The notes beneath the pieces were generated by a model. It did not search any database. It saw only the letters and a list, made by a program, of their open reading frames with translations, and was not told where the DNA came from. The position numbers were made by a program, and so were the translations under genes. Positions 1 through 64,000 of a DNA stretch of 64,000 nt are shown here, piece after piece (position 1 is the stretch's first letter; each line of letters starts with the position of its first letter). Origin of the DNA: Paludibacteraceae bacterium (GTDB taxonomy: Bacteria > Bacteroidota > Bacteroidia > Bacteroidales > Paludibacteraceae); the NCBI GenBank assembly GCA_016285885.1, contig JAEERP010000002.1, positions 248,001 through 312,000 of the forward strand. The letters are read 5' to 3'.

Positions 1-2
1 CA

Positions 3-3000
3 TTTGGACATGACCCGTCTCACCTTTATTTGAAAAAGGAAGAACTGAAACGAGGCATTCAATACAAATTTCGCCAAAAAGTAGTACTTGCTTCGTTTGG
101 AAACAGGGAATTATATGCCTCAAATGGATTCGGGGAGATTAGGGTTCGTGTTTACGAAAACATAAAACGATCAGACTTCATTATGGCGGATTTCCCGAAG
201 GTGTGTCAGAATGCGATGGTCGATACAGCGGTGAACATTCAGTTTAATCCATCCAACGATGATAAGTCCATTTATTCGATTCGGGATTTCGAGAACAATC
301 GAAGTGGATTTAGGTATAGTATGTCTGCTGTTGGACTTTTGGAGGGTGAATTGTCTGAGGTGGCAAATGCAGAGGACTATCGTTTCCGCCTGAATGGCTC
401 AGTGTCGGATAATGTCATTATTCGTGTGCGTGTGACGGACGGTTGTGGTACGAATGTGGATTTGAGCGACACAATGTGGATGAAAAAGAAACCTATTTTC
501 CCTCCTTCCATGATTGAGGGGCTTAACTGCTCCGTCACGACTGCCAATGATAGAGTATACATAGCTGTGGCACAGGGGCAGAGCTCTGCAATGGTTTCAA
601 TAAATGGAACCGACGAGGACTTCGACCGCAGCAAGTATTACATATCATTGGGGAAGGTTAGTGATAATGGGGAAATTATCTATGATGATTGGATCCTTAT
701 GAACAAAACGGCGGGCTATGCTATCCAGCCTTCTGTCTATAGTTATGTAAAGATGAAAAAAGAGACTAATGGATGTGAGAGCGATGAGGTGGATTGCTTG
801 ATACAGAATTGCGAGTCTTGGATTAATCAGATAGGAGTGGGCAATTCAATGGAAAAGGAATATCGGATATGTAAGGATGAAGGTAATCCTGCCATTCGCA
901 ATAGTCAATTGAGAGGTGCGTACGGGGAAGAGAGTTATTCTTATAATTGGAAATATAGTAAAGATGGTGATGTGTGGACTATTATAGAGGGACAAACAGA
1001 GAAGAATCTGCCCGAGAATGTGATTAATCCTGTATCAGACACTTTCTATATTCTTCGGGAGGTGACATCGACGATGGGTTTGACCCAAATTAGCAACGCA
1101 AGCAACAGGGTGATGATTGTTAAGTATCACATGCCTTTAATTCATATATTGGTGAACGGATCGGACCAAAGGGAGAGAAAGTTCTGTTATGGGGAGAAGA
1201 TAAAAGTCACGGTTGAGGAATTTCTCCCTGACGGCGCAAAATCAGAAGGTGGTGATATGCGTTTCAACGTGTGCCGTCGGGATGCTAACAATAGATACAA
1301 AACTATCAACGACACATGGACGAGAGAACTAAAGGATTTGCCTCTCGAACTCACTGAAAATGAGACGTTGTATGGTGCGGTGGTGATGTGTGGCGATACT
1401 GCGTACACCGAGGCGTTGAACATAGCTGTAGGTAGGAGATTGGATGATTTTAGGGAGTCAATTGGAGCATGTAAGGTGAAAGGCGACAGCGTATTGATCG
1501 TCCTGCCGAGTATGTATGGTGTCTCGTACAGTTTCACATACGGAGATAAGGTATATCCTCCTACTGTGGATAGCCTATATGTGAGATTGCCAGAGGTTGG
1601 TAACGCATACTATGCCGTCACAGCGAGCGATGACGAGTGCAGTGTGAAGGTGCATAGGGAAATCATTGCGGAGGATATGCAAGAAAGGCTTACGCAACAT
1701 CCTCTGTCGTTGGACGAAGATTTGATTGACGGCAAAGTTTGTGCGGGGAGTAGTGTGACGATAAAAAGTGTGACTTTGGACGAAAGACAGGAAAACATGG
1801 TCTTCACTTGGTATGAAAATGGTGATAAACTCAAAGGTTCCTCTTCTTTGTACAGTTATGTTCCTCAACAGCCTGGAATGAGCAATATAATCGTTAGGCA
1901 GACCGATTACTATGTCATGGGCGCTGTGAGTAAAGAACTGTGCATGACCAAGTATGATACAATTCAGGTACAGACAATCCCACCTATAAAACTTGGTCCG
2001 TCTAGTGTGAGCGGAACAAGTTTCTGCTATGGTGACACTGCCACTTTGTTGATAGGGAAAGCTACTGGAGGTGGAGGAAAGAACCAGGAATATAATATCT
2101 ATAAGAAAAATGAAGAAGCGAATGTTAGTAATTGGGTGGCGAGAGTGGAGACCTTCTCCGTAGACCAATATCAGAAAAAGGATGCGGTATATGCTAGCGG
2201 GATGTATAGTGTAACGGTTCAAGATCAATATTGCAAAAACAAACTATATTCTGACAGCGCTGCGATAGGTATAATCAGTGTGAACAAGAACGAGGAGTTT
2301 ACGCTGAGATCGAATAAACTTTATGTAGAGGAGAGTGAGCTGGAGGATGGAAGAACCGCAAACATTGTCTTGACTTCTCCCGAAATCGAAAGCGATCCAA
2401 CCTCTGTTGAATTGATATATAATAAGAACGGTGCGAGTGATACTACTGTGAATTATGTGAGAGGAAGTGGATTCACCGTTCCTGTTAGAGAACCTGATTT
2501 CTTGGATGGTGTCTTGAAAATTATTGCGACGAAGGGATCGTCTTCTTGCAAGTATACTACATTTGCTGAGATATTTTATAGTAAGGGGTTTGCCGCACAA
2601 CCTGTTGTGAAATGTGAAGAAGGCAAGAATGACAACATGGTGGAGGCTTGTCGTGGTAATGAGGTGCATTTGTACGTTGATTCTTTGAATATGCCTATGT
2701 ACAACGACGGCGAAATGGATTTGAAACGAGTTAAATATCAATGGTATAAGATGGGCAATCAAAGTGTCGTACAATTGAATGGCGCGACGAGTAGTGAATA
2801 TGTTGCTCAAGTGGGCGACTCTGCCGCATATAGATGTCAAATTATCTATGACGCAGAGGGTACGGGAAAGAACCTGAAAAGAGTATATTCCACGACTTAT
2901 GCTGTCAAACCAATCGATGTGGCTCGTATCGGAACTGTCTATTTCGGAAAGGCTGGCGTCTACTCCAAATATGCGTGCGCTGGCTCTGCAAATATGGTCA

Positions 3001-6000
3001 CAATCGATTCGGATGTGAGGACGAACGTCATGACAACGGAGATGGTATGGCAAAGTAGTACGGACGGAAAAAACTGGAGCGACCTGTCTGATGTAGGTAG
3101 TAGTGTGATTGGTGCGACAACGGCAAGTTGTCAGATTAGCACAAACCTGTGGAGTGACAAGGGTGTCAAGACGGTATACTTCCGCCTTAAGGTTCATAAT
3201 ACGGAATGTGATGAGACGATCTATAGTGAAAACACTATTGTGTTACGTATAGAGGATCGCCCGAAGATGGATCTTTCAAAGGTTAGAATGGATGGCAACG
3301 GAGTCATCGAGGAGACATTGGAATCTTTGAGTTTCTATACGTATAGGGATGGTACCTTCAAGTATAGTTGGAGCTATGGCAATGACGAGAACTTCGAGAC
3401 GAATGAATTATACACTATTAAAAACAGTAAGGGTTTTACTGCTGGAGAAGATTCCATATTCATTTTCAAGGAGAGTGAAAACGGATGTGTCAGCGACACT
3501 GCTAGTTATCATTTTAATTTATATGATGTTTTGAGCGCTGAATGGGTTAATAAACAATATCAACCATTATGCCTTGAGTCTGGAGGAACAGAATTGACAA
3601 TCATGTCGATCAAGGGAGGTACTGACAACATTTCAGATTACCGTGTAGAATGGCAATATCGTACAAGTCAAATGTCATCGTTTGATGTGGTAGATGAAAG
3701 AAGCAATATTCCTTTTAAGTATCAAACGTCAGAGTTGATGTCAACTATTACAGATGCAAGAACCTCTATTATTTTTGCAAATCTTACCGATAGTTTCGAT
3801 GTTCGAGCCATCATATCGTGTGACAACTATCCAGGTCCAAATTTGGTATTGCCACTTCAGCATATAAGGATGATTCCTCGTTTAGAACAAGGGTGGATTG
3901 ATGCGAATGAGGTGACAATATGTTACGACGAGGCGTTTGTTTTCATTGAAGGAGAACCGGCGATAGGAGGAAGTGGTAGTTACTTGTATCAGTGGCAGTG
4001 GAGTGAGGACAAGGAGAATTGGACGGATGTGAGAGAGCAAACGGGATGTGTGTTCCGTGGCAGGGTAGAGCAATCTATGTACCACCTCAAAAACACAACT
4101 TATTTCCGTAGAATTACGAGGGATAAGGATTGCTCATCTCTTGCGGATACGAGTAAGGTAAAAACTGTCCTTGTAATGCCTAAAGTTGAGGTCCCATCCA
4201 ATGTGGTGAACTACTATTCTGCCGTGTTAAGTGGCGAACGTGTGGTATTGCAGCCAAATTATAGCGAGTATGACTATGTCTGGAGCAAAGTGGGTGAACT
4301 GGGTGTGGAGGACACTACATATGGTGTGGAGAACTATGGACGATTCGTTTCCGAACCTTTATATGACCAAACTTCATATAGGTTTAAGGTGAGGTATCAG
4401 AATACTCCATATTGTGAGAGCGATTGGGATACCGTTACTGTTAGTGTGCTTCAGACGAGTGGAGTTGAACTGTATTTTGATAGGCATTTAAGCAATGAGA
4501 GTCGTTACAATATTGATGGTAAGTATTGGATTTGTAGTGGAGGTGAAGTCGGTATGATTCGTGCTAGCGGTTCGAATGGTAGTGTAAAACATCAATGGAT
4601 GTACGGCGTAAATGGAGGGGACCTTCAAAAGATGTTCTATATGGATGGTAGTGCCGCTAATGGGGAAATCGTTGATGCGGATGAATGCCAAAAAATAGCG
4701 AATGCCGTGAAAAATACAGAGACGACGGCTCCTGCGGATAAATATGTTTCATTCTGTCGTGTGGATACATTCTTTGCAGGTAATCGGTCCATCGTAGTGC
4801 CGAGTGACACTATAAAAGTTTATATAGTTCCTCAATTGTCTTTGAGTGCGGACGTGTGGAACTTGAGCGATAGTATTGCGGGGCAATTGATTAGTGGACA
4901 ACGTAATTATTGCATGGGTGAAGATCCACAGAGTATTGTGCGTAATGTTTCGGACAAGATCTCCGATTTTTGGATTAGCAATAAGGTCGGCCCGAAGATG
5001 TATGACGCACAACGTCCTAGTGACTCGTTGCGGATTCGTTGGGAATATATAAATCGTAAAACCTCGAATGAATGGAATAAGGTTAAAGAGGTGGGTGTTA
5101 CGGACTATTTGGGTGCGGGAGCTTTCGACCTTGGAGATTATGTCGAGAATCCGAGTGGTACGTACCAAGTCCGTTCAACATTGAGTGATGGCTGTAGCGA
5201 TGTTTCCTCGAATTTGGTGAATTTGTATTGGAGCGATGTACGGGTAGAAACCCAGGATGTGCGAGTGTTTGCTGTGATTGATGACGACAAGGTGATTTCG
5301 AAGGGTATTGAAGTGGGCGACAGCATCATACTTCAGTGTGCCACCAATGAATATCCTTGCTATTGGTTCTTGGATGAGAAATGTACGGACACGATTGTGG
5401 CGGGCAGTAGAACATGTGGATTTATCCTGAATGGGAACATACTTAAGCATCTGATGAGTGATCCTCATATTTATTTGAAACGATTAGATGTACTGACGGA
5501 ATGCATGTCGTCGTCCACACCAATAGCTATCCATTTCGGTACCAAAAGCGGTGGTGGGAAAATAGGTTCATCGCAAACAATTTGTGAGGGAGATAAGTTC
5601 CGAGGAATAACAAGTAGGGTAGGTGCTTCCGGCAATTACATATACCCGTCAGAGGAGAAGATGAAGTTCACTTATTCTTGGCAATATTCTACGGATGTTG
5701 ACATGGGAGTTTGGGTGAATATAAGTGGAAACTCAAGTCCAGATTTGTCTGCCGATAAGGTGGATAGTGTTGTTGGAATCCTACATGAATCCGTTTATTG
5801 GTTTAGGAGAATTGCCACGAATGACAGCGATAGGACTTCGTTCTCTGATACTGTTAGGTTGGCGTTCTATGATAAACTCAAACCTGGTGTATTGAGTTTG
5901 TCTACTCCGAATGCGGCATTTTGTGAGCCATATGATTTACCTTATGTGAGGACAACCAATCCTCAGGGAGGACACACCTACAATGATGACTATGACTATA

Positions 6001-9000
6001 GTTGGCAGGTCAGTGTGAATGGTGGTGAATATATCACTGTAATAAGTGCTACATTGGATAGTGTTAATTTGGTCTATTGGGATTTAGACTCATTGAATAG
6101 GGCCCAAGACAACAAACTTCGAATCAGGTGTGTTTACTCGGATTTTTGTGGTAGTGTTAATAGTAATGAGGTGGATGTTTTGCTTTATCGGATAAATGAA
6201 TCACCTCATATTTATGAAGACAATAAGTGTGGTGCGGATACTGTAGTGGTGAGGGTGGAAAGTGAATCCATTGAAAAAGTTTACCATTGGTATGCATATG
6301 ATGGAGATGGTTCTGCTATTTGGGTTTGGAAGGATGTTGATTATAAGAAGTTATACCGTGTCTGGGAAACCCAGAATGAAATCGTTCAGTATAGTGTCCA
6401 TTCCGTAGATGTTGAGACTGGATGTTCGAGTTTGCCAGTATATTTCAATATCGATTCCATGCCTCCTCTTGTACAGGAACAACTGACCGCGCTTAATAGG
6501 GTATGCTACGGAGAGGTGGCTACAATTCTGGGAGGTTCTGTGAGTGGCGGTTCGGGGAACAAATCCTACCAATGGCAATATTGCTACGGTGATGATGTGT
6601 GGGTGAATGATCAGAATGGAACTTTTGCGGATTATGTCACTTCTAAGATGACGTTGCCAAGACGTTTCCGAAGGATTGTGACGGATGCGTGCTATTCTGA
6701 CACAAGTGAAGCGGTGGAGATTATACCGATGGATAAGGTGGAATTTCACAAAGGAGATCTTGTGTTTGAAGACTTCAAATGTCCACTTCGTCTTATTTAC
6801 ATGAATTGTACAGATTCTGTATCTTCGATTTGTACGGGTGCGGATAGATGGGAATTCTTCCATGATGGGAATTTGATCCATACTTCTTATTGGAACAAAT
6901 TTGCTGCATTGGAGGGATTTGAGGACGACTCCATGACCTATCAGGTTAGGCATGTTCGGGAGATCGACGGTCTTTTCTGCCAATCGGATTTTGTTGATGT
7001 GACCTTGTATAATTCTCCTGCTGTGACCGCGAATGTCATAACAACGGAAGTTTTGTCCCCTTGTGAAGGACGGCTTACAAATGTCAAATCCTCTGCCATG
7101 GAATTGGATTACTATGGAGGAAAAACAAGGAGTGAAATATTAACGACCAAGTGGCTTGTAAGCAAAGATGGTGTAACGTGGGGCGAACAGGCATCGAAGG
7201 CAGATGGCTCGCTTTCTCTCCGAGCAAATGGCACCATGTATGTCACAAGGATAGCAAACAGTGGTTGTGTGAACGATTCTAGCAACATTCTTGCTATTGT
7301 TGCTCAGGATGTTGAACCATATGATTATGTGGAACAATTATCTTTGAATATAGTCAGTGATATGCGTGATAGTTCGGTTGCCTTTAATGTGATTGATGGG
7401 AAGAATTTCTCAAATCAATATTACTTCCTTGGTGATGGCGATTTGCCGAAGGTGGAGGGAAATGCTGTCTCTCTTCCGTATAAAACAGATGTTTATAAAG
7501 ATAGCCTGTTGCAGCTGTTGGTTGCCAGTGATGTGTGTGTGAGTCAATATGACGTTAATCCATTGAGGGGTGGGGTTATCAGTTTTGATGGAGAAACGGA
7601 ATTGTGTGGAGGTGGAGAGATCCCTGCAATTGTGGCGACCGATATGGAAGGCGGAAAGGGTAACTACACTTATCAATGGCAATATACTAATGTATATACG
7701 GCAGACTTCATCAATATCGAAGGCGCAAATGGCAAGGTGTATACTCCTACGACTGTATCCGTGGGCACTACCTATCGAAGGATTACGACAGATGGTGAAT
7801 ATACAAGCATTAGCAATGAATTGACTGTTTCCATTAGACCATTGCCTTCTGTCGCTAGAATCACTACAAACTATAGTGAGCATGAAATGGAAACTCGTGG
7901 GCTGGAATATACGCTGACGAGTGCACAAAAAAATGTGAATATGATAATGACCCTGAGGGATAGTGCCTTCAATGTGGATAGGGTGCTGTGGCAAAAAAGT
8001 TATGACCTTAATGTTTGGGAAACAGTGGAAGAGATGGACTATAATGTCGGAAACTTTTACGAAATGGAGATAATTGATACCTCTGCTATGGTCTACTATC
8101 GCATTGTGGGGGAGAGCTCTTGTGGCGCAGATACTAGCAAGTCGTTCTTGGTGAAGACCGATTATGCTCCGATCATCACTGATGATGAATTAATTTTGAC
8201 GGATACTATATGTGCTTCTGATACATTTGTGAGAATCGCTTATAAGAATCCTAAATCGGGTATATATCGTTATTCTTATTCATTAAGTACGAACATGTAT
8301 GCAGAAATTTATTGTGCGAATAGTTTGTTAGAAAACAGAGTTCTGACACCTGGGAATACAACTCTGATTAGTCAGGATTCCTTGGTGACGGATGGTATCA
8401 TCGTTACTTATCCTAAGGAATCATTTGATGTGACCATTACAAGGCACTCTGTTGCGACAGGAGCTACTTCGAAGAAGATTGTGCATTTTGAAGTGGGTGG
8501 GCTCTCCTCCTCTTTCAAATATGTTGTAGATGGAGCCGTTGAACATAGGATGGGTGAACCTGTCAATACTGTGCGTCTCAATCAAGGTAGTAAGGTGACG
8601 TTCTTTGCCGAGGCTAAAAGTGATTTGAAGGATGTTTCTGACATCTCATACAAGTGGCACCTGATAGAGCCACTCAATCTTAATTACTACAGTACATTTG
8701 GCGGAAGTGTAGGCATAGAGGGTCTGACCAGCAAGTCGCAATCTCCATCATGCTACTTCTATAATGCCGGGACTTACAAGATAGTACTGGAGGTGACGGA
8801 TGGCATATGCAAATCCACAATGTCAGACTCCGCTCTGTATATCGATAAGAGCACGGTGCGGTCCTACAAGGTCGCCGCCGCATTCGCAGATGAGGATGAT
8901 GTGCTTGAGAACGAGGCGGTTGCTGGGCCTCTCTATGTGGATGTGACGCCAACACTGGTGAAGACCTCTTTAGAAGTCTACACCAATACGGAAGAGGGTC

Positions 9001-9146
9001 TTCCTTATGAGGTGATCGACGAGGTTGGCCTGAAGGTGAAGGAGGGTATCCTTCTCAAAACGGAGCGGATTGATGCGACCGCATGGCGAAGCGGTGTGTA
9101 TATCGTGAACGTGAATGGCATGATCTTCAAGGTCATCAAGATGTAG
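3..9146 (+). CDS. Giant multi-domain Ig-like surface/secreted protein with T9SS sorting tail (5' end outside window)
   Basis: The frame is open from the first bases of the window, so the real start and any signal peptide lie upstream; the TTG at 30 is only the first start-like codon. More than 3,040 residues are present. The body repeats a loose module of roughly 100-200 residues: a Cys-containing strand (such as 'CYGE'), a Gly-rich turn, then an aromatic strand ('YQWQ', 'YSWQ', 'YSWS'), and a basic strand before the next Cys. This pattern fits stacked Ig/PKD-like domains of Bacteroidota adhesins. The last 70 or so residues read like a type A T9SS sorting domain ('RSGVYIVNVNG', then 'FKVIKM'). 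I infer export by type IX secretion and attachment or release at the cell surface; the ligand is unknown. The body is AT-richer than the last 500 bases. Confidence 0.9.
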   Translation, partial: FGHDPSHLYLKKEELKRGIQYKFRQKVVLASFGNRELYASNGFGEIRVRVYENIKRSDFIMADFPKVCQNAMVDTAVNIQFNPSNDDKSIYSIRDFENNRSGFRYSMSAVGLLEGELSEVANAEDYRFRLNGSVSDNVIIRVRVTDGCGTNVDLSDTMWMKKKPIFPPSMIEGLNCSVTTANDRVYIAVAQGQSSAMVSINGTDEDFDRSKYYISLGKVSDNGEIIYDDWILMNKTAGYAIQPSVYSYVKMKKETNGCESDEVDCLIQNCESWINQIGVGNSMEKEYRICKDEGNPAIRNSQLRGAYGEESYSYNWKYSKDGDVWTIIEGQTEKNLPENVINPVSDTFYILREVTSTMGLTQISNASNRVMIVKYHMPLIHILVNGSDQRERKFCYGEKIKVTVEEFLPDGAKSEGGDMRFNVCRRDANNRYKTINDTWTRELKDLPLELTENETLYGAVVMCGDTAYTEALNIAVGRRLDDFRESIGACKVKGDSVLIVLPSMYGVSYSFTYGDKVYPPTVDSLYVRLPEVGNAYYAVTASDDECSVKVHREIIAEDMQERLTQHPLSLDEDLIDGKVCAGSSVTIKSVTLDERQENMVFTWYENGDKLKGSSSLYSYVPQQPGMSNIIVRQTDYYVMGAVSKELCMTKYDTIQVQTIPPIKLGPSSVSGTSFCYGDTATLLIGKATGGGGKNQEYNIYKKNEEANVSNWVARVETFSVDQYQKKDAVYASGMYSVTVQDQYCKNKLYSDSAAIGIISVNKNEEFTLRSNKLYVEESELEDGRTANIVLTSPEIESDPTSVELIYNKNGASDTTVNYVRGSGFTVPVREPDFLDGVLKIIATKGSSSCKYTTFAEIFYSKGFAAQPVVKCEEGKNDNMVEACRGNEVHLYVDSLNMPMYNDGEMDLKRVKYQWYKMGNQSVVQLNGATSSEYVAQVGDSAAYRCQIIYDAEGTGKNLKRVYSTTYAVKPIDVARIGTVYFGKAGVYSKYACAGSANMVTIDSDVRTNVMTTEMVWQSSTDGKNWSDLSDVGSSVIGATTASCQISTNLWSDKGVKTVYFRLKVHNTECDETIYSENTIVLRIEDRPKMDLSKVRMDGNGVIEETLESLSFYTYRDGTFKYSWSYGNDENFETNELYTIKNSKGFTAGEDSIFIFKESENGCVSDTASYHFNLYDVLSAEWVNKQYQPLCLESGGTELTIMSIKGGTDNISDYRVEWQYRTSQMSSFDVVDERSNIPFKYQTSELMSTITDARTSIIFANLTDSFDVRAIISCDNYPGPNLVLPLQHIRMIPRLEQGWIDANEVTICYDEAFVFIEGEPAIGGSGSYLYQWQWSEDKENWTDVREQTGCVFRGRVEQSMYHLKNTTYFRRITRDKDCSSLADTSKVKTVLVMPKVEVPSNVVNYYSAVLSGERVVLQPNYSEYDYVWSKVGELGVEDTTYGVENYGRFVSEPLYDQTSYRFKVRYQNTPYCESDWDTVTVSVLQTSGVELYFDRHLSNESRYNIDGKYWICSGGEVGMIRASGSNGSVKHQWMYGVNGGDLQKMFYMDGSAANGEIVDADECQKIANAVKNTETTAPADKYVSFCRVDTFFAGNRSIVVPSDTIKVYIVPQLSLSADVWNLSDSIAGQLISGQRNYCMGEDPQSIVRNVSDKISDFWISNKVGPKMYDAQRPSDSLRIRWEYINRKTSNEWNKVKEVGVTDYLGAGAFDLGDYVENPSGTYQVRSTLSDGCSDVSSNLVNLYWSDVRVETQDVRVFAVIDDDKVISKGIEVGDSIILQCATNEYPCYWFLDEKCTDTIVAGSRTCGFILNGNILKHLMSDPHIYLKRLDVLTECMSSSTPIAIHFGTKSGGGKIGSSQTICEGDKFRGITSRVGASGNYIYPSEEKMKFTYSWQYSTDVDMGVWVNISGNSSPDLSADKVDSVVGILHESVYWFRRIATNDSDRTSFSDTVRLAFYDKLKPGVLSLSTPNAAFCEPYDLPYVRTTNPQGGHTYNDDYDYSWQVSVNGGEYITVISATLDSVNLVYWDLDSLNRAQDNKLRIRCVYSDFCGSVNSNEVDVLLYRINESPHIYEDNKCGADTVVVRVESESIEKVYHWYAYDGDGSAIWVWKDVDYKKLYRVWETQNEIVQYSVHSVDVETGCSSLPVYFNIDSMPPLVQEQLTALNRVCYGEVATILGGSVSGGSGNKSYQWQYCYGDDVWVNDQNGTFADYVTSKMTLPRRFRRIVTDACYSDTSEAVEIIPMDKVEFHKGDLVFEDFKCPLRLIYMNCTDSVSSICTGADRWEFFHDGNLIHTSYWNKFAALEGFEDDSMTYQVRHVREIDGLFCQSDFVDVTLYNSPAVTANVITTEVLSPCEGRLTNVKSSAMELDYYGGKTRSEILTTKWLVSKDGVTWGEQASKADGSLSLRANGTMYVTRIANSGCVNDSSNILAIVAQDVEPYDYVEQLSLNIVSDMRDSSVAFNVIDGKNFSNQYYFLGDGDLPKVEGNAVSLPYKTDVYKDSLLQLLVASDVCVSQYDVNPLRGGVISFDGETELCGGGEIPAIVATDMEGGKGNYTYQWQYTNVYTADFINIEGANGKVYTPTTVSVGTTYRRITTDGEYTSISNELTVSIRPLPSVARITTNYSEHEMETRGLEYTLTSAQKNVNMIMTLRDSAFNVDRVLWQKSYDLNVWETVEEMDYNVGNFYEMEIIDTSAMVYYRIVGESSCGADTSKSFLVKTDYAPIITDDELILTDTICASDTFVRIAYKNPKSGIYRYSYSLSTNMYAEIYCANSLLENRVLTPGNTTLISQDSLVTDGIIVTYPKESFDVTITRHSVATGATSKKIVHFEVGGLSSSFKYVVDGAVEHRMGEPVNTVRLNQGSKVTFFAEAKSDLKDVSDISYKWHLIEPLNLNYYSTFGGSVGIEGLTSKSQSPSCYFYNAGTYKIVLEVTDGICKSTMSDSALYIDKSTVRSYKVAAAFADEDDVLENEAVAGPLYVDVTPTLVKTSLEVYTNTEEGLPYEVIDEVGLKVKEGILLKTERIDATAWRSGVYIVNVNGMIFKVIKM

Positions 9147-9170
9147 AATTACTTTTTTCTTTGCATAAGA

Positions 9171-9204
9171 GAGCGCCTTCAGTCCGAGAGGATTGGAGGC
9201 GCTC
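9171..9204 (+). terminator. Hairpin after the giant surface gene
   Basis: An 8-bp inverted repeat (GAGCGCCT / AGGCGCTC) lies 25 bases after the stop codon. No T run follows directly; seven T occur about 20 bases later. It is probably a transcript end, but not a textbook one. Confidence 0.4.
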
Positions 9205-9345
9205 GTCGTATGAGGCGGGACGTTTTTTTGAGGTCGCTTTCTCCTGTTGTGTGGGGTGACGATACCTGATTCATGTCGGAAGTGCGATACAAAAAGAAAG
9301 GAGATATATCAAGCTACACCTCCTTCCCTGACTATAATAGATTCA

Positions 9346-10833
9346 CTACAGCGATATCCCTCGACCTTTTTTCTTCGGTTGCTTCACCTTCAGAGAATCC
9401 ATTTTCTGCGACCGCCTTTCCTTCGGTGGGGAAAGCCTTCCCTCTGAACCTGCCACGACACAGTTGAGGTCCTTGTCTAGTTTCACGTGGGTCTGCTTAT
9501 AGGCGATCGTCTCTCCATTGAGGAGCCGTTTGCGCTCTGTGTCGCCTAGGCTCATCTTGTCCAATGTTGGGGCGAGGTTCTCTTTCGGTTGACCAAGGAA
9601 GAGGTGCGCCTTGTTGCCGAGCATCATCAGTTTTGCCGTCTGTCCGTTCTTCATCTGGAGCGGTTCGGTCAGCTGTCCGTTTTGCGCCGAGCGTATCTTC
9701 TGCACAGACCTCTCATCGAAGAGTTCGGATAGGCGATACTCCTTGGCGTTCCCGTTGGAAGTTGGCAGGGCGATGCGCTCCAGTGATTGGAAGTCACGAG
9801 GCCTCAGCGCCTCCTCTGCCATCACTTTCTGACATTCTTTGTTGATGCGGTTGATGTTCATGACGTCCACCAACCCCTGATTCTTCACGTCTATATCGTT
9901 CCAATTCTTTCCTGGGTCATACTCGTCGATTTTCTTGAAGAGGTTTTGTGCCACTGCTTGCGCCTTGTCCTCTTCGATGGTCACCACGTTGAGGCTCGCA
10001 TTGCCCAGCACCACCTCTGCCGTTTCTTTGGTGGCTTGCTCCACCTTCGCATTCCCCAGCACCAGCACGTCCTCCTTGCCCTCCCGCAATTTAATCTCCT
10101 CCGCCAATTGCTTGTTGAGGCTGTCGTAGAGGGGGGAGGGGACTTTGCCGATTTCTTTTTTAGATTTTTCTATCTTGCTTTTAATCCCAAGAATGTTAGC
10201 ATCCAAGTTCTTTAGATGTCTTTTTGCCAATTCCACATCCTCTTTCCTTGATGAATTTTGGATGATATCCATAGTGTCCAACTTCGCTCTGCGCACACAA
10301 AATAGATTACGGCGAAGTTGAAGCTGAGCTAAACGTTCCATGATAATATTGTGCTCTTCTTTGGACATCCCATTGTTAGATAGAATTTTGCTGTTCTCTC
10401 CATTTTCAAATTTGGACATGGTTAGTATGTCATTGAACGTTTTCCCTTCGCTTGGAATGTAATACTGCGTCATGCCACCTTCCCCGTATGCGGTGTTTTC
10501 TGCCGTTTTACCCGTCTCCACCTCGGTCTCACTCTTCAGTTTGAATACTACTAACTCTTTTTTATACGAACACTCTTTTGTCTCGGGATTTTCCCAAGGG
10601 GCGATCTGCAGCATTCTACTCAGCTTTGTCGCATCCTCTTTTGCCATTCCCAGTTCATTCTTAGGGAAGAAATATTCGCATGTGTTCATCTTCCCCGCCT
10701 TGTTATAGGCGATAAGGGCATAGAGCTCTGTCCCAGCCTTTAATTTTATCTTCTCATACGAGTCTATGCCAGCATACAGGTCTCCGCCTTGCCATTCCGA
10801 GGCGGATTTCCTCAAACAAACTTCATTTTCCAT
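9346..10833 (-). CDS. Unknown 495-residue protein; possible toxin-like N-terminus and DUF3945-like C-terminus
   Basis: There is no signal peptide or membrane segment. The N-terminal ~130 residues run through 'LKAGTELYALIAYNKAG' and 'GEGGMTQYYIP', an arrangement that recalls ADP-ribosyltransferase-fold toxin domains; this is a weak resemblance only. A charged helical stretch follows (about 165-260). The C-terminal part contains 'LLNGETIAYK' and 'KLDKDLNCVV', similar in style to the DUF3945 repeats carried on Bacteroidales mobile elements. The tail is very Lys/Arg-rich. It lies 15 bases downstream of a 180-residue unknown gene and probably shares its promoter. Function is not established. Confidence 0.7.
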   Translation of the reverse strand: MENEVCLRKSASEWQGGDLYAGIDSYEKIKLKAGTELYALIAYNKAGKMNTCEYFFPKNELGMAKEDATKLSRMLQIAPWENPETKECSYKKELVVFKLKSETEVETGKTAENTAYGEGGMTQYYIPSEGKTFNDILTMSKFENGENSKILSNNGMSKEEHNIIMERLAQLQLRRNLFCVRRAKLDTMDIIQNSSRKEDVELAKRHLKNLDANILGIKSKIEKSKKEIGKVPSPLYDSLNKQLAEEIKLREGKEDVLVLGNAKVEQATKETAEVVLGNASLNVVTIEEDKAQAVAQNLFKKIDEYDPGKNWNDIDVKNQGLVDVMNINRINKECQKVMAEEALRPRDFQSLERIALPTSNGNAKEYRLSELFDERSVQKIRSAQNGQLTEPLQMKNGQTAKLMMLGNKAHLFLGQPKENLAPTLDKMSLGDTERKRLLNGETIAYKQTHVKLDKDLNCVVAGSEGRLSPPKERRSQKMDSLKVKQPKKKGRGISL

Positions 10834-10848
10834 AGGTGGTATTATATG

Positions 10849-11391
10849 TTATAAGTCTTCGTCTTCTTCTGCTAATCGTTCAAGTTCTATTCGTTCTTCT
10901 TTTGTGATATTATCATAACTTATTGTAATATCGAGAACGGGTTCATACCTTAAACTCATACTGGAATGGAAATCTCCCCATTCTACGGTAAACCAATTTT
11001 CGCTCTTTTCGGAGTCTATATTCCCCTTGTCTAAGCCCACTTCGCGCATCAGGAACTCGTCGTGCATACGTTTGATGTCGTGCGCCGCTTCCCTCCAGTT
11101 TTCGCCGTAAGCTCCTTCGTGGAGTTCGTACGCCTCCTTGGATGTCAGAACTATCCTTTTGACACAATCATGGCTGCCACCCACAAAAATGGTCATGTAC
11201 ATGTTGCAGCCATTCATTAGAATGGGTCTAAAACTGAAAAATGGGTCGCTTAGTTTGAAATCCTTGTCGATTATTTGATACTCCGAGTTAAATAACCCCG
11301 ACTTTTGGAATTCCTCCCTGGTCATGAACGGGTGCACTTCCCACCCTTTTTCGGCGTCGATCACGAATTTGCCGGTCTTTAAGTCTAACAT
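10849..11391 (-). CDS. Unknown acidic 180-residue protein, first gene of a two-gene unit
   Basis: The protein is soluble, acidic at its C-terminus (ends 'LERLAEEDEDL') and has no recognised domain. It contains hydrophobic strands around residues 55-85 and a helical middle with 'YELHEGAYGENWREAAHD'. A well-formed promoter sits 40-70 bases upstream, and the next gene follows after 15 bases, so the two are very likely co-transcribed. If the second gene is a toxin, this one would be the natural immunity candidate; that is inference from layout only. Confidence 0.65.
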   Translation of the reverse strand: MLDLKTGKFVIDAEKGWEVHPFMTREEFQKSGLFNSEYQIIDKDFKLSDPFFSFRPILMNGCNMYMTIFVGGSHDCVKRIVLTSKEAYELHEGAYGENWREAAHDIKRMHDEFLMREVGLDKGNIDSEKSENWFTVEWGDFHSSMSLRYEPVLDITISYDNITKEERIELERLAEEDEDL

Positions 11392-11429
11392 AATGCCTCC
11401 TTTTTTATCGTTATTGAAATTTATTTATG

Positions 11430-11459
11430 CAAAGATAAGCAATAATTTCAACGATGCAA
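11430..11459 (-). promoter_or_regulatory. Bacteroidota promoter for the 180/495-residue gene pair
   Basis: On the minus strand a TTG (-33) is followed by exactly 19 bases and TATCTTTG (-7), matching the sigma-ABfr consensus. Transcription would start about 30 bases before the ATG at 11391. Confidence 0.7.
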
Positions 11460-11568
11460 TATTTATGTGTTAAAAATACAATAATTTTATATCTGCAATA
11501 ATGCTACTGATATATATGGATTCAAAAGAGCCCTTGTATGGATGATTTTCTAATCTTTGACCTAAACA

Positions 11569-11601
11569 TTTGGGCAGTCAGACGAAAACGAGTTATCTTT
11601 G
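11569..11601 (+). promoter_or_regulatory. Promoter for the small gene at 11634
   Basis: TTTG (11569-11572), a 21-base spacer and TATCTTTG (11594-11601) form a promoter whose start point would fall just before the ATG at 11634. This argues against the upstream ATG at 11538 as translation start. Confidence 0.6.
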
Positions 11602-11633
11602 CATTTGATTTGTTTATTATACGGAAGTGGATT

Positions 11634-11879
11634 ATGGCTTTGATAGATAGCATCAAGAGATGGATCGAAAACATTGTTCCTGAAACAGATTCTGATATTG
11701 AAAGAAGGTATCAGATAACCTTTATGGTGAAGGGTACATTTGATTGGGATGGACTGCATACATTGACGATACCTCTTTCGGGGAGGTACACGGATGAGAA
11801 GGCGATTCTCCATATCCGCAGGGCAAACGGAGTGGAACGCTCGGCGAAGGTGGAGATCAAGGAAGTGAAGGCGTTGTGA
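11634..11879 (+). CDS. Small hypothetical protein (81 residues)
   Basis: The start at 11634 (MALIDSIKRW) is preferred because the promoter -7 box lies at 11594-11601, inside any longer reading. The protein has an amphipathic N-terminal helix and then a beta-rich part with 'FMVKGTFDWDGLHTLTIPL' and a basic 'ILHIRRANG'. It resembles no family I can name. It ends 78 bases before pyrK, which appears to have its own promoter. Confidence 0.6.
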   Translation: MALIDSIKRWIENIVPETDSDIERRYQITFMVKGTFDWDGLHTLTIPLSGRYTDEKAILHIRRANGVERSAKVEIKEVKAL

Positions 11880-11924
11880 CCCCCTGATTCTTCGGGTGTT
11901 GTTCTTCCTTTCCCTATTGTTTTG

Positions 11925-11932
11925 TATATTTG
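11925..11932 (+). promoter_or_regulatory. -7 box upstream of pyrK
   Basis: TATATTTG fits the Bacteroidota -7 consensus and ends 25 bases before the pyrK ATG. The best -33 candidate (TTG near 11899) is 23 bases away, slightly long. Confidence 0.45.
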
Positions 11933-11957
11933 TGCATTGGCGTATTTTTTTTGATTT

Positions 11958-12734
11958 ATGAAGAAACATATATTGGACTTGAACCTATTGTCTAACGAGA
12001 AGTTAGGCGACAAACATGTTCTGATGAGACTTACCTCGTCGGCTCCTCTCCCTGAGATGCGCCCGGGGCAGTTCGCTGAGGTGCGGGTGGACGATTCCGC
12101 CACGACTTTCCTCCGCAGACCGATTTCCATCCATTACGTGGACAGGGAGAAGAACGAGTTATGGTTGCTCATCCAACTGGTGGGTGACGGTACGCGCAAA
12201 CTGGCCACGTTGAAGGCGGGCGATTCGCTGAACGTGGTGCTTCCTTTGGGCAATGGCTTCTCCGAGCCTCTGCCTTCCCAGCGTTCTTTGTTGCTGGTGG
12301 GTGGCGGTGTGGGTGTCGCCCCATTGTTGGATCTCGGGCGGCATCTGCGTCAGAAGGGCTATGAGCCTACATTCTTGTTGGGCGCCCGTTCCGGCAAGGA
12401 TCTACTGCAGATGACGCAGTTCGAGCGTTTCGGACGTGTCTGCGTGACCACGGAGGATGGCTCGTTTGGCGAGAAGGGCTTCGTGACCAATCATTCGTTG
12501 CTGAACAAGGAACGTTTCGATAAGATCTATGTGTGCGGACCTACTCCGATGATGAAGGCGGTGGCTTCGTTCGCTAAAAAGAGTGACATCGATTGTGAGG
12601 TCTCGTTGGAGAATAAGATGGCTTGCGGCTTGGGTGCATGTCTCTGCTGCGTGACCGAGACCCAGTCGGGGCATAAGTGTGTTTGCTCCGACGGACCAGT
12701 ATTTAACATAAAGGATTTGACATGGCAGATTTAA
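11958..12734 (+). CDS. pyrK: Dihydroorotate dehydrogenase B, electron-transfer subunit
   Basis: PyrK carries electrons from the PyrD flavin to NAD+ in pyrimidine synthesis (dihydroorotate to orotate) and works as a PyrD2-PyrK2 complex in the cytoplasm. The 258-residue protein shows the FAD-binding 'RRPISIHYV' (about residue 53), the Gly-rich nucleotide loop '[13 protein letters not shown]' (about 115), 'VCGPTPMM', and a C-terminal [2Fe-2S] cluster with four Cys in 'CGLGACLCC' and '[10 protein letters not shown]'. Length and order are normal for the family. It overlaps pyrD by 13 bases, which implies translational coupling. Confidence 0.95.
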
Positions 12735-13633
12735 GCGTTAATATAGGCGGGTTGCGGATGAAAAACCCGGTGATGACCGCGTCCGGCACGTTCGGGTATG
12801 GTGAGGAATATGCTGATTTCATGGACATCAGCCGTATCGGTGCCATCATCGTGAAGGGTACGACCCTCGCACACCGCGAAGGAAACCCGTATCCACGTAT
12901 GGCCGAGACCCCTTCCGGCATGTTGAACTGCGTAGGACTGCAGAACAAGGGTGTGGATTACTTCGTAGAGAACATCTACCCACGCATCCGCAAGGTGCAG
13001 ACGAACATGATCGTGAACGTCTCCGGGGCTTGCGTGGAGGATTATGTGGCTACGGCCGAGAAGATCAATGCTTTGGAGGATATCCCCGCCATTGAACTGA
13101 ATATCTCCTGCCCGAACGTGAAGCAGGGCGGTATGGCTTTCGGAACAACCTGCGCAGGCGCCGAATCGGTAGTCTCTGCTGTCCGTAAGGCCTATAAGAA
13201 GACATTGATCGTGAAGCTCTCCCCGAATGTCACGAACATCGCTGAGATAGCCTTGGCGGCAGAGGCGGCGGGTGCGGATAGCGTCTCACTCATCAACACT
13301 TTGATGGGCATGGCGATCGATGCGGAGCGGCAGACACCGATCCTCTCTACGGTGACGGGCGGTTTGTCGGGTCCTTGCGTGAAACCAGTTGCCTTGCGCA
13401 TGGTATGGCAGGTGGCCAAAGCGGTAAAGATACCGGTTGTCGGCTTGGGAGGCATCATGAACGCTACGGACGCTGTCGAGTTCTTCCTGGCGGGCGCTTC
13501 CGCCATTGAGATCGGCACCGCCAACTTCATTGACCCAGCCATCTCCGTAAAGGTGGTGGAGGGCATCAACGATTATTTGGAACGTCATGGATGCAAGTCC
13601 GTGAAGGAGATAATCGGAGCGTTAAAAGTATAA
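12722..13633 (+). CDS. pyrD: Dihydroorotate dehydrogenase type 1B, catalytic subunit
   Basis: This FMN enzyme oxidises dihydroorotate to orotate, the fourth step of UMP synthesis. The 303-residue TIM barrel shows '[16 protein letters not shown]' near the N-terminus, the active-site Cys in '[12 protein letters not shown]' (about residue 130, the type 1 base), and C-terminal FMN phosphate-binding '[13 protein letters not shown]' and '[12 protein letters not shown]'. The Cys base and the adjoining pyrK define it as class 1B (NAD+-linked) rather than the membrane-bound class 2 form. Confidence 0.96.
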
Positions 13634-13681
13634 GGTGGGTCATAACATTCATCATATCAACCATTTAAAACAATCGGGCAT

Positions 13682-14206
13682 ATGAAAAAATACGTGTTAT
13701 TCATCATTTTGGCATTGTGCGCACTTTCCGCACTGGCCGTGGCTTTCCTGAACGGCAAGGGAGACAACCAGGAGAAAAAAGATATAGAATGGAAATACCT
13801 TTCCATGCGGAGCGTATGTTATATGTCCGTGGAGTGTGTGACCCCGGATTTCTCTCCTGTGCAGGAGTCCATCTATGCGAACCGTCTGATGTATGGTGAG
13901 TTGCCGATGTCCTTTTTGCTGAACTTGGAGACCAATGCGGACAGTGTGCAAGCGCTCACTTGCCTGGTGGAGTGTGAAAACGTGAAGATGGAGGCTGATC
14001 TGAAGGAGTTGCGATTGGATGAGACGGCGAATGGCAAGGTGTGTTCGGGCGTCTTCGTCTATAACCTGTCTGAAATGGCCACTGAGTTGGGCGTTCCAGC
14101 CATCATGAATATGATGAGGGTCTTCCCGGAGCGTGTGGAAATCTCCATCAAGCCGACTTGCGGAGGGGAGAAACCTGCCAAATTCATAAAGGTGAAGAAG
14201 AAATGA
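13682..14206 (+). CDS. Exported or membrane-anchored hypothetical protein (174 residues)
   Basis: The N-terminus is a hydrophobic segment after two Lys (residues 4-24), a signal anchor or uncleaved signal peptide without a convincing lipobox. The rest has the feel of a beta-rich periplasmic domain, with four Cys that could form disulphides and a strongly basic end ('KFIKVKKK'). I do not recognise the family. Its stop codon overlaps the start of the HAD hydrolase (ATGA), so the two are probably co-translated. Confidence 0.75.
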   Translation: MKKYVLFIILALCALSALAVAFLNGKGDNQEKKDIEWKYLSMRSVCYMSVECVTPDFSPVQESIYANRLMYGELPMSFLLNLETNADSVQALTCLVECENVKMEADLKELRLDETANGKVCSGVFVYNLSEMATELGVPAIMNMMRVFPERVEISIKPTCGGEKPAKFIKVKKK

Positions 14207-14835
14207 TAAAAAATATTGTGTTTGATTTTGGCGGGGTCCTGATAGATGCTGATCTGGAAGCTGTTTTGCGCTCTTTCCGATCGATGGGCATCGATAACAT
14301 ATCCGAATACATAAACCTATACCGACAAAACGGCCTCTTCCTCGACTTGGAGGATGGCACCAAAAACAAGGAGGAGTTCAACGAAGCCCTCTGCGCCATG
14401 ACCGGCAGGGGTATTCCTGACGAAGCCATCGCATCCGCATGGCTGGTCATCGTGGAACGTGTGGATCCCAACAAACTGTTGTACCTGGAGGAGTTGCGAA
14501 AGAAATACAAGCTATATCTCCTCAGCAATATCAATCCGTATGTTTTCGAGTGGGCCGAGACCCCAGCGTTCTCCGAATTGGGGCAACCGATCCACCATTA
14601 CTTCGACAAGATGTTCGCCTCCTATCAATTGAAGATGACGAAGCCTTCCCGGGAGATCTTCGAGCACGTGTTGCGCACGGCAAGCATCAAGGCGGAGGAG
14701 ACGCTTTTCGTGGACGATGGTCTGCGAAACGTCGAGACGGCGAAGACCATGGGCTTCCACGTCTATCAGCCACAGAACCGGGAAGACTGGAGGGGTGCGG
14801 TCGCCCAAATCCTATCGGAGCAGAACGGAATATAG
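14203..14835 (+). CDS. HAD-superfamily hydrolase (phosphatase-like)
   Basis: The start at 14203 overlaps the previous stop codon and places the catalytic motif at the N-terminus; a longer in-frame start at 14158 lies inside the upstream gene. Motif I is 'VFDFGGVLID', with the nucleophile Asp but Gly where acid/base HADs usually have the second Asp (as in many 'DFGGV' members). Motif II Ser is in 'YLLSNIN', the motif III Lys in 'MTKPSREIF', and motif IV is 'TLFVDDGLRN'. At 210 residues it fits HAD subfamily IA (YihX/epoxide-hydrolase-N-like). A sugar-phosphate or nucleotide substrate is possible but cannot be read from sequence. Confidence 0.85.
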   Translation: MIKNIVFDFGGVLIDADLEAVLRSFRSMGIDNISEYINLYRQNGLFLDLEDGTKNKEEFNEALCAMTGRGIPDEAIASAWLVIVERVDPNKLLYLEELRKKYKLYLLSNINPYVFEWAETPAFSELGQPIHHYFDKMFASYQLKMTKPSREIFEHVLRTASIKAEETLFVDDGLRNVETAKTMGFHVYQPQNREDWRGAVAQILSEQNGI

Positions 14836-15001
14836 GACGATGGATGATTCGCATGGAGGGATATCCATTCCAAATGAATCTGTAGGTGGAAGAGGGTGAT
14901 TGGTCGATGAAATATGCCATTTCGTCGATTTTTCCTTTTGTGGTAATTGTGCTTTTATTACCTTTAATCGATTAATGTGTATGAATAAAATATTATAATA
15001 G

Positions 15002-16213
15002 ATGGACAAGAAGAAAATCCTTTTGATTGTCGGGATACTGCTGTTGGCTGTAGCCGCATATTTTTTGTTTTTCGGAAAGAAGAAGATGCCTCAAACCATC
15101 GTGAAGACTGAGTTGGTTGAATTGGGGACGATTTCCAATTCTATTACCGCCACGGGAAAGGTGGAGCCAGTCACGGAGGTGGAAGTCGGTACGCAGGTCT
15201 CCGGAAAAATCGACAAGATCCATGTGGATTATAACTCGAAGGTGAAGAAGGGGCAGCTCTTGGCGGAGTTGGATCGTTCTACCTTGTCCACCTCGTTGGA
15301 GTCTGCCAAGACGGATTATTCCAACGCTATGAATGAGTATGCCTACTACAAGAAAGTATACGATAGGAACGTGGCCCTTCACGAAAAGAAGCTGATCAGT
15401 GAGGCTGAGTTCGAGGAGATTGAGTTCCAGTACATGAAGGTCTCCAACTCTTTGCGCAAGGCTAAATATGAGGTGGACAGGGCCAAGACCAACTTAGGCT
15501 ATGCGACCATCACATCGCCAATCAACGGTGTGGTCATCTCCGTTGAAGTGGAGGAGGGCCAGACGGTGGCCGCCAGTATGACGACCCCTACGTTGTTCAT
15601 CATCGCGGAGAACTTAGTGGATATGCAGGTGGTAGCCAACATCGACGAGGCGGACATAGGTCAGGTCAAAGAGGGTCAGAAGGTGGAATTCACGGTGGAT
15701 GCCTACCCGAACGACAAATTCGCCGGTGTGGTTCGCCAGGTACGTTTGGAACCTACCACAACCTCTAACGTGGTGACCTACGAGGTGATCGTCGACGCCA
15801 AGAACCCAGACCTGAAGCTGAAACCGGGACTCACGGCTAACATCACCGTCCTCACCCTGAACAAGGATAGCATCATGACCATTCCTAACAAGGCGTTGCG
15901 TTTCCAGATGGACGAGAAGATTTTGCCTCCAGGCATGAAGGTGAAGTACTTGGATCCAGCGGAGATAACCGGTCCTACCGTTTGGGCGATCGTAGACCGT
16001 CAGACGGCCGAGCAGCGTTGCATCAAAACAGGTGTCAGCAACGGTACCCGTACGGAGGTCTTGGAGGGCTTGAACCTTGGCGAGCATCTGATCGTCTCTT
16101 CCATTGAGACGGCCGATATGGATTTCAAGAAAGGAAACATGCCACCGGAGGGAGGCAAGGGAGGCAACAGCCCATTCATGCCGAAACGACCAGGTGGTGG
16201 TAAACGTAAATAA
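15002..16213 (+). CDS. MacA-like periplasmic adaptor of an ABC efflux pump
   Basis: The adaptor bridges an inner-membrane MacB-type transporter and an outer-membrane TolC-type channel. It has an N-terminal membrane anchor (about residues 5-22), the lipoyl half-motif 'VEVGTQVSGKIDKIHVDYN', a coiled-coil hairpin (about 100-165), the second lipoyl half ('ATITSPINGVVISVEVEEG'), a beta-barrel and a membrane-proximal domain. The tail is Gly/Pro/Lys-rich. The ATPase gene follows after 9 bases and the permease after that. No TolC-like gene is adjacent, so the outer channel must be encoded elsewhere. Confidence 0.92.
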   Translation: MDKKKILLIVGILLLAVAAYFLFFGKKKMPQTIVKTELVELGTISNSITATGKVEPVTEVEVGTQVSGKIDKIHVDYNSKVKKGQLLAELDRSTLSTSLESAKTDYSNAMNEYAYYKKVYDRNVALHEKKLISEAEFEEIEFQYMKVSNSLRKAKYEVDRAKTNLGYATITSPINGVVISVEVEEGQTVAASMTTPTLFIIAENLVDMQVVANIDEADIGQVKEGQKVEFTVDAYPNDKFAGVVRQVRLEPTTTSNVVTYEVIVDAKNPDLKLKPGLTANITVLTLNKDSIMTIPNKALRFQMDEKILPPGMKVKYLDPAEITGPTVWAIVDRQTAEQRCIKTGVSNGTRTEVLEGLNLGEHLIVSSIETADMDFKKGNMPPEGGKGGNSPFMPKRPGGGKRK

Positions 16214-16222
16214 GGGACTCAC

Positions 16223-16984
16223 ATGGAACAGAAGTACGAAAAAGGCAGGCCTATCATTGAATTGCGCAATGTGAAGCGTGATTTTGTGGTCGGTGACGAA
16301 GTGGTCCATGCTTTGCGCGGTGTCTCGTTCTCCATCCACGAGGGCGAGTTTGTGACCATCATGGGTACGTCCGGTTCGGGTAAGTCCACCCTGCTGAATG
16401 CGCTCGGATGTCTGGACACCCCTACGTCAGGTGAATATTACTTGGACGGTGTGGAGGTGCGTTCCATGGGAAAGAACGAGCGTGCCATTCTGCGCAATCG
16501 CAAGATAGGGTTCGTGTTCCAAAATTATAATCTATTAGCCAAGACCACCTCTGTGGAGAATGTGGAGCTCCCTTTGATGTACAACTCGTCCATTTCGGCC
16601 GAGGAACGTTATGAAAGGGCGGTGAACGCACTGAAGGCGGTTGGCTTGGGCGAACGTTTGAACCATAAGTCCAACCAGATGTCGGGTGGTCAGCAGCAGC
16701 GTGTGGCGATTGCCCGTGCGTTGGTCAACGATCCTGTCATCATCTTGGCGGACGAGGCGACGGGTAACTTGGACTCCCGCACCTCCTTTGAGATCTTGGT
16801 GCTTTTCCAGGAACTACATGCGAAGGGTAGAACAATCATCTTCGTGACCCATAACCCTGAATTATCCCAATACAGCAGTAGGAACATCCGTCTGCGGGAT
16901 GGTCAGGTCATCGAGGACACGTACAATGATCATATAGCGTCGGCGAAGGAGGCTTTAGAGGCATTGCCTCCTCAAAAAGACTAA
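16223..16984 (+). CDS. MacB-type ABC transporter ATP-binding protein
   Basis: This 253-residue ATPase shows Walker A 'GTSGSGKSTLLN' (about residue 49), the Q-loop in 'GFVFQNYNLL', signature 'SGGQQQRVAIARAL' and Walker B 'VIILADEATGNLD' with the catalytic Glu, followed by the H-loop 'FVTHNPEL'. It belongs to the LolD/FtsE/MacB class that powers mechanotransmission rather than substrate passage through the membrane. In E. coli MacB the ATPase and permease are one chain; here they are split into two genes, as is usual in Bacteroidota. Confidence 0.95.
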   Translation: MEQKYEKGRPIIELRNVKRDFVVGDEVVHALRGVSFSIHEGEFVTIMGTSGSGKSTLLNALGCLDTPTSGEYYLDGVEVRSMGKNERAILRNRKIGFVFQNYNLLAKTTSVENVELPLMYNSSISAEERYERAVNALKAVGLGERLNHKSNQMSGGQQQRVAIARALVNDPVIILADEATGNLDSRTSFEILVLFQELHAKGRTIIFVTHNPELSQYSSRNIRLRDGQVIEDTYNDHIASAKEALEALPPQKD

Positions 16985-17002
16985 CAGGGAATAGAGAACG
17001 TT

Positions 17003-18235
17003 ATGAATCTTTCGAATTTATTTAAGATTGCGCTTAGGGCAATCAGCAACAATAAGTTGAGGTCATTCCTGACGATGTTGGGTATCATCATCGGTGTGGC
17101 CTCCGTCATCGCCATGCTGGCGATCGGACAAGGCTCCAAGAAGAGCATTCAGGAGCAGATCTCCGAGATGGGTTCCAACATGATCATGGTCCATCCAGGC
17201 AACAACGACCGTATGCGAGGGGGTGGGGCACGTATGAACTCTTCCGAGATGCAGACGTTGAAGAACGCCGACTATGAGGATATCGCCAACAAATGTACCC
17301 GTTACGTGGCGTATGTCTCTCCGACCGTGAGCGGTAGCGGACAGATGATCTATGGTAACAATAACTACCCTACATCCGTTACTGGTGTTTCTTTGGATTA
17401 TTTGGAAATCAGAAAGTTAACCATCAGTAAGGGTGATATGTTCACCGAGCAGGACATCGCTTCCTCCGCTAAGGTGTGCGTCATCGGAAAGACCATCGTC
17501 GACAACCTCTTCCCGGACCAGGAAGAACCGATCGGGAAGGTGGTGCGTTTCGGCAAGATTCCGCTCACCGTGGTGGGCGTGCTCACCGCAAAGGGTTACA
17601 ACAGCATGGGACAAGACCAGGACGCTGTGGTGCTGGCCCCTTACACGACGATACAGAAAAGGGTGAGCAACATCACCTACCTGAACAGCATCTATGCCTC
17701 CGCCAAGTCGGAAGACCTTACGAGCAAAGCGATTGAGGAGATCTCGGAGGTGCTGAGGACGAACCACAAAATCAGGGAGGGTGCGGAAGATGATTTCTCC
17801 GTCCGATCCCAAGAGGAGTTGAGTTCCATGATGACCTCCACAACAGATATGATGACCGTCCTTTTGGCGTGCATCGCAGGCATCTCCTTGGTGGTCGGTG
17901 GTATCGGTATCATGAACATCATGTACGTCTCCGTGACAGAGAGGACCAGGGAAATTGGTCTGCGTATGTCCGTGGGAGCGAGGGGCATCGATATCCTCTC
18001 GCAATTCTTGATAGAGGCCATCCTGATCAGTGTGACGGGAGGTCTGATAGGCGTGGTTGTCGGTGTCGGAGCCTCGTACGCCTTGCAGCTCGCATTGGGT
18101 TGGCCCATCTACATCCAGCCATACTCTGTGCTGCTCTCCTTCTTGGTGTGCACCATGACGGGTGTTTTCTTCGGCTGGTATCCGGCGAAGAGAGCCTCCG
18201 AGTTGGATCCTATCGAGGCGATCCGATACGAGTAG
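17003..18235 (+). CDS. MacB-type ABC transporter permease
   Basis: The 410-residue protein has the MacB topology: one N-terminal membrane helix ('FLTMLGIIIGVASVIAMLAI'), a large periplasmic MacB_PCD domain (about 50-280), then three C-terminal helices (FtsX domain, from 'LLACIAGISLVVGGIGIMNI'). The cytoplasmic coupling segment 'VTERTREIGLRMSVGA' is typical. With the two genes before it, it forms a complete tripartite-efflux or lipoprotein/peptide-export operon. The exported compound cannot be inferred. Confidence 0.94.
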   Translation: MNLSNLFKIALRAISNNKLRSFLTMLGIIIGVASVIAMLAIGQGSKKSIQEQISEMGSNMIMVHPGNNDRMRGGGARMNSSEMQTLKNADYEDIANKCTRYVAYVSPTVSGSGQMIYGNNNYPTSVTGVSLDYLEIRKLTISKGDMFTEQDIASSAKVCVIGKTIVDNLFPDQEEPIGKVVRFGKIPLTVVGVLTAKGYNSMGQDQDAVVLAPYTTIQKRVSNITYLNSIYASAKSEDLTSKAIEEISEVLRTNHKIREGAEDDFSVRSQEELSSMMTSTTDMMTVLLACIAGISLVVGGIGIMNIMYVSVTERTREIGLRMSVGARGIDILSQFLIEAILISVTGGLIGVVVGVGASYALQLALGWPIYIQPYSVLLSFLVCTMTGVFFGWYPAKRASELDPIEAIRYE

Positions 18236-18296
18236 CCCGAGAAGTTCGTGGGAATATTGAATTGAGTTATTTATCAGTTATTTAGGGAATTATAAG

Positions 18297-19142
18297 ATGA
18301 AAGTTATGTTGTATTCTAGGTTGTGTTTGTGGCTCGTCATGATGGCAGTGATGAGTGGTTGTTCTTTTTTCGAGACACCCAAGGATGATCGGTCTAAGGC
18401 TGGTCTAAAGGGGGATGTGAAGGTCTTCACCGAGTATGAGGGTGTGGTGGTTTCCGGTAATTTGACTCCCGGTAAGATCGTGTGTCGTACCCAATACGAT
18501 AAGCGAGGCAATCAAATCTGTGTGGAACTTTTCAATGAGGAGGGACATGTGTACGAGACGAGAAGCACATCCTATGACGAAAACAATCGCAAAACGGTCT
18601 CACAGGTACATGATGGGGAAGGAGCCTTGGAGAGGTCTCTGATCTTCTCGTACGATGAGCATGGCCATATGACCGAGTGTGAGGATTTTAATGGCAGGGG
18701 TATTCTGATGTATAGGGCTAAAAATGCTTATGATAGTTTGGGGCGATTGACGTCCAATGTCATCACCCGGCCTGATGGAAAGTTCATCAGCAAGACCACT
18801 TTCGCCTATGATGAGTTCGGAAATGACACGTTGGTTTGTTCCTACGAGAAGGAGGATACGGTATCCCGCAAGGAGTATCGTGACTTTGACGCGGACGGTA
18901 ACATGGTGGAACTGAATGTGTATGATGCGTCAGACATGCTTCTTTCCCAATCCGTGTATCGTTATGATGCAGAGGGTAGGCTAGCCGAATCCAGCTCCTA
19001 TTCGGGTTATGCAGTCATGGAGAACCGGTCCATCTTCCAATATGACGACTCCGATTGGTGTGGCAACTATCGCAAGATCCTTCTGTACGATAAGGATTCT
19101 GTCCTTATAGGCGGTACGCTTCGGAAGTTTGAGTATTATTGA
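18297..19142 (+). CDS. Lipoprotein with YD (RHS-like) repeats
   Basis: A signal peptide ends in the lipobox 'VMSGC', so the mature protein starts at a lipidated Cys near residue 22. The rest consists of about seven short repeats of the pattern hydrophobic-Y-D-x-x-G/N-R ('YDKRGNQ', 'YDENNRK', 'YDEHGHM', 'YDSLGRL', 'YDEFGND', 'YDAEGRL'), the YD/RHS repeat that builds beta-strand shells in RHS and teneurin proteins. No toxin tip or autoprotease domain follows, so this is a stand-alone repeat lipoprotein. It sits 61 bases after the efflux operon; a functional link is unproven. Confidence 0.85.
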   Translation: MKVMLYSRLCLWLVMMAVMSGCSFFETPKDDRSKAGLKGDVKVFTEYEGVVVSGNLTPGKIVCRTQYDKRGNQICVELFNEEGHVYETRSTSYDENNRKTVSQVHDGEGALERSLIFSYDEHGHMTECEDFNGRGILMYRAKNAYDSLGRLTSNVITRPDGKFISKTTFAYDEFGNDTLVCSYEKEDTVSRKEYRDFDADGNMVELNVYDASDMLLSQSVYRYDAEGRLAESSSYSGYAVMENRSIFQYDDSDWCGNYRKILLYDKDSVLIGGTLRKFEYY

Positions 19143-19170
19143 TCGGGACTTAAAGATTGATGCCCGGCGA

Positions 19171-19202
19171 TTTGTCGCTCTGATAAATTTTATCTACCTT
19201 TG
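19171..19202 (+). promoter_or_regulatory. Promoter of the YifB/ComM gene
   Basis: TTTG at 19171-19174 and TACCTTTG at 19195-19202 (20-base spacer) match the Bacteroidota promoter consensus. They lie about 73 bases before the ATG at 19275. Confidence 0.6.
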
Positions 19203-19274
19203 CTCTATCTGTTTGCGAAAGAGCTTTTTTGCCTGTTTTCGTGAAGGTTTACTTGTTAATAATACGTTGAAAAA

Positions 19275-20813
19275 ATGTTAGTGAAAACTTTTGGCGCGGC
19301 TGTGCAGGGCATAGACGCTACGATTATCACCATCGAGGTGAACGTGTCGCAAGGAATCCGTTTCATGTTGGTCGGATTGCCTGACAATGCGATCAAAGAG
19401 AGTCATGAGCGGATTATCTCCGCTATCCAGTTTTGTGGAATGAAATTTCCTCATTTTCAGGTTATTATCAATATGGCACCCGCTGATATCCGCAAGGAGG
19501 GCTCCGCCTATGATCTGCCGCTCGCCATTGGCATCTTGGCGGGGGCGGGCGATATCCTCTCGGACGAGTTGGATCGGTACGTCATCATGGGCGAACTCTC
19601 GCTGGACGGAACGCTACAACCTATCAAGGGCGCCCTTCCCATCGCTATAAAGGCTAGGCAGGAGGGCTATAAGGGGTTGATTCTGCCTGCCGAGAATGCG
19701 AACGAGGCGGCGGTCGTGAATAACCTGGAGGTGTATGGCGCGGTGAACCTCATGGAGGTGATCGATTTCCTGAACAAAAAGCGGGAGATCACGCCAACCG
19801 TCATCGACACCCGCAAGGAGTTCTTCTCTCATTTGGGCCAGTTTGAAATCGATTTCTCGGATGTCAGGGGTCAGGAGAATGTGAAACGCGCCTTCGAGGT
19901 GGCGGCGGCTGGCGGACATAACCTGATCCTCGTGGGACCTCCCGGTGCGGGTAAGTCCATGCTGGCGAAACGTATCCCTACCATCCTGCCTCCCTTCACG
20001 CTCTACGAGGCGTTGGAGACGACCAAGATCCATTCCGTGGCGGGTAAGATAGGGAAGGAGACCTCCCTCATGACGGAGCGTCCGTTCCGCTCTCCGCACC
20101 ACACTATTTCGGACGTCGCACTGGTGGGCGGTGGCGGCAATCCGCAGCCTGGGGAGATCTCTTTGGCGCACAATGGCGTGCTCTTCCTCGATGAGCTTCC
20201 GGAGTTCAAACGAACCGTTTTGGAGGTGATGCGTCAGCCGTTGGAGGACCGTAGGATCACCATCTCCAGGGCCCGCTCCACCGTGGAGTTCCCCGCCAGT
20301 TTCATGCTGGTGGCGGCCATGAACCCTTGTCCGTGCGGTTACTACAACCATCCGACCCGTGAGTGTGTCTGCGGACCGGGCGTGGTGCAGAAATACCTCA
20401 GCCGCATCTCCGGTCCGCTGTTGGACCGTATCGACATCCACATCGAGGTGGTGCCAGTGCCCTTCGAGAAGCTGTCGGAGTGCCAACCATCCGAAACGAG
20501 CGAACAGATACGTGAACGGGTCATACAGGCTAGGAACATCCAACTGGAGCGCTTCAAGGGAGAAAAAGGGGTGCATTGCAACGCACAGATGACCTCCAAG
20601 ATGTTGCACAAATATGCGCAATTGGGCGATGAGGCCGCCGCCAAACTGAAGTCCGCCATGCTGAAACTGAACCTCTCAGCCCGCGCCTACGACAGGATCC
20701 TCAAGGTGGCCCGCACCATAGCGGATCTGGATCACTCCGAAAACGTCGAGGCAAGACATATCTCCGAGGCGATTAACTACAGGAACTTGGATAGGGAAGG
20801 ATGGGCAGGATGA
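19275..20813 (+). CDS. YifB/ComM family Mg-chelatase-like AAA+ ATPase
   Basis: The family includes ComM, a hexameric helicase that promotes branch migration during natural transformation; in other bacteria its role is less clear. The 512-residue protein has the N-terminal ChlI/Lon-protease-fold domain (about 20-170, with 'PADIRKEGSAYDLPLAIGIL'), a AAA+ core with Walker A 'GPPGAGKSML' (about 220), Walker B 'GVLFLDELPEF', the Zn-binding Cys cluster 'CPCGYYNHPTRECVC', and a C-terminal Mg-chelatase domain with 'LNLSARAYDRILKVART'. Length is normal. It has its own promoter and no obvious operon partner. Confidence 0.93.
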   Translation: MLVKTFGAAVQGIDATIITIEVNVSQGIRFMLVGLPDNAIKESHERIISAIQFCGMKFPHFQVIINMAPADIRKEGSAYDLPLAIGILAGAGDILSDELDRYVIMGELSLDGTLQPIKGALPIAIKARQEGYKGLILPAENANEAAVVNNLEVYGAVNLMEVIDFLNKKREITPTVIDTRKEFFSHLGQFEIDFSDVRGQENVKRAFEVAAAGGHNLILVGPPGAGKSMLAKRIPTILPPFTLYEALETTKIHSVAGKIGKETSLMTERPFRSPHHTISDVALVGGGGNPQPGEISLAHNGVLFLDELPEFKRTVLEVMRQPLEDRRITISRARSTVEFPASFMLVAAMNPCPCGYYNHPTRECVCGPGVVQKYLSRISGPLLDRIDIHIEVVPVPFEKLSECQPSETSEQIRERVIQARNIQLERFKGEKGVHCNAQMTSKMLHKYAQLGDEAAAKLKSAMLKLNLSARAYDRILKVARTIADLDHSENVEARHISEAINYRNLDREGWAG

Positions 20814-20875
20814 GGATAATTAAGAATTAAGAATTTTGAATTGTGAATTATGAATCCGTTGTGTGTTTCGGTTCT

Positions 20876-20977
20876 GTAGAGACGCAATATTTTGCGTCTC
20901 TACTGCGCCTGACCGACAAACACCGGATGCCTAGGGCACCGAAAAAACATTAATACATGGTGCGAATTATGAAACGT
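20876..20977 (+). repeat. Interspersed 102-bp repeat, copy 1
   Basis: It begins with a perfect-armed palindrome (GTAGAGACGCAA...TTGCGTCTCTAC) and continues through a unique stretch with CCTAGGGCACCG. An inverted copy at 32495-32596 differs at only about four positions. No ORF is present; AATT-rich direct repeats flank it. Confidence 0.9.
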
Positions 20978-21053
20978 TAGTTCGGTGTAGTCAAATTTGA
21001 ATTTTCTTTCTAATTTAGCATAAAGAATTAGATGCAGATAAATTTTAAGTATC

Positions 21054-22004
21054 ATGAAGAAACTATTCTTATTTTTATTCCTCATTCCTTTATGTTCCTG
21101 TGGCGGGAAACAGGACAAAGACGGTAACACGGCAGAAACCATCACGGTAGAGCTTGAGGAAGAGACAATGGACAGCAAAGGGGGAGGAAGGACGTATGAC
21201 ACCGAAGAGACAGAGGAGTCCGACAGAACGGCAGAATCTCCTTCTCTAGAAAAAGCCGTTTCATTAATCGACACTTTCCATGCCAACTATGGGCCAGCAT
21301 CGTCTAAATCAATAGAGACGACCATCAATGCCTACAATAATGATTTGTCGGGGCTGACCGACTCGAACATAGAGGAGATAAAGCAATACATATCCCAACT
21401 AAGTGAAGGTCAATCTTTTGACATCAGCCTTTCATACGAGGTCGAACAACATCTTATTTTCTACAAGACCATCACGGAATACGCAGAGGTTTTTGAAATG
21501 GAAGGAGAGACATCCACGCGTGAACTCATCGCTAACGAATATGAGAAGTGGAACAAACTGACTGAAAAGATCAACGACATAGGTGCTTACATCATGGAAT
21601 TAAACTATTTCAACGGATCCATGGCGGGTATAGCATGTTCCAGTTTTCTCGTGTCAGTCGCACAGGTTAGCCACTACAATGCCCGTGTATTGAAATGTTG
21701 TCTGTCAAGGAACTGCGAAAGATTCAAGAACGGGATACCTGCAGCAGCTGCCAAAGAAGCTCTATTGAAGACCATCGATATTATACTCGTGAGACTCGAC
21801 GATATAGATGGTCATAATGGAGAGTCTTACGCTAACACATACAACAAAATAAAAACAGGGCGTGATGAACTTGTCGTTTTGATCGACAATTGGATACGCG
21901 CCCATTTAGCTTTAAGCGGGAAAGTCGACCACGATGGTTATAGTCCATGCCACGATTCGATAGGTGTACTCCTGATAAGTCTGGCAGAGGCGATTAACTC
22001 ATGA
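21054..22004 (+). CDS. Hypothetical lipoprotein (316 residues)
   Basis: The signal peptide ends at the lipobox 'PLCSCGGK' (Cys near residue 16), and the mature N-terminus is Asp/Glu-rich and low in complexity until about residue 65. The remainder is mostly alpha-helical, with conserved-looking segments around 'HANYGPASSKSIETTINAY' and 'FKNGIPAAAAKEALLKTID'. I do not recognise a family. It is a single gene between repeat copy 1 and a shared convergent terminator. Confidence 0.8.
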   Translation: MKKLFLFLFLIPLCSCGGKQDKDGNTAETITVELEEETMDSKGGGRTYDTEETEESDRTAESPSLEKAVSLIDTFHANYGPASSKSIETTINAYNNDLSGLTDSNIEEIKQYISQLSEGQSFDISLSYEVEQHLIFYKTITEYAEVFEMEGETSTRELIANEYEKWNKLTEKINDIGAYIMELNYFNGSMAGIACSSFLVSVAQVSHYNARVLKCCLSRNCERFKNGIPAAAAKEALLKTIDIILVRLDDIDGHNGESYANTYNKIKTGRDELVVLIDNWIRAHLALSGKVDHDGYSPCHDSIGVLLISLAEAINS

Positions 22005-22096
22005 CACGTAGCATATAACCCTCCTTGGAAATGCAAGTTTCACCACGCATGATGGTTCCCGGAAAGAGGAGGAGATGGCAACAACCGTAAGGGAAG

Positions 22097-22138
22097 AAAA
22101 AGACAGGGGATGTGCGGAAACACATCCCCTGTCTTTTT
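22097..22138. terminator. Bidirectional intrinsic terminator
   Basis: An 18-bp perfect stem (GACAGGGGATGTG core with A5/T5 ends) encloses a six-base loop. It lies between the plus-strand lipoprotein and the minus-strand DUF4015 gene and can end transcription from both sides. Confidence 0.9.
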
Positions 22139-22157
22139 ATCGATGGATCACCCAACA

Positions 22158-23594
22158 TCAGTTGTTAGGCTGTGGGGTGGAGTCTGTCTGTGTAGTAGCA
22201 GGTACGGTGGAAGGCTTATCGTCACTGGTGTTCGAGGCAGGAACTGCAGTCGTGTCTTTAGCCTTTGTGTTTGTGGTCGTATCCTTCTTCTCGGAGCTCT
22301 CCGCAGGCGCTTTGGATTTGGAGAGGGCAGCTTTCACCTGACCGTAACGGTTGGATGCGTTCCAAAGGATCCACTCGTCGTATCCGGCGTCATAGACTGC
22401 CTGGATCTGTTGCTTCACCTGTGCGCTGCCATAGTTGATGTGGCCCGGAACCCAAGGGGCGGAGAAGCATTGCAGCCAAGCCCTCACCCTAGCCTTCGGA
22501 AGAGAATCCTTAGCCAGCTCGTCCTGTGACAATTGCATCGCCTTCAGAATCGTCGTGTACGGATGCGCATCCGGCACGTCCAAACCGAAGGTCCTCGACG
22601 CATAGTGCGAAGGATAGACCATCGGGCAGATATTATCCGTCATGGAGGCGATCTTTACGTAGTCTTGTCCTGTGCTTTTCCTATCCGTAGGGCTACCGAT
22701 GACCGTACCGAAGAGGTCGGCACCGAAGATGATCTTCTTCTTGTGCAAACGTTTTTCCACGTAAGAGAAGAAGTCCGTCAAACCCTGCTCTTTGGAGTAG
22801 GTGCTGAGGTTCACACCATAGACCGCTTTGTTGGCGCTGCTACCGATAGGGAAGCGAACGTAGTCGAATTGTATCTCGTCGAAACCGTCCAGGGTCGCTT
22901 GCTCCGCCAAGTCGCAGATGTATTCCCAAACACCCTTCTTGAACGGATTCACCCAAGGGTTGCCCTTTCCGTCTGTGACAGGGGTGCTGTCTGGTTGGCA
23001 GAGCGCCAGATCAGGACGTTTCCTCGCCAATATAGGGTCTTTGAAGCATACAATACGTCCGATGACATAGATGCCCTTCTCGTGGAGTTCTTTGATGAGA
23101 GCCGGCATGTCCTTCACGTAGCGGACGCAGGCGCCGATCTCCTGGGCTTGGGCGTTATTCATCTTGTAGGTGACATTACCGCCATCGTTCTTGATGTCGA
23201 GGACGATAGCGTTCATCTCCGTCGTCTCCACCAATTCCACGAGGTTCTTCATGTTCTTCGTGCCCGCCATCGCACCCGTGATGTAGATACCCTTCACTTT
23301 GATGGGCGGAATGAGGAGTTTGCAGCTGTCAGGGCTTCCTCCTCGGCTCTGAATCTGTATGGAATCTTTGCAGAAAGGTATCTTCTCTAAAGCGATAGAC
23401 GTCGAGTCGGTGCGGGCAGAGTCCGCCGTGACGGAGTCTGTCGCAACAGAATCCTTGGGGATGGAGTCATTCTCTCCCTCAACATAAGTACCTGTTCCTT
23501 CTCCCATGGGACGGTGCCCACTATTCGCACATCCAATCATATTACACAATGCCACCAAGGCCATCGCTCCTAAGCAAAACTTCCCCCTCTTCAT
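22158..23594 (-). CDS. DUF4015 putative glycoside hydrolase, lipoprotein
   Basis: The 478-residue protein has a lipoprotein signal ending in 'NMIGCANS' (Cys near residue 22), then a Ser/Thr/Asp-rich linker (about 30-75). A TIM-barrel-like DUF4015 domain follows (about 95-400), with 'NAIVLDIKNDGG', 'YVIGRIVCFKDP', 'FDEIQFDYVRFP' and 'NICPMVYPSHYA'. The acidic residues at the strand ends of these motifs are the expected catalytic positions. A Lys/Thr/Pro-rich tail closes the protein. The substrate of this family is not established; a surface location handling polysaccharide or cell-wall material is likely. Confidence 0.88.
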   Translation of the reverse strand: MKRGKFCLGAMALVALCNMIGCANSGHRPMGEGTGTYVEGENDSIPKDSVATDSVTADSARTDSTSIALEKIPFCKDSIQIQSRGGSPDSCKLLIPPIKVKGIYITGAMAGTKNMKNLVELVETTEMNAIVLDIKNDGGNVTYKMNNAQAQEIGACVRYVKDMPALIKELHEKGIYVIGRIVCFKDPILARKRPDLALCQPDSTPVTDGKGNPWVNPFKKGVWEYICDLAEQATLDGFDEIQFDYVRFPIGSSANKAVYGVNLSTYSKEQGLTDFFSYVEKRLHKKKIIFGADLFGTVIGSPTDRKSTGQDYVKIASMTDNICPMVYPSHYASRTFGLDVPDAHPYTTILKAMQLSQDELAKDSLPKARVRAWLQCFSAPWVPGHINYGSAQVKQQIQAVYDAGYDEWILWNASNRYGQVKAALSKSKAPAESSEKKDTTTNTKAKDTTAVPASNTSDDKPSTVPATTQTDSTPQPNN

Positions 23595-23820
23595 CTCTAT
23601 TCTGGTATAATCGACTGATATATAAGAGTCTATGACTCTATTTTTAATCTATTTCTATTTCTTATTATTTTCTGTAAAAGTAACTATTTTTCTGGACCGC
23701 GCATCAGAAGGAACCCTTTTTTTTCAGTAGAAAATAGACCTTTTTTGTTTAATAGCTAAGTGATGAAATAGCGTTTTGTAATATATTGATAATAAGTTAA
23801 TTATATAATTTTGAGTGGCA

Positions 23821-23855
23821 AAAAAAAGTGCGGTAGAGGTGACCCTGCCGCACTT
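23821..23855 (-). terminator. Intrinsic terminator of the FMN-binding gene
   Basis: The minus strand shows AAGTGCGG / CCGCACTT arms followed directly by seven T, 43 bases after the stop codon of the FMN-binding lipoprotein gene. The rest of the 300-base gap up to the DUF4015 start is AT-rich and holds no ORF that I can support. Confidence 0.85.
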
Positions 23856-23897
23856 GTCAATCTGCCTGAGAAGACAGAGAGATTGGTTCGTCTTGTT

Positions 23898-24290
23898 TTA
23901 CTTGTGTTTCTGGTAATAATCCAGGGCGATTTGGACGTTCTTGATCACGGCTTCGCTGGAGAATGTGGCACCCGACACAGCGTCAACCTGCGTGATCGTT
24001 TCCGCGTTTTTCCCCTCAAGTTTAGGCAACAGTTCATCTGTGACCATTTTGAAGTACCCTGGGGTCTCTTGGTTCTCGAGCGCTTCAACCTTGACGACGC
24101 TACCGTTTGCGTCGATGGAGACCTTCAGCGGCGTATTGCCTGCGAAACCGGTCACCTCCTTGCCCAACTCTGTTGTTTCCACCACATAGTTGCCCTTCGC
24201 ATCTTTCTTCATGTTCGCATCCGTGCAAGCGGAAGAGAGCGTGAGGACCGAGGCCATTATGCATGATAATCCAATTAATTGCTTCATCAT
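23898..24290 (-). CDS. FMN-binding domain lipoprotein
   Basis: The small exported protein has a signal peptide with a Cys at the cleavage site ('LSSACTDAN'). A single FMN_bind domain ends in 'VDAVSGATFSSEAVIK', where the SGAT-F-S motif is the site at which ApbE links FMN to a Thr in RnfG/NqrC-like proteins. I infer a periplasmic flavoprotein electron carrier. Its partner is not evident; rubrerythrin is the next gene upstream on the same strand, which makes a redox role plausible. Confidence 0.82.
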   Translation of the reverse strand: MMKQLIGLSCIMASVLTLSSACTDANMKKDAKGNYVVETTELGKEVTGFAGNTPLKVSIDANGSVVKVEALENQETPGYFKMVTDELLPKLEGKNAETITQVDAVSGATFSSEAVIKNVQIALDYYQKHK

Positions 24291-24361
24291 CTTAAAAAAC
24301 TAAAATATAAATTAATATTCATCATTCTATTCATGCGAGGAACAACCTGTGAGGGTTTCCC

Positions 24362-24901
24362 TTAGAAATTATCCACGTGCACTTCGAAGTAGGCTTTCGG
24401 GTGGGCGCATGTAGGGCAGATCTCTGGCGCCTTGGTTCCCACTACGATGTGTCCGCAGTTGCGGCACTCCCACACCTTCACTTCGCTCTTCTCGAATACT
24501 TGGGCAGTCTCCACATTCTTCAGCAGGGCGCGGTAGCGCTCCTCGTGGCGTTTCTCGATGGCTGCCACCAAACGGAACTTTCTGGCGAGGTCCTTGAATC
24601 CTTCCGCTTCCGCTGTTTTGGCGAACCCTTCGTACATGTCGGTCCATTCGTAGTTCTCTCCGTCAGCTGCGGCGGCCAGGTTCTCCGCAGTCGAGCCGAT
24701 GCCTTCCAACTCCTTGAACCAAAGCTTGGCATGCTCCTTCTCGTTGTCTGCCGTCTGTTGGAAGATGGCCGCGATCTGTTCGAAACCCTCCTTTTTCGCC
24801 TTCGACGCGAAGTAGGTGTATTTGTTACGTGCTTGGCTCTCGCCTGCGAAGGCGGCCTCTAAATTCTTCTCAGTCTGTGTGCCTGAATACTTGTTTGCCA
24901 T
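24362..24901 (-). CDS. rbr: Rubrerythrin
   Basis: Rubrerythrin reduces hydrogen peroxide in anaerobes. The 179-residue protein has an N-terminal ferritin-like four-helix bundle carrying the di-iron ligands ('GESQARNKY', 'NEKEHAKLW', 'EKRHEERY') and a C-terminal rubredoxin domain with two CxxC pairs ('CRNCGH', 'CPTCAH'). All ligands are present and the length is typical. It is transcribed from a strong promoter about 185 bases upstream, leaving an unusually long leader. Confidence 0.97.
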
Positions 24902-25083
24902 AATGATATAATTTTAAGTGATCTTCTTCTACTTGCCACAATGATGGATGCCTTTCTCCTCGTTGTTGAAGGATCTCTTTCCTAAAGGATGTAGGATGCT
25001 TCGTCTTCTGAAGCCTCTTTTTGTCGCTGGTAGGCAGAGTGTATGAATCGTATGGATGGGTGAATTTCTTCCCATGCACTTCG

Positions 25084-25113
25084 CAAATTTAATGAAAAAT
25101 TACTTTTTGACAA
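25084..25113 (-). promoter_or_regulatory. Promoter of rubrerythrin
   Basis: On the minus strand TTG, exactly 19 bases, then TAAATTTG. Transcription would begin near 25077, giving a leader of about 175 bases before the rbr ATG. Between this promoter and feoB (25114-25578) I see only AT-rich sequence and the feoB -7 box. Confidence 0.7.
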
Positions 25114-25471
25114 ACAAATCCGTGATGGAAGAACTTTATTTCTCCGAAATGGGGCCGCCCCTTGTCGAAATGTTTCAAAATATGCGGTGATGAGGGCTTG
25201 GTGATTGGTTGAGCGTTGCGTGAAATGTTATGAGTTTAATTTTTTAAGTATTTGATGTTTAGTGAATTGTATGATTTTTATATAGTTCTTGAATGGCTGG
25301 AATAGGGTAGTCATATATAGCTATTTATAGGGATGTTATACCTAATGTTAGCTATCTAAAAAGAGCCTTCCACGCATTATTTTTGTGGTCTAAATGATAG
25401 CTTAGGGAATTATGGCATCTAAAAGGAACGATATTTGCGTCGAGTGTGCGTCGCATGTTGTTTTTTCGCTG

Positions 25472-25479
25472 TATCTTTG
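25472..25479 (+). promoter_or_regulatory. -7 box upstream of feoAB
   Basis: TATCTTTG matches the Bacteroidota -7 consensus, about 100 bases before the first feoAB ATG. No good -33 box is visible at the standard distance, which would fit an activator-dependent promoter. Confidence 0.5.
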
Positions 25480-25578
25480 TGAAATTTTTGGAAGGGTAAT
25501 GGCGAACCGACTTCTACCGCAGGAGAAGGGGGCCTGTTCTCTATGTTGACAAACTAACAGAGAGGCATGAATTGAAAT

Positions 25579-28071
25579 ATGAGTTGGAAGGAGAGTGATA
25601 TGAAAGAGGACGATATAAAAACCTTGGCGGATGTCCGCGAGGGGGGCCAATGTGTCATCGTGAAGGTGAACGGACATGGTGGCTTCCGCCATCGTGTGAT
25701 GGAGATGGGCTTCGTGAAGGGGGAACGTGTCACGGTCTTGAAGAATGCTCCTCTACAGGATCCTATCGAATATAAAATCATGCAGAGCCACGTCTCATTG
25801 CGTCGTAGCGAAGCGAGCCATATCGAGGTTGTCGCGATGGATGATGTGACGGAGGGCATCGTGCCTGATTCCAATGGTACCTTCTCGGAGTCTGTGCAAC
25901 GCAGGATCACGGAAAAGACCAAGACTATCACGGTAGCCTTGGTGGGTAACCCTAACTGCGGAAAGACCTCTTTCTTCAACCATGCGACGGGACTGCGTGA
26001 ACACGTGGGCAACTACAGCGGTGTGACGGTTTCGTCTAAAGTGGGTACCTTCTACAAGGACGGTTATACGATCAATCTGGTGGACCTCCCTGGCACCTAT
26101 TCCATCACGGAATACTCGCCGGAGGAGCTCTATGTGCGTGAATACATCACCGAGCAACACCCCGACGTGGTGCTCAACATCGTGGACTCCTCCAATCTGG
26201 AGCGTAATCTTTTCCTCACCACACAACTGATCGACATGAACGTGCGCATGGTCATGGCGCTGAACATGTACGATGAACTGGAGGGGAAGGGCATGGCCTT
26301 GGATGACGCGCAGCTGGAGAAGATGTTAGGCTTCCCTTGCGCTCCGACCAACTCCAAGACGGGCAAGGGTATCGATCATGTGCTGGACCACATCATCTCG
26401 GTCTACGAGGAGGCGGACGAGGTCACCAAACATATTCATATCAATTACGGAAGCGAGGTGGAGGGCGCCATCGGCAAGATCAAGCCGCTCATCATGGAGC
26501 ATGCCGAGGTGGCGGTGGACTTCCCGTTCCGCTATGTGGCGATCAAATTGTTGGAGAACGATTCCGTCACCTATAAGCATTTGGAGAAACATATCGGCGA
26601 CGTCTCCTCCATCCGTCAGGTGGTGGACCAGTGCCGGACGGAGATTGAGGCGGAGTATGGCGAGGACATGGTCAGCGTCATCACGGGCATCAAGTACGGC
26701 TTTATTCGTGGCGCCTTGGCGGAGACATTGACAAAGAGTCTGGACGATTCGTCAGACGGTGCCTATGATGTGGATAAGATATTGACCAACAAATGGTTGG
26801 GATTCCCTGTCCTGATATTTTTCCTATGGCTGATGTTCCAGGCGACCTTCTCTTTGGGTGCTATTCCGCAGGGATGGATTGAGTCTGGTGTCGAATGGTT
26901 AGGCGAGACGATGCGGAACCTTTTGGGGGAGGGAATGCTCTCCGACCTGATTGTGGATGGTATCATCGCGGGTGTGGGAGGCGTGATTGTCTTCTTGCCT
27001 AACATATTGATTCTCTTCTTCTTCATATCACTTTTGGAGGATACGGGTTATATGGCCCGCGCGGCCTTCATCATGGATAAGCTGATGCACAAGATGGGTC
27101 TGCATGGCAAATCCTTCATTCCGCTGCTGACGGGCTTCGGATGTGGTGTCCCTGCCATCATGGCGACGCGTACGTTGGAGAACCCTAAGGATCGTATCAT
27201 CACGATGATGGCCATTCCGTTCATGTCCTGCTCCGCCAGGCTGCCGGTCTACCTCCTCTTCGTGAGTGTCTTCTTCGAGAACCATCAGGCGTTGATTCTG
27301 CTGGGCATCTATCTGCTGGGCATCATAGTGGCGGTTCTCACCGCGCTCTTGCTGAAGAAGACGAAGTTCAAGAACAATTCCGAACAGTTCGTGATGGAGC
27401 TTCCTCCATACCGTATACCGACGGCCCGCAACACCCTGCTGCACATGTGGGAGAAGGCTGTCCAGTACCTGAAGAAGATGGGTTCGGTCATCCTGGTGGC
27501 TTCGGTCATCATCTGGGCGCTCTGCTATTTCCCTACGCACAACGAGGAGACGGATAAGATCGATGCCTTGGTTGAGGCTACGGAGAGTGATTCGTCGTTG
27601 TCGCAGGAGGAGAAGGAGACGAAGCTGGGCGAGCTGGAGCTGAGCCGTGCGTCGGCGCAGAAGGAGAACTCGTATATAGGCCAGATGGGCAAGTTCATCG
27701 AGCCGGTGGTTCGTCCGTTGGGCTTCGATTGGAAGATGGGTGTCAGCATCCTCACGGGTGCGGCCGCGAAGGAGATCATCGTCTCGTCGCTGGGCGTCCT
27801 TTACCATGCGGACCTCTCCGCCGACGAGGAGTCGGAAGGGTTGAAGACCGCCCTTGCCGCCCATCGGGACAGTGACGGGAACCCGATCACACCGTTGGTG
27901 GCGTTCGGTTTCATGGTCTTCGTGTTGCTCTATTACCCATGCGTGGCGGCGGTGACGGCCATCGCCAAGGAGTCGAACCGCAAGTGGGCGCTCTTCTCCG
28001 TGGCCTATACCACTATGGTCGCATGGGTGGTCTCGTTCATCATCCATCAAGTCGGTCAATTAATCTTTTGA
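25579..28071 (+). CDS. feoB: Ferrous iron transporter FeoB with fused FeoA domain
   Basis: It takes up Fe2+ across the inner membrane. Residues ~12-85 are a FeoA SH3-like domain ('GHGGFRHRVMEMGFVKGERV'). The G-protein domain follows with G1 'GNPNCGKTS' (123-131), G2 'YSGVTV', G3 'DLPGTYS' and G4 'NMYD'. The GDI-like helical region comes next, then the polytopic membrane part with two Gate/Nucleoside-recognition segments ('LTGFGCGVPAIMATR', 'LTGAAAKEIIVSSLGVLY'). FeoA-FeoB fusion is normal in Bacteroidales. An alternative ATG at 25600 has a better placed AAGGAGAG, so the first seven residues are uncertain. It starts an operon that continues through the LuxR-type gene. Confidence 0.96.
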   Translation: MSWKESDMKEDDIKTLADVREGGQCVIVKVNGHGGFRHRVMEMGFVKGERVTVLKNAPLQDPIEYKIMQSHVSLRRSEASHIEVVAMDDVTEGIVPDSNGTFSESVQRRITEKTKTITVALVGNPNCGKTSFFNHATGLREHVGNYSGVTVSSKVGTFYKDGYTINLVDLPGTYSITEYSPEELYVREYITEQHPDVVLNIVDSSNLERNLFLTTQLIDMNVRMVMALNMYDELEGKGMALDDAQLEKMLGFPCAPTNSKTGKGIDHVLDHIISVYEEADEVTKHIHINYGSEVEGAIGKIKPLIMEHAEVAVDFPFRYVAIKLLENDSVTYKHLEKHIGDVSSIRQVVDQCRTEIEAEYGEDMVSVITGIKYGFIRGALAETLTKSLDDSSDGAYDVDKILTNKWLGFPVLIFFLWLMFQATFSLGAIPQGWIESGVEWLGETMRNLLGEGMLSDLIVDGIIAGVGGVIVFLPNILILFFFISLLEDTGYMARAAFIMDKLMHKMGLHGKSFIPLLTGFGCGVPAIMATRTLENPKDRIITMMAIPFMSCSARLPVYLLFVSVFFENHQALILLGIYLLGIIVAVLTALLLKKTKFKNNSEQFVMELPPYRIPTARNTLLHMWEKAVQYLKKMGSVILVASVIIWALCYFPTHNEETDKIDALVEATESDSSLSQEEKETKLGELELSRASAQKENSYIGQMGKFIEPVVRPLGFDWKMGVSILTGAAAKEIIVSSLGVLYHADLSADEESEGLKTALAAHRDSDGNPITPLVAFGFMVFVLLYYPCVAAVTAIAKESNRKWALFSVAYTTMVAWVVSFIIHQVGQLIF

Positions 28072-28083
28072 GGAGGGTGTACG

Positions 28084-28272
28084 ATGAATGAGACGTTGCA
28101 AACGGTTGTGGTGGCGGTGATCCTCGTGGCGGCTGTGGCATGGAGCGTGAGGCGTGCGCTGAGGTCCAACCGGGGCGGTTGCGGCTGTGGCTGCGGAACC
28201 TCCTGTAAGTGCGGAGACCATGGGTGCGAGGGGTGCCATCAGTGCGACGCTGAAGAGAAGAAAAAAATGTAG
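28084..28272 (+). CDS. FeoB-associated Cys-rich membrane protein
   Basis: This 62-residue protein has one membrane helix (about 8-22) followed by a Cys cluster ('GGCGCGCGTSCKCG', then 'GCEGCHQC') and a Lys-rich end. Such proteins regularly follow feoB and are thought to bind or hand over iron at the cytoplasmic face. It begins 12 bases after the feoB stop codon. Confidence 0.9.
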   Translation: MNETLQTVVVAVILVAAVAWSVRRALRSNRGGCGCGCGTSCKCGDHGCEGCHQCDAEEKKKM

Positions 28273-28299
28273 AATTAAAAATACAGGGAGGAATCGGAA

Positions 28300-28974
28300 A
28301 TGTTTATAGCAAGACAAAAGTTTTCAGACGTTTTAGACGTGAATCCCCAGTTGATTCTAATGTTGCCGCGTTTCGGCATGAAGCTAGGCTTCGGGGAGAA
28401 ACGCATCGAGGAGATTTGCAGGAGCGAGGAGGTGCCTGTCTCGTTGTTCCTGATGCTCTGCAACGTATATACGTTCGATGACTACATGCCGTCGGACGAG
28501 GAGATTCAGGCGATAGAGGGCGAGTGGCTCGTCCGTTACCTGAAAGCCTCCCATGATTATTATATCAACCATCGTTTGCCCCATATCCGCAAGCATGTGG
28601 AGCGCATCGCTCAGGCTGCGGGCGAGATCGGTGCGGTGCTGATGGACTTCTTCGGCGAGTACCAGAAGGAGGTGACGAACCATTTCGAGCAAGAGGAGAC
28701 CTCGCTCTTCCCTTGCATATCGGTTGGAAAGGAGCGCTCCGTGACCTCCAAGGATTCCCACGAGATGACTTATATGCATGACAACATAGGGGACAAGCTG
28801 AGCGACCTCACCAATATCATCATCAAGTATTTGCCGGCGGAGATCATGCCTAACGAGCGGATCGGTGTGTGGTTCGACCTTGCGCAACTCTCCAAGGACC
28901 TTGACAAGCATGCCATCATCGAGGAGAAGATACTGATCCCTTATTTCAGCAGGAAGGAAGGAGGTGAGCTATGA
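28300..28974 (+). CDS. Hemerythrin-domain (RIC/YtfE-like) protein
   Basis: The 224-residue protein has an N-terminal segment (about 1-70) and a C-terminal hemerythrin-like four-helix bundle with the expected di-iron ligands: His in 'SHDYYINHRLPHI', His/Glu in 'NHFEQEETSLF', His in 'MHDNIG', and His/Glu in 'DKHAIIEEKILIP'. Relatives (RIC/YtfE/ScdA) repair or protect iron-sulphur clusters under nitric oxide and oxidative stress. Its place behind feoB suggests coupling of iron uptake with cluster repair. The stop codon overlaps the start of the regulator gene. Confidence 0.88.
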   Translation: MFIARQKFSDVLDVNPQLILMLPRFGMKLGFGEKRIEEICRSEEVPVSLFLMLCNVYTFDDYMPSDEEIQAIEGEWLVRYLKASHDYYINHRLPHIRKHVERIAQAAGEIGAVLMDFFGEYQKEVTNHFEQEETSLFPCISVGKERSVTSKDSHEMTYMHDNIGDKLSDLTNIIIKYLPAEIMPNERIGVWFDLAQLSKDLDKHAIIEEKILIPYFSRKEGGEL

Positions 28975-29546
28975 AGACGCGGAACATCGTGCTCATGGAA
29001 TCCTCCGTGATCATCACGGAAGGTCTGCAGAAGATCATCAACGAAACGCCTGAACTGAAGGTGCAGAAGGTCTATCGCTCCTACCCGCAGGTTGTGGGCA
29101 GAAGCGGGGCGGATATCCTTGTCGTCAATCCCAAACTGCTCAGGGAGGAAGAACTGGACAAACTGTTTCAGGACTGGAAACGTGAGAACGACGAGGTGGT
29201 CGTGCTGGCTCTCCATACGGACTACACCTCCGCTGTGGTCTTGAAGATGTTCGACAATGTCATCGAGCGGGACGATAATGTCTCCGTCATCCTCAACAAG
29301 CTACGGACCACCCGTTCCAAGAACACGGACAAGGGCTCCACGCAAAGCTGCGAACTCTCCGCGAGGGAGAAGGATGTGCTGAAATTGGTGGCCAAGGGGT
29401 TGACCAACAAGGAGATAGCCGACGAACTGAACCTCTCCGTCCATACGGTCATCACCCATAGGAAGAACATCACGAGCAAAACAAACATCAAATCCATCTC
29501 CGGTCTCACCATCTATGCCATGCTGAATAAGTTGATTCAGCAGTAG
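28971..29546 (+). CDS. LuxR/NarL-family transcription regulator with degenerate receiver
   Basis: The C-terminal ~65 residues form a clear LuxR-type HTH ('LSAREKDVLKLVAKGLTNKEIADELNLS'). The N-terminal ~120 residues have a receiver-like fold pattern, but the strand that should carry the phosphate-accepting Asp reads 'ADILVVNPKLL', with Asn instead of Asp, so control by phosphorylation is unlikely. It overlaps the hemerythrin gene by four bases and is the last gene of the Feo operon. It may sense iron or nitrosative stress through another ligand; the targets are unknown. Confidence 0.86.
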   Translation: MKTRNIVLMESSVIITEGLQKIINETPELKVQKVYRSYPQVVGRSGADILVVNPKLLREEELDKLFQDWKRENDEVVVLALHTDYTSAVVLKMFDNVIERDDNVSVILNKLRTTRSKNTDKGSTQSCELSAREKDVLKLVAKGLTNKEIADELNLSVHTVITHRKNITSKTNIKSISGLTIYAMLNKLIQQ

Positions 29547-29632
29547 GGGAGTATTGTTTGCGGTTAATCTATCTGAGAGGACGGTCTGACTACCCCTTTA
29601 TACATTTCTGAGCGAAAAAAGTTTGTTTCCCA

Positions 29633-29640
29633 TAATTTTG
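29633..29640 (+). promoter_or_regulatory. -7 box of the MNT/HEPN locus
   Basis: TAATTTTG fits the -7 consensus and ends 39 bases before the MNT gene ATG at 29680. The in-frame start at 29623 would lie upstream of this box, which argues against it. Confidence 0.45.
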
Positions 29641-29679
29641 ACTATTTTTACAAACAGTAAAATTAAAAGAGGATTTGAG

Positions 29680-29973
29680 ATGAAGACAAGAACGGAAATA
29701 CTACACTTGTTGAGCCTCTATAAGCCAACGGCGGAAAGCAGATATGGCCTGACACGGTTAGGTGTTTTCGGATCTGTGGCCCGTGATGAGCAGACGGAGG
29801 ACAGTGATGTTGATGTGTGTTATGAGGGTAGGGTTCCATCTCTGTTTACACTTGATTTGATTCAGACCGATTTGGAACAGTTGTTGGGCAGCCGGGTCGA
29901 TTTGGTGCGTGTCCGTGATGGTATGAATAGCCTCTTGAGAGAACGTATTCAAAAGGAGTGTGTATATGTATGA
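29680..29973 (+). CDS. MNT-domain nucleotidyltransferase (MntA-like antitoxin)
   Basis: Minimal nucleotidyltransferase of 97 residues with the polymerase-beta motif 'GVFGSVARDEQTEDSDVDV': Gly-Ser followed by the D-x-D metal ligands. In MntA/HepT type VII toxin-antitoxin pairs this enzyme AMPylates and silences the HEPN toxin. The catalytic residues are intact. The next gene start (29966) overlaps its end by eight bases, the standard layout, but that HEPN gene is broken. Confidence 0.88.
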   Translation: MKTRTEILHLLSLYKPTAESRYGLTRLGVFGSVARDEQTEDSDVDVCYEGRVPSLFTLDLIQTDLEQLLGSRVDLVRVRDGMNSLLRERIQKECVYV

Positions 29974-30343
29974 TCGTGAGATAGTGATAGATAGCTTGCA
30001 AAAAAAATCGCAAGACTATTGAAACGATTTTAGAGAGGGTCTCTTCTGTCGGTGATCCTAATGAATTGCTTCGTTCTCCCGAAGGATCAATGCGCCTTGA
30101 TGCAGTTTGTATGAACTAATAGCTTTAGGAGAGGCGGTGAAGGACCTTGACAAACAAACACACGGGGAATTGTTCCCTCATTATCCAGAAGTGTATTGGA
30201 ATGGAGTGATGCGGATGCGTGATAAAATAGCTCACCATTATTTCGAGGTTGATATTGATGTGGTTTTCCGAACAGTTCGGGAAGATGTGCCTTTGATGAA
30301 GGATGTCGTTGATAGAATGCTTGTTGACATGGATAAGCAATAA
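29966..30343 (+). pseudogene. HEPN toxin gene (HepT-like) with two compensating frameshifts
   Basis: The first frame runs from 29966 ('MYDREIVIDSLQ') and meets a stop (TGA) soon after an eight-A run at about 30000. One base fewer there restores 'ETILERVSSVGDPNELLRSP' and 'GSMRLDAVCM'. Around 30111-30116 one base is missing; restoring it continues into 'LIALGEAVKDLDKQ' and the HEPN active-site motif 'RDKIAHHYF' (R-x4-H-x-Y). The two shifts cancel in frame but leave stop codons between. Together the three pieces cover a full ~125-residue HEPN protein. Either the gene is inactive or two sequencing errors are present. Confidence 0.85.
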
Positions 30344-30575
30344 ATCTCTGTATAGTCTCAACTATAGAGTAGTGATTTAATGCCTGCCATATCCTAACCA
30401 TGAAGAAAACCCCTTACTTCCCCAATAATTGATTTCGCCGAACTGGCAATTCTTAACTTTTAACTCTTAATTTTTAACTATTTGAAATCCACCGAATCTT
30501 CTTTTTTTGTATTTTCGCATAAACCTTCGGGTTCGTGTATGTTTATGTTATTAACTTTTTAAATATTAATGTGTA

Positions 30576-31244
30576 ATGAAAAAGTATTTAGCTGAAATGG
30601 TAGGAACCATGGTCTTGGTTCTTATGGGTTGCGGAACTGCTGTAAGTTTGAGTTGCGGTGTGGACACCGCGAGTGTGGTAGGTACTGCGGTAGCCTTCGG
30701 TTTGGCTGTCGTTGCGATGGCCTATACGATTGGTGGCATCAGTGGATGTCATATCAATCCTGCCATCACGTTGGGTTGTCTGCTCACCAAGAGGATTTCC
30801 ACTAAGGATGCGGGCATGTACATGTTGTTCCAGGTGATCGGAGCGTTCCTTGGCTCCACGATCCTTTATCTGCTCACTTCGAACGCTGGTTTGGAGGGAA
30901 CAGGCGCGAACAGTTTGCAGTCTGGCGTGAACACGACGGGCGGACTCCTCGCTGAGGTCTTCTTCACGTTCGTATTCGTCTTCACCGTGTTGGGCACCAC
31001 TGACTCCAGCAAGGGAGCAGGTAACTTCGCAGGCTTGGCGATCGGCCTTTGCCTCGTATTGGTTCACTTGGCATGTATCCGTTACACGGGCACATCCGTT
31101 AACCCGGCTCGTTCCATCGCTCCAGCCTTGTTCCAAGGAGGCGATGCATTGTCCCAGCTCTGGATCTTCATCGTAGGTCCGTTCATCGGTGCTGCTTTGG
31201 CGGCTTTCTCATGGGGCTTCGTGGCAGATTGCTGCAAGAAATGA
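30576..31244 (+). CDS. aqpZ: Aquaporin Z-like water channel (MIP family)
   Basis: The 222-residue membrane protein has six transmembrane helices and the two half-helix NPA signatures in 'GCHINPAITLG' and 'GTSVNPARSIAPAL'. The Arg after the second NPA is the selectivity-filter Arg. The short loops fit a water-selective aquaporin rather than a glycerol facilitator, though substrate choice is an inference. It is a single gene with its own terminator. Confidence 0.95.
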   Translation: MKKYLAEMVGTMVLVLMGCGTAVSLSCGVDTASVVGTAVAFGLAVVAMAYTIGGISGCHINPAITLGCLLTKRISTKDAGMYMLFQVIGAFLGSTILYLLTSNAGLEGTGANSLQSGVNTTGGLLAEVFFTFVFVFTVLGTTDSSKGAGNFAGLAIGLCLVLVHLACIRYTGTSVNPARSIAPALFQGGDALSQLWIFIVGPFIGAALAAFSWGFVADCCKK

Positions 31245-31273
31245 TCGCTTGAAGTGACATATGTATAATAGAC

Positions 31274-31317
31274 AAGAAATCCGATGTCGCATGTTGCACT
31301 TCGGATTTCTTTTTTTA
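31274..31317 (+). terminator. Intrinsic terminator of the aquaporin gene
   Basis: AAGAAATCCGA (31274-31284) pairs with TCGGATTTCTT (31301-31311) and is followed by a T run. A -7-like TATCTTCG for ilvC comes directly after it. Confidence 0.9.
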
Positions 31318-31356
31318 TCTTCGCGGAAGATTCAATAAAACATAAAAATATATCAA

Positions 31357-32400
31357 ATGGCTGAAATGAATTTTGGCGGTGTAATCGAGAATGTTGTTAC
31401 CCGCGATGAGTTTCCTTTAGAGAAGGCGCGTGAAGTTCTGAAGAACGAGACGATCGCTGTCATCGGCTATGGCGTCCAAGGACCAGGCCAATCTATGAAT
31501 CTAAGAGACAATGGCTTCAACGTGATCGTCGGACAACGTCCGGGCAAGACGTTCGACAAGGCAGTCGCTGACGGTTGGGTGCCGGGCGAGACCTTGTTCG
31601 GGATCGAGGAGGCTTGCAAAAAAGCTACCATTATTCAATTGCTTCTTTCAGATGCCGCACAAATCGAGTGCTGGCCTATGATCAAGAAATATTTGACCCC
31701 TGGTAAGACTTTGTATTTCTCTCATGGCTTTGCCATCACTTGGAACGATCGTACGGGCATCATCCCTCCGAAGGATGTGGATGTCATCATGATCGCCCCT
31801 AAGGGTTCCGGTACTTCCCTCCGTCGTTTGTTCGTTCAGGGCCGTGGCTTGAACTCTTCCTACGCTATTTACCAGGATGCGTCCGGTAAGGCTTGGGAGA
31901 AGGTGATCGCACTTGGTATCGGTGTTGGTTCGGGTTATCTCTTCGAGACCACTTTCGAAAAGGAAGCCACTTCCGACTTGACAGGTGAGCGTGGTTCTTT
32001 GATGGGTGCCATCCAAGGCTTGCTCTCCGCTCAGTATGAGGTGCTCCGCGAGAACGGACACTCTCCTTCAGAGGCCTTCAACGAGACGGTTGAGGAGTTG
32101 ACGCAGTCCCTCGGTCCATTGTTCGCTGAGAACGGTATGGACTGGATGTTCGCTAACTGCTCCACTACCGCACAGCGTGGCGCTTTGGACTGGATGGGTC
32201 CTTTCCACGACGCTATCAAGCCGGTTATGCAGAAGTTGTACAAATCGGTTATCACAGGTCAGGAGGCGCAGATCTCCATCGATTCCAACTCTAAGCCGGA
32301 TTACCGCGCTAACTTGGAGAAGGAGTTGGCCGCTCTCCACGACAGCGAGATGTGGCGTGCCGGTGAGGTGGTTCGTAAGCTTCGTCCTGAAAACAACTAA
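31357..32400 (+). CDS. ilvC: Ketol-acid reductoisomerase
   Basis: The enzyme makes 2,3-dihydroxy-isovalerate (or -3-methylvalerate) in valine, leucine and isoleucine synthesis, using NAD(P)H and Mg2+. The N-terminal Rossmann domain has 'AVIGYGVQGPGQ' and a cofactor loop at 'GQRPGKTFDK'. The C-terminal knotted domain carries metal-ligand acids in 'SDLTGERGSLMGA' and 'FNETVEELTQ'. At 347 residues it is a class I-like enzyme of the Bacteroidetes type. It is not next to the other ilv genes here. Confidence 0.95.
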   Translation: MAEMNFGGVIENVVTRDEFPLEKAREVLKNETIAVIGYGVQGPGQSMNLRDNGFNVIVGQRPGKTFDKAVADGWVPGETLFGIEEACKKATIIQLLLSDAAQIECWPMIKKYLTPGKTLYFSHGFAITWNDRTGIIPPKDVDVIMIAPKGSGTSLRRLFVQGRGLNSSYAIYQDASGKAWEKVIALGIGVGSGYLFETTFEKEATSDLTGERGSLMGAIQGLLSAQYEVLRENGHSPSEAFNETVEELTQSLGPLFAENGMDWMFANCSTTAQRGALDWMGPFHDAIKPVMQKLYKSVITGQEAQISIDSNSKPDYRANLEKELAALHDSEMWRAGEVVRKLRPENN

Positions 32401-32422
32401 TCAGTTTTCCCTTATAGGATGT

Positions 32423-32457
32423 AAGGCGGCTCTTGAGGGGGCCGCCTTTCTTTTTCC
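32423..32457 (+). terminator. Intrinsic terminator of ilvC
   Basis: AAGGCGGC (32423-32430) pairs with GCCGCCTT (32441-32448) and is followed by a pyrimidine run with TTTCTTTTT. Confidence 0.9.
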
Positions 32458-32494
32458 CTCCCGATCTTAATTCAAAATTGACCACGTCGAACTT

Positions 32495-32596
32495 ACGTTT
32501 CAAAATTCGCACCATGTATTAATGTTTTTTCGGTGCCCTAGGCATCCGATGTTTGTCGGTCAGGCGCAGTAGAGACGCAACATTTTGCGTCTCTAC
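32495..32596 (-). repeat. Interspersed 102-bp repeat, copy 2 (inverted)
   Basis: The reverse complement of this stretch matches 20876-20977 with about four differences, including the GTAGAGACGCAA palindrome. It is bordered on both sides by CTTAATTCAAAATTG direct repeats, which suggests insertion as a unit. Confidence 0.9.
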
Positions 32597-32716
32597 TAAC
32601 GTTTCTTAATTCAAAATTGCCTAAATTCTCGATGGAATCGTTGTTTTTTGAAAAATCATGCCGATTTTATCCCACTATTTGCCGAATAAATGCAAGTTCT
32701 TCTTGCTCCATTTCCC

Positions 32717-32897
32717 TATATTTGCAATGTTGATGATAGGGAATGAAAAGTTCATGGCGTTGAACCTTCCCTTTATGAATTTGATTCTGGAATAAATCGA
32801 CATATATGCTTACATTAATACAATAGTCTGCTCATTAATTGACAATCGTAAAGGCCTCCCCGTTTTATAAACCTTGGGGGAGGTCTTTGTTTTTTTG
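32717..32897 (+). ncRNA. Candidate small RNA with its own promoter and terminator
   Basis: A -7 box TATATTTG (32717-32724) is followed about 125 bases later by a 12-bp terminator hairpin (AAAGGCCTCCCC at 32850-32861 with GGGGAGGTCTTT at 32877-32888) and a T run. The transcript of about 160 bases would start near 32731. It contains only a possible near-leaderless 20-codon ORF (ATG at 32733, starting MIGNEKFMAL). No -33 box is obvious at the right distance. It could be a regulatory RNA or an attenuated leader for the GH30 gene. Confidence 0.5.
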
Positions 32898-32928
32898 TTT
32901 TTTTTGTACATCGTATTGGGATTTATTA

Positions 32929-32936
32929 TATATTTG
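32929..32936 (+). promoter_or_regulatory. -7 box upstream of the GH30 gene
   Basis: TATATTTG ends 26 bases before the GH30 ATG, with a TTG about 22 bases upstream of it (32904-32906). It lies downstream of the small-RNA terminator, so the glycosidase can be transcribed independently. Confidence 0.5.
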
Positions 32937-32962
32937 GCACTTGAAGACCAAAAACGAGCAGA

Positions 32963-35602
32963 ATGAAAACCACTAAAACAATCATCACATTGCTTCTATT
33001 CATGATGGTTTCCCCAGTGTGGGCGGCTGTTTCAATGGAGGTGAGACCTGCGACAACTTACCAGTCTGTCGAGGGGATTGGAGGTGGTATTGTCTATTAT
33101 CTGGACTGGATCGCCAAGCATGAGAAGTGTGAGGAGATCTATGACACGATATATACTGGTTTAGGTCTTTCCGCCTTACGTATGGGTAACTGGGCGCAGG
33201 AAGAGGATGCCGACCTGACGTTGGACTCCCTCATCTATGCGGCCGCCAAGAAACGTCTGGGCGATGATTTCTATCTGAGCCTCACATCATGGTCTCCGCC
33301 GGCTTCGTTGAAGTCTAACAATGACATGAAGGGTACGGACGGAAACGGACACAGCTCCTTGAAGTGGGCGAATGGTAGTTTCCAGTATGACCAGTTCGGC
33401 GCATGGTGGAAACGCTCATTGGAGCAGTACCGTGCCGTGGGCATTTACCCGGATTACGTGAGCCTGCAGAACGAGGTGGATTGCAACCCTTCCTATTATG
33501 GCATGGAGCTCGAACCGGACGAGAGCGTCAATGGGGTCGCTTCCTATGCGAAGTGCCTGACCGCCGCTGCCAAGGCCATCAACAAGTTGGAGAACCCGCC
33601 GATGATCATCGGACCAGAGGTGCTGGGTATCGGTTGGGACCGTGTGCAGAACTATCTCTCCAAGGCGGACACGAAGCTTCTCTCCGCCTATTCGTTCCAC
33701 TATTACCATAGCGGTAGGAAGGAACACGAGGCGATAGAACAACGTTATGCCTATCCTGATGATTTCAAAGAGGCGATGAGCGGCCTCTACGATACATACT
33801 CTAAAGAAAACAAACCTTTGTTCATGACGGAGAATAGCCCGTTGCGCGATCCTGTCGAGATGGACCCTATCTATACGGCTTGGTTCATGTCGCTCGCCTT
33901 CACGGTCAACCATGTCTCTTCCTACACCCATTGGAACCTGATATGGGGCGATAAGGGTGACGCTTGCATCAACATCGACACGTTGTTGGTCGACGGAGAG
34001 TACCAAAAAATCAAGGGTGGTTATCGTGTGAATGGTGATTACCATGCGTTGCGCCACTTCTCTAAATTCGTGAAGAGGGGCTGGCGGTTGTTATATGCTA
34101 CAACGTCCGACGCGGATGTGCTGATTACCGCTTTCAGAAATCCAGATGATGATGAGTATACCGTCATCTTGGTGAACAAGGGCAGGAGCGCTAAGTCGCT
34201 CGAATGTTCCTTCTTCCCTGAACATTGCAGGGCTATGGTGATTCAGTCCGATGTGCCGAACAAGAAATGGAGCGAGGTGCTGGGTGTCTACGATTCGTTG
34301 GATGTGGTCGCCTTGCCTGCCAATAGCATCACGACCATCGCCTATACACCAAAGAACTCTAAGTATATCTACGGGTCTGACACGCTTTCTTCTTGGAATG
34401 AACCGACTTCATGGACGCCGGAGGGTGTTCCTTCCCGTCGTGATACGGCTGTGATTGGCAGGGGAATGGTTTTAATGCCTGTAGACCTGCATGTCTCGTC
34501 TCCTGTCTTTATTGAAAATGGCGCCGTCGTCTACTTGGATGGCTCGAACCGCATGGATCGTGTCGTGTCGAATGGTGGCGGGTTCTTGGCGAGGACGAGT
34601 GGCGAGCTCACGTTGGATACCCTTGAGGTGAATGCGATGACTACCATTGGTGTCATGTCGCCCGACACGAGCGCCTTGATGGTCATGAACGGTGCGGTCA
34701 AGGGCTCGGAGCCTTTGGTGAAGATCGGTACGGACACGTTGTTGCCTCGTGTGGATGCCTCCGCCTTCGAGGGTGGTTGGATCGTCTCGGGCGGTGCGTT
34801 CCGTCTTGAGGATGATAAGGCATTGGGCGCAGCCGGCATCGATGTGGTGCTGGGTACGATGTATGTGGATTGCGATGCGGTTACCCGCCATCTCTATATT
34901 GGTGATAATGGCAATGTTGTTCTGAATGGCTCGATCGAGGTGAAATCCGCGATGATCGGTCCTAACAATATCTACGGAGGTGTCTACCATGCGGAGGATT
35001 TCCCTGAATACCTCTCCGGCGAGGGTATGCTCATCGTTGATGCGCCTCGTCCGGTGTTGACGAGGACGGTCCCTCACGATACGGTTCAGGTGCTTACGAC
35101 GAATGATTCCATCAAACCGCTTGTCTTCCATTGGGAGAACGCTTCTACCGTCGAGGTGGATTGGAACCCGATCCGTCCGCGCGGAATCAATGTGTCGATC
35201 GACGATTCGTCGTCCTATGCGACTATCTCAGGAAAGTCCGATACGGTGGGTACGTTTATTTATGAGATCTCCACGGTGGGTGAATATGGGCCTGTAGCCA
35301 GCGATAGCGGACGTCTCGTCTTTAACAGACCGGGTACCAATTCTTCCGAGGATGTTCAGGCTTTGCCTCACTTCTCCGTTTCATATCAGGATGGTGTGGT
35401 GTCCATCTTCTCGGATATCTCTTACGATGTGAACTGCTATGCGACGATCTCGGATATGTCGGGTAGGGTAGTCGGCGGAAACACCATTGTCCTTCTTCCT
35501 GGAGCCAACTCCTTTGACGTGGATGCGTTGGAGTGCGGTGTCTATTTGTTGCAGATTCGTGGCAAGGGCATATACAAAACCGTCAAAATGGTGGTGGAGT
35601 GA
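32963..35602 (+). CDS. GH30-family glycoside hydrolase with T9SS sorting tail
   Basis: The 879-residue secreted enzyme has a Sec signal peptide (about 1-21, 'SPVWA|AV'). The GH30 catalytic barrel spans about 25-460; its acid/base Glu is in 'SLQNEVDC' (about 171) and its nucleophile Glu in 'LFMTENSPL' (about 290), with 'YSFHYYHSG' between them. GH30 members of this type are xylanases or related endoglycosidases; the exact specificity is inferred. The middle (about 470-690) looks like beta-sandwich or autotransporter-like accessory repeats. The end ('ECGVYLLQIRGKGIYKTVKM') is a type A T9SS tail. It is followed by a pectin-degrading gene, suggesting a plant-wall locus. Confidence 0.87.
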   Translation: MKTTKTIITLLLFMMVSPVWAAVSMEVRPATTYQSVEGIGGGIVYYLDWIAKHEKCEEIYDTIYTGLGLSALRMGNWAQEEDADLTLDSLIYAAAKKRLGDDFYLSLTSWSPPASLKSNNDMKGTDGNGHSSLKWANGSFQYDQFGAWWKRSLEQYRAVGIYPDYVSLQNEVDCNPSYYGMELEPDESVNGVASYAKCLTAAAKAINKLENPPMIIGPEVLGIGWDRVQNYLSKADTKLLSAYSFHYYHSGRKEHEAIEQRYAYPDDFKEAMSGLYDTYSKENKPLFMTENSPLRDPVEMDPIYTAWFMSLAFTVNHVSSYTHWNLIWGDKGDACINIDTLLVDGEYQKIKGGYRVNGDYHALRHFSKFVKRGWRLLYATTSDADVLITAFRNPDDDEYTVILVNKGRSAKSLECSFFPEHCRAMVIQSDVPNKKWSEVLGVYDSLDVVALPANSITTIAYTPKNSKYIYGSDTLSSWNEPTSWTPEGVPSRRDTAVIGRGMVLMPVDLHVSSPVFIENGAVVYLDGSNRMDRVVSNGGGFLARTSGELTLDTLEVNAMTTIGVMSPDTSALMVMNGAVKGSEPLVKIGTDTLLPRVDASAFEGGWIVSGGAFRLEDDKALGAAGIDVVLGTMYVDCDAVTRHLYIGDNGNVVLNGSIEVKSAMIGPNNIYGGVYHAEDFPEYLSGEGMLIVDAPRPVLTRTVPHDTVQVLTTNDSIKPLVFHWENASTVEVDWNPIRPRGINVSIDDSSSYATISGKSDTVGTFIYEISTVGEYGPVASDSGRLVFNRPGTNSSEDVQALPHFSVSYQDGVVSIFSDISYDVNCYATISDMSGRVVGGNTIVLLPGANSFDVDALECGVYLLQIRGKGIYKTVKMVVE

Positions 35603-35724
35603 CCCCTTGACTCTTTTTTACAATCGTTTGACGTATATTTCTTTCTTTTTACAACTGAAAAGGATTTTTTTTGCATTCGTGGATCGATTGGTCCGCTTGA
35701 ATGTGAAACGTAATATGTCTTGAG

Positions 35725-38595
35725 ATGAAAAATGTTTTTAGGGTAGTATTACCATTCCTTTTCACCTTATGGTGTGCGGATCTCACCTCCGCCACGCCTG
35801 CCTTCCCTGGCGCCGAGGGCTTCGGTATGTACGTCACGGGCGGTCGTGGAGGTAAGGTTTATCATGTGACTTCCTTGGCGGATGACGGCTCGAAGGGTAC
35901 GCTGCGCTATGCGGTCAACCAGTCTGGTGCGAGGACGATTGTCTTCGACGTATCGGGTACGATCGAACTGACCTCCCGCCTGAAGATCTCCAATGGCGAC
36001 CTGACCATTGCGGGACAGACAGCCCCGGGGGACGGTATCTGCCTGAAGAACTACGAGACATATATAGGGGCGGACAATGTGATTATCCGTTTCATCCGTT
36101 TCCGCTTGGGTACGGATAAGCCTGACGTGAACAGTGACGGCTCTGTCACCCTGGATAGGGATGCTATATGGGGCCGTAGACAAAAGGATATCATCCTTGA
36201 CCATTGTTCCATGAGCTGGTGTACGGATGAGTGCGCCTCTTTCTACGACAATACGAACTTCACGATGCAGTGGTGCTTGATCGCCGAGAGCCTGCGTGGC
36301 TCCATTCACCCTAAGGGATACCATGGTTATGGCGGAATATGGGGCGGAAAGGGCGCTTCGTTTCACCATAACCTAGTGGCCCACCATGACAGCCGTACGC
36401 CCCGTCTCTGCGGTAGCCGCTACTCGAACGAGGCGGGCAATGAACTGGTGGACCTCCGCAATAATGTATTCTACAATTGGGGCGCCACGAATAGCGGCTA
36501 TGCGGGCGAAGGGGGTAGCTATAATTTTGTGAACAACTACTACAAGTCTGGTCCCGCCACGAAGTCCTCTATCAAATACCGCATCTTCGAGGTGTGGGCG
36601 GATGATGGCAAGAATGACCAACAGAAGGGCGTCTATGGACATTTCTTCGTGAGTGGCAACTATATGGAGGAGAAGGGAAACAACTGGGACTGGAGTGGTT
36701 TCGACATCAATAACTCCAACAATGGCTCCATGAACCAGAACTCTGTGCGCTCCAATGTGGAGTATGCGGTCACTCCGGTCTCTACCCAACGGGCGGATGT
36801 CGCCTACGAGAAGGTCCTGAAGTATGCGGGAGCCTCTTTGCACCGTGATGCGGCGGACGATCGTGTGGTGAACGACACGAGGAACCGTTCCTATACCGCC
36901 AAGGGCTCCGTGTTGGGTGGCTTGGGTATTATCGATAAGACCTCGGATGTGGGTGGTTGGCCGAACCTCGCCTCCGCACCTGCCCCGACGGACTCCGACG
37001 GTGATGGTATGCCTGACGAGTGGGAATCCTCCTATGGTTTGAACCCTTATGACGCTTCGGATGGCGCACAGTTCGCTTCGGACGGTAGCGGTTATACGAA
37101 TCTGGAGATTTACATGAACTCGCTGGTCTGCGAGATGATGGCGGACGGTGTGGCGGATGCCTTGAACGAGGCCTCTTCCATCTCTTGCGACCTGCCTCAA
37201 CAACAGGGTCCGTCGGGCGACACGACGAGCACGGGTGACGATCTATACAATCCTTCCCCTACCGCCCAGCATGTGAAATATGACTTCGTTGTAGGCGTCG
37301 ACGGTGACTTCGCCGCCGCTAAGGCTGCCGCCGAGGCTTCTTCCTCTTCCCGCTTCATCATCTTCTTCCCGAACGGGGAGTATAACCTTGGAAGGTTAAC
37401 GGGCGACGAGAACCAGAAGACCTCTTTCGGCAAGGCCAACGTCTCCTTCATCGGACAGAGCGCGCAGGGGGTGACGCTTTACAATGCGGCGCAGTCGGAG
37501 GGCATCAGCGTGACGGCCACACTCTGCCTGAACACCTCCGCTAAGAATATGTACTTCCAGGATCTGACGTTGCAGAACCGTGCCTATAACAATCCGAATG
37601 CCAGTGCGAACCGTTTCGTGGCGCTGCAGGACAAGGGCGACCGCAACATCTATAAGCGGGTGCGCCTGCTGAGCACGCAGGATACCTACTACTCGAACAA
37701 TACCTCCGGCCGTATCTATTGGGAGGAGGGTGAAATCCATGGTACGGTCGATTTCATCTGCGGAGGCAGTGACATCTTCTTCGACCGTTGCCTGCTCTTC
37801 CTGGAGAATCGTTCGGGTGACTGCATCGCGGCGCCTGCCGGCACGGGTCAGTGGGGCTACGTCTTCCACGATTGCACCATCGACGGGTATGATATCTCGA
37901 ACAAGAACTATACGTTAGGTAGGGCGTGGAATAAATCGCCTCGTGCGGTTTACCTGAACACGACGATGAAGAGGCTCCCGACGGATGCCGCCTGGGGTAA
38001 CCCGATCAACGATGTGATGCCGGTCCTCTTTGCGGAATATAACAGCCGTGACGCGTATGGCAATGCTGTGAACCTCTCCAATAGACGTTCCTACTACGAG
38101 AAGAACGGTAATACAGCCTACATCAATCCAGTCCTCTCCGATGCGGATGCTTCGAAGTACACCTTGCGGAATGTCTTGTCGGGTAGCGACAACTGGCATC
38201 CCGACGAGGAGGCGAGGCTGGTCTCCGCTCCGCAGGTGGTCATGCGCAACGATACTTTGCGTTGGGTGGACAATGATTCAGCGCTTTGCTACGTGATCTT
38301 CAAGAACGACGTCTATGTGACGAACGTGGCGACCAACTCGTTCGCTGTTCCTGTAGGCTCATCCGAACAGGATGTTTTCACAGTGCGTGCGGCGAATAAG
38401 ATGGGCGGATTGGGAGACGCTTCCGAAGGCCTTTCCCTCCGCGACAATGTCATCACGACAGGTGTGACGACCGTGATCCCGACGGTTGAGGAGGACGATG
38501 CGCCTAGCTATGATCTGTACGGCAGACCATTGAATGAGCCGAGGCGAGGTACCCTTTTCGTCAAGGGAGGCAGACTTTATTGGCAATGTAGATAA
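35725..38595 (+). CDS. Pectate lyase (PL1) - pectin methylesterase (CE8) fusion
   Basis: A signal peptide (1-23) precedes two catalytic domains. The first (about 24-415) is a PL1-type right-handed beta-helix ('GAEGFGMYVTGGRGG', 'WGRRQKDIILDHCSMSW', 'HHDSRTPRLCG'), which cleaves polygalacturonate. A Ca-binding TSP3-like loop 'TDSDGDGMPDEWE' and a linker lead to a CE8 domain (about 515-800) with 'STQDTYY', the catalytic-Asp motif 'GTVDFICGG' (about 672) and 'LGRAW' (about 731), which removes methyl esters. An Fn3-like segment and a short 'YDLYGRPLNEPRRG' tail, common in Prevotella-type secreted proteins, end the chain. Having both activities in one chain lets de-esterified pectin be cut at once. 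Confidence 0.92.
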   Translation: MKNVFRVVLPFLFTLWCADLTSATPAFPGAEGFGMYVTGGRGGKVYHVTSLADDGSKGTLRYAVNQSGARTIVFDVSGTIELTSRLKISNGDLTIAGQTAPGDGICLKNYETYIGADNVIIRFIRFRLGTDKPDVNSDGSVTLDRDAIWGRRQKDIILDHCSMSWCTDECASFYDNTNFTMQWCLIAESLRGSIHPKGYHGYGGIWGGKGASFHHNLVAHHDSRTPRLCGSRYSNEAGNELVDLRNNVFYNWGATNSGYAGEGGSYNFVNNYYKSGPATKSSIKYRIFEVWADDGKNDQQKGVYGHFFVSGNYMEEKGNNWDWSGFDINNSNNGSMNQNSVRSNVEYAVTPVSTQRADVAYEKVLKYAGASLHRDAADDRVVNDTRNRSYTAKGSVLGGLGIIDKTSDVGGWPNLASAPAPTDSDGDGMPDEWESSYGLNPYDASDGAQFASDGSGYTNLEIYMNSLVCEMMADGVADALNEASSISCDLPQQQGPSGDTTSTGDDLYNPSPTAQHVKYDFVVGVDGDFAAAKAAAEASSSSRFIIFFPNGEYNLGRLTGDENQKTSFGKANVSFIGQSAQGVTLYNAAQSEGISVTATLCLNTSAKNMYFQDLTLQNRAYNNPNASANRFVALQDKGDRNIYKRVRLLSTQDTYYSNNTSGRIYWEEGEIHGTVDFICGGSDIFFDRCLLFLENRSGDCIAAPAGTGQWGYVFHDCTIDGYDISNKNYTLGRAWNKSPRAVYLNTTMKRLPTDAAWGNPINDVMPVLFAEYNSRDAYGNAVNLSNRRSYYEKNGNTAYINPVLSDADASKYTLRNVLSGSDNWHPDEEARLVSAPQVVMRNDTLRWVDNDSALCYVIFKNDVYVTNVATNSFAVPVGSSEQDVFTVRAANKMGGLGDASEGLSLRDNVITTGVTTVIPTVEEDDAPSYDLYGRPLNEPRRGTLFVKGGRLYWQCR

Positions 38596-38653
38596 ATGAG
38601 CAGATAATTGAAGTTTTATGTAATGGTGTGTACGCGGGGCTTCTGTGTTCCGC

Positions 38654-38694
38654 AAAAAAAAATCCCTGACCGAGTTGGCCAGGGATTTTTTATT
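38654..38694. terminator. Bidirectional terminator between the pectinase and lipoprotein genes
   Basis: Arms AATCCCTG and CAGGGATT with inner CC/GG pairs lie between an A9 run and a T6 run, so the hairpin can work in both directions. It separates the convergent genes ending at 38595 and 38706. Confidence 0.85.
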
Positions 38695-38705
38695 TATCCA
38701 ATGAA

Positions 38706-39215
38706 TTATTTCTTCTTGAAATAGGTTGGGGTTGCGCCTGAACTGATTTCAGAGTTGCTTGCAAGCGTACCATCGATGATGACAGTAGAACCTGTTTGGT
38801 TACCCTTCAAGCAGAAAAGCACTTTTGATGGGTTGGCTTTCGCATCAGCTGTTTTCCACTCTTGGAAGTCCTCGCTCAAGTAAGAAGCACCAGCGTCGCT
38901 CAAAGTCTTTTGTGCGCCATTGATCTTGATGACAACCTTTCCGTCCGTTGCTGAAACCACAGTGAATTCCTCGTAGATGTTGGTTAATGATCCTTTAGCC
39001 TCTTTCGTGTAGAGGATCACATCACCTGTTTTTACGCTGATTGAGTTCTCAGTGAATTGGAAGAAATCGTCTGAAGAGTCGTTGCCTTCGTTGTTCTCTG
39101 TGTTTTGTTGATTTTGGTTGTTGTCGTCCTCATCATCGTCACCACAGGAAGAGAATGTCAAGGCCGTAGCCAAAGCAGTAAGCATAACTGCCCATTTGAA
39201 AAAATTCTTTTTCAT
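38706..39215 (-). CDS. Small surface lipoprotein with acidic export signal
   Basis: The 169-residue protein has a lipobox 'TFSSCGDDDEDD': the run of Asp right after the lipidated Cys matches the surface lipoprotein export signal of Bacteroidota. An Asn/Gln/Asp-rich spacer (about 30-50) leads to a small beta-rich domain. I see no family signature. It is probably anchored in the outer membrane facing outward. Confidence 0.85.
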   Translation of the reverse strand: MKKNFFKWAVMLTALATALTFSSCGDDDEDDNNQNQQNTENNEGNDSSDDFFQFTENSISVKTGDVILYTKEAKGSLTNIYEEFTVVSATDGKVVIKINGAQKTLSDAGASYLSEDFQEWKTADAKANPSKVLFCLKGNQTGSTVIIDGTLASNSEISSGATPTYFKKK

Positions 39216-39546
39216 TTTTCTAAAAAATTAGTTGTTAAACAATAAAGTATTAGTGAATCAAAACATGTTTCTTTTATTGTATGTTTAATGTCACACAATT
39301 CAAAGTTAGTTAGAATATTTTTTTGCGCAAATAATTCTTACACAAAATCGTCCCTGTTTGTTTAATTAATGTGAAATCCGGGAAAGATATTTCCCGATGG
39401 TCAGTCCTTCCATGGAAACGCACCGAATCATCATTCGTAAGTGGGGAAATGGTAAAATCGAGACTTCCTCTAATTCTCTTTTTGTTGACATATCTTTTTT
39501 CTCTGTGATGATAATAGTCTCCATGGCGTTTTTTTTCGTCTGAAAA

Positions 39547-39578
39547 TTTGCATGGACGTTTCTTTTTTGCTATATTCA
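39547..39578 (+). promoter_or_regulatory. Promoter of hairpin-RNA element, unit 1
   Basis: TTTG, a 20-base spacer and TATATTCA. The same boxes with the same spacing occur in unit 2 although most of the spacer differs, which supports a functional promoter. Confidence 0.6.
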
Positions 39579-39583
39579 TATCG

Positions 39584-39811
39584 TTACACATTAACACTGA
39601 ATGTAAATTTACAAAGTATGTCTGGGGTGAGACTGCTTGTGATAAGTGGTCTCCCCTTTTTAAAAAAGTACTTTGGGTGATATATGATATGGTCGAAAGG
39701 CCATCAGGCTAAAAGCCTTTATTACACGACACGCCGGGAACCCGGTTCACCTTAGGACTGAATCGCAGTCCTAAATCCGACGAAATGGAGAGATAGCGGC
39801 GCAAAGCCGAA
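39584..39811 (+). ncRNA. Structured RNA element, unit 1 of a direct duplication
   Basis: The non-coding stretch carries a series of hairpins. The first is GAGAC...GTCTCCCC followed by TTTTT at 39629-39661 and could itself end a ~75-base transcript. Then come ATGGTC-GAAA-GGCCAT (39689-39704), AGGCT-AAA-AGCCT, CCGG-GAAC-CCGG, TTAGGACTG-AATCG-CAGTCCTAA, and GGC-GCAA-AGCC. Unit 2 at 40031-40258 keeps every stem, in places by paired changes. No ORF is conserved between the units. Function is unknown; I do not recognise a named RNA family. Confidence 0.6.
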
Positions 39812-39994
39812 ACGGAGGATGGGCCCCATGGCTCGCGGAGTCGCCTTTGGGTGCGGTGGCATACTGCCTCTCTTCAACGTATATTCGACGTCATCAACCT
39901 AAATCCCCATAATTTAAAAATCAAAATTCTAATTGCCAATTGTCTATTTCCCGTGATGAAAATGTTCCACACGATGAAAAAAGTGCCCGAAAAG

Positions 39995-40026
39995 TTTGCA
40001 TACCCGAATCATTTTTGCTATATTCA
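39995..40026 (+). promoter_or_regulatory. Promoter of hairpin-RNA element, unit 2
   Basis: TTTG (39995-39998), 20 bases, TATATTCA (40019-40026), matching the boxes in front of unit 1. Confidence 0.6.
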
Positions 40027-40030
40027 AGTA

Positions 40031-40258
40031 TTACACATTAACACTGAATGTAAACTTACAAAGTATGTCTTGGCGGAGACTGCTTGAGACAAGTCGTCTC
40101 CCCTTTTTAGACACTTTGAATGATTATAATACATGACCGAAAGGTCATCAGGCTGAAAAGCCTTTATTACACGACTCGCCGGGCGACCGGCATTCACCTT
40201 AGGACTGAATCGCAGTCCTAAATCCGACGAAATAGAGAGTGAGCGGCGCAAAGCCGAA
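40031..40258 (+). ncRNA. Structured RNA element, unit 2 of a direct duplication
   Basis: The order of hairpins is the same as in unit 1. Stem ATGACC-GAAA-GGTCAT (40133-40148) replaces ATGGTC-GAAA-GGCCAT, so a G-C pair has become A-T and a T-G pair C-G. The inner stem of the first hairpin is CTTG-AGA-CAAG instead of CTTG-TGA-TAAG. GCCGG-GCGA-CCGGC has a GNRA loop. The unit abuts the start of the phage-like region. Confidence 0.6.
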
Positions 40259-40349
40259 CCCCCTGGACGCTATGTCTGTGGCCACCGGACGGACGCATGT
40301 CATGCGCCCTTTCGCCTTTTTTGTATATTTTTCAAAAAAAATCCTTTGA

Positions 40350-40357
40350 TAAATTTG
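40350..40357 (+). promoter_or_regulatory. -7 box at the host-phage border
   Basis: TAAATTTG on the plus strand would drive transcription of the small ORF at 40406, which ends before a terminator at 40521-40547. No convincing -33 box is seen. Confidence 0.4.
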
Positions 40358-40405
40358 TATTTCTCGTTTATTTTTCTTACATTAGTACATATTCACATTA
40401 CACTG

Positions 40406-40510
40406 ATGAAAGTGAATCCGTCTGTTGGTCTGTCCGTTAAGGTGTTACGTCGCAGGCTGTTAGGTGTTAATATTGTGCCGTGGCTGGCTCGGCGGGTAAC
40501 AAGTGGGTAA
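40406..40510 (+). CDS. Possible 34-residue basic peptide at the phage border
   Basis: The ORF encodes a very basic, hydrophobic peptide (includes 'VKVLRRRLLGVNIVPWLARR'). It lies between a -7 box and an intrinsic terminator, forming a compact plus-strand unit opposite to the phage genes. It may be a real micro-gene, a fragment of a larger gene cut at the element border, or chance. No homologue is known to me. Confidence 0.3.
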   Translation: MKVNPSVGLSVKVLRRRLLGVNIVPWLARRVTSG

Positions 40511-40520
40511 CAGAAACGAG

Positions 40521-40550
40521 AAAGGACGGGGTGCTCTCCCGTCCTTTTCC
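40521..40550. terminator. Terminator at the left end of the phage region
   Basis: AAAGGACGGG pairs perfectly with CCCGTCCTTT across a seven-base loop. With A- and T-rich edges it can serve both the small plus-strand unit and the leftward phage operon that ends at 40568. Confidence 0.8.
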
Positions 40551-40567
40551 TTTACTCTCATCTCTCT

Positions 40568-41377
40568 TTAGAATTTCACGTTGAATTTCTTTTCTAAAAG
40601 CGCTTTGCAGTCCATCTTCCCAAATAGTCCGTTTTGGATCTCGCTCAGTTCTCTGATGGAACGATAGAACAACATCCCGACCATCATCTCATATTCATCC
40701 ATCGACTTGGTCTTGTAATAATGATGTCCCGCCCTTATCCATGCCTTCAACCATCTTGGATTATCCTTGAAGAATTGCACTCTATTCTTTTGGCTCATCA
40801 GCGGACATCCTTCACATCCCAGTCTCCTCTCAGGATGAAAGACTCCATCCTCATCGTAATAGTGTGGATGGCACTTGATTCCTCTATCCTCAATAAAATC
40901 TGCGACATCCTCAGCGGTCCAATATAGAATAGGGAAAATTTGCTGCACCTTCTTTGTTTTCGTGTAGACTCTGCAAGCGGTTGGCTCTTTGTATCTTTCC
41001 TTTCTCTTTCTGCTCTCTTCTGCTCTTATTCCAATTATAACAGTATTGCTGTCAGTTGGATATTCTTTGAGCCTACCGCAGCATATTCTGTGATATCTGT
41101 TAGGATAGCCAGATATTTTTATAATATCAAAAAAACTCATGGGTGGTTGCAAAATCTCGACTCCATTATCCTTGCAGTGCTTTAATGTTCCTGCGGGGTC
41201 AATAGTTGTATTTTTGTAGCGGGCAGTGAATTTTATTCCCGCCTCCTTCGCTAGTTGAAGAATGACATCAGAGTCTTTCCCTCCGCTGTATGCGAGTTCT
41301 ACATCATCTTTATCTCTGCAAGTTGATTGCAGCAACTTGATTGATTGATTGATTTTCTTTCTCAATTGTTCAGTCAT
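40568..41377 (-). CDS. Phage PAPS-reductase-family (PP-loop) protein
   Basis: The start at 41377 (MTEQLRKKIN) has an AGGAGG seven to eight bases upstream; a longer frame to 41455 would overlap the previous gene. The protein shows the PP-loop 'ELAYSGGKDSDVILQLA' near residue 30, 'RICCGRLKEYP' and a Cys pair in 'RRLGCEGCPLMSQ'. These features fit the phosphoadenosine phosphosulphate reductase family, whose phage and DndC-like members activate sulphur or act on nucleic acids. No other Dnd genes are present, so the role is open. It is the last gene of the leftward early operon. Confidence 0.85.
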   Translation of the reverse strand: MTEQLRKKINQSIKLLQSTCRDKDDVELAYSGGKDSDVILQLAKEAGIKFTARYKNTTIDPAGTLKHCKDNGVEILQPPMSFFDIIKISGYPNRYHRICCGRLKEYPTDSNTVIIGIRAEESRKRKERYKEPTACRVYTKTKKVQQIFPILYWTAEDVADFIEDRGIKCHPHYYDEDGVFHPERRLGCEGCPLMSQKNRVQFFKDNPRWLKAWIRAGHHYYKTKSMDEYEMMVGMLFYRSIRELSEIQNGLFGKMDCKALLEKKFNVKF

Positions 41378-41396
41378 ATTCTGTCCTCCTATTCCT

Positions 41397-41774
41397 TTAA
41401 TCCGGCATGCGTATTTCGCCTTGCGGAAGCCCTCGGTATATCTCCTCTGCGTCATCCTCGTAGTCGGACTCGTCGGGTGGAACCCGCGCCCCCGATGGAA
41501 GAGCTATCCTGTCCCGATCGGCAGTGTCGAACTCGTCCACCACGTTCTCCTGGACGACTCCCCATTCGCCACGCATGAATGCTCGGGCGGCTTCGGGGCT
41601 GTCGAAGTCGGCGGGCATGTCGTCTCCATTTATTGACCTCTTATACCTCATCACGTGCCAGCACCCGTCGTGTTCGGTGAACTCCTCGACCACGTATCGG
41701 ACATCCGTCCGCTCCATCCCGCCTTTCATCTCGCCCCATCGGGTGAGCTTCTTCTCTACTACTCTTCTCTTCAT
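41397..41774 (-). CDS. Phage hypothetical protein (125 residues)
   Basis: The start at 41774 (MKRRVVEKK) overlaps the previous stop codon (CTATGA), so it is preferred over the ATG four codons upstream. The protein has a basic N-terminus and a very acidic, Pro-containing C-terminus ('PPDESDYEDDAEEIYRG'). A middle segment 'SPEAARAFMRGEWG' looks helical. No family recognised. Confidence 0.7.
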   Translation of the reverse strand: MKRRVVEKKLTRWGEMKGGMERTDVRYVVEEFTEHDGCWHVMRYKRSINGDDMPADFDSPEAARAFMRGEWGVVQENVVDEFDTADRDRIALPSGARVPPDESDYEDDAEEIYRGLPQGEIRMPD

Positions 41775-41929
41775 AGATCCCTGCATTTATTGTATTTGTT
41801 GTTTCCGTGCTTGCATTCTTCGCATTTCTTCCCCTTGTTAACGCACACCAGCCTATAGACCGTTCTGCCTGAGCTTACCCATTCGAGTTTGAGGTGTGAT
41901 TGCGATGTCGTTGGCTTCACTTCGCTCAT
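41771..41929 (-). CDS. Small phage protein with Cys cluster (52 residues)
   Basis: The start at 41929 (MSEVKPTTS) shares a base with the preceding stop codon. The C-terminal half has Cys in 'CVNKGKKCEECKHG' and 'KYNKC', a possible zinc knuckle or ribbon. It is coupled to the genes on both sides by stop/start overlaps. Confidence 0.65.
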   Translation of the reverse strand: MSEVKPTTSQSHLKLEWVSSGRTVYRLVCVNKGKKCEECKHGNNKYNKCRDL

Positions 41930-42162
41930 CACATCTCCCCCTCCCTTAACACTTTGACATATTCCTTTTCGAACGTGGTGCAGTACGGGCATCGCTCGAA
42001 GTCGATGATGTAATTCAAATTCTTTATTTGACCGTTATCATCTCGGCTTACATCCCGCACACAGAAGCAGATATTTTTACTGCGTTCGCATCGTATCTCG
42101 GCTTTTCCGAAGGGGCATTGCCATATCCTCTTTGGCTCTTCATTCAGTACTATTTTTGCCAT
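41929..42162 (-). CDS. Small Cys-rich phage protein (77 residues)
   Basis: Cys residues are spread in 'IWQCPFGKAEIRCERSKNIC' and 'FERCPYCTTFEKE'; the CPYC pair and the others could bind zinc. It overlaps the 83-residue gene by 13 bases and ends in a stop shared with the next start. No family recognised. Confidence 0.7.
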   Translation of the reverse strand: MAKIVLNEEPKRIWQCPFGKAEIRCERSKNICFCVRDVSRDDNGQIKNLNYIIDFERCPYCTTFEKEYVKVLREGEM

Positions 42163-42401
42163 GTTTCAATTGTCTTTTCAATTAATTCCTTTAACATCTC
42201 CGAGCGGTATTTCGCCTCGCATGAATCATTGACTGACGACCATCTTTTTAGTTCGGATTCGAGCAAATCATTGAATTTTTCATCCTTCCATTTTGCCATA
42301 TTGATTGCGGCAGAGTAAATGTGTGATTCCCTTTCAATGTTAACTCCGTAAACTTCGTTGAATAGGCTACATATATCCCTTGCCTTTTCTTCGTTCGTCA
42401 T
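42150..42401 (-). CDS. Phage hypothetical protein (83 residues)
   Basis: A helical, charged protein beginning 'MTNEEKARDICSLFNEVYG'. The start overlaps the previous stop by four bases. No known domain. Confidence 0.7.
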   Translation of the reverse strand: MTNEEKARDICSLFNEVYGVNIERESHIYSAAINMAKWKDEKFNDLLESELKRWSSVNDSCEAKYRSEMLKELIEKTIETWQK

Positions 42402-42784
42402 ATATCAATCTCCTTTTCAATTCCGCATAGCCTAAAAGCGTGCTGAAGTTCGTGAACATACTTTCCGCAGTGGCGTAAAAATGAAGGATCATCAGTATTA
42501 GTATTAGTATTAGTATTAAGATACGCGAAATATCTACCATCTCCAGTTAAGTCAATACTTGCATATCTTCCAATTCTATATGAGCCTTGCGGATTCAAAT
42601 TAATTCCATTCTTTTCAAGAATTTCCGCAGTGAGCTGTATTGGCTCGATGCTGTCGTAGCCGTGATAGAACATCTCACCCCTTCCGTCAAGGAATCCAGC
42701 CTTCACTGTTCCAAGTGCGGCGATGCGCATCGGTGTTCCTGAGACTGACACCCAATCGCCTAACATTAATCCTTGTTTTTTCAT
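42398..42784 (-). CDS. Phage hypothetical protein with C-terminal 'HELQHAFRLCGI' motif
   Basis: The 128-residue protein has a beta-rich N-terminus ('GDWVSVSGTPMRIAAL') and a C-terminal helix 'KYVHELQHAFRLCGIEKEI', a combination I associate with small replication-region proteins of Bacteroidales phages. The function is unknown. Near residue 95 the DNA has four copies of a six-base repeat encoding Asn-Thr, which could vary in length. Its start overlaps the end of the methyltransferase fragment. Confidence 0.75.
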   Translation of the reverse strand: MKKQGLMLGDWVSVSGTPMRIAALGTVKAGFLDGRGEMFYHGYDSIEPIQLTAEILEKNGINLNPQGSYRIGRYASIDLTGDGRYFAYLNTNTNTNTDDPSFLRHCGKYVHELQHAFRLCGIEKEIDI

Positions 42785-43227
42785 CGTTTACCCTCCTTTC
42801 TTACCAGTTCCACCTCGATAGGCTCATCCCCCCATCTGATTTCGGGGAAGTCGGGGTCGATGTCCTCGATGTAACGGAATAGATGATCCGCCAGCGTGCG
42901 GCTGTCCGCGTCCCTGGGAAGTCCGCCCTTGGCCCTGCTGAAGTTCGTGCATTCCAGCGACGCCCACAGGACCACCTTCGCCTCGGGGTACTCCGTCCTC
43001 ATCCTGCCGAGGTGGGAGACGAGCTCCGTGGTGTCAAGCGTCCGTATGTCCTCAATGAAGTGCAGCACGTCCTTATGGTTGGCCATGTGCGACGCTATGG
43101 CGTTCGGGTCGTGGTTCACGCAGGCGACCACCTTCGCGCATTTCTCGCCCGTCAGCCTCGACTCCTCGACGCCCGTTGTCGTCCCTCCCGCACCGCAGAA
43201 GAGGTCGACGTATAATAGGTTCACCAT
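42781..43227 (-). CDS. Truncated C5 cytosine DNA methyltransferase
   Basis: The 148-residue protein has motif I 'YVDLFCGAGGTTTGVEES' (AdoMet binding) and the catalytic-Cys segment 'LECTNFSRAKGG', then 'LADHLFRYIEDIDPDFPEI', after which full-length relatives continue with the ENV motif, target-recognition domain and motifs VIII-X. Here it ends after about 20 unrelated residues. More than half of a normal ~350-400-residue enzyme is missing, so activity is doubtful. The downstream gene starts in the same four bases, so the shortening is part of the present gene order. Confidence 0.8.
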   Translation of the reverse strand: MVNLLYVDLFCGAGGTTTGVEESRLTGEKCAKVVACVNHDPNAIASHMANHKDVLHFIEDIRTLDTTELVSHLGRMRTEYPEAKVVLWASLECTNFSRAKGGLPRDADSRTLADHLFRYIEDIDPDFPEIRWGDEPIEVELVRKEGKR

Positions 43228-43238
43228 ATCCTTTATTT

Positions 43239-43370
43239 TTAGTTGTTATTTAACATTTCCTGCACCGCGATCAGCCCGCACTCTCCAAGCGCGAAGGCGA
43301 CGAGAAATCCTATCGCCATCGCAATGCCCGCCACTATGAGGCGGGCTATTTTGTTAATCCTTGTTTTCAT
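43239..43370 (-). CDS. Single-span membrane micro-protein (43 residues)
   Basis: The ORF starts at 43370 (MKTRINKIAR), has a basic N-terminus, one membrane helix ('LIVAGIAMAIGFLVAFALG') and ends 'EMLNNN'. It lies in the 150-base gap between the 161-residue gene and the methyltransferase fragment, in step with the operon. Holin-like or inhibitory roles are conceivable but unproven. Confidence 0.6.
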   Translation of the reverse strand: MKTRINKIARLIVAGIAMAIGFLVAFALGECGLIAVQEMLNNN

Positions 43371-43379
43371 ATCTTTCTT

Positions 43380-43865
43380 TTATAATTCAAAGTCTTCCTC
43401 ATCTATCAACGGTTCTCTCCACTCCCCGCCGTTGGAGCGGATTAATATGCTATCTACGGGCTCATTTGAACGACTTGGAATGTAGTCGAAGACAGAATGT
43501 ACTACTCTGTGTTCCTTGTCGTTGTCGCCTTCAAGGAAATATATAAACTCCCTATGTTCCTCGGGGGCATCACGAAGCCACCAGCTAAGTTCCTGATTCG
43601 TCATTCTTCGTGGCGTGACGGGCTCCTTGAGGCAGAAACATGCTGTTTCATTAAAAGTTACACCCTCTTTATCACAGTAATGCGTCTCTTCGAATCCTGT
43701 TTCATGTCGAATTAATGCTACAATAGGATACCCACGAGAACTTCTGTCGGTGCAAATTATCCTAACGTCTTTTCCGCCTTCCGTCACCACCTCCAAGCCA
43801 TCAGGATTGGATGGTGTCTTTGCCCTTTGAATGTCAAAGGGTATCAGCTTGTAATTTTTTTCCAT
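43380..43865 (-). CDS. Phage hypothetical protein (161 residues)
   Basis: An acidic protein with 'RRMTNQELSWWLRDAPEEHR' in the middle, a segment of a type seen in several Bacteroides phage ORFs, and an acidic C-terminus ('LIDEEDFEL'). The N-terminal half looks like a small beta domain. It overlaps the ASCH-like gene end by one base. Confidence 0.75.
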   Translation of the reverse strand: MEKNYKLIPFDIQRAKTPSNPDGLEVVTEGGKDVRIICTDRSSRGYPIVALIRHETGFEETHYCDKEGVTFNETACFCLKEPVTPRRMTNQELSWWLRDAPEEHREFIYFLEGDNDKEHRVVHSVFDYIPSRSNEPVDSILIRSNGGEWREPLIDEEDFEL

Positions 43866-44233
43866 TATCTTGTCTTTTTAATGATGAAACTTATTTCGTT
43901 GGGAATTGCACCCCATTCTTCTTTTCCTTTGCCAATCTTGATTTCAGGGGATCCGTCGAACATAAGATTTCGTTCTTTGTCCCCTCCTTTCGGATAGCCG
44001 GATTTTAGAACTAGTCCGTCGAACTTCTTCGGCCTGAAATAGGGGCATATTTCTCTGTAAAAGCATGGAGTTTTTATCTGACTATCAAACACCGTCGTAC
44101 AAAATCGATCGTAGTTGTTGCAAAGCCTTTTCGCCCAGTATTTCGTTATTTTTCTGTAGTCCCCCGGCTTCTCCCCGGACTTCCACATGTCGAACCAACG
44201 TTTTTTTAGATTTAGCGTTAGATTATTATTCAT
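43865..44233 (-). CDS. ASCH-like domain phage protein
   Basis: The N-terminus 'LTLNLKKRWFDMWKSGEKPGDYRKIT' follows the ASCH/PUA-like pattern of small phage proteins (L-x-L-K-K-x-W-F-D-x-I-x-x-G-x-K), and 'DGLVLKSGYP' with a later beta strand fits the same barrel. ASCH proteins bind or modify RNA or nucleosides; this member's substrate is unknown. The assignment rests on pattern, not on a search. Confidence 0.65.
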   Translation of the reverse strand: MNNNLTLNLKKRWFDMWKSGEKPGDYRKITKYWAKRLCNNYDRFCTTVFDSQIKTPCFYREICPYFRPKKFDGLVLKSGYPKGGDKERNLMFDGSPEIKIGKGKEEWGAIPNEISFIIKKTR

Positions 44234-44245
44234 TCCTTTAGTCTT

Positions 44246-44836
44246 TTAACTTAACCTCACTTTAAATTTCACGACCTGATATTCCCCTGGGTTCATCTCG
44301 TTTAACTTTTCACATACGAGATTTGGCTCCTCCTCCTCGTAGTATATCTTACGAACATATTCGTGCGTATACCTCTGCGTGCTGACGACTACCCATCTAT
44401 CCTCGTATCTTGTACCCTCTTCGATGAATAGATCGTATTCGTCCTCCTTTTGTGAATCAGGCGGGAGTATCCTGACCGTTCCCTGTGAAGTCCATCTGCA
44501 AGGCATCTCCTCGCCGTTTTTTTTGTATACGACCCCGACGATGGGAAACCTGTATTTTAAGTCGTAATCGTGTATCTTCACATGGAGTCCCTTCCTCGTC
44601 ACGACGGTAGCGCCCGCTTTCGCCTTCTCGACGCTAAACGGAATGTACCGCAATTCGCCGAAGAACTCCTCGGATTGTCCACGTTCCGCCGAGCATAAAA
44701 ATTCAGCCATCTTTTCCGCCGCTATCTTTGCCGCTCTGTAGACGTTGTTTTCCTCGCAGGCACATGGATCCATATCCCGCATTCTTTCCTCAGCGAGTTC
44801 TTTTATCTTGTCTTTTAGTTGCTTTATTGCTTCCAT
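44246..44836 (-). CDS. Phage hypothetical protein (196 residues)
   Basis: The start at 44836 (MEAIKQLKDK) has GGAGG seven bases upstream; ATG codons at 44842 and 44878 are possible but poorly placed. Residues 1-45 form a charged helix, followed by a beta-rich domain with 'RKGLHVKIHDYDLKYRFPIV', typical of small phage proteins that recur in Bacteroides genomes without known function. Confidence 0.72.
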   Translation of the reverse strand: MEAIKQLKDKIKELAEERMRDMDPCACEENNVYRAAKIAAEKMAEFLCSAERGQSEEFFGELRYIPFSVEKAKAGATVVTRKGLHVKIHDYDLKYRFPIVGVVYKKNGEEMPCRWTSQGTVRILPPDSQKEDEYDLFIEEGTRYEDRWVVVSTQRYTHEYVRKIYYEEEEPNLVCEKLNEMNPGEYQVVKFKVRLS

Positions 44837-44838
44837 AT

Positions 44839-45003
44839 TCATTCCTCCTTTAAAGTTCCGAGGGGATGGTGGAGACACTTGCGGGGGTGTAACCCATCAC
44901 GCTCATGAATGCGAACACACTCCTCTTCGCAGAGGTTGTACCAAGAGTAGTCGCCAAATATATCTTTTGCTCTTTCATGCCATCTGACTACATACCTTCC
45001 CAT
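44839..45003 (-). CDS. Small phage protein (54 residues)
   Basis: The ORF starts at 45003 (MGRYVVRWHERAKDIFGDY) and its stop overlaps the start region of the next gene (GGAATGAATATG). It has three Cys and several His ('WYNLCEEECVRIHERDG', 'RKCLHH') that may bind a metal. It fills the otherwise empty 165 bases between the helicase and the 196-residue gene, in the operon direction. Confidence 0.6.
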   Translation of the reverse strand: MGRYVVRWHERAKDIFGDYSWYNLCEEECVRIHERDGLHPRKCLHHPLGTLKEE

Positions 45004-45011
45004 CCTTCGCT

Positions 45012-46388
45012 TTATTTATATTCCTTTACTAAGTCTTTAAGCATTCCTATAAGCGAATCCTGCGCCCCCGCTTTGCGGTCTATGGCGGCGAGTTCCCTCT
45101 CGTCCACCGTGCCGGGGCACACTAGCCTGTGCACCATGACCGGGTGTTCTTGCCCTTGCCTGTGTAACCTGGCGTTCGCCTGCTGGTATAGCTCGAGGTT
45201 CCACCCCGTGCCGCACCACACGATCGTGTGCCCCCCGTCCTGCATGTTGAGCCCGTAGGCCGTCGACGCCGGATGCGCAAGCAGGACGGATATCTTCCCG
45301 TCGTTCCAGTCCCTGAGGTCCTTGTCTCCCTCGTAGGCCCTTGCGGACGGTATCGCTTTCAGTATCCTGTCGAGGTCGTGACGGAACTGGTAAAAGACCA
45401 GAACCGGGCCCGACGAAGCCTCGACGATCTCCTCCAGCCTGCTGAGCTTCTCCCCGTGCACCTCCACGACGCTGTGGTCGTCCCCGTATACAGCGCCGTT
45501 GGCGAACTGCGCCAGCTTGTTCATCAGCCCGGCGGCGTTCTCCGCGGTGACCTTTCCCTCCTCCATGTCCTTGCGGAACTCCAGCACCATGCCCCGCTCG
45601 AAGTCCTTGTACCTCTTCAGCACGGTGGGGCTGAGCATCACCTCGTCCGTCACCTCTATGCGGTCGGGCAGCGTGATGTAGTCCTTCGCCTGCATCGTCA
45701 GGCAGATGTCGCCGATTCGCCCGAGGATAGCGCTCTCCGCCCCCTCCTTCGGCACATACTTCGTCGCCACCTTACCTATCGGAACGGCGGTGAAGTAGGC
45801 CTCACGATACCGGCCGATGAACTTGCCGAGCCTCTCCCCCTGATCGACGCAGTATATCTCCGCCCACAGATCGAGCAGCGAGTTCGGCACCGGTGTGCCT
45901 GTGAGCCCTATCACCCTGCTTGCGCAGGCGGTCATCTTGCGCAGCGCCTTGAAGCGTTTCGCCTGACGGCTCTTGAAGCTCGTTAGTTCGTCGATCACGA
46001 TGCAGTCGAACAAGGGCCGTGTTCGGAGGAGACTGCGGGAGTAGTTCTCAAGGAGCCACACCACGTCGTCGCGGCTCATCACGTAGATGTCGCCCGAGCC
46101 GTCCGCCATAGCGGTCTTGCGCTGCTTCTCGGTGCCCATCACCTGAACGACCCTCAGCCCCCCGAGATGTCCCCATTTGCCCGCCTCCTGGCTCCACGTC
46201 GACTCCGCCACCTTCTTCGGGGCTATCACAAGGACCTTGCGGACCTCCGCCTCGTCGATGAGGTCGGACAGGGCGGTGAGCGTGCTCACCGTCTTGCCCA
46301 GTCCCATGTCGAGGAACAGGCAGCATCTCGGGTGCTCCTTGACGAAGCCTATCGCCCTGCGTTGGTATGGATGTGGATTGAATTTCAT
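45012..46388 (-). CDS. Phage SNF2-type DEAD/DEAH helicase
   Basis: A superfamily 2 helicase of 458 residues. Motif I is 'LFLDMGLGKTVSTLTAL' (about 30-45), motif Ia 'VLVIAPKKVAESTW', motif II 'CIVIDELTSFKS', motif III 'VIGLTGTPVPNSLLDLWAE', and the C-terminal RecA lobe carries 'FYQFRHDLD' and motif VI 'QANARLHRQGQ'. Phage SNF2 proteins of this size are usually found with VRR-NUC nuclease, VapE and PolA in the replication block, exactly as here. A role in replication-fork remodelling or origin opening is inferred. Confidence 0.92.
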   Translation of the reverse strand: MKFNPHPYQRRAIGFVKEHPRCCLFLDMGLGKTVSTLTALSDLIDEAEVRKVLVIAPKKVAESTWSQEAGKWGHLGGLRVVQVMGTEKQRKTAMADGSGDIYVMSRDDVVWLLENYSRSLLRTRPLFDCIVIDELTSFKSRQAKRFKALRKMTACASRVIGLTGTPVPNSLLDLWAEIYCVDQGERLGKFIGRYREAYFTAVPIGKVATKYVPKEGAESAILGRIGDICLTMQAKDYITLPDRIEVTDEVMLSPTVLKRYKDFERGMVLEFRKDMEEGKVTAENAAGLMNKLAQFANGAVYGDDHSVVEVHGEKLSRLEEIVEASSGPVLVFYQFRHDLDRILKAIPSARAYEGDKDLRDWNDGKISVLLAHPASTAYGLNMQDGGHTIVWCGTGWNLELYQQANARLHRQGQEHPVMVHRLVCPGTVDERELAAIDRKAGAQDSLIGMLKDLVKEYK

Positions 46389-46669
46389 GGATTATCGTAT
46401 ATCTTCATTAGTCGGTCAACCGCATCGAATGTGTCGACGACATGCACTTTCTGCCCGAGGCTAACCAATCGGTCCATCCTGATCAGTTGGATGTTGCGCG
46501 GAATTTTAGTCGGTGCTTTCACTTCCACCCAGAAGAGCACTCCCCCCGGTAAAAGGCATATCCTGTCGGGATAACCGATCTTCGCCGGATTGAAGTACTT
46601 GAGGCATTCGCCCCCCCTCTTCTCCACTTCACTCACCAGCCTCTTCTCTATGTCCGTCTCCTTCAGCAT
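46385..46669 (-). CDS. VRR-NUC domain nuclease
   Basis: The 94-residue stand-alone VRR-NUC protein shows an N-terminal Glu ('TDIEKRLVSEVEKRGG'), then 'FNPAKIGYPDRICLLPGG' and 'FWVEVKAPTKIPRNIQ': the D...E-x-K catalytic triad of the PD-(D/E)XK fold, and the R-x-x-Q helix. Such small proteins cut Holliday junctions or flaps in phage replication. It overlaps the helicase start by four bases. Confidence 0.92.
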   Translation of the reverse strand: MLKETDIEKRLVSEVEKRGGECLKYFNPAKIGYPDRICLLPGGVLFWVEVKAPTKIPRNIQLIRMDRLVSLGQKVHVVDTFDAVDRLMKIYDNP

Positions 46670-47123
46670 CTTTGATCCCCTTGTAAGTCCAATCTTCGTT
46701 CTTCGTGTAGCCCGTCATGACTTCCGTGCCTTCCGCCCCCTGCGCCCAGTGCGAGAAGTCCGTCCGGCACCGCCTCCACCTCCGCATCTCGTCCCTCATC
46801 TTCTTCTCGAGGTCACGGACGATCCGGATGTGCTCCGTCCTCGCAGTGGCGAGCCATCCCGCGTAGAGCTCGTATGGTATCTTCACCTTCTGCCGCTTAC
46901 CTTTCTTCTTCGGTTTCGCCTGCGCGGGCGCCTTCGTCTGTGGCTTCTTAGGCTCCTCCTTCACGGGCTCCTCCACCACCGTCTTGACGATGATGCCGAG
47001 GCGCTCCGCCTTCTGCTCTGGCGTCTCCTTGCGTCTCGCCGCTACCTTGGCGGCGTACTTGCTCATCTTAGGGGGTTCGGTGGACACCGCCACCGCTTCT
47101 CCGATTCTCGCTCTTTTACCCAT
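46629..47123 (-). CDS. Basic phage protein of unknown function (164 residues)
   Basis: The N-terminal two thirds are low in complexity and rich in Lys, Pro, Ala and Glu ('VKEEPKKPQTKAPAQAKPKK'). The C-terminal part ('IPYELYAGWLATARTEHIRI', 'MRRWRRCRTDFSHWAQGAEG') looks folded and Trp/Arg-rich, perhaps DNA-binding. It overlaps the VRR-NUC gene by 41 bases. The 310 bases upstream, to 47435, hold only ORFs shorter than 20 codons and no clear site. Confidence 0.65.
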   Translation of the reverse strand: MGKRARIGEAVAVSTEPPKMSKYAAKVAARRKETPEQKAERLGIIVKTVVEEPVKEEPKKPQTKAPAQAKPKKKGKRQKVKIPYELYAGWLATARTEHIRIVRDLEKKMRDEMRRWRRCRTDFSHWAQGAEGTEVMTGYTKNEDWTYKGIKDAEGDGHREEAGE

Positions 47124-47434
47124 CGCTCTACTCTTTTAATGAAATTGTAGCCCTCGGCGCCTTCTCCACGCGGGGGTGGATAGATGTACCATAACCCGTT
47201 TGTGTGCAGACGAGCGTTTGAGACAAGTGATTGTCGTCCCGCGGGGCGGCCTTACCGAGGTGCTTAACACAGAAATAAATTAAAAGATAATATAAAAGTC
47301 CGTCGCCATCTCCGATCCGGTCGCCATGAGTTAAATTGATTTAACAAAAGAATTATTGCATGGAATATCGAATCGGCGGCATTAGCGGGCCTAAAGAAAA
47401 ATTTTCGTCATTATCATGGAATATTTAGAACTCG

Positions 47435-47647
47435 TTATTTTTGTCTAGCCCGTGCCCGTAGCACGTTGCGGCGCTTAGCGGCCGCCCGCTTATTCTTCTT
47501 TACATTACGGAATATCCGAAAGGGCATGCTGTTCATTGACATTCCCGGATGGGGATTCACTAATGCCGCCTGGTCTTTGGGATTCGTTAGTGCCACTAAT
47601 GCCGCTATTTCTTCTGCTGGCGTTAAGTCTTCTCTCTTCTTTTCCAT
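47435..47647 (-). CDS. Small basic phage protein (70 residues)
   Basis: An N-terminal acidic helix ('LTPAEEIAALVAL') is followed by a strongly basic C-terminus ('NVKKNKRAAAKRRNVLRARA') likely to bind nucleic acid. It follows the VapE gene after 29 bases. No family recognised. Confidence 0.65.
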   Translation of the reverse strand: MEKKREDLTPAEEIAALVALTNPKDQAALVNPHPGMSMNSMPFRIFRNVKKNKRAAAKRRNVLRARARQK

Positions 47648-47676
47648 TGTCTTTACTATTTTATTTTAATTGTTAG

Positions 47677-50052
47677 TTATTCATCTTCTTCCTTGAAGCC
47701 CTTCAAGACCCATCCCCTTTGGCGGCCATAACCCGCCACACGGACACGGCCGGCGCTCCAGCCTTCCTTTTTGCGCATTAGTTTGTTCACCTTGCGCAAT
47801 ACGTAAGGGTATTCCTTTGCGTTCTCCGGCATGCCGAGTTGCTCGTATACGAACTCCCCCGCGAAGAACTTCGTCCTCTTCAGTGTCTCGCTCGCGAGAG
47901 GGTCGGGGTTCTGGATGAATGCGCGCCTGTGCGCCTTCTCCTTCGTGTACCAGTCGGCGGGTAACAACGTGCTCAGATATTCGTCCAGCATTCCCGGCAT
48001 TGGGTCGTCGTTGTCGATGTTGGCCTCCTGCTGGCGTATCCTCGCCTCTTTCTCCATGTCGGGATCCAAGTAGAGCGTCTCGTTCTCGTTGAATCTCACC
48101 ATGGCCTCCGCCCACAGCTGGTCACGGTCTTCCCGAATCGCCTTGAACGGGTCCTTGAAGGAGCACTTCGACGCGTCCACACGCACGACCCAGAATCGGC
48201 GGTTGCCCGTATCACCCTTCAGGAAATCGTCCTCATTAGTCGTGCCGAAGAACACGCACTGACGGGGGTAGGGTTGAACCCTTTTTCCGTAAGCCTGCCG
48301 ATACACGTCCTCCTTCTTGGACAGGAAGTTCTTGACCTGCTCGACATCAGACCTCTTGATGGACGCCAGCTCGGCCAGCTCGATGATCCACGCCCCTCGG
48401 AGCGACTCCATGCCCTCCTTACCTTCCGTCGTGACGATCGAGTCCGAGAACCAGTCTCCGCCCATCGTGCTGAGCAGGGTGGATTTTCCGATGCCCTCTC
48501 CGCCCGACATGATGAGGCAGTAATCGAATTTCGTGCCCGGGTTCATGACCCTGGCCACAGCGGCGGTGAAGATCTTGCGTGTCATCGCCCTTGTGAGCGG
48601 GGTGTCCTCGGCTCCGATGTAGTCGATGATGAGCTTGTCGAGCCTCTCGATGCCGTCCCATGTCAGGCCACGCAGATACTCCACTATCGGGTGCCGCTGG
48701 TTGTCGACGAACACGGCGGCGAGAGCATCGTTTATCCTCTCCTTGCCTGTGAGGCCATAGACCCTCTCCAGGTACGCACGGAGGTTCGAGTCGTCCATGT
48801 CCGTCCACGTCTTCGTCATGCGGCTCCACGGGAGATTGTCGGCGCAGTCGTAGCCCGTGAACCTGTCATGCCACAGTCTGCCTTTCAGCAGCGGGTCCCC
48901 CTTGAGGGCGACGATCACATTATTGATCGACTGGCGGACGTTCCCCTTCGAGTCCCTGTCGAGCCTCGACAAAACCTCCGAACCGTCCTCGTCCGTTATG
49001 CCGCTGAAATCCTCCTCTATCTTCTTCCTCCTGTCCTTCATCACCTCGGCGTTCGTGCGCTTGTCGGAGCCTGCGAAGCGCATCATCTCCACGTAGGACG
49101 GCAGTTTCGTCACTTCCGCACCCTCGTCCTTGCCCTCGTCCATGACTCCGAACTTGTGGATGCGGACGATGTCGAAGGCGTTGCAGAGCCTGCCGCACAT
49201 AGGGTCGGTATCGTGGTGGGAGTAGGCGAACTGGTGCGAGTAGCAGACGAGTCCGCCCGACACGGAGCCCTTGCGGTAAGTGTATCGGCCTTCCTGTGCG
49301 GTCGGTTCGTACACGTCTTGCAGGAACGTGTCTATCGCGTCCTCGATCGTGTATGCCCGGCAGAACGCCCCGATGATTCCCTCCTTCTCGCAGGGGTTGC
49401 CCGCCTTCTGGCGCTCCTTCCTCAACACCTTGTCCTCCGTGGCGCCGTACGGCCACTCGGACGCGTCCTTGGCGTTCGTGTACGTGGCGAGTATGGCGTC
49501 CACGTCTATCGGATCGCCCTTCTGCTCGTGGAACACGTACTCCGCATCCGTCGGGCTCGAAGGCCAATAGAAGAGGCGGGGGAGTTCGTAGGTGGTGTGG
49601 TCGAAGAGGTCAAGTCCGAGGGTGAAAGCTATGCGCCTGCACACCGGTTCGTACTCCCACGGCTCCACCTCACGTGAGAAGGGAATCACGAGACGGTACC
49701 TCGGAGCCTTCTCCGTATGCTTGTGCGTCGAGTAGAGGAAGGCGGCGCAGGAGAAGTTCATCGTGAAATCTTCCCAAACGTCCGTCTTGCCGTGGTCGAT
49801 GTCCAGCGTCGCCACGCTGCGGAAGCGGACATGTCCGTTCCTGCGCAGGCCGTCGTTGAGGTACCCGCCGACGAATCCGCCGACGTCCTTCCTGTTCGAC
49901 TGCGTCTCCCTGTCCATCTTGGCGTACTCCGCCACCGTCTCGCCCGTGCGGATGGTCTCCCTGCACTTGTCGACCAGTTGGGACCACTCCCACGTCACAT
50001 TCGTCCAGGCCTTCGCCTTCCTGCTAGGCGCTATCGATATCTTGATTTTCAT
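47677..50052 (-). CDS. VapE-type primase-helicase
   Basis: The 791-residue replication protein is built from a primase-polymerase-like N-terminal domain (about 20-190: 'VATLDIDHGKTDVW', 'YSTHKHTEKAPRYRLVIPFS', 'YELPRLFYWPSS') and a C-terminal virulence-associated-E superfamily 3-like ATPase. The ATPase has Walker A 'GGEGIGKSTLLSTMGGDWF' (about 515), Walker B-like 'WIIELAELASIKR' and 'FFGTTNEDDFLKGDTGNRRF'. It probably opens the phage origin, unwinds DNA and lays primers for the DNA polymerase encoded just upstream in the operon. Confidence 0.9.
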   Translation of the reverse strand: MKIKISIAPSRKAKAWTNVTWEWSQLVDKCRETIRTGETVAEYAKMDRETQSNRKDVGGFVGGYLNDGLRRNGHVRFRSVATLDIDHGKTDVWEDFTMNFSCAAFLYSTHKHTEKAPRYRLVIPFSREVEPWEYEPVCRRIAFTLGLDLFDHTTYELPRLFYWPSSPTDAEYVFHEQKGDPIDVDAILATYTNAKDASEWPYGATEDKVLRKERQKAGNPCEKEGIIGAFCRAYTIEDAIDTFLQDVYEPTAQEGRYTYRKGSVSGGLVCYSHQFAYSHHDTDPMCGRLCNAFDIVRIHKFGVMDEGKDEGAEVTKLPSYVEMMRFAGSDKRTNAEVMKDRRKKIEEDFSGITDEDGSEVLSRLDRDSKGNVRQSINNVIVALKGDPLLKGRLWHDRFTGYDCADNLPWSRMTKTWTDMDDSNLRAYLERVYGLTGKERINDALAAVFVDNQRHPIVEYLRGLTWDGIERLDKLIIDYIGAEDTPLTRAMTRKIFTAAVARVMNPGTKFDYCLIMSGGEGIGKSTLLSTMGGDWFSDSIVTTEGKEGMESLRGAWIIELAELASIKRSDVEQVKNFLSKKEDVYRQAYGKRVQPYPRQCVFFGTTNEDDFLKGDTGNRRFWVVRVDASKCSFKDPFKAIREDRDQLWAEAMVRFNENETLYLDPDMEKEARIRQQEANIDNDDPMPGMLDEYLSTLLPADWYTKEKAHRRAFIQNPDPLASETLKRTKFFAGEFVYEQLGMPENAKEYPYVLRKVNKLMRKKEGWSAGRVRVAGYGRQRGWVLKGFKEEDE

Positions 50053-50061
50053 GCCTTAACC

Positions 50062-52050
50062 TTAATCTTTCTTATAGTACGGGGTGGTGTAGCCTGCGCC
50101 CTTCAGTGGCAAGCCTTCCGCCCACTCAACCGGTTCACTGAATATCTTCTCCACATCCTCGAGCTTCACCTCGTTCGGGTCCGCCTCGACGATTATCTCG
50201 TCATGCACGTGAAACACGACGGGTAACCCGTCACGCTCCGCCCTGAACATGACCCATGCGAGTATGTCCCTCGCCGTCGCCTGGACGATGTTCTCCACCA
50301 TCTTGCCACCGTACGTCTCCAGCCGTCCCCACTTCTTTGTAGTTTGATTGGTACCCTCGTAGGTGATTGCTTCCGTCATCTCCTGACGATCGAACTTCGT
50401 CTTCATGTATTCCTCGACCTTCGCTCTCGGGTAGATGAGCTTTCGCCCGCTTGGCAGCTTGATTGTCAGGCAACCACGCTCGAATCCGAACTCGAGACCC
50501 ATGTTCGCCTTGACGGAAGTCCCCGTCACGATAGCCCTCTTCGCCGCCCGCTCCACGACATCCCACAACTTCACGATGTGGGGGTTTGCGGCTCGCCATT
50601 TGCTGACTATCTCCGCCTCGTCCTTCTGCGAGAGCCCCATGCGTTGCCCCCCCATGTTATCGAGGGCGGAGACACCGCCTCCGTAACCGAGCGCGAGCGC
50701 CGCGATCTTGCCCTTGGCCCGCAGTTCGGAGTTCACGCCGTGCTTCTCGACAGGCACGCCGAACATCTGCGAGGCGGTGGCACAGTAGATGTCGCCCCCT
50801 TGACGGAACACATCGAGCACCCACCGCTCGCCAGCCAGCCACGCCGTCACCCTCGCCTCGATGGCGGAGAAATCGCACACGTGGAACACCTTGCCGTCTC
50901 CCGCCACGAAGGCGGTGCGGATAAGCTCAGAAAGCACTTGTGTGGGGTTGCCGTAGTTCAGCGTGAAGTCGTCGAGGTCTCCTGCTTTGACGAGTCTCCT
51001 CGCCTCGTCGAGGTCCTTGAGGTGGTTCTGTGGAAGGTTCTGCACCTGCACGAGCCTTCCCGCCCATCGCCCCGTGCGTGCGGCTCCGTAGTATTGAAGG
51101 AGCCCGTGGATGCGCCCGTCACGGCACACGCAGTCGAGCATGGCGGAGTACTTCTTCACCGAGGTCTTACCCATCTCCCTGCGTAGCTTCAGGACCTTAC
51201 CCGCCACCCCATGGAAGCCTACCGCCTTCTCGATGTCGTCCATTTCGGCCTTGTTAAGGCTCGGCACGATCACACCCGTCTTTTCCCTCAGCCAAGTCTT
51301 CAGCTGCGCCGGGCTGTTTGGGTTCTCGAGGCCGGTGATGCGCTTCGCCTTCTCGAGGAGCTGTGCGGTGTACTCGTCGGCCAGGCGGTCGGCGCATTCC
51401 ACGAACCGGCGATCAATTAGCACGCCCCTGTCGTTGATGCGCTGGTCGATGGCATAGAGCGAGCTCTCCCAGCGGGGCTGCGTGAACCTCGTCACGGCCA
51501 ACCTGATGGACTGCTCCACCTCGACATCCCTCTTGCAGTAGGCCTTGAAGACCTCCCACGCCTCGGGGTCGTCCTCCGGTAGCGTGCGCTCTCCCTTCCT
51601 GTTAGGGCAGGAGAACTTGCGTATCAGCGCCTTGCCCTCCTTCATCTTGCCCTCGTCCTTCTCGTCTAAGCCGAGTACCTCGCCGCACTGGGCGAGCGAT
51701 AGGGGCAGACCGCATCTGGCGGCCGTCACCATCGTGCAGTCCCACTGGTCAGGGTCGAGGAACTCAGACGAATTCAGGAAGGCACGGTCACGCAACCACC
51801 TCGACAGACAGACGCGCTCGAATGTAGCGTTGAATGCCGTCTTCGTCACGGTCGGGTCCGTCAGCGCCCAGAAGATGTCCTCCGGCAACCTCTCGCCCGT
51901 CGCTATGCTCACCACCTCGACCGGTCCGTAGTCCACGGCGTAGGCGAAGAGCAGGATACGGAAATCGGGATGCTCCGCGTATCGGTACACCCCGCATTCC
52001 GCAAGGTCCGCTCCGCTGTAGGTCTCTATGTCGATGCTTAATGTCTTCAT
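50062..52050 (-). CDS. Phage family A DNA polymerase
   Basis: The polymerase has a 3'-5' exonuclease domain (metal ligands in 'LSIDIETYSG', then 'AFNATFERV') and a family A palm and fingers: motif A 'HVCDFSAIEARVTAWLAGE', motif B 'RAKGKIAALALGYGGGVSAL', motif C 'FHVHDEIIVEAD'. At 662 residues it matches the phage PolA type that lacks the 5'-3' exonuclease. Catalytic acids are all present. It overlaps the 90-residue gene upstream by four bases. Confidence 0.95.
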   Translation of the reverse strand: MKTLSIDIETYSGADLAECGVYRYAEHPDFRILLFAYAVDYGPVEVVSIATGERLPEDIFWALTDPTVTKTAFNATFERVCLSRWLRDRAFLNSSEFLDPDQWDCTMVTAARCGLPLSLAQCGEVLGLDEKDEGKMKEGKALIRKFSCPNRKGERTLPEDDPEAWEVFKAYCKRDVEVEQSIRLAVTRFTQPRWESSLYAIDQRINDRGVLIDRRFVECADRLADEYTAQLLEKAKRITGLENPNSPAQLKTWLREKTGVIVPSLNKAEMDDIEKAVGFHGVAGKVLKLRREMGKTSVKKYSAMLDCVCRDGRIHGLLQYYGAARTGRWAGRLVQVQNLPQNHLKDLDEARRLVKAGDLDDFTLNYGNPTQVLSELIRTAFVAGDGKVFHVCDFSAIEARVTAWLAGERWVLDVFRQGGDIYCATASQMFGVPVEKHGVNSELRAKGKIAALALGYGGGVSALDNMGGQRMGLSQKDEAEIVSKWRAANPHIVKLWDVVERAAKRAIVTGTSVKANMGLEFGFERGCLTIKLPSGRKLIYPRAKVEEYMKTKFDRQEMTEAITYEGTNQTTKKWGRLETYGGKMVENIVQATARDILAWVMFRAERDGLPVVFHVHDEIIVEADPNEVKLEDVEKIFSEPVEWAEGLPLKGAGYTTPYYKKD

Positions 52051-52319
52051 TTCTTAGACGTATATTTCTGCAGCCTCAAGAATTCGCCCTCGTCAGTGAC
52101 GAAGAGACGGAAGGCAACAGCGTGTAACTTTTCGTCGATGCAGAGGTATGTAACCTCACGCCATGTGCGCCTTGTCTTGTTCTTTACCTCGACAAGGCTA
52201 TACTCCTTGCCGTTGTGCTTCAGCACCATGCGGTCAAAATCCACACTCATGAAGTGGGTTTCGAAGGCGCTCACCTCGATAGTGAGGAATAGCAGTAATA
52301 TCGTAACTATCAATCTCAT
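52047..52319 (-). CDS. Small exported phage protein (90 residues)
   Basis: A clear signal peptide or N-terminal membrane helix ('LIVTILLLFLTIEVSA') is followed by a ~70-residue beta-rich domain ending 'LRLQKYTSKK'. An exported protein in the middle of a replication operon is unusual; superinfection exclusion or an envelope effect is possible but not shown. Confidence 0.75.
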   Translation of the reverse strand: MRLIVTILLLFLTIEVSAFETHFMSVDFDRMVLKHNGKEYSLVEVKNKTRRTWREVTYLCIDEKLHAVAFRLFVTDEGEFLRLQKYTSKK

Positions 52320-52364
52320 GATATATGGGTTTAAAAAGGGGAGGGGCGAGCCCCTCCCGATTAA

Positions 52365-52916
52365 TTAAAGATCATCATCGTCATCACCGCCGAATCCATC
52401 GAAATCGGTGTCGGCGGATACTCGGCCTCCGAGTCTCTCATCGTCCTTGTACTTCATCACGTTATTCAGACCGCAGGCGATTCCCTTGTTGCCGTTTTTG
52501 TCATATGCAAAGAACGTCACGGAGACGTACGCCCACATGCCTGAATAGACCTCCTCCTCGTCCGTGATCGGATTCTTGAACTTGTCGACCACTCCGGGGC
52601 GTGTGCTGCTCTTCGCATTAAGGTAGAAGCTATTCGCATAGACTTCATCGTCCCTATCCTCCCCGTCATGCAGAGGCATCTCTAACTTTTTCGGCTCCTT
52701 GCCGCTCCATTTGCTGACCAGTCCCGCTTTCTTCGCCGCCTCAATGGCGGACTCGATGGCCTTCACCGTCTTGGCCTCACCCCTGGGGATGATGACATTA
52801 GTACTGTATTTTCCCTCGCTCTCCCCGTCAGGTGAGTGCTTCGTGAGCAAGTGTGTGTAACTCAATCGGCACGGGCCGAATATCACTTTGGCCTCTTTAA
52901 CTATCGGATCTTTCAT
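52365..52916 (-). CDS. DUF2815 single-stranded DNA-binding protein
   Basis: The 183-residue protein has the DUF2815 pattern ('VIFGPCRLSYTHLLTKH', 'KYSTNVIIPRG', 'SGMWAYVSVTFFAYDKNGNKG') and the acidic tail typical of ssDNA-binding proteins ('FGGDDDDDL'), through which partners are recruited. It sits between the polymerase and DUF2800 genes, the standard phage order. Confidence 0.9.
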   Translation of the reverse strand: MKDPIVKEAKVIFGPCRLSYTHLLTKHSPDGESEGKYSTNVIIPRGEAKTVKAIESAIEAAKKAGLVSKWSGKEPKKLEMPLHDGEDRDDEVYANSFYLNAKSSTRPGVVDKFKNPITDEEEVYSGMWAYVSVTFFAYDKNGNKGIACGLNNVMKYKDDERLGGRVSADTDFDGFGGDDDDDL

Positions 52917-52958
52917 GATTAAAAATATTTAAATGTTAATATTCAGTTAATTAGTGTT

Positions 52959-54116
52959 TTAGGCCGTTTCCGCGAATCCCGCGAAGTCCTGCGCTATAGG
53001 GTCGATAGCCGGGCGTTTATCGTATTCGGGAACCAGTGTAGGCTTTCCCTGTGGCTTCGTGATAGTGTCTCCCGCCAGCTCCGCCAGCTCCTTCTTCCCG
53101 ACGAGCTTTTCAAGGTCTGTGATGCCCTTCAGCTCGAGCGGTTTGTAAATCTCCGTCAGCCCCATCTCACGAAGGATGTGGCCGAGTCTCACGGGGTCCG
53201 TGACCTTCCTCAGCGACTTCCCTTCGACGATCTTGTAGCCTTCGTAGTGCGTGCCGTTGAGCGCCTTGCCGAGTGCGTACTCCTCCATGGAGGCAGCCCA
53301 TTGCTTCACGATGCCGAGGCTCGGCAGGATCTCTTTCGCCATTTCGTCATCTGTTATCTCCGCTTTCCCGCCGAATTTCTCCGCGATCGTGAGGCATTCG
53401 CCAGCCAACTTGGCGCACCTTCCCCTGATTGCGCAGAAGCGGCACCATTCTCCGCATTCCTGCTTCCCTGTCCCGCTCATGGCCTCGGCGGCCTTCGGTG
53501 CGAGGATCGTGTCCGCCCACCATCCGAGGACTTCGACGGGCAACTCGAACTCGCTCAGGTTCTCAAGGCGTGGCTGGATGATCGTCATCCGCACCTTCTT
53601 GATGTTGTACTCGTCCTCGAACTCGGCCAATGCCCCGAGGGCGTATATCATAATCTGGGGATTCCAACGGGCTGAGACCTCGACGCCCTTCCCGTACTTG
53701 AAATCGACAACCTCCATCGTGCCGTCGGTGATGATGATGGCGTCTCCCGTTCCAAAAGATTCGGGTATCCATCTAGTGAAGTCCAAGCGCTTCTCCACGA
53801 AGAGCTGGCTGTCCTTCACCTTAATCTTCGCCTTCGAGAACTTTTCGCCCACGATCGTGACGTAGGTGGTGACATGGTCGAACATCTCGGCCGTTAGGTA
53901 CTTGTCCTTCAGTTGCTCGATTTCCTTGTCCTCGCTTTCCGTAGTTTGGCCGAGCATCACCTTCAATTCCTTGGCGCAGTATGCGTGCGCCAACGTGCCT
54001 TCGAGGGTGTAATCGGTATCTTTCCTCGGCTCCTCCGCCTCCAGGTGTGGAGCCGCCGTGCAGTGCATCCATCTGTGGCTACCGCTCGGGCTTAGCAATG
54101 CGTGCGTATCTGGCAT
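52959..54116 (-). CDS. DUF2800 Cas4/RecB-like nuclease
   Basis: The start at 54116 (MPDTHALLSPSGSHRW) is chosen because the family begins at this motif; the longer frame to 54359 translates the previous gene in the wrong frame. The 385-residue protein has 'SGSHRWMHCTAAP', 'EGTLAHAYCAKEL', the PD-(D/E)XK core 'GTGDAIIITDGTMEVVDFKY', and C-terminal Cys ('CGEWCRFCAIRGRC') that may hold an iron-sulphur cluster as in Cas4/AddB. It probably acts in phage recombination together with DUF2815. Confidence 0.9.
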   Translation of the reverse strand: MPDTHALLSPSGSHRWMHCTAAPHLEAEEPRKDTDYTLEGTLAHAYCAKELKVMLGQTTESEDKEIEQLKDKYLTAEMFDHVTTYVTIVGEKFSKAKIKVKDSQLFVEKRLDFTRWIPESFGTGDAIIITDGTMEVVDFKYGKGVEVSARWNPQIMIYALGALAEFEDEYNIKKVRMTIIQPRLENLSEFELPVEVLGWWADTILAPKAAEAMSGTGKQECGEWCRFCAIRGRCAKLAGECLTIAEKFGGKAEITDDEMAKEILPSLGIVKQWAASMEEYALGKALNGTHYEGYKIVEGKSLRKVTDPVRLGHILREMGLTEIYKPLELKGITDLEKLVGKKELAELAGDTITKPQGKPTLVPEYDKRPAIDPIAQDFAGFAETA

Positions 54117-54136
54117 AGTTGTATCCTCCAGTTGGA

Positions 54137-54646
54137 TTAGAATGGTGTGGATCTGAGAAGTCCGTCTTCGCCGATGATGATGTCGGCGCACTCGTCGATG
54201 AAGGCCTTGCGGAGCTCCACAGGCAGCTCGCTCGGGCGGTCGTAGCCGAGGCGGGCGGACAAGTTCTTGAAAAACGCAGTCAGGTTCTTGTGCCACTTGG
54301 TGTAGCCCTCCCCCTGCGGATTGTCCTTGTAGTCCTCTCCCTCGATGCGGCATCTGCACTTGTGCATAGCCTCACGGACATCCTCCTCCGTGTATGTCGC
54401 CTTCTGTGGCTGAGGTTGCGCCTTAGACTGTTCCTCCTGTCGCGGTTGCGGCTGTGGTTGAGGTTTCGCCTCCTGCTTCGGCGCTTCCTTCTCCGCTTGC
54501 TTGGCCGCCTTAGACTCAGCCTTCTGTTTCACTTCCTTCACGACGACCACGCTCTCCGGCGCCGCCTTTCGTGTTCCGAGAAGGCTCTCGGCGAGAGCCC
54601 TCAACTCGGGTGTCACCCCGATCTCGATACTAATCTTTAAATCCAT
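54137..54646 (-). CDS. Phage hypothetical protein with Gln/Pro/Lys-rich linker (169 residues)
   Basis: An N-terminal ~30 residues ('ISIEIGVTPELRALAESLLG') is followed by a long low-complexity linker of Lys, Gln, Pro, Ala and Glu (about 35-85) and a C-terminal domain (about 88-169) with 'EDVREAMHKCRCRIEGEDY' and 'SELPVELRKAFIDECADII'. The layout suggests two binding modules on a flexible tether. It lies directly before DUF2800 and may be its partner. Confidence 0.75.
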   Translation of the reverse strand: MDLKISIEIGVTPELRALAESLLGTRKAAPESVVVVKEVKQKAESKAAKQAEKEAPKQEAKPQPQPQPRQEEQSKAQPQPQKATYTEEDVREAMHKCRCRIEGEDYKDNPQGEGYTKWHKNLTAFFKNLSARLGYDRPSELPVELRKAFIDECADIIIGEDGLLRSTPF

Positions 54647-54685
54647 AATAACACTTTTTTAAAATTGTACATCAGTGCGCGACGG

Positions 54686-54760
54686 AGGGGATTCGAACCC
54701 CCCTTAACGGGCGCAGGGCGATATCTTCATACGCTAAGGGCTATTAACATTGAACTATTA
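54686..54760 (-). other. TpsiC-arm-like sequence, degenerate tRNA candidate 1
   Basis: The minus strand has GGGGGTTCGAATCCCCT, a consensus T arm, with a D-arm-like TAGTTCAATGTTAATAGC about 50 bases before it. The 3' flank CCGTCGC finds no complementary 5' acceptor strand. It is not a canonical tRNA. Confidence 0.35.
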
Positions 54761-54872
54761 ACTTTTTAAAAATTCACTTATGAAAGTCATACATAACATG
54801 ACGCCAGTATTGGTGATCGCAAAACAACCCGTTCCTGTTCTCCCCCGCTCTCTTGCGGCGGACATCGCTTCG

Positions 54873-54971
54873 TGGGAAAGCGAGGATTCGAACCCCGCAC
54901 AGTGGAAGGCGCGCAGAAGTCTTTACGCAACATACGCCCCGCCGTTACCCTTTCGGCGCTATTCCCCAAGT
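54873..54971 (-). other. TpsiC-arm-like sequence, degenerate tRNA candidate 2
   Basis: CGGGGTTCGAATCCTCG forms a good T arm. About 65 bases upstream lie TGGGGAA, a possible 5' acceptor strand able to pair with TTTCCCA, and a good D arm (CGCC, GAAAGGGTAAC, GGCG). The stretch between the D and T arms is 41 bases and gives no proper anticodon arm. Confidence 0.35.
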
Positions 54972-55046
54972 CGCCTCTCTCTGCCCTCACGGGTGAAGAG
55001 GCGTGGAAAAGTTTAAAATTGCATGGTGTGTAACCATCTCAAGGTT

Positions 55047-55125
55047 GTGGGTCGCATGGAGTCGAACCATGCCACGGACCATCTCCCCCGTAAAAATGTC
55101 ATCTGTCAGATTACTTTATGACCGA
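55047..55125 (-). other. TpsiC-arm-like sequence, degenerate tRNA candidate 3
   Basis: CATGGTTCGACTCCATG forms a T arm with GC-extended stem, followed by CGACCCA. A 5' strand TCGGTCA about 78 bases upstream pairs at five of seven positions. The middle has no clear anticodon loop. Confidence 0.3.
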
Positions 55126-55172
55126 CGGATGGCGTGCCCGAATCGTTATCCGGGCGGAATTTCTTTATCTTC

Positions 55173-55460
55173 TTATCGTGCTGATAATGTGTATCTATAA
55201 GCCTCCTGCTCAATCTCGTCTATCGTCGGTATCCTATCTTGTAGCATCCAATCCTCCAGCTCCGACTTCCTGAAGAACACGTTCGCCCCTTTCTTGTAGT
55301 GGGGTATCAATCTGCCATGCACCAAGTGCCTGACGCGACTTTCCGACAGACCGAGAAACAGCGCCGCCTCCCTGACGTTGAAAGCCTCCTTCGAGCTTAT
55401 CATTACGAGGCGCTCTATGCGCTCCAGCCTCTCGGCGAGTTCAGCCGCATGTTGTGCCAT
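55173..55460 (-). CDS. Excisionase/MerR-like helix-turn-helix protein
   Basis: Residues ~25-75 carry a MerR/excisionase-type HTH ('FNVREAALFLGLSESRVRHLVHGRLIPHYKKG', read as two halves) followed by 'FFRKSELEDWMLQDR', the usual wing of Bacteroidales helix-turn-helix domain proteins. A charged helix precedes it. It may be the phage excisionase or an early regulator. It lies upstream of the tRNA-like intergenic stretch. Confidence 0.82.
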   Translation of the reverse strand: MAQHAAELAERLERIERLVMISSKEAFNVREAALFLGLSESRVRHLVHGRLIPHYKKGANVFFRKSELEDWMLQDRIPTIDEIEQEAYRYTLSAR

Positions 55461-55463
55461 AGC

Positions 55464-55748
55464 TCACCCCCCCCCTCTTTTCATTCGCTCATCGTATTCC
55501 TCAAGATGACGCACTAATAGAGCCAGCTCATCGATAGTGATCTTCTCATGCTTGACTGACGGCCCGCCATCGTTGTTTATGCTATATGCCGTGGCGGTAT
55601 CGTAGCACATCCTGAGCTCCAGCCTTCCGTCCTCCGTCTTGTAGACGGGATATGTCTTACCCGAAGGCTGCACTTCCGAGGTCTTGGCCTCGTAGGCTAT
55701 CTCGTCCATCGGGCGGTTCTCCGCCATCATCTTATCCACCTCGCTCAT
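55464..55748 (-). CDS. Phage hypothetical protein (94 residues)
   Basis: The protein has a small beta domain ('GKTYPVYKTEDGRLELRMC') and a C-terminal helix ('LALLVRHLEEYDERMKRGGG'). The terminal Gly codons come from a run of nine G on the coding strand, which could slip. No family recognised. Confidence 0.7.
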   Translation of the reverse strand: MSEVDKMMAENRPMDEIAYEAKTSEVQPSGKTYPVYKTEDGRLELRMCYDTATAYSINNDGGPSVKHEKITIDELALLVRHLEEYDERMKRGGG

Positions 55749-55945
55749 GCCTCACCTCCCTTCCCGTTGAATCTTCCGTACCATCTGTCGTATAGGCGCA
55801 CGGCCAGCATCGCCGCTCCTACGCCCACCGCCTTCGTGAACAGGAAAGAAGCTGTCCACTCGGCCAACGGCATGCCCTCGTCCGGTGCGGAGAAGACCCC
55901 CACGACGGCCACGAGGGCTATTATCAGAATCGTGATCGCTTTCAT
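55745..55945 (-). CDS. Small membrane protein of the phage early operon (66 residues)
   Basis: A first hydrophobic helix ('AITILIIALVAVVGVFSA') and a second ('FLFTKAVGVGAAMLAVRLY') fit a two-span membrane protein ending in a basic cytoplasmic tail. It overlaps the next gene by four bases. Similar proteins lie near the control region in Bacteroides phages. Confidence 0.75.
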   Translation of the reverse strand: MKAITILIIALVAVVGVFSAPDEGMPLAEWTASFLFTKAVGVGAAMLAVRLYDRWYGRFNGKGGEA

Positions 55946-55948
55946 GTC

Positions 55949-56158
55949 TTATTCCTCCTTCTTGAACAACTCGTCCTCCGGCACGTTGAAGTAATCGCTG
56001 AGGACTTTTTTCGTCAACTCGTCCGGTACAATAGCACCGGATATCCAGGTGCGAACCGTGTTCTCCGACTTCCGGGTGACTTCCGCCACCTCCTTTATGA
56101 AGTTCTGACAAGGCGTCAGCTTCGTTTTCTCCCTGTTGTAAATTTCTTTAAATGTCAT
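55949..56158 (-). CDS. Cro-like helix-turn-helix regulator
   Basis: The 69-residue protein (start at 56158, MTFKEIYNREK; an ATG at 56173 is also possible) has a HTH with 'FIKEVAEVTRKSENTVRTWI' followed by 'PDELTKKVLSDYFNVPEDEL'. It is the first gene of the leftward early operon and is divergent to the CI-like repressor, the classical position of Cro. Confidence 0.82.
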   Translation of the reverse strand: MTFKEIYNREKTKLTPCQNFIKEVAEVTRKSENTVRTWISGAIVPDELTKKVLSDYFNVPEDELFKKEE

Positions 56159-56186
56159 AAAATTTATATGCATTAAAATTTTTTCT

Positions 56187-56194
56187 ACCTTTGC
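56187..56194 (+). promoter_or_regulatory. -7 box of the CI-like repressor promoter
   Basis: TACCTTTG on the plus strand, about 110 bases before the repressor ATG at 56303, in the divergent control region. Confidence 0.5.
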
Positions 56195-56219
56195 CGTCGA
56201 TTTTGGTTTAATTGCCGTA

Positions 56220-56273
56220 ACAATTACAATGGCAAATATAGACTAATAATCTACAATTACAAAATTTTTGTAG
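56220..56273. promoter_or_regulatory. Probable phage operator cluster
   Basis: ACAATTACA occurs twice (about 56220 and 56253). TTGCC/GGCAA half sites lie around the first copy, and CTACAA...TTGTAG (56251-56273) forms an inverted repeat around the second. The second overlaps the -33 box of the leftward promoter, where a repressor could block early transcription. Confidence 0.45.
56233..56262 (-). promoter_or_regulatory. Leftward early promoter of the phage
   Basis: On the minus strand TTG, exactly 19 bases and TATATTTG form a near-perfect Bacteroidota promoter, 75 bases before the Cro-like start. Confidence 0.75.
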
Positions 56274-56302
56274 AGAAATTTTAGACTGCAAATCGAAAAA
56301 AT

Positions 56303-57100
56303 ATGGAAACAACTATCAATCAAAGGTTTACGGAGTACATTAAGAGCCTCGGAATGTCCATCCGGAAGTTCGAGGCCCTCAATGGCTTGTCAAACGGCTA
56401 CGTGAAGAGCGTCACTAGGGGAATCGGAGAAGATAAATTGAGGACTATTAGTCTACAAAACCCGAAACTGAACATAGAGTGGTTGCTGACAGGCAAAGGC
56501 GAAATGCTGAAGGATGACCCGGAAGTCTGCGAAAGCGAAGACGCGGACGATGGTGTTCTGATGCACCGCACGAAGGTCGCCCCGCTGGTGCCTGTAGACA
56601 TCATAAGGAAGCCGAACGTGCGTGTGTGGGACTTTGTGCGCAGGCACCACGAGATCTACGACCGAACCCCGGACCAAATGATGCCGGAATTCGACTTGGC
56701 CTACACGATGTACGGAAACGCCTTATCGCCCATCATCGACAGGGGCGACACGATCTATCTGCAGTGGCAGGAGCTGTCCACGGACTCCATCGTGAATGGG
56801 CACGTGTACTGGCTCGACACGAAGAAGAACGGCATACTCATCAAGAGGGTATATGTCGAGAACGGGAAGCTGCAATGCTATTCGCTAATGGGCAAGCAAC
56901 CGGTGAAGGCCTTCTCCCTCGACGAGCTGTTCGACATCTTCTCCGTCGTGTCCATCCTTAAGAACTCAATACCGAACCTCGACGCCACAAGGGAGAAAGA
57001 AAACCTCCTCGGGGAGGTCATAGAGCAAAACGGGGCGCTAATAGGAGAGCTCTCCGCACACCGTAAACTCGTCGAAAAACTAATCGATAAGAAGCTATGA
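56303..57100 (+). CDS. CI-like phage repressor (HTH plus S24/LexA-like domain)
   Basis: The 265-residue protein has an N-terminal HTH (about 5-65, 'FTEYIKSLGMSIRKFEALNG' and 'IEWLLTGKGEML'). A C-terminal S24 peptidase-like beta domain follows (about 130-215), with 'YTMYGNALSPIIDRGDTIYL' in the place of the catalytic Ser region and Lys in 'GILIKRVYVENG'. In this copy the Ser and Lys needed for self-cleavage appear to be present. A coiled coil ends the chain. It is expected to hold the prophage silent and respond to DNA damage. The next gene overlaps it by four bases. Confidence 0.88.
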   Translation: METTINQRFTEYIKSLGMSIRKFEALNGLSNGYVKSVTRGIGEDKLRTISLQNPKLNIEWLLTGKGEMLKDDPEVCESEDADDGVLMHRTKVAPLVPVDIIRKPNVRVWDFVRRHHEIYDRTPDQMMPEFDLAYTMYGNALSPIIDRGDTIYLQWQELSTDSIVNGHVYWLDTKKNGILIKRVYVENGKLQCYSLMGKQPVKAFSLDELFDIFSVVSILKNSIPNLDATREKENLLGEVIEQNGALIGELSAHRKLVEKLIDKKL

Positions 57101-57360
57101 GCAACACGAGGGTTTATTCGGAAGATTCGAAGGCTACGATGGATAGGTACTTCCTCGCCTTCGAGAGATGCAGGGAACTCGGCCTGCTGACGAACGCAAG
57201 CGAATACTTCAAGGAGATCGGAGTGGCGAAACAGAACTTTTACACGCAAAGGAAATTCAGGGGGCGAGGCTACTTCGAGGTGGGATGGCTGACCTCGCTG
57301 GTGGAAAAATACCACGTGTCGGCATACTGGCTATTGACAGGCAAAGGCGAGATGTTCTAA
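57097..57360 (+). CDS. Second HTH-type regulator, co-transcribed with the repressor
   Basis: The 87-residue protein has a HTH fold pattern ('ERCRELGLLTNASEYFKEIG', 'VAKQNFYTQRKFRG') and ends in 'AYWLLTGKGEMF', nearly the same sequence that follows the HTH of the CI-like repressor. It therefore looks like a free-standing DNA-binding domain of the same family. Sharing the repressor message by ATGA overlap suggests it tunes the lysogeny switch. Confidence 0.8.
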   Translation: MSNTRVYSEDSKATMDRYFLAFERCRELGLLTNASEYFKEIGVAKQNFYTQRKFRGRGYFEVGWLTSLVEKYHVSAYWLLTGKGEMF

Positions 57361-57363
57361 GAC

Positions 57364-57397
57364 AAAAAAAAGGGGAGAACCCTTTCGAATTCTCCCC
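57364..57397 (-). terminator. Intrinsic terminator of the HNH operon
   Basis: GGGGAGAA / TTCTCCCC arms; on the minus strand the hairpin is followed by eight T. It ends the leftward HNH transcript and keeps it from running into the repressor genes. Confidence 0.85.
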
Positions 57398-57411
57398 CTC
57401 CGTTAGTCGGC

Positions 57412-57741
57412 TCATGCCCCGACATAGTCACCGTATACATCCCTCAGGTTCGCCCCGATGAGCCTCGCCGTTGCGAGTTGCATCCTGGAATCGAGGAACG
57501 GGTTCTTGTGCACCTTGCTGTGACAGGCGTCGCATAAGACCTTGACATTGTTCAGGTCAGTGGCGTACTGTGGGAAAAGGCTTATCGGCAACACATGGTG
57601 AGCCGTAAGGCCTAAACCGTAGCCGCACATCTCGCACACGCATCGCCCTTGCTCCTTGCACGACCGCAGGAGAGTCTTTCCGAGCTTCCTTTGCGCTTTC
57701 TTCCGGTTCTTGTCGGCCTCCGTACGCCTTCTCGTCCTCAT
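57412..57741 (-). CDS. HNH endonuclease-like protein
   Basis: The start at 57741 (MRTRRRTEADK) shares a TGA/ATG overlap with the 32-residue ORF upstream. The 109-residue protein has a basic N-terminus, a Zn-binding pair 'CVCEMCGYGLGL', the HNH core 'TAHHVLPISLFPQYATDLNNVKVL' (its His-His, Asn) and a second Cys pair 'CDACHSKVHKN'. Phage HNH proteins near the ends of genomes often assist terminase in packaging. Confidence 0.85.
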   Translation of the reverse strand: MRTRRRTEADKNRKKAQRKLGKTLLRSCKEQGRCVCEMCGYGLGLTAHHVLPISLFPQYATDLNNVKVLCDACHSKVHKNPFLDSRMQLATARLIGANLRDVYGDYVGA

Positions 57742-57836
57742 CTGCCCCCCCCCCCTCTGCGGAGGAAAACGTGGATGGAAAAAAGTTTGATATGCCTGTA
57801 TGTCTGCCCCGGCAACTTCGGATATATCTTGATCAT
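57738..57836 (-). CDS. Micro-protein with poly-Gly end (32 residues)
   Basis: The ORF starts at 57836 (MIKIYPKLPGQTYRHIKLF) and ends in Arg-Arg-Gly4-Arg, the Gly codons being an 11-G run. Its start overlaps the previous stop (ATGA) and its stop overlaps the HNH start (TGATG order), which is strong positional support for translation. The function is unknown; it may couple translation of the HNH gene. Confidence 0.6.
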   Translation of the reverse strand: MIKIYPKLPGQTYRHIKLFSIHVFLRRGGGGR

Positions 57837-58069
57837 CTCGCACCTCCTTTCTTCCCGAAGAGGTAGTCGGGCTTGATGCCCTCGAACTCCGCGCGGATCC
57901 TTCCGATCTGGAACTCGAGCGAGGATATCGCCTCGTCCACCGTTACGCAAGCCTTCGCCACTTCGGGCAGCGTGCCGCCTTTCTCCATCCTGTCGAGCCC
58001 CGACACGAGGTCGGAGACAGCTCCGGACATGTCGTCCAGGGCGCTCCTCATCTCTTCCAGCTCCCTCAT
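57833..58069 (-). CDS. Small coiled-coil phage protein (78 residues)
   Basis: The sequence is nearly all helical with heptad-like spacing ('MRELEEMRSALDDMSGAVSD', 'AISSLEFQIGRIRAEFEG'). No family recognised. Its ends overlap both neighbours by four bases. Confidence 0.75.
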   Translation of the reverse strand: MRELEEMRSALDDMSGAVSDLVSGLDRMEKGGTLPEVAKACVTVDEAISSLEFQIGRIRAEFEGIKPDYLFGKKGGAR

Positions 58070-58329
58070 ATCTCACCTCCTTCCTTTCCGCAGACCACGA
58101 GGTCGTTTACGCTGTCGGATATATGGGCCGACAGAAATTCCCGCAGGGTTTCCTCGCACTTGGCGAAGTGCTGCCATTCGGGTATCTTCTGCATCACCTC
58201 TGACAAGTCCTCACCGAGGCATTCATCGAGCATGCTTGTCACCTCGACGCGCAAGGCGGTCGCCTTGTGCAGGGCGGACAAGATCTTCTCGGTCTTTCCG
58301 CCAAGTGTGTAATTAGCCTGTGCGCTCAT
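58066..58329 (-). CDS. Phage hypothetical protein (87 residues)
   Basis: A helical protein ('KTEKILSALHKATALRVEVT', 'LREFLSAHISDSVNDLV') in a chain of overlapping genes between the BRO and HNH genes. No domain recognised. Confidence 0.72.
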   Translation of the reverse strand: MSAQANYTLGGKTEKILSALHKATALRVEVTSMLDECLGEDLSEVMQKIPEWQHFAKCEETLREFLSAHISDSVNDLVVCGKEGGEI

Positions 58330-59216
58330 AGTTCGTACCCTTTCTCCCTTAATTCGTGAATAAGCCTCGTGAACGCCTTATCGTAGTAGAGCGGGTGGTA
58401 TCTCCCGCTCACGACAAATAGCTTGTTGCGGCCGAACTTCTTGCCTTCCTCCGTGAGCCTCATGCACTTCATCTCATGCCGTCTATCCTCAGCATTGGCG
58501 TAGGATATCACCTCAAGGTACCCTTCCTTGACCATGAACGCATTGAACTTGGACACCCGGCATCGGATCTTGCGCATCTCAAGCAGATCGCTCGCTCCAC
58601 GCAGCCCGTGCGCCGACCATCGGCTACCCGTATATGCGTCCGGGTCGAGGGGAAGCGCATTCGCGTCGACTGCCACGGGCTTCGCCGCCTCCGCCTCGCC
58701 GTACAGCAGGCGGTTCGCCTTCTCGAGCGCCGCCGTCGATTCCCTGATCGCCTCCTTGATGGCCGCCAGCGTGCCCTTCGCCGCCTTCAGCTCCGCGTCC
58801 TGCCTCCTCATCGTGGCGTCCGCCACCTTCAGCGCCTTCGCCATGATCATCTCCGGCGTGTCGTCGGGCGTAGTCGCAAGATACCCGCCCGTCTTGCGGA
58901 TCTCCTTCAGAATAACCTTCACTCCCTTCTTGAACTGCTTAGCGATAGGCTTGCGGCTCTGCATAAGAACTTCGTAGAGTCCGTCTTCCGTCAGCATCCA
59001 CACGCCATTGCCTCCGGTTCTTCCGCCAATGTAAAGATTGTTTACTTTGACTTTTTCATCGTCATCAACCATGTTGACCATGACATCTGCCTTGCTGTGG
59101 TCTATTACATCTGCGACTTCTTTAGCCAGGAAGAGCGGAGAATCCGCGGTTCCATAGATTGTGAACTGGTGTCCAAGCAGTTCGGATTTTGTAAGGACTT
59201 GTAATGCTTTCTCCAT
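58326..59216 (-). CDS. BRO-family phage antirepressor
   Basis: The 296-residue protein has an N-terminal BRO-N domain (about 15-110: 'FTIYGTADSPLFLAKEVADV', 'WMLTEDGLYEVLMQSRKPIA', 'FKKGVKVILKEIRKTGGY'), a helical linker (about 120-180) and a C-terminal winged-helix-like domain ('YVSK'-type segment at 'KIRCRVSKFNAFMVKEGYL'). Such proteins counter repressors or bind DNA to start the lytic programme. Its start codon is covered by a 13-base sequence complementary to a stretch inside the leader hairpin, so its expression is probably controlled at RNA level. Confidence 0.9.
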   Translation of the reverse strand: MEKALQVLTKSELLGHQFTIYGTADSPLFLAKEVADVIDHSKADVMVNMVDDDEKVKVNNLYIGGRTGGNGVWMLTEDGLYEVLMQSRKPIAKQFKKGVKVILKEIRKTGGYLATTPDDTPEMIMAKALKVADATMRRQDAELKAAKGTLAAIKEAIRESTAALEKANRLLYGEAEAAKPVAVDANALPLDPDAYTGSRWSAHGLRGASDLLEMRKIRCRVSKFNAFMVKEGYLEVISYANAEDRRHEMKCMRLTEEGKKFGRNKLFVVSGRYHPLYYDKAFTRLIHELREKGYEL

Positions 59217-59324
59217 CTTTGAGACTATTTATATTCAGGCAAACAAAAAAAGCGGTTGCCAATACGCTGTCTCAAAGATGGTATTCACTCGTCAGAGCAA
59301 AATAATCTACGTACGGCAACCGCT
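59213..59324 (-). promoter_or_regulatory. BRO leader: attenuator hairpin with anti-start sequence in its loop
   Basis: In the leader RNA, AGCGGTTGCCGTACG (59324-59310) pairs with CGTAT-GGCAACCGCT (59267-59251) and is followed by seven T: an intrinsic terminator just before BRO. Its long loop contains CCATCTTTGAGAC (59281-59269), the exact complement of GTCTCAAAGATGG (59225-59213), which includes the BRO start codon. Terminator and start-codon masking are therefore built into one leader. Confidence 0.7.
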
Positions 59325-59353
59325 ATGCGGTATCTGTGATATGTCAGGGGCAT

Positions 59354-59414
59354 AAAAAAAGCCCACCTGGTGAGCATTAACGCAGCTCCGGCGAATGGAT
59401 AAACCACCAATGAG
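59354..59414 (-). ncRNA. Candidate small phage RNA upstream of BRO
   Basis: On the minus strand a -7 box TATGTTTG (59428-59421) precedes about 60 bases ending in GCTCACCAGGTGGGC and seven T (59375-59354). The transcript would be a short RNA, or the first, mostly terminated, part of the BRO message. No -33 box is clear. Confidence 0.45.
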
Positions 59415-59420
59415 ACACCG

Positions 59421-59428
59421 CAAACATA
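59421..59428 (-). promoter_or_regulatory. -7 box for the BRO leader / small RNA
   Basis: TATGTTTG on the minus strand is the only good -7 match between the BRO start and the lipoprotein gene. It would give a BRO leader of about 200 bases. Confidence 0.45.
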
Positions 59429-59529
59429 ACACTTTTTTTTCATTTGGCATAAAAAAAGTGCGAAAATTTTGGTCTAGGAGCAAAAAAAAGCGTAATTTGC
59501 GGTATGTTTAACTAAATTCTTGTAAAGAT

Positions 59530-59937
59530 ATGAGAAGATTATTGTTTATATTCATTCTAGCATTGATCCCTTGTGTGTTCACGTCCTGCGAGAAGGGCGA
59601 TAGCGAAGAACTCGAACAGGAAGAGACAAGGTACAGCCTTAAGGGTACTACTTGGTATACCAAAGATTCGCCGATGACGATACTTTACAGCAACGCCACG
59701 TACTGGTTTGATTTTGATTCGGAGAATGTGGAGATATGGTATTCGAAGGACTCCGCTGGAACGTACTACAAGACGCATGGAACCTATAAGTACACGGTCA
59801 GCGACAATACATTGCGTATTAAGAACTTCTTCAAGGACGAGGGCATAGACCTCACATTCGAGATCCTGACCAACGGAAATCGGATGAAGAACACAAACGA
59901 GGGATACGAATATTTGAAGGTACTAACGAAGAAGTAA
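59530..59937 (+). CDS. Phage-borne lipoprotein (probable lysogenic cargo gene)
   Basis: The 135-residue protein has a lipoprotein signal ending 'VFTSCEKGD' (Cys near residue 20) and a beta-rich domain with 'KGTTWYTKD', 'YSNATYWFDFD' and 'THGTYKYTVSDNTLRIKN', a layout like small lipocalin-type Bacteroidota lipoproteins. It is transcribed against nearly all neighbouring phage genes, has its own terminator and no link to replication or virion assembly. This suggests a moron expressed from the prophage. Confidence 0.82.
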   Translation: MRRLLFIFILALIPCVFTSCEKGDSEELEQEETRYSLKGTTWYTKDSPMTILYSNATYWFDFDSENVEIWYSKDSAGTYYKTHGTYKYTVSDNTLRIKNFFKDEGIDLTFEILTNGNRMKNTNEGYEYLKVLTKK

Positions 59938-59962
59938 TACGACACAACGACAAGAGATAAGG

Positions 59963-59990
59963 GGCGATCCGGTTGCGGGTCGCCTTTTTT
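59963..59990 (+). terminator. Terminator of the cargo lipoprotein gene
   Basis: GGCGATCCG and CGGGTCGCC form a 9-bp stem with a GTTG loop and are followed by six T. Confidence 0.88.
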
Positions 59991-60049
59991 GCGTCGACTC
60001 GCCAGGTGGTCACAAAAACGGACACAATTTGCCCTGAAAATTCACTCCA

Positions 60050-60310
60050 AACTTTTCTACTCCTATTATATATATTATATATATACATATATACTTTTTA
60101 TTAAATAATTATTGTATATTGTGACTATATGTATATAAGGCATTAAGGATTAAGCGGTTAGGTCGGGACAAAACGACGGTCAAAAATTGGGTACGATTTC
60201 GGGATTTTTCGAATCGTGGTTAATCGACAATTTTTTGAAAATCCCTTTTTTTGCGAAAAGTGGTACCATTTTCGGAATTTTGAGGGAAAAAACTTGAAAC
60301 GCTTGCATAT
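60050..60310. other. AT-rich non-coding stretch with inverted repeats
   Basis: About 80 bases of nearly pure A/T with TA steps (60060-60140) lie next to short G/C-rich motifs and the inverted repeat ACGATT...AATCGT near 60200. No gene is visible. DNA-unwinding element, promoter region or replication origin are all possible; nothing decides between them. Confidence 0.35.
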
Positions 60311-60317
60311 AAATGCC

Positions 60318-60346
60318 GAAGGGGGTAATTTCAACTTACCCCCTTC
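60318..60346 (-). terminator. Hairpin at the end of the 75-residue gene
   Basis: GAAGGGGGTAA and TTACCCCCTTC form a perfect 11-bp stem, seven bases after the stop of the minus-strand gene at 60353. No T run follows, so termination is likely but not certain. Confidence 0.6.
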
Positions 60347-60352
60347 GCCTCA

Positions 60353-60580
60353 TTACACTATCCTCGTGTTGATCGAGCTCTTGCCTCTCCCGTCTATGAC
60401 CAGCACGCCCGTCTCCTTGTAGATGGAGAGCACTTCTTCCATCGTCCGGTCCTCGGGCTTCTCGCCCACGTCATATATGACGGGTCGCCTGTTCGTCATG
60501 CACATCATCTCGAGCATCTTCCTTACGCTCTCCTGCGTGTCCTCGGGGAGGGATGCGCCTTTTTGTTTGTCCGTATCCAT
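60353..60580 (-). CDS. Phage hypothetical protein (75 residues)
   Basis: The start at 60580 (MDTDKQKGASL) is chosen because the longer frame overlaps the next gene out of phase. The protein has a helix ('TQESVRKMLEMMCMTNRR') and 'TMEEVLSIYKETGVLVIDGR'. No domain recognised. It is the last gene before the AT-rich stretch. Confidence 0.7.
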   Translation of the reverse strand: MDTDKQKGASLPEDTQESVRKMLEMMCMTNRRPVIYDVGEKPEDRTMEEVLSIYKETGVLVIDGRGKSSINTRIV

Positions 60581-60591
60581 TCTTGATTTTT

Positions 60592-61014
60592 TTAGTTGAT
60601 AGAATCTTTTAGTTTCCCGCAATGCGGGCAGAAGAGTATGGAGACCGCGGGGAACATGTTCCTCGCTATCTCGCCCTGAAGGTACGCCGACTCCTCGCTT
60701 CCAGGATCCACTCCGTAGAATTCCCCGATGTGCTCCGTGGCGTGCTTGATCTCGTGCTGACACGTGTCGTAGAGCTGCGACGGGTCGATGGATTCGCCTA
60801 TCACCATGATGGTGAGGTGGTCCTTGAAGTTCGTGAAGGTGTAGCCCGTGTTCCTCCTCGACAGCGCCATGCACGCCTCCCTCGCCTGGTAGTCGGGGCA
60901 ACCCGCCGCCATCAGCGCCTTGTAGACCTCGGCGAGGTCCTTCTCCGTGCGCACGTCGTACTGGCACATGACGTACCAGTCGCGGTCGCCTATGTGGAAT
61001 CCCTGACTGATCAT
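60592..61014 (-). CDS. Phage zincin-like (HEXXH) protein
   Basis: The start at 61014 (MISQGFHIGDRDW) overlaps the upstream gene's stop. The 140-residue protein contains 'DTCQHEIKHATEHIGEFYG', an H-E-x-x-H zinc site in a helix, followed by 'SEESAYLQGEIA', where a Glu could be the third ligand as in gluzincins. A C-terminal 'CPHCGK' may be structural. It resembles small phage peptidase-like proteins of unknown target. It could process a virion or host protein. Confidence 0.72.
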   Translation of the reverse strand: MISQGFHIGDRDWYVMCQYDVRTEKDLAEVYKALMAAGCPDYQAREACMALSRRNTGYTFTNFKDHLTIMVIGESIDPSQLYDTCQHEIKHATEHIGEFYGVDPGSEESAYLQGEIARNMFPAVSILFCPHCGKLKDSIN

Positions 61015-61409
61015 AGGTATCTCTCCCAATGTATCGTCACTCCGTCCTCTATCATCTTCGCCTCGAAGCATTCCAGGACGGATTCCGGGTGCCCGTCGGG
61101 GTCGCATAGCGTCTCCTCGACGAACAACGCCCTGCGCTTGTCATCATCGCACGTCTTAGGATAGTCGGCTACTGCCATGTTGAAGAGGTACCATGCCGTG
61201 TAGTCGAATGCCTCGGGCAACGCGACCCCAGCCGTCGTCAGGGCCTCCTTTACCTCCTCAAGGCTCCTCGGCTTTAGCTTCTTGAGCGCCCCGGTCGTCG
61301 GGTCCGTCACCTTCATGTTCGAGATCGCCCATTCCGCGAGCCTCTTGCTGAACATTCCTTTATTGTTGTCTTCGTAGAGGGCCCTGCCCTCCGATATATG
61401 GTGTCTCAT
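61011..61409 (-). CDS. Phage hypothetical protein (132 residues)
   Basis: The protein has 'FSKRLAEWAISNM' and 'FDYTAWYLFNMAVADYPKTC', then 'LFVEETLCDPDG'. I associate this pattern with conserved but unassigned proteins of Bacteroidales phages. It is coupled to the HEXXH gene by a four-base overlap. Confidence 0.75.
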   Translation of the reverse strand: MRHHISEGRALYEDNNKGMFSKRLAEWAISNMKVTDPTTGALKKLKPRSLEEVKEALTTAGVALPEAFDYTAWYLFNMAVADYPKTCDDDKRRALFVEETLCDPDGHPESVLECFEAKMIEDGVTIHWERYL

Positions 61410-61493
61410 ATCGTCTTCCTTTTTTAGTTTTAACTTGTATGAAAAGAGGGAGGGGCGGAGTTACCCCCTGCCCCTGCATTCCTCCTTGCGGGA

Positions 61494-61709
61494 TCACATG
61501 TAACGACCCCTCGAGTCGCGTCTGCGGTAGCCCTCCGCCTCGTCCTCGCTGTCCTCCCAGCCATGCCTGTAGCCCTCTCGGTATCCGTCCTCGAAGCTAC
61601 GGCCGGACTCGCCTGCGGAGCGCCTGTTGCCCCGCATGTTGTCGCGCATCTGCGAGCGGAGTTGCTCCTTGCCGCCTCCGCTATCCTTGTCCATGAAAAT
61701 CCATCCCAT
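61494..61709 (-). CDS. Small Arg/Gly/Asp-rich phage protein (71 residues)
   Basis: The sequence is low in complexity with 'RSFEDGYREGYRHGWEDSE' and many Arg and Gly residues, likely disordered. No family recognised. Confidence 0.65.
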   Translation of the reverse strand: MGWIFMDKDSGGGKEQLRSQMRDNMRGNRRSAGESGRSFEDGYREGYRHGWEDSEDEAEGYRRRDSRGRYM

Positions 61710-61721
61710 AGTCGTGATTTT

Positions 61722-62249
61722 TTAAGGATTCGCCTTCTTCGGTGTCGGCGAGTCCAGTTTCTGCAATATCGTTAGGATGCTATCAAGTTTGCGCTCTTGC
61801 TCGCCTACGTGGTCTTGCAGTTCCTTGATGATTCGTGCCTGCCTCTTACCCTCCGCATAGGAAGGGTTGAGCGTCTCCTTCATCTTCTCGCCCTCCTCCT
61901 CGACCGCTTCATGATAGTCCATCATGCTACGTGCCTTTCTTGACACGTGCATCATCGAGTCTATTTCCTGCAACGTCGCCTCACGGGAACAGCTCACGAA
62001 GGTGTTGCCTCCGTTGTAGGTCGTGCTTTCGCCCGTTGTGGGCAAGTTATTGAACGGAACGTCCGAACCGTCCATGCTGACGACAATATCAAGCACCATT
62101 CCCGCTTGTATGAGGTTCGGAGTGTGCGTAGGATATGCGGAACGTGGCTCGTTCTTGCTCTTCACCGAGCCGATTTGCATCTTCGGTCGCGTCCCACCTT
62201 TTGTTATCACATATATAGGGCTTCCGACCGCCAAAGAATTGAAATCCAT
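61722..62249 (-). CDS. Probable phage structural protein (175 residues)
   Basis: The N-terminal half is beta-rich ('MDFNSLAVGSPIYVITKGG', 'LIQAGMVLDIVVSMDGSDVP') and the C-terminal half is a coiled coil ('ELQDHVGEQERKLDSILTIL'). A head-fibre or decoration role is possible from the layout and from its Gly-rich neighbour; there is no firm family match. Confidence 0.65.
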   Translation of the reverse strand: MDFNSLAVGSPIYVITKGGTRPKMQIGSVKSKNEPRSAYPTHTPNLIQAGMVLDIVVSMDGSDVPFNNLPTTGESTTYNGGNTFVSCSREATLQEIDSMMHVSRKARSMMDYHEAVEEEGEKMKETLNPSYAEGKRQARIIKELQDHVGEQERKLDSILTILQKLDSPTPKKANP

Positions 62250-62326
62250 GTTGTTGAAAATTAAGTTTACTTATAAAGTTAGTTGCGCCTTGCTATCCGC
62301 TCACCTCAGATGTGAGGCGAGCAGGA

Positions 62327-63211
62327 TCACGCCGCCGGAGTGGTGGTCGTAGGCGTCAAAGCGGTCGCTATGCGGTCCACGATGTTGTCCGCTACCGCAT
62401 TCGCCCAGATGCTCGGTACCGCCGTCATGCTGTTGTTAGGCAGCGTGATCGTGGATGGCTGGCAGCGCTTGATGGCGTCCACTTCGGAGCGGATGCCCGC
62501 AAGTTGTGCGGTCAACGGGTTCACCGCTTGGGCGATCATCATGCCGATTGCGCTGTTCTGGTTCGCCTGCGAGATCTCACCGGCGAGCCTTGTGTTCTCC
62601 GCCCTGCTTGCGTCGAGCTTGTCTTGCAGGCTTTGAGTCTGCATCTCGGAGAGCTTGCTGAGGATCGCCTGCGTGTTCGCGTTCGCGCCCGCCTGAAGGG
62701 TGTTCGTCTGCCTTTCCGTCGCCAGCTGCTGCTGACAACAGCATTGCTGGAATTGGCTGATAATCGATGCATTGCCCGCTTGGATCGCGTTGATGATCTG
62801 CAGCGCGTTCGTGTTCTGGTTGTTCGCGATGAGGTTCAGCGAGTTCTGCATATTCATCACCGCCGAGTTGACGAGGTTGAAGTCCTGACCGATGGTCGAA
62901 GCCAAGGTCTGAATCGCCGTGCGTTGCGCCTCGCCCTGCGATGTTATCGCGTTCATGATCAGCTCTCGTCCGCTGTCGTTGTTCAACTGGTTGGAGATGA
63001 ATCCCGCTCCGTTGCCGTTGCCGCCGAATCCGCCTCCAAATCCGTTTCCCCCCCAGCCGAACATGCTGGCGATGATAGCGAATCCGAAGAGGTCGACGAG
63101 GCTGCCGCCTCCGTTGCCGAAGAGTCCGCCGTTGTTGCCCCCTAATGGTATCGAGAACGGAATGCCGCCGGCATTCGCTCCCGCGTCTGGAATTTGATAA
63201 ATTTCCGCCAT
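62327..63211 (-). CDS. Gly/Asn/Gln-rich phage protein, probably virion-associated
   Basis: The 294-residue protein starts with a Gly/Asn-rich hydrophobic region (about 15-75, 'FGWGGNGFGGGFGGNGNG') and continues as a long helical part rich in Asn, Gln and Ala with a Cys-Cys-Cys-Gln cluster, then a Thr/Pro/Ala tail. The same kind of protein occurs near structural genes in several Bacteroides phages. Tail, injection or membrane-associated roles are conceivable. Confidence 0.7.
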   Translation of the reverse strand: MAEIYQIPDAGANAGGIPFSIPLGGNNGGLFGNGGGSLVDLFGFAIIASMFGWGGNGFGGGFGGNGNGAGFISNQLNNDSGRELIMNAITSQGEAQRTAIQTLASTIGQDFNLVNSAVMNMQNSLNLIANNQNTNALQIINAIQAGNASIISQFQQCCCQQQLATERQTNTLQAGANANTQAILSKLSEMQTQSLQDKLDASRAENTRLAGEISQANQNSAIGMMIAQAVNPLTAQLAGIRSEVDAIKRCQPSTITLPNNSMTAVPSIWANAVADNIVDRIATALTPTTTTPAA

Positions 63212-63343
63212 TTCTTTAGATGTTTTTGGTTTTTACTTGGTTTTCTTGTCACTTGTACGTACATCGCAAAGGTCGGAAAGGGTGGGGAAGGGCGCAAATA
63301 AAATGGCGGAATGCCGCTGACACGGCTTGTCAGCGCAAAAAAA

Positions 63344-63395
63344 AAGTAGAGGTCCCTATACGTATATGCTCGAATACGTATAGGGACCTCTACTT
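63344..63395 (-). terminator. Long perfect hairpin terminator
   Basis: A 22-bp perfect stem (AAGTAGAGGTCCC...) with an eight-base loop; on the minus strand it is followed by about ten T. It lies 18 bases after the DUF551 gene. The rest of the gap 63212-63343 shows no gene. Confidence 0.85.
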
Positions 63396-63413
63396 ATGTT
63401 CTGGTTTAGTTCC

Positions 63414-63707
63414 TTATTCCTGTAATCTTAGTATTTTCCACCACGCCTTCTTCAGCAAAGATTTGATCCCGGTGTTTCTTCGCCAGGGTCTTTCCGATAC
63501 CCAGGGCTTCGGGAACTTCGGAAGAGGCATCCACCACTTGATTTCCTCCGGAGGGTAGAATCCTCCCCTGTCTTCGCTAAATGATTCGAACTCGCCATCC
63601 TTGTAGCGCATGACCTCGCACTCTCCGCACAAGGCCCACGGAATGAAAGCGAGGACCAACGTGCCCTCTTCAGGGAGCTTCTTTTTAACGCTTATCCATT
63701 TTGCCAT
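63414..63707 (-). CDS. DUF551-like phage protein
   Basis: The 97-residue protein begins 'MAKWISVKKKLPEEGTLVLA' and contains 'YPPEEIKWWMPLPKFP', the two hallmarks of DUF551 (KWI-S-V-x-x-x-LP ... WMPLP). The family is common in phages and has no assigned role. The C-terminus is basic and Trp-rich. Confidence 0.85.
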   Translation of the reverse strand: MAKWISVKKKLPEEGTLVLAFIPWALCGECEVMRYKDGEFESFSEDRGGFYPPEEIKWWMPLPKFPKPWVSERPWRRNTGIKSLLKKAWWKILRLQE

Positions 63708-63734
63708 ATATCGTTTTAGTTTTTTGTGAATATC

Positions 63735-63965
63735 TCACTTCAGCTCCCTACTGAGGGACGCGAAGACGCGGTAGAGGGTCCGTTCGCTCACCTTGTGTCG
63801 ATCTGCGATCGTGGACATGATATAGGTGATCTTCTCGCCCCGGTCCCTCATCTCCAGGTACTCCTCGTACATCGGTATGTAGTCGAGGTCCTCCAGCCTG
63901 ACGCCGTTGTCACGCAGTCGCTGGAGTAGGGGCAGGCAGAGGCGCAGGGCTTCGTGGACTCGCAT
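63735..63965 (-). CDS. Small HTH phage protein (76 residues)
   Basis: The N-terminal part is helical ('LRLCLPLLQRLRDNGVRLED') and the C-terminal half looks like a HTH ('TIADRHKVSERTLYRVFASL'). It may regulate the late region. The gene lies at the right edge of the window and the operon continues beyond it. Confidence 0.72.
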   Translation of the reverse strand: MRVHEALRLCLPLLQRLRDNGVRLEDLDYIPMYEEYLEMRDRGEKITYIMSTIADRHKVSERTLYRVFASLSRELK

Positions 63966-64000
63966 AGGGTGGTCATTTGATGATGTCTATTTTTGTTGCC

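Follow-up and report, generated by a model that had tools for sequence, protein, structure and literature searches.

The window analysed here, a stretch of 64,000 nucleotides from a Paludibacteraceae contig, carries a BRO-type antirepressor gene in a phage-like neighbourhood that also holds an exonuclease, an S24-type repressor, a small regulator and an HNH protein. The S24-type repressor (56303-57100, plus strand) and the divergent small regulator (55949-56173, minus strand) lie ∼1 kb past the end of the BRO gene, and together (55949-57100) they are likely to form a lysogeny switch. A lipoprotein-like ORF of 135 aa (59530-59937, plus strand) is divergent from the BRO leader and gave no Pfam or PHROG match at E ≤ 0.001. 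The features of the leader are collected in Table 1.

Table 1. Features of the BRO gene leader, with positions in the window
Feature	Position	Strand	Basis
Promoter-like TATGTTTG	59421..59428	-	Read from sequence; predicted, fits TAnnTTTG
5′ target copy GTCTCATTGGTGG at expected transcript start	59404..59416	-	Duplex with guide −24.5 kcal/mol
Terminator 1: GCTCACCAGGTGGGC, then seven T	59354..59375	-	Sequence; GCTC..GGGC-T run also in aligned leaders
Stem P1 5′ arm: AGCGGTTGCC + GTACG	59310..59324	-	Sequence; compensatory changes in P1 helix
P2-like inner hairpin	59284..59301	-	Predicted fold
Guide CCATCTTTGAGAC, antisense to BRO start	59269..59281	-	Complementarity; last C opens conserved CAG 59269-59267
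Stem P1 3′ arm: CGTAT + bulged T + GGCAACCGCT	59251..59266	-	Sequence; covariation
Seven-T run; stem P1 doubles as terminator 2	59245..59251	-	Sequence
GTTTGCC, can re-pair with stem P1 3′ arm after read-through of the T run	59238..59244	-	By eye; forms in predicted read-through folds
Target GTCTCAAAGATGG over BRO start codon	59213..59225	-	Complementarity, covariation
BRO-type antirepressor, 296 aa	58326..59216	-	Bro-N 51.9 bits; phrog_130 anti-repressor Ant 5.3e-28

The original prediction held that an attenuator stem followed by seven T ends 34 bases before the BRO start, and that 13 bases in its loop (59269-59281) are perfectly complementary to those covering the start codon (59213-59225). 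The stem is present as described and at the correct coordinates. On the minus strand, AGCGGTTGCC (59324-59315) is complementary to GGCAACCGCT (59260-59251), giving a closing stem, named stem P1, which is extended inward by GTACG (59314-59310) paired with CGTAT (59266-59262). The first T of the run (59251-59245) is still within stem P1, whose end lies 34 bases upstream of the ATG (59216-59214). The complement was exact on re-reading, CCATCTTTGAGAC (59281-59269) being the reverse complement of GTCTCAAAGATGG (59225-59213). The broader proposal, a terminator and a possible start-masking element ahead of an antirepressor-type gene, is supported by the Bro-N and PHROG anti-repressor Ant matches. Three further features were found that the prediction did not contain: an upstream terminator (59375-59361), a second copy of the target at the leader 5′ end (59416-59404) and the promoter-like TATGTTTG (59428-59421), which matches TAnnTTTG, the −7 consensus of Bacteroidota.

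A complement of this length had been judged unlikely by chance, and dinucleotide shuffles of the 191-nt leader bear this out, with 13 nt reached in 1/20000 shuffles and at least 11 nt in 15/20000. Among the 259 ORF starts in the window (≥60 aa), the BRO start alone has a 13-nt complement; two have 12 nt and one has 11 nt. Within its own genome the exact 12-mer GTCTCAAAGATG is restricted to the start codon and, in reverse orientation, the guide. The fold of the 85-nt hairpin has z = −5.2 versus shuffles. When 171 nt (59360 to 59190) were folded, the guide was paired with the start region. This last fold, and the fact that guide and target share one transcript, are in keeping with a leader that acts only in cis, as an attenuator plus start-masking hairpin within the BRO mRNA and with no free antisense RNA, which was the model of the original prediction. 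However, the stem-loop enclosing the guide is closed and runs into a terminator, and copies terminated there would be free RNA.

The same hairpin scaffold is conserved in 19 elements (18, and later L101). Among the BRO relatives, L001 (59% identity) was the first in which a similar leader was recognised, with the layout retained but the letters changed; further loci are L013, L014, L015, L027, L096-L098, L064, L076, L093, L044, L046 and the later L101. The discovery route was recorded per element because it bears on independence. Patterns outside the guide gave seven elements, five of them with a matching gene start; RNA models that included the guide columns gave five, all matching; five came from records retrieved by blastn with a query that covered the guide, the 5′ copy and some of the start, all matching; and two, the window and L001, were reached via the BRO gene. 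L101 was discovered only once the rule had been fixed, and it conforms, forming 17 pairs of which 16 are Watson-Crick. Near copies are present: L096b and L097b share guide and target, and L027b and L096a share the guide.

Many candidates were discarded. A loose pattern returned 31 stretches, five with the scaffold (L013, L014, L015, L027 and L016, which is L001's contig) and 26 that were chance by eye; a later pattern returned 44, with five already known, three new ones kept by RNA model (L093, L076, L064) and 36 dropped. A reverse-strand artefact in L001 (model R1, E ≤ 0.001) was removed before model R2 was built, and a match in the window itself (63342-63395, 25.8 bits, RNA model) was a plain terminator without a guide. 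Model R1 matched 3/393 genomes of the window's order and 1/16 of its genus, and R2 matched 4/393 of the order and 1/296 of the phylum (the window's own genome only), counts obtained with strict filters that miss weak matches in large genome sets. The scaffold was not matched in a plasmid collection. It is uncommon and, within this sample, confined to the window's order, which the P. gingivalis hosts suggest to be Bacteroidales.

The scaffold precedes unrelated genes. Bro-N follows it in the window and L001, Rha in L013, L015, L076 and L098, KilA-N with ANT in L093 and a truncated AntA in L044, while the L064 fragment is Rha-like by eye. In L027, L096 and L097 (P. gingivalis prophages and L027) the following gene encodes a short unknown protein, and the following genes of L014, L046 and L101 are unknown. 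Pfam placed seven of ten other following proteins in Bro-N, Rha, KilA-N or AntA, missing L014, L027 and the 29-aa L064 fragment. Those of L014 and L027 matched no family in Pfam and PHROGs, nor did that of L097b in PHROGs; the search covered the following proteins other than those of L046, L096, L097a and L101.

In 17/19 elements the start region of the gene that follows can pair with the guide along an unbroken 10-19 nt, and in all 17 the gene copy overlaps the start codon, as assigned, or sits within 1 nt of it. The guide lies ahead of CAG in 17/18 elements. When all guides were paired against all gene starts (n = 16), cognate duplexes averaged −22.1 kcal/mol and non-cognate ones −10.1 kcal/mol (sd 4.1), and 0/100000 permutations reached the cognate sum. 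The cognate was the top target for 12/16 guides and the top guide for 15/16 targets; for the other four guides it was the second or third target, narrowly behind L097a in the case of L044 and L064b, and in the case of L013 and L098 because their guides are near-identical. Over 15 distinct rows, 89.5% of guide:gene cells pair, falling to 31-43% when the register is shifted by 1-3 positions. Both partners have changed in 61 cells on the gene side (permuted mean 21.8, maximum 44, 0/5000 as high) and in 57 on the 5′-copy side (permuted mean 20.5, 0/5000 as high). Since the elements are related, none of the permutation counts is an independent test. Two of the four measures for the gene copy were unremarkable, with positions changed on both sides equalled in 434/5000 and pair types in 2243/5000 permutations.

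In each of two P. gingivalis prophage records there is a pair of units, and every guide matches the gene of its own unit much better than that of its counterpart: for the L097 units the cognate duplexes are −23.7 and −22.0 kcal/mol and the crossed ones −6.4 and −9.6 kcal/mol. The paired units resemble natural orthogonal guide-target pairs. Two guides lack a matching gene start. The gene after L027 9294-9387 (plus strand) no longer has the start region that its partner retains, and L064a (L064 210-299, minus strand) is the first of two adjoining scaffolds, the second of which matches; both may represent copies in decay or immunity RNAs that act on their own. The L064 210-299 guide pairs with the L093 5′ end at −18.9 kcal/mol. 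A chance inverted repeat beside an ordinary terminator, which the shuffles attaining 11-13 nt in 15/20000 cases would allow for the window, is contradicted by this covariation and by the recurrence of the same arrangement in other letters in 17/19 scaffold members, and can be given practically no weight.

A second target copy, following a TAnnTTTG-like element at the leader 5′ end, is present in 16/18 tested elements (L096b fell outside this test owing to an assembly gap). The motif resembling TAnnTTTG directly precedes the 5′ end of the related leaders, with one mismatch in L044 and L101 (by eye). Guide:5′-end duplexes (n = 17) were −25.0 kcal/mol for cognate and −12.3 kcal/mol for non-cognate pairs, with 0/100000 permutations as low; the L101 copy fits its guide at −24.8 kcal/mol. 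L044 (−10.2) and L064a (−10.9) have 5′ copies that fail to match their own guides, so the 5′ copy is not strictly required. In L044 (1454-1678, minus strand) guide and gene start fit each other and the 5′ copy fits the guide of L015 (−33.8), as if the retuning of guide and target had bypassed the 5′ copy. The idea of a leader peptide that begins in the 5′ copy was given up, as several leaders have no ATG there (by eye).

The predicted folds suggest what the 5′ copy could do. Accessibility was computed for 15 of the 19 elements, leaving aside L027b, both L064 units and L096b, and pairings were forced in 14, leaving aside L101 as well. On average the guide was unpaired with probability 0.57 in the stem-loop alone and 0.09 in the precursor, taken as the whole leader up to terminator 2; with the initial 45 nt swapped for foreign ones the value rose to 0.54 (Wilcoxon p = 0.00012 for own versus foreign). 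L044 departs from this pattern, its guide being unmasked in the precursor (0.69 unpaired). In read-through RNA the start region was more open with its own 5′ end than with foreign ones (0.47 versus 0.32, p = 0.007), the order being reversed in L014 and L046; in the window even its own 5′ end left it only 0.28 open (0.16 with foreign ones). We read this as a precursor that, in the model, hides the guide until the 5′ part is removed. If so, the 5′ target copy may be the release element that the original prediction could not see.

The forced folds bear on the cis-only model. Pairing of 5′ copy and guide was the minimum, or at most 0.5 kcal/mol above it, in 11/14 leaders, the window included (not in L014, L044 and L046). 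Pairing of guide and start in cis came as close in two of the 14 (L046 and L076), and lay 2.5 kcal/mol above the minimum in the window. These are nested folds of ∼220 nt, which are rough and cannot display a pseudoknot of stem P1 with the 5′ copy. The cis-only model suits L046 and L076, but in most leaders the 5′ copy equals or beats the cis start, and c4 of phage P1 is described as trans-acting (PMC8546580). The two silencing layers of the original prediction thus survive in part: a terminator and the potential for start masking are present, while masking in cis within read-through RNA is probably not the main mode, since the 5′ copy competes for the guide and the terminated hairpin is built like a free antisense RNA. 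A leader acting in cis alone we consider unlikely.

The original prediction had named covariation in related leaders as its check, and the outcome was favourable both for guide:start, as above, and for stem P1. Over 16 distinct rows, 5/16 pairs of the P1 helix show changes on both sides, in six cells, and 0/500 shuffles were as high, in an alignment that was fitted to the model and so is biased towards it. The first six sequences alone gave no stem P1 covariation beyond shuffles (239/500). In a MAFFT alignment of 14 leaders, 11/34 predicted pairs had compensatory changes, mostly in the first hairpin and stem P1.

These helices also bear on the possibility that the three copies (direct, inverted, direct) are DNA operators, that is, sites for a repressor protein at the promoter and gene start. 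Phage operators can be hypervariable, as these sites are, and one of the three similar sites lies at the promoter. A count of G-U versus A.C pairs (10 versus 8 for the 5′ copy, 2 versus 8 for the gene) did not favour RNA. Against this, the middle site belongs to the loop of a stem whose arms have changed in a compensatory way, and it precedes CAG in 17/18 elements, the first hairpin covaries too, and the gene copy keeps its place at the start codon, or ≤1 nt from it, in all 17. Moreover, the BRO relatives L004 and L010 score as an Rfam RNA, c4-2. We regard operators as a very improbable explanation.

P1, P7 and P22 offer the best-studied cases of antirepressors under antisense control. In c4, a1b1 is the upstream copy of the target. 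The window RNA resembles c4 of P1/P7 (RF01695) in lying upstream of an antirepressor gene, in its closing stem P1, in being antisense to the translation start of the next gene, in a guide that varies between phages and in the upstream second copy of the target (a1b1 in c4), and c4 has a similar length of about 77-80 nt. Unlike the window RNA, c4 presents its guide in separate loops, a′ and b′ (PMC5320573), on a P1-P2-P3 fold; no such bipartite guide was found in the window, where the guide is one uninterrupted block. The window RNA also differs in missing the Rfam model, in the T run after stem P1 and in its host group. Rfam at gathering threshold gave no match in the window, and the c4 families gave none up to E = 10 in 59150-59560, nor in L001, L002, L013, L014 and L015. 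RNase P cleaves c4 of P1/P7 at the base of stem P1, giving an RNA of ∼77 nt that base-pairs with its target mRNAs (PMC5320573); c4-a1b1 is among the motifs listed in PMC2864571, and a c4 precedent appears in PMC8198154 too. Among the literature matches listed for c4, antirepressors and antisense, judged on title and start of abstract, none had such an RNA in Bacteroidota phages; the sole one with both 'c4 antisense RNA' and 'Bacteroidetes' was the 2010 motif survey (PMC2864571). The sar RNA of P22 is alike in being an antisense RNA, to ant, and blocks translation of an antirepressor (PMC12197685). P22 sar is not known to have a guide-swapping scaffold or an upstream decoy.

A related Rfam family is c4-2 (RF02944), which belongs with c4 to clan CL00128 and is also present in the window's order, in 9/198 genomes at E ≤ 0.001 (7 above the cut-off). 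Its source is reportedly a 2017 paper. As in the window, c4-2 loci have a promoter-like motif, a 5′ copy, a stem-loop and sometimes a gene-start copy. Their 5′ copies were cognate as a set (0/20000 permutations, 10 tested, first rank in 5) and their gene-start copies more weakly so (39/20000, 11 tested, first rank in 3); the promoter choice for L055 is probably wrong and its row was retained. By eye, several c4-2 guides are bipartite, unlike that of the window (e.g. L047, L004), while L010 and L054 are intermediate, with contiguous guides ending in CAG.

Five BRO leaders beyond the R1/R2 family, L004-L006 (from the window's own family), L010 and L011, likewise have guide, 5′ copy and gene-start copy. 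Here guide:5′ end was −26.1 (non-cognate −11.9) and guide:gene start −18.3 (non-cognate −9.2), the cognate ranking first in 5/5 each, figures that are descriptive only because the guides were picked by eye. L004 and L010 reach c4-2 at 53.6 bits each (threshold 41); L006 and L011 gave no c4 family at E ≤ 10, and L005 had no Rfam match at E ≤ 1. On the minus strand, ahead of their BRO genes, L004 and L005 both have c4-like leaders on other scaffolds, and L005 resembles L011 by eye. No such leader was seen by eye in the 350-450 nt inspected in the BRO relatives L003, L007, L008 and L009, and L012 is doubtful.

Judging by these likenesses, the window RNA probably acts like c4 and shares ancestry with it. 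No c4 model reaches it, however, and R2 in turn missed the c4-2 elements in those c4-2 loci on which it was run. We therefore class it as a new c4-type subfamily, marked by its uninterrupted guide and by a closing stem that doubles as terminator; c4-2 is the related family in Rfam.

On the strength of complementarity, covariation, the conserved scaffold and predicted masking, we think it probable that the leader is a c4-like antisense RNA whose guide represses the BRO start and is held by the 5′ copy until this is removed, with immunity as a consequence. Transcription from a promoter at about 59420 would give a leader of about 174 nt, ending at terminator 2. The last ∼80 nt (59324-59245), which match processed c4 in size and layout, would be the antisense RNA, made up of terminator/closing stem, inner hairpin and 13-nt guide. 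Pairing of the guide with the start region of BRO mRNA, presumably in trans, would block translation and keep the prophage quiet. In the unprocessed leader and in read-through mRNA the 5′ target copy would hold the guide, so that fresh transcripts would neither silence themselves nor act in trans. Removal of the 5′ part, as RNase P does for c4 of phage P1, would then free the guide, to go by the predicted folds and the c4 precedent. The outcome would be a delayed, sequence-specific repressor, and immunity against phages that share the target.

The joint alteration of guide and target in related phages suggests, at the level of sequence, an RNA immunity switch that can be reprogrammed. A more far-reaching version, which we hold with rather less than even confidence, is a self-timing reprogrammable immunity module. 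The 5′ decoy would shut the guide in fresh precursor and mRNA, repression would begin only after the decoy is cut, and the module would have been moved among unrelated antirepressors (Bro-N, Rha, KilA-N, AntA) and duplicated, with guide, decoy and target retuned together. If so, a newly arrived phage would gain a time window to make antirepressor, and the mature guides of a resident prophage would silence its own antirepressor along with that of any incoming phage that shares the target. The findings themselves point to a distinct RNA scaffold for antirepressor control in phages of the window's order. Since the guide is one contiguous block, the target, and likely the immunity group, could be read from sequence. 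The 5′ decoy is a concrete proposal for the role of leader copies and predicts which prophages are cross-immune.

Some smaller features were observed. An ORF at 62327-63211 (minus strand) has a start, AAATGGCGGAA, complementary over 11 nt to the upstream TTCCGCCATTT, which may be chance because a promoter-like ACCTTTG sits between both segments. In the scaffold elements, at least five T directly follow stem P1 in 13/18, four T in four and none in L064a (by eye). Past the T run of both terminators, a short stretch can re-pair with the terminator's 3′ arm (59350-59375 and 59238-59260 in the window), as GGGC, T run, ATGCCC and GGCAAC, T run, GTTTGCC, and these stretches vary in step in relatives (by eye). 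A GATATTG motif, possibly a processing signal, recurs just 5′ of stem P1 in L010, L011 and L012 as well as in many members, also where the stem itself is not the same (by eye); at this place the window has GATA alone.
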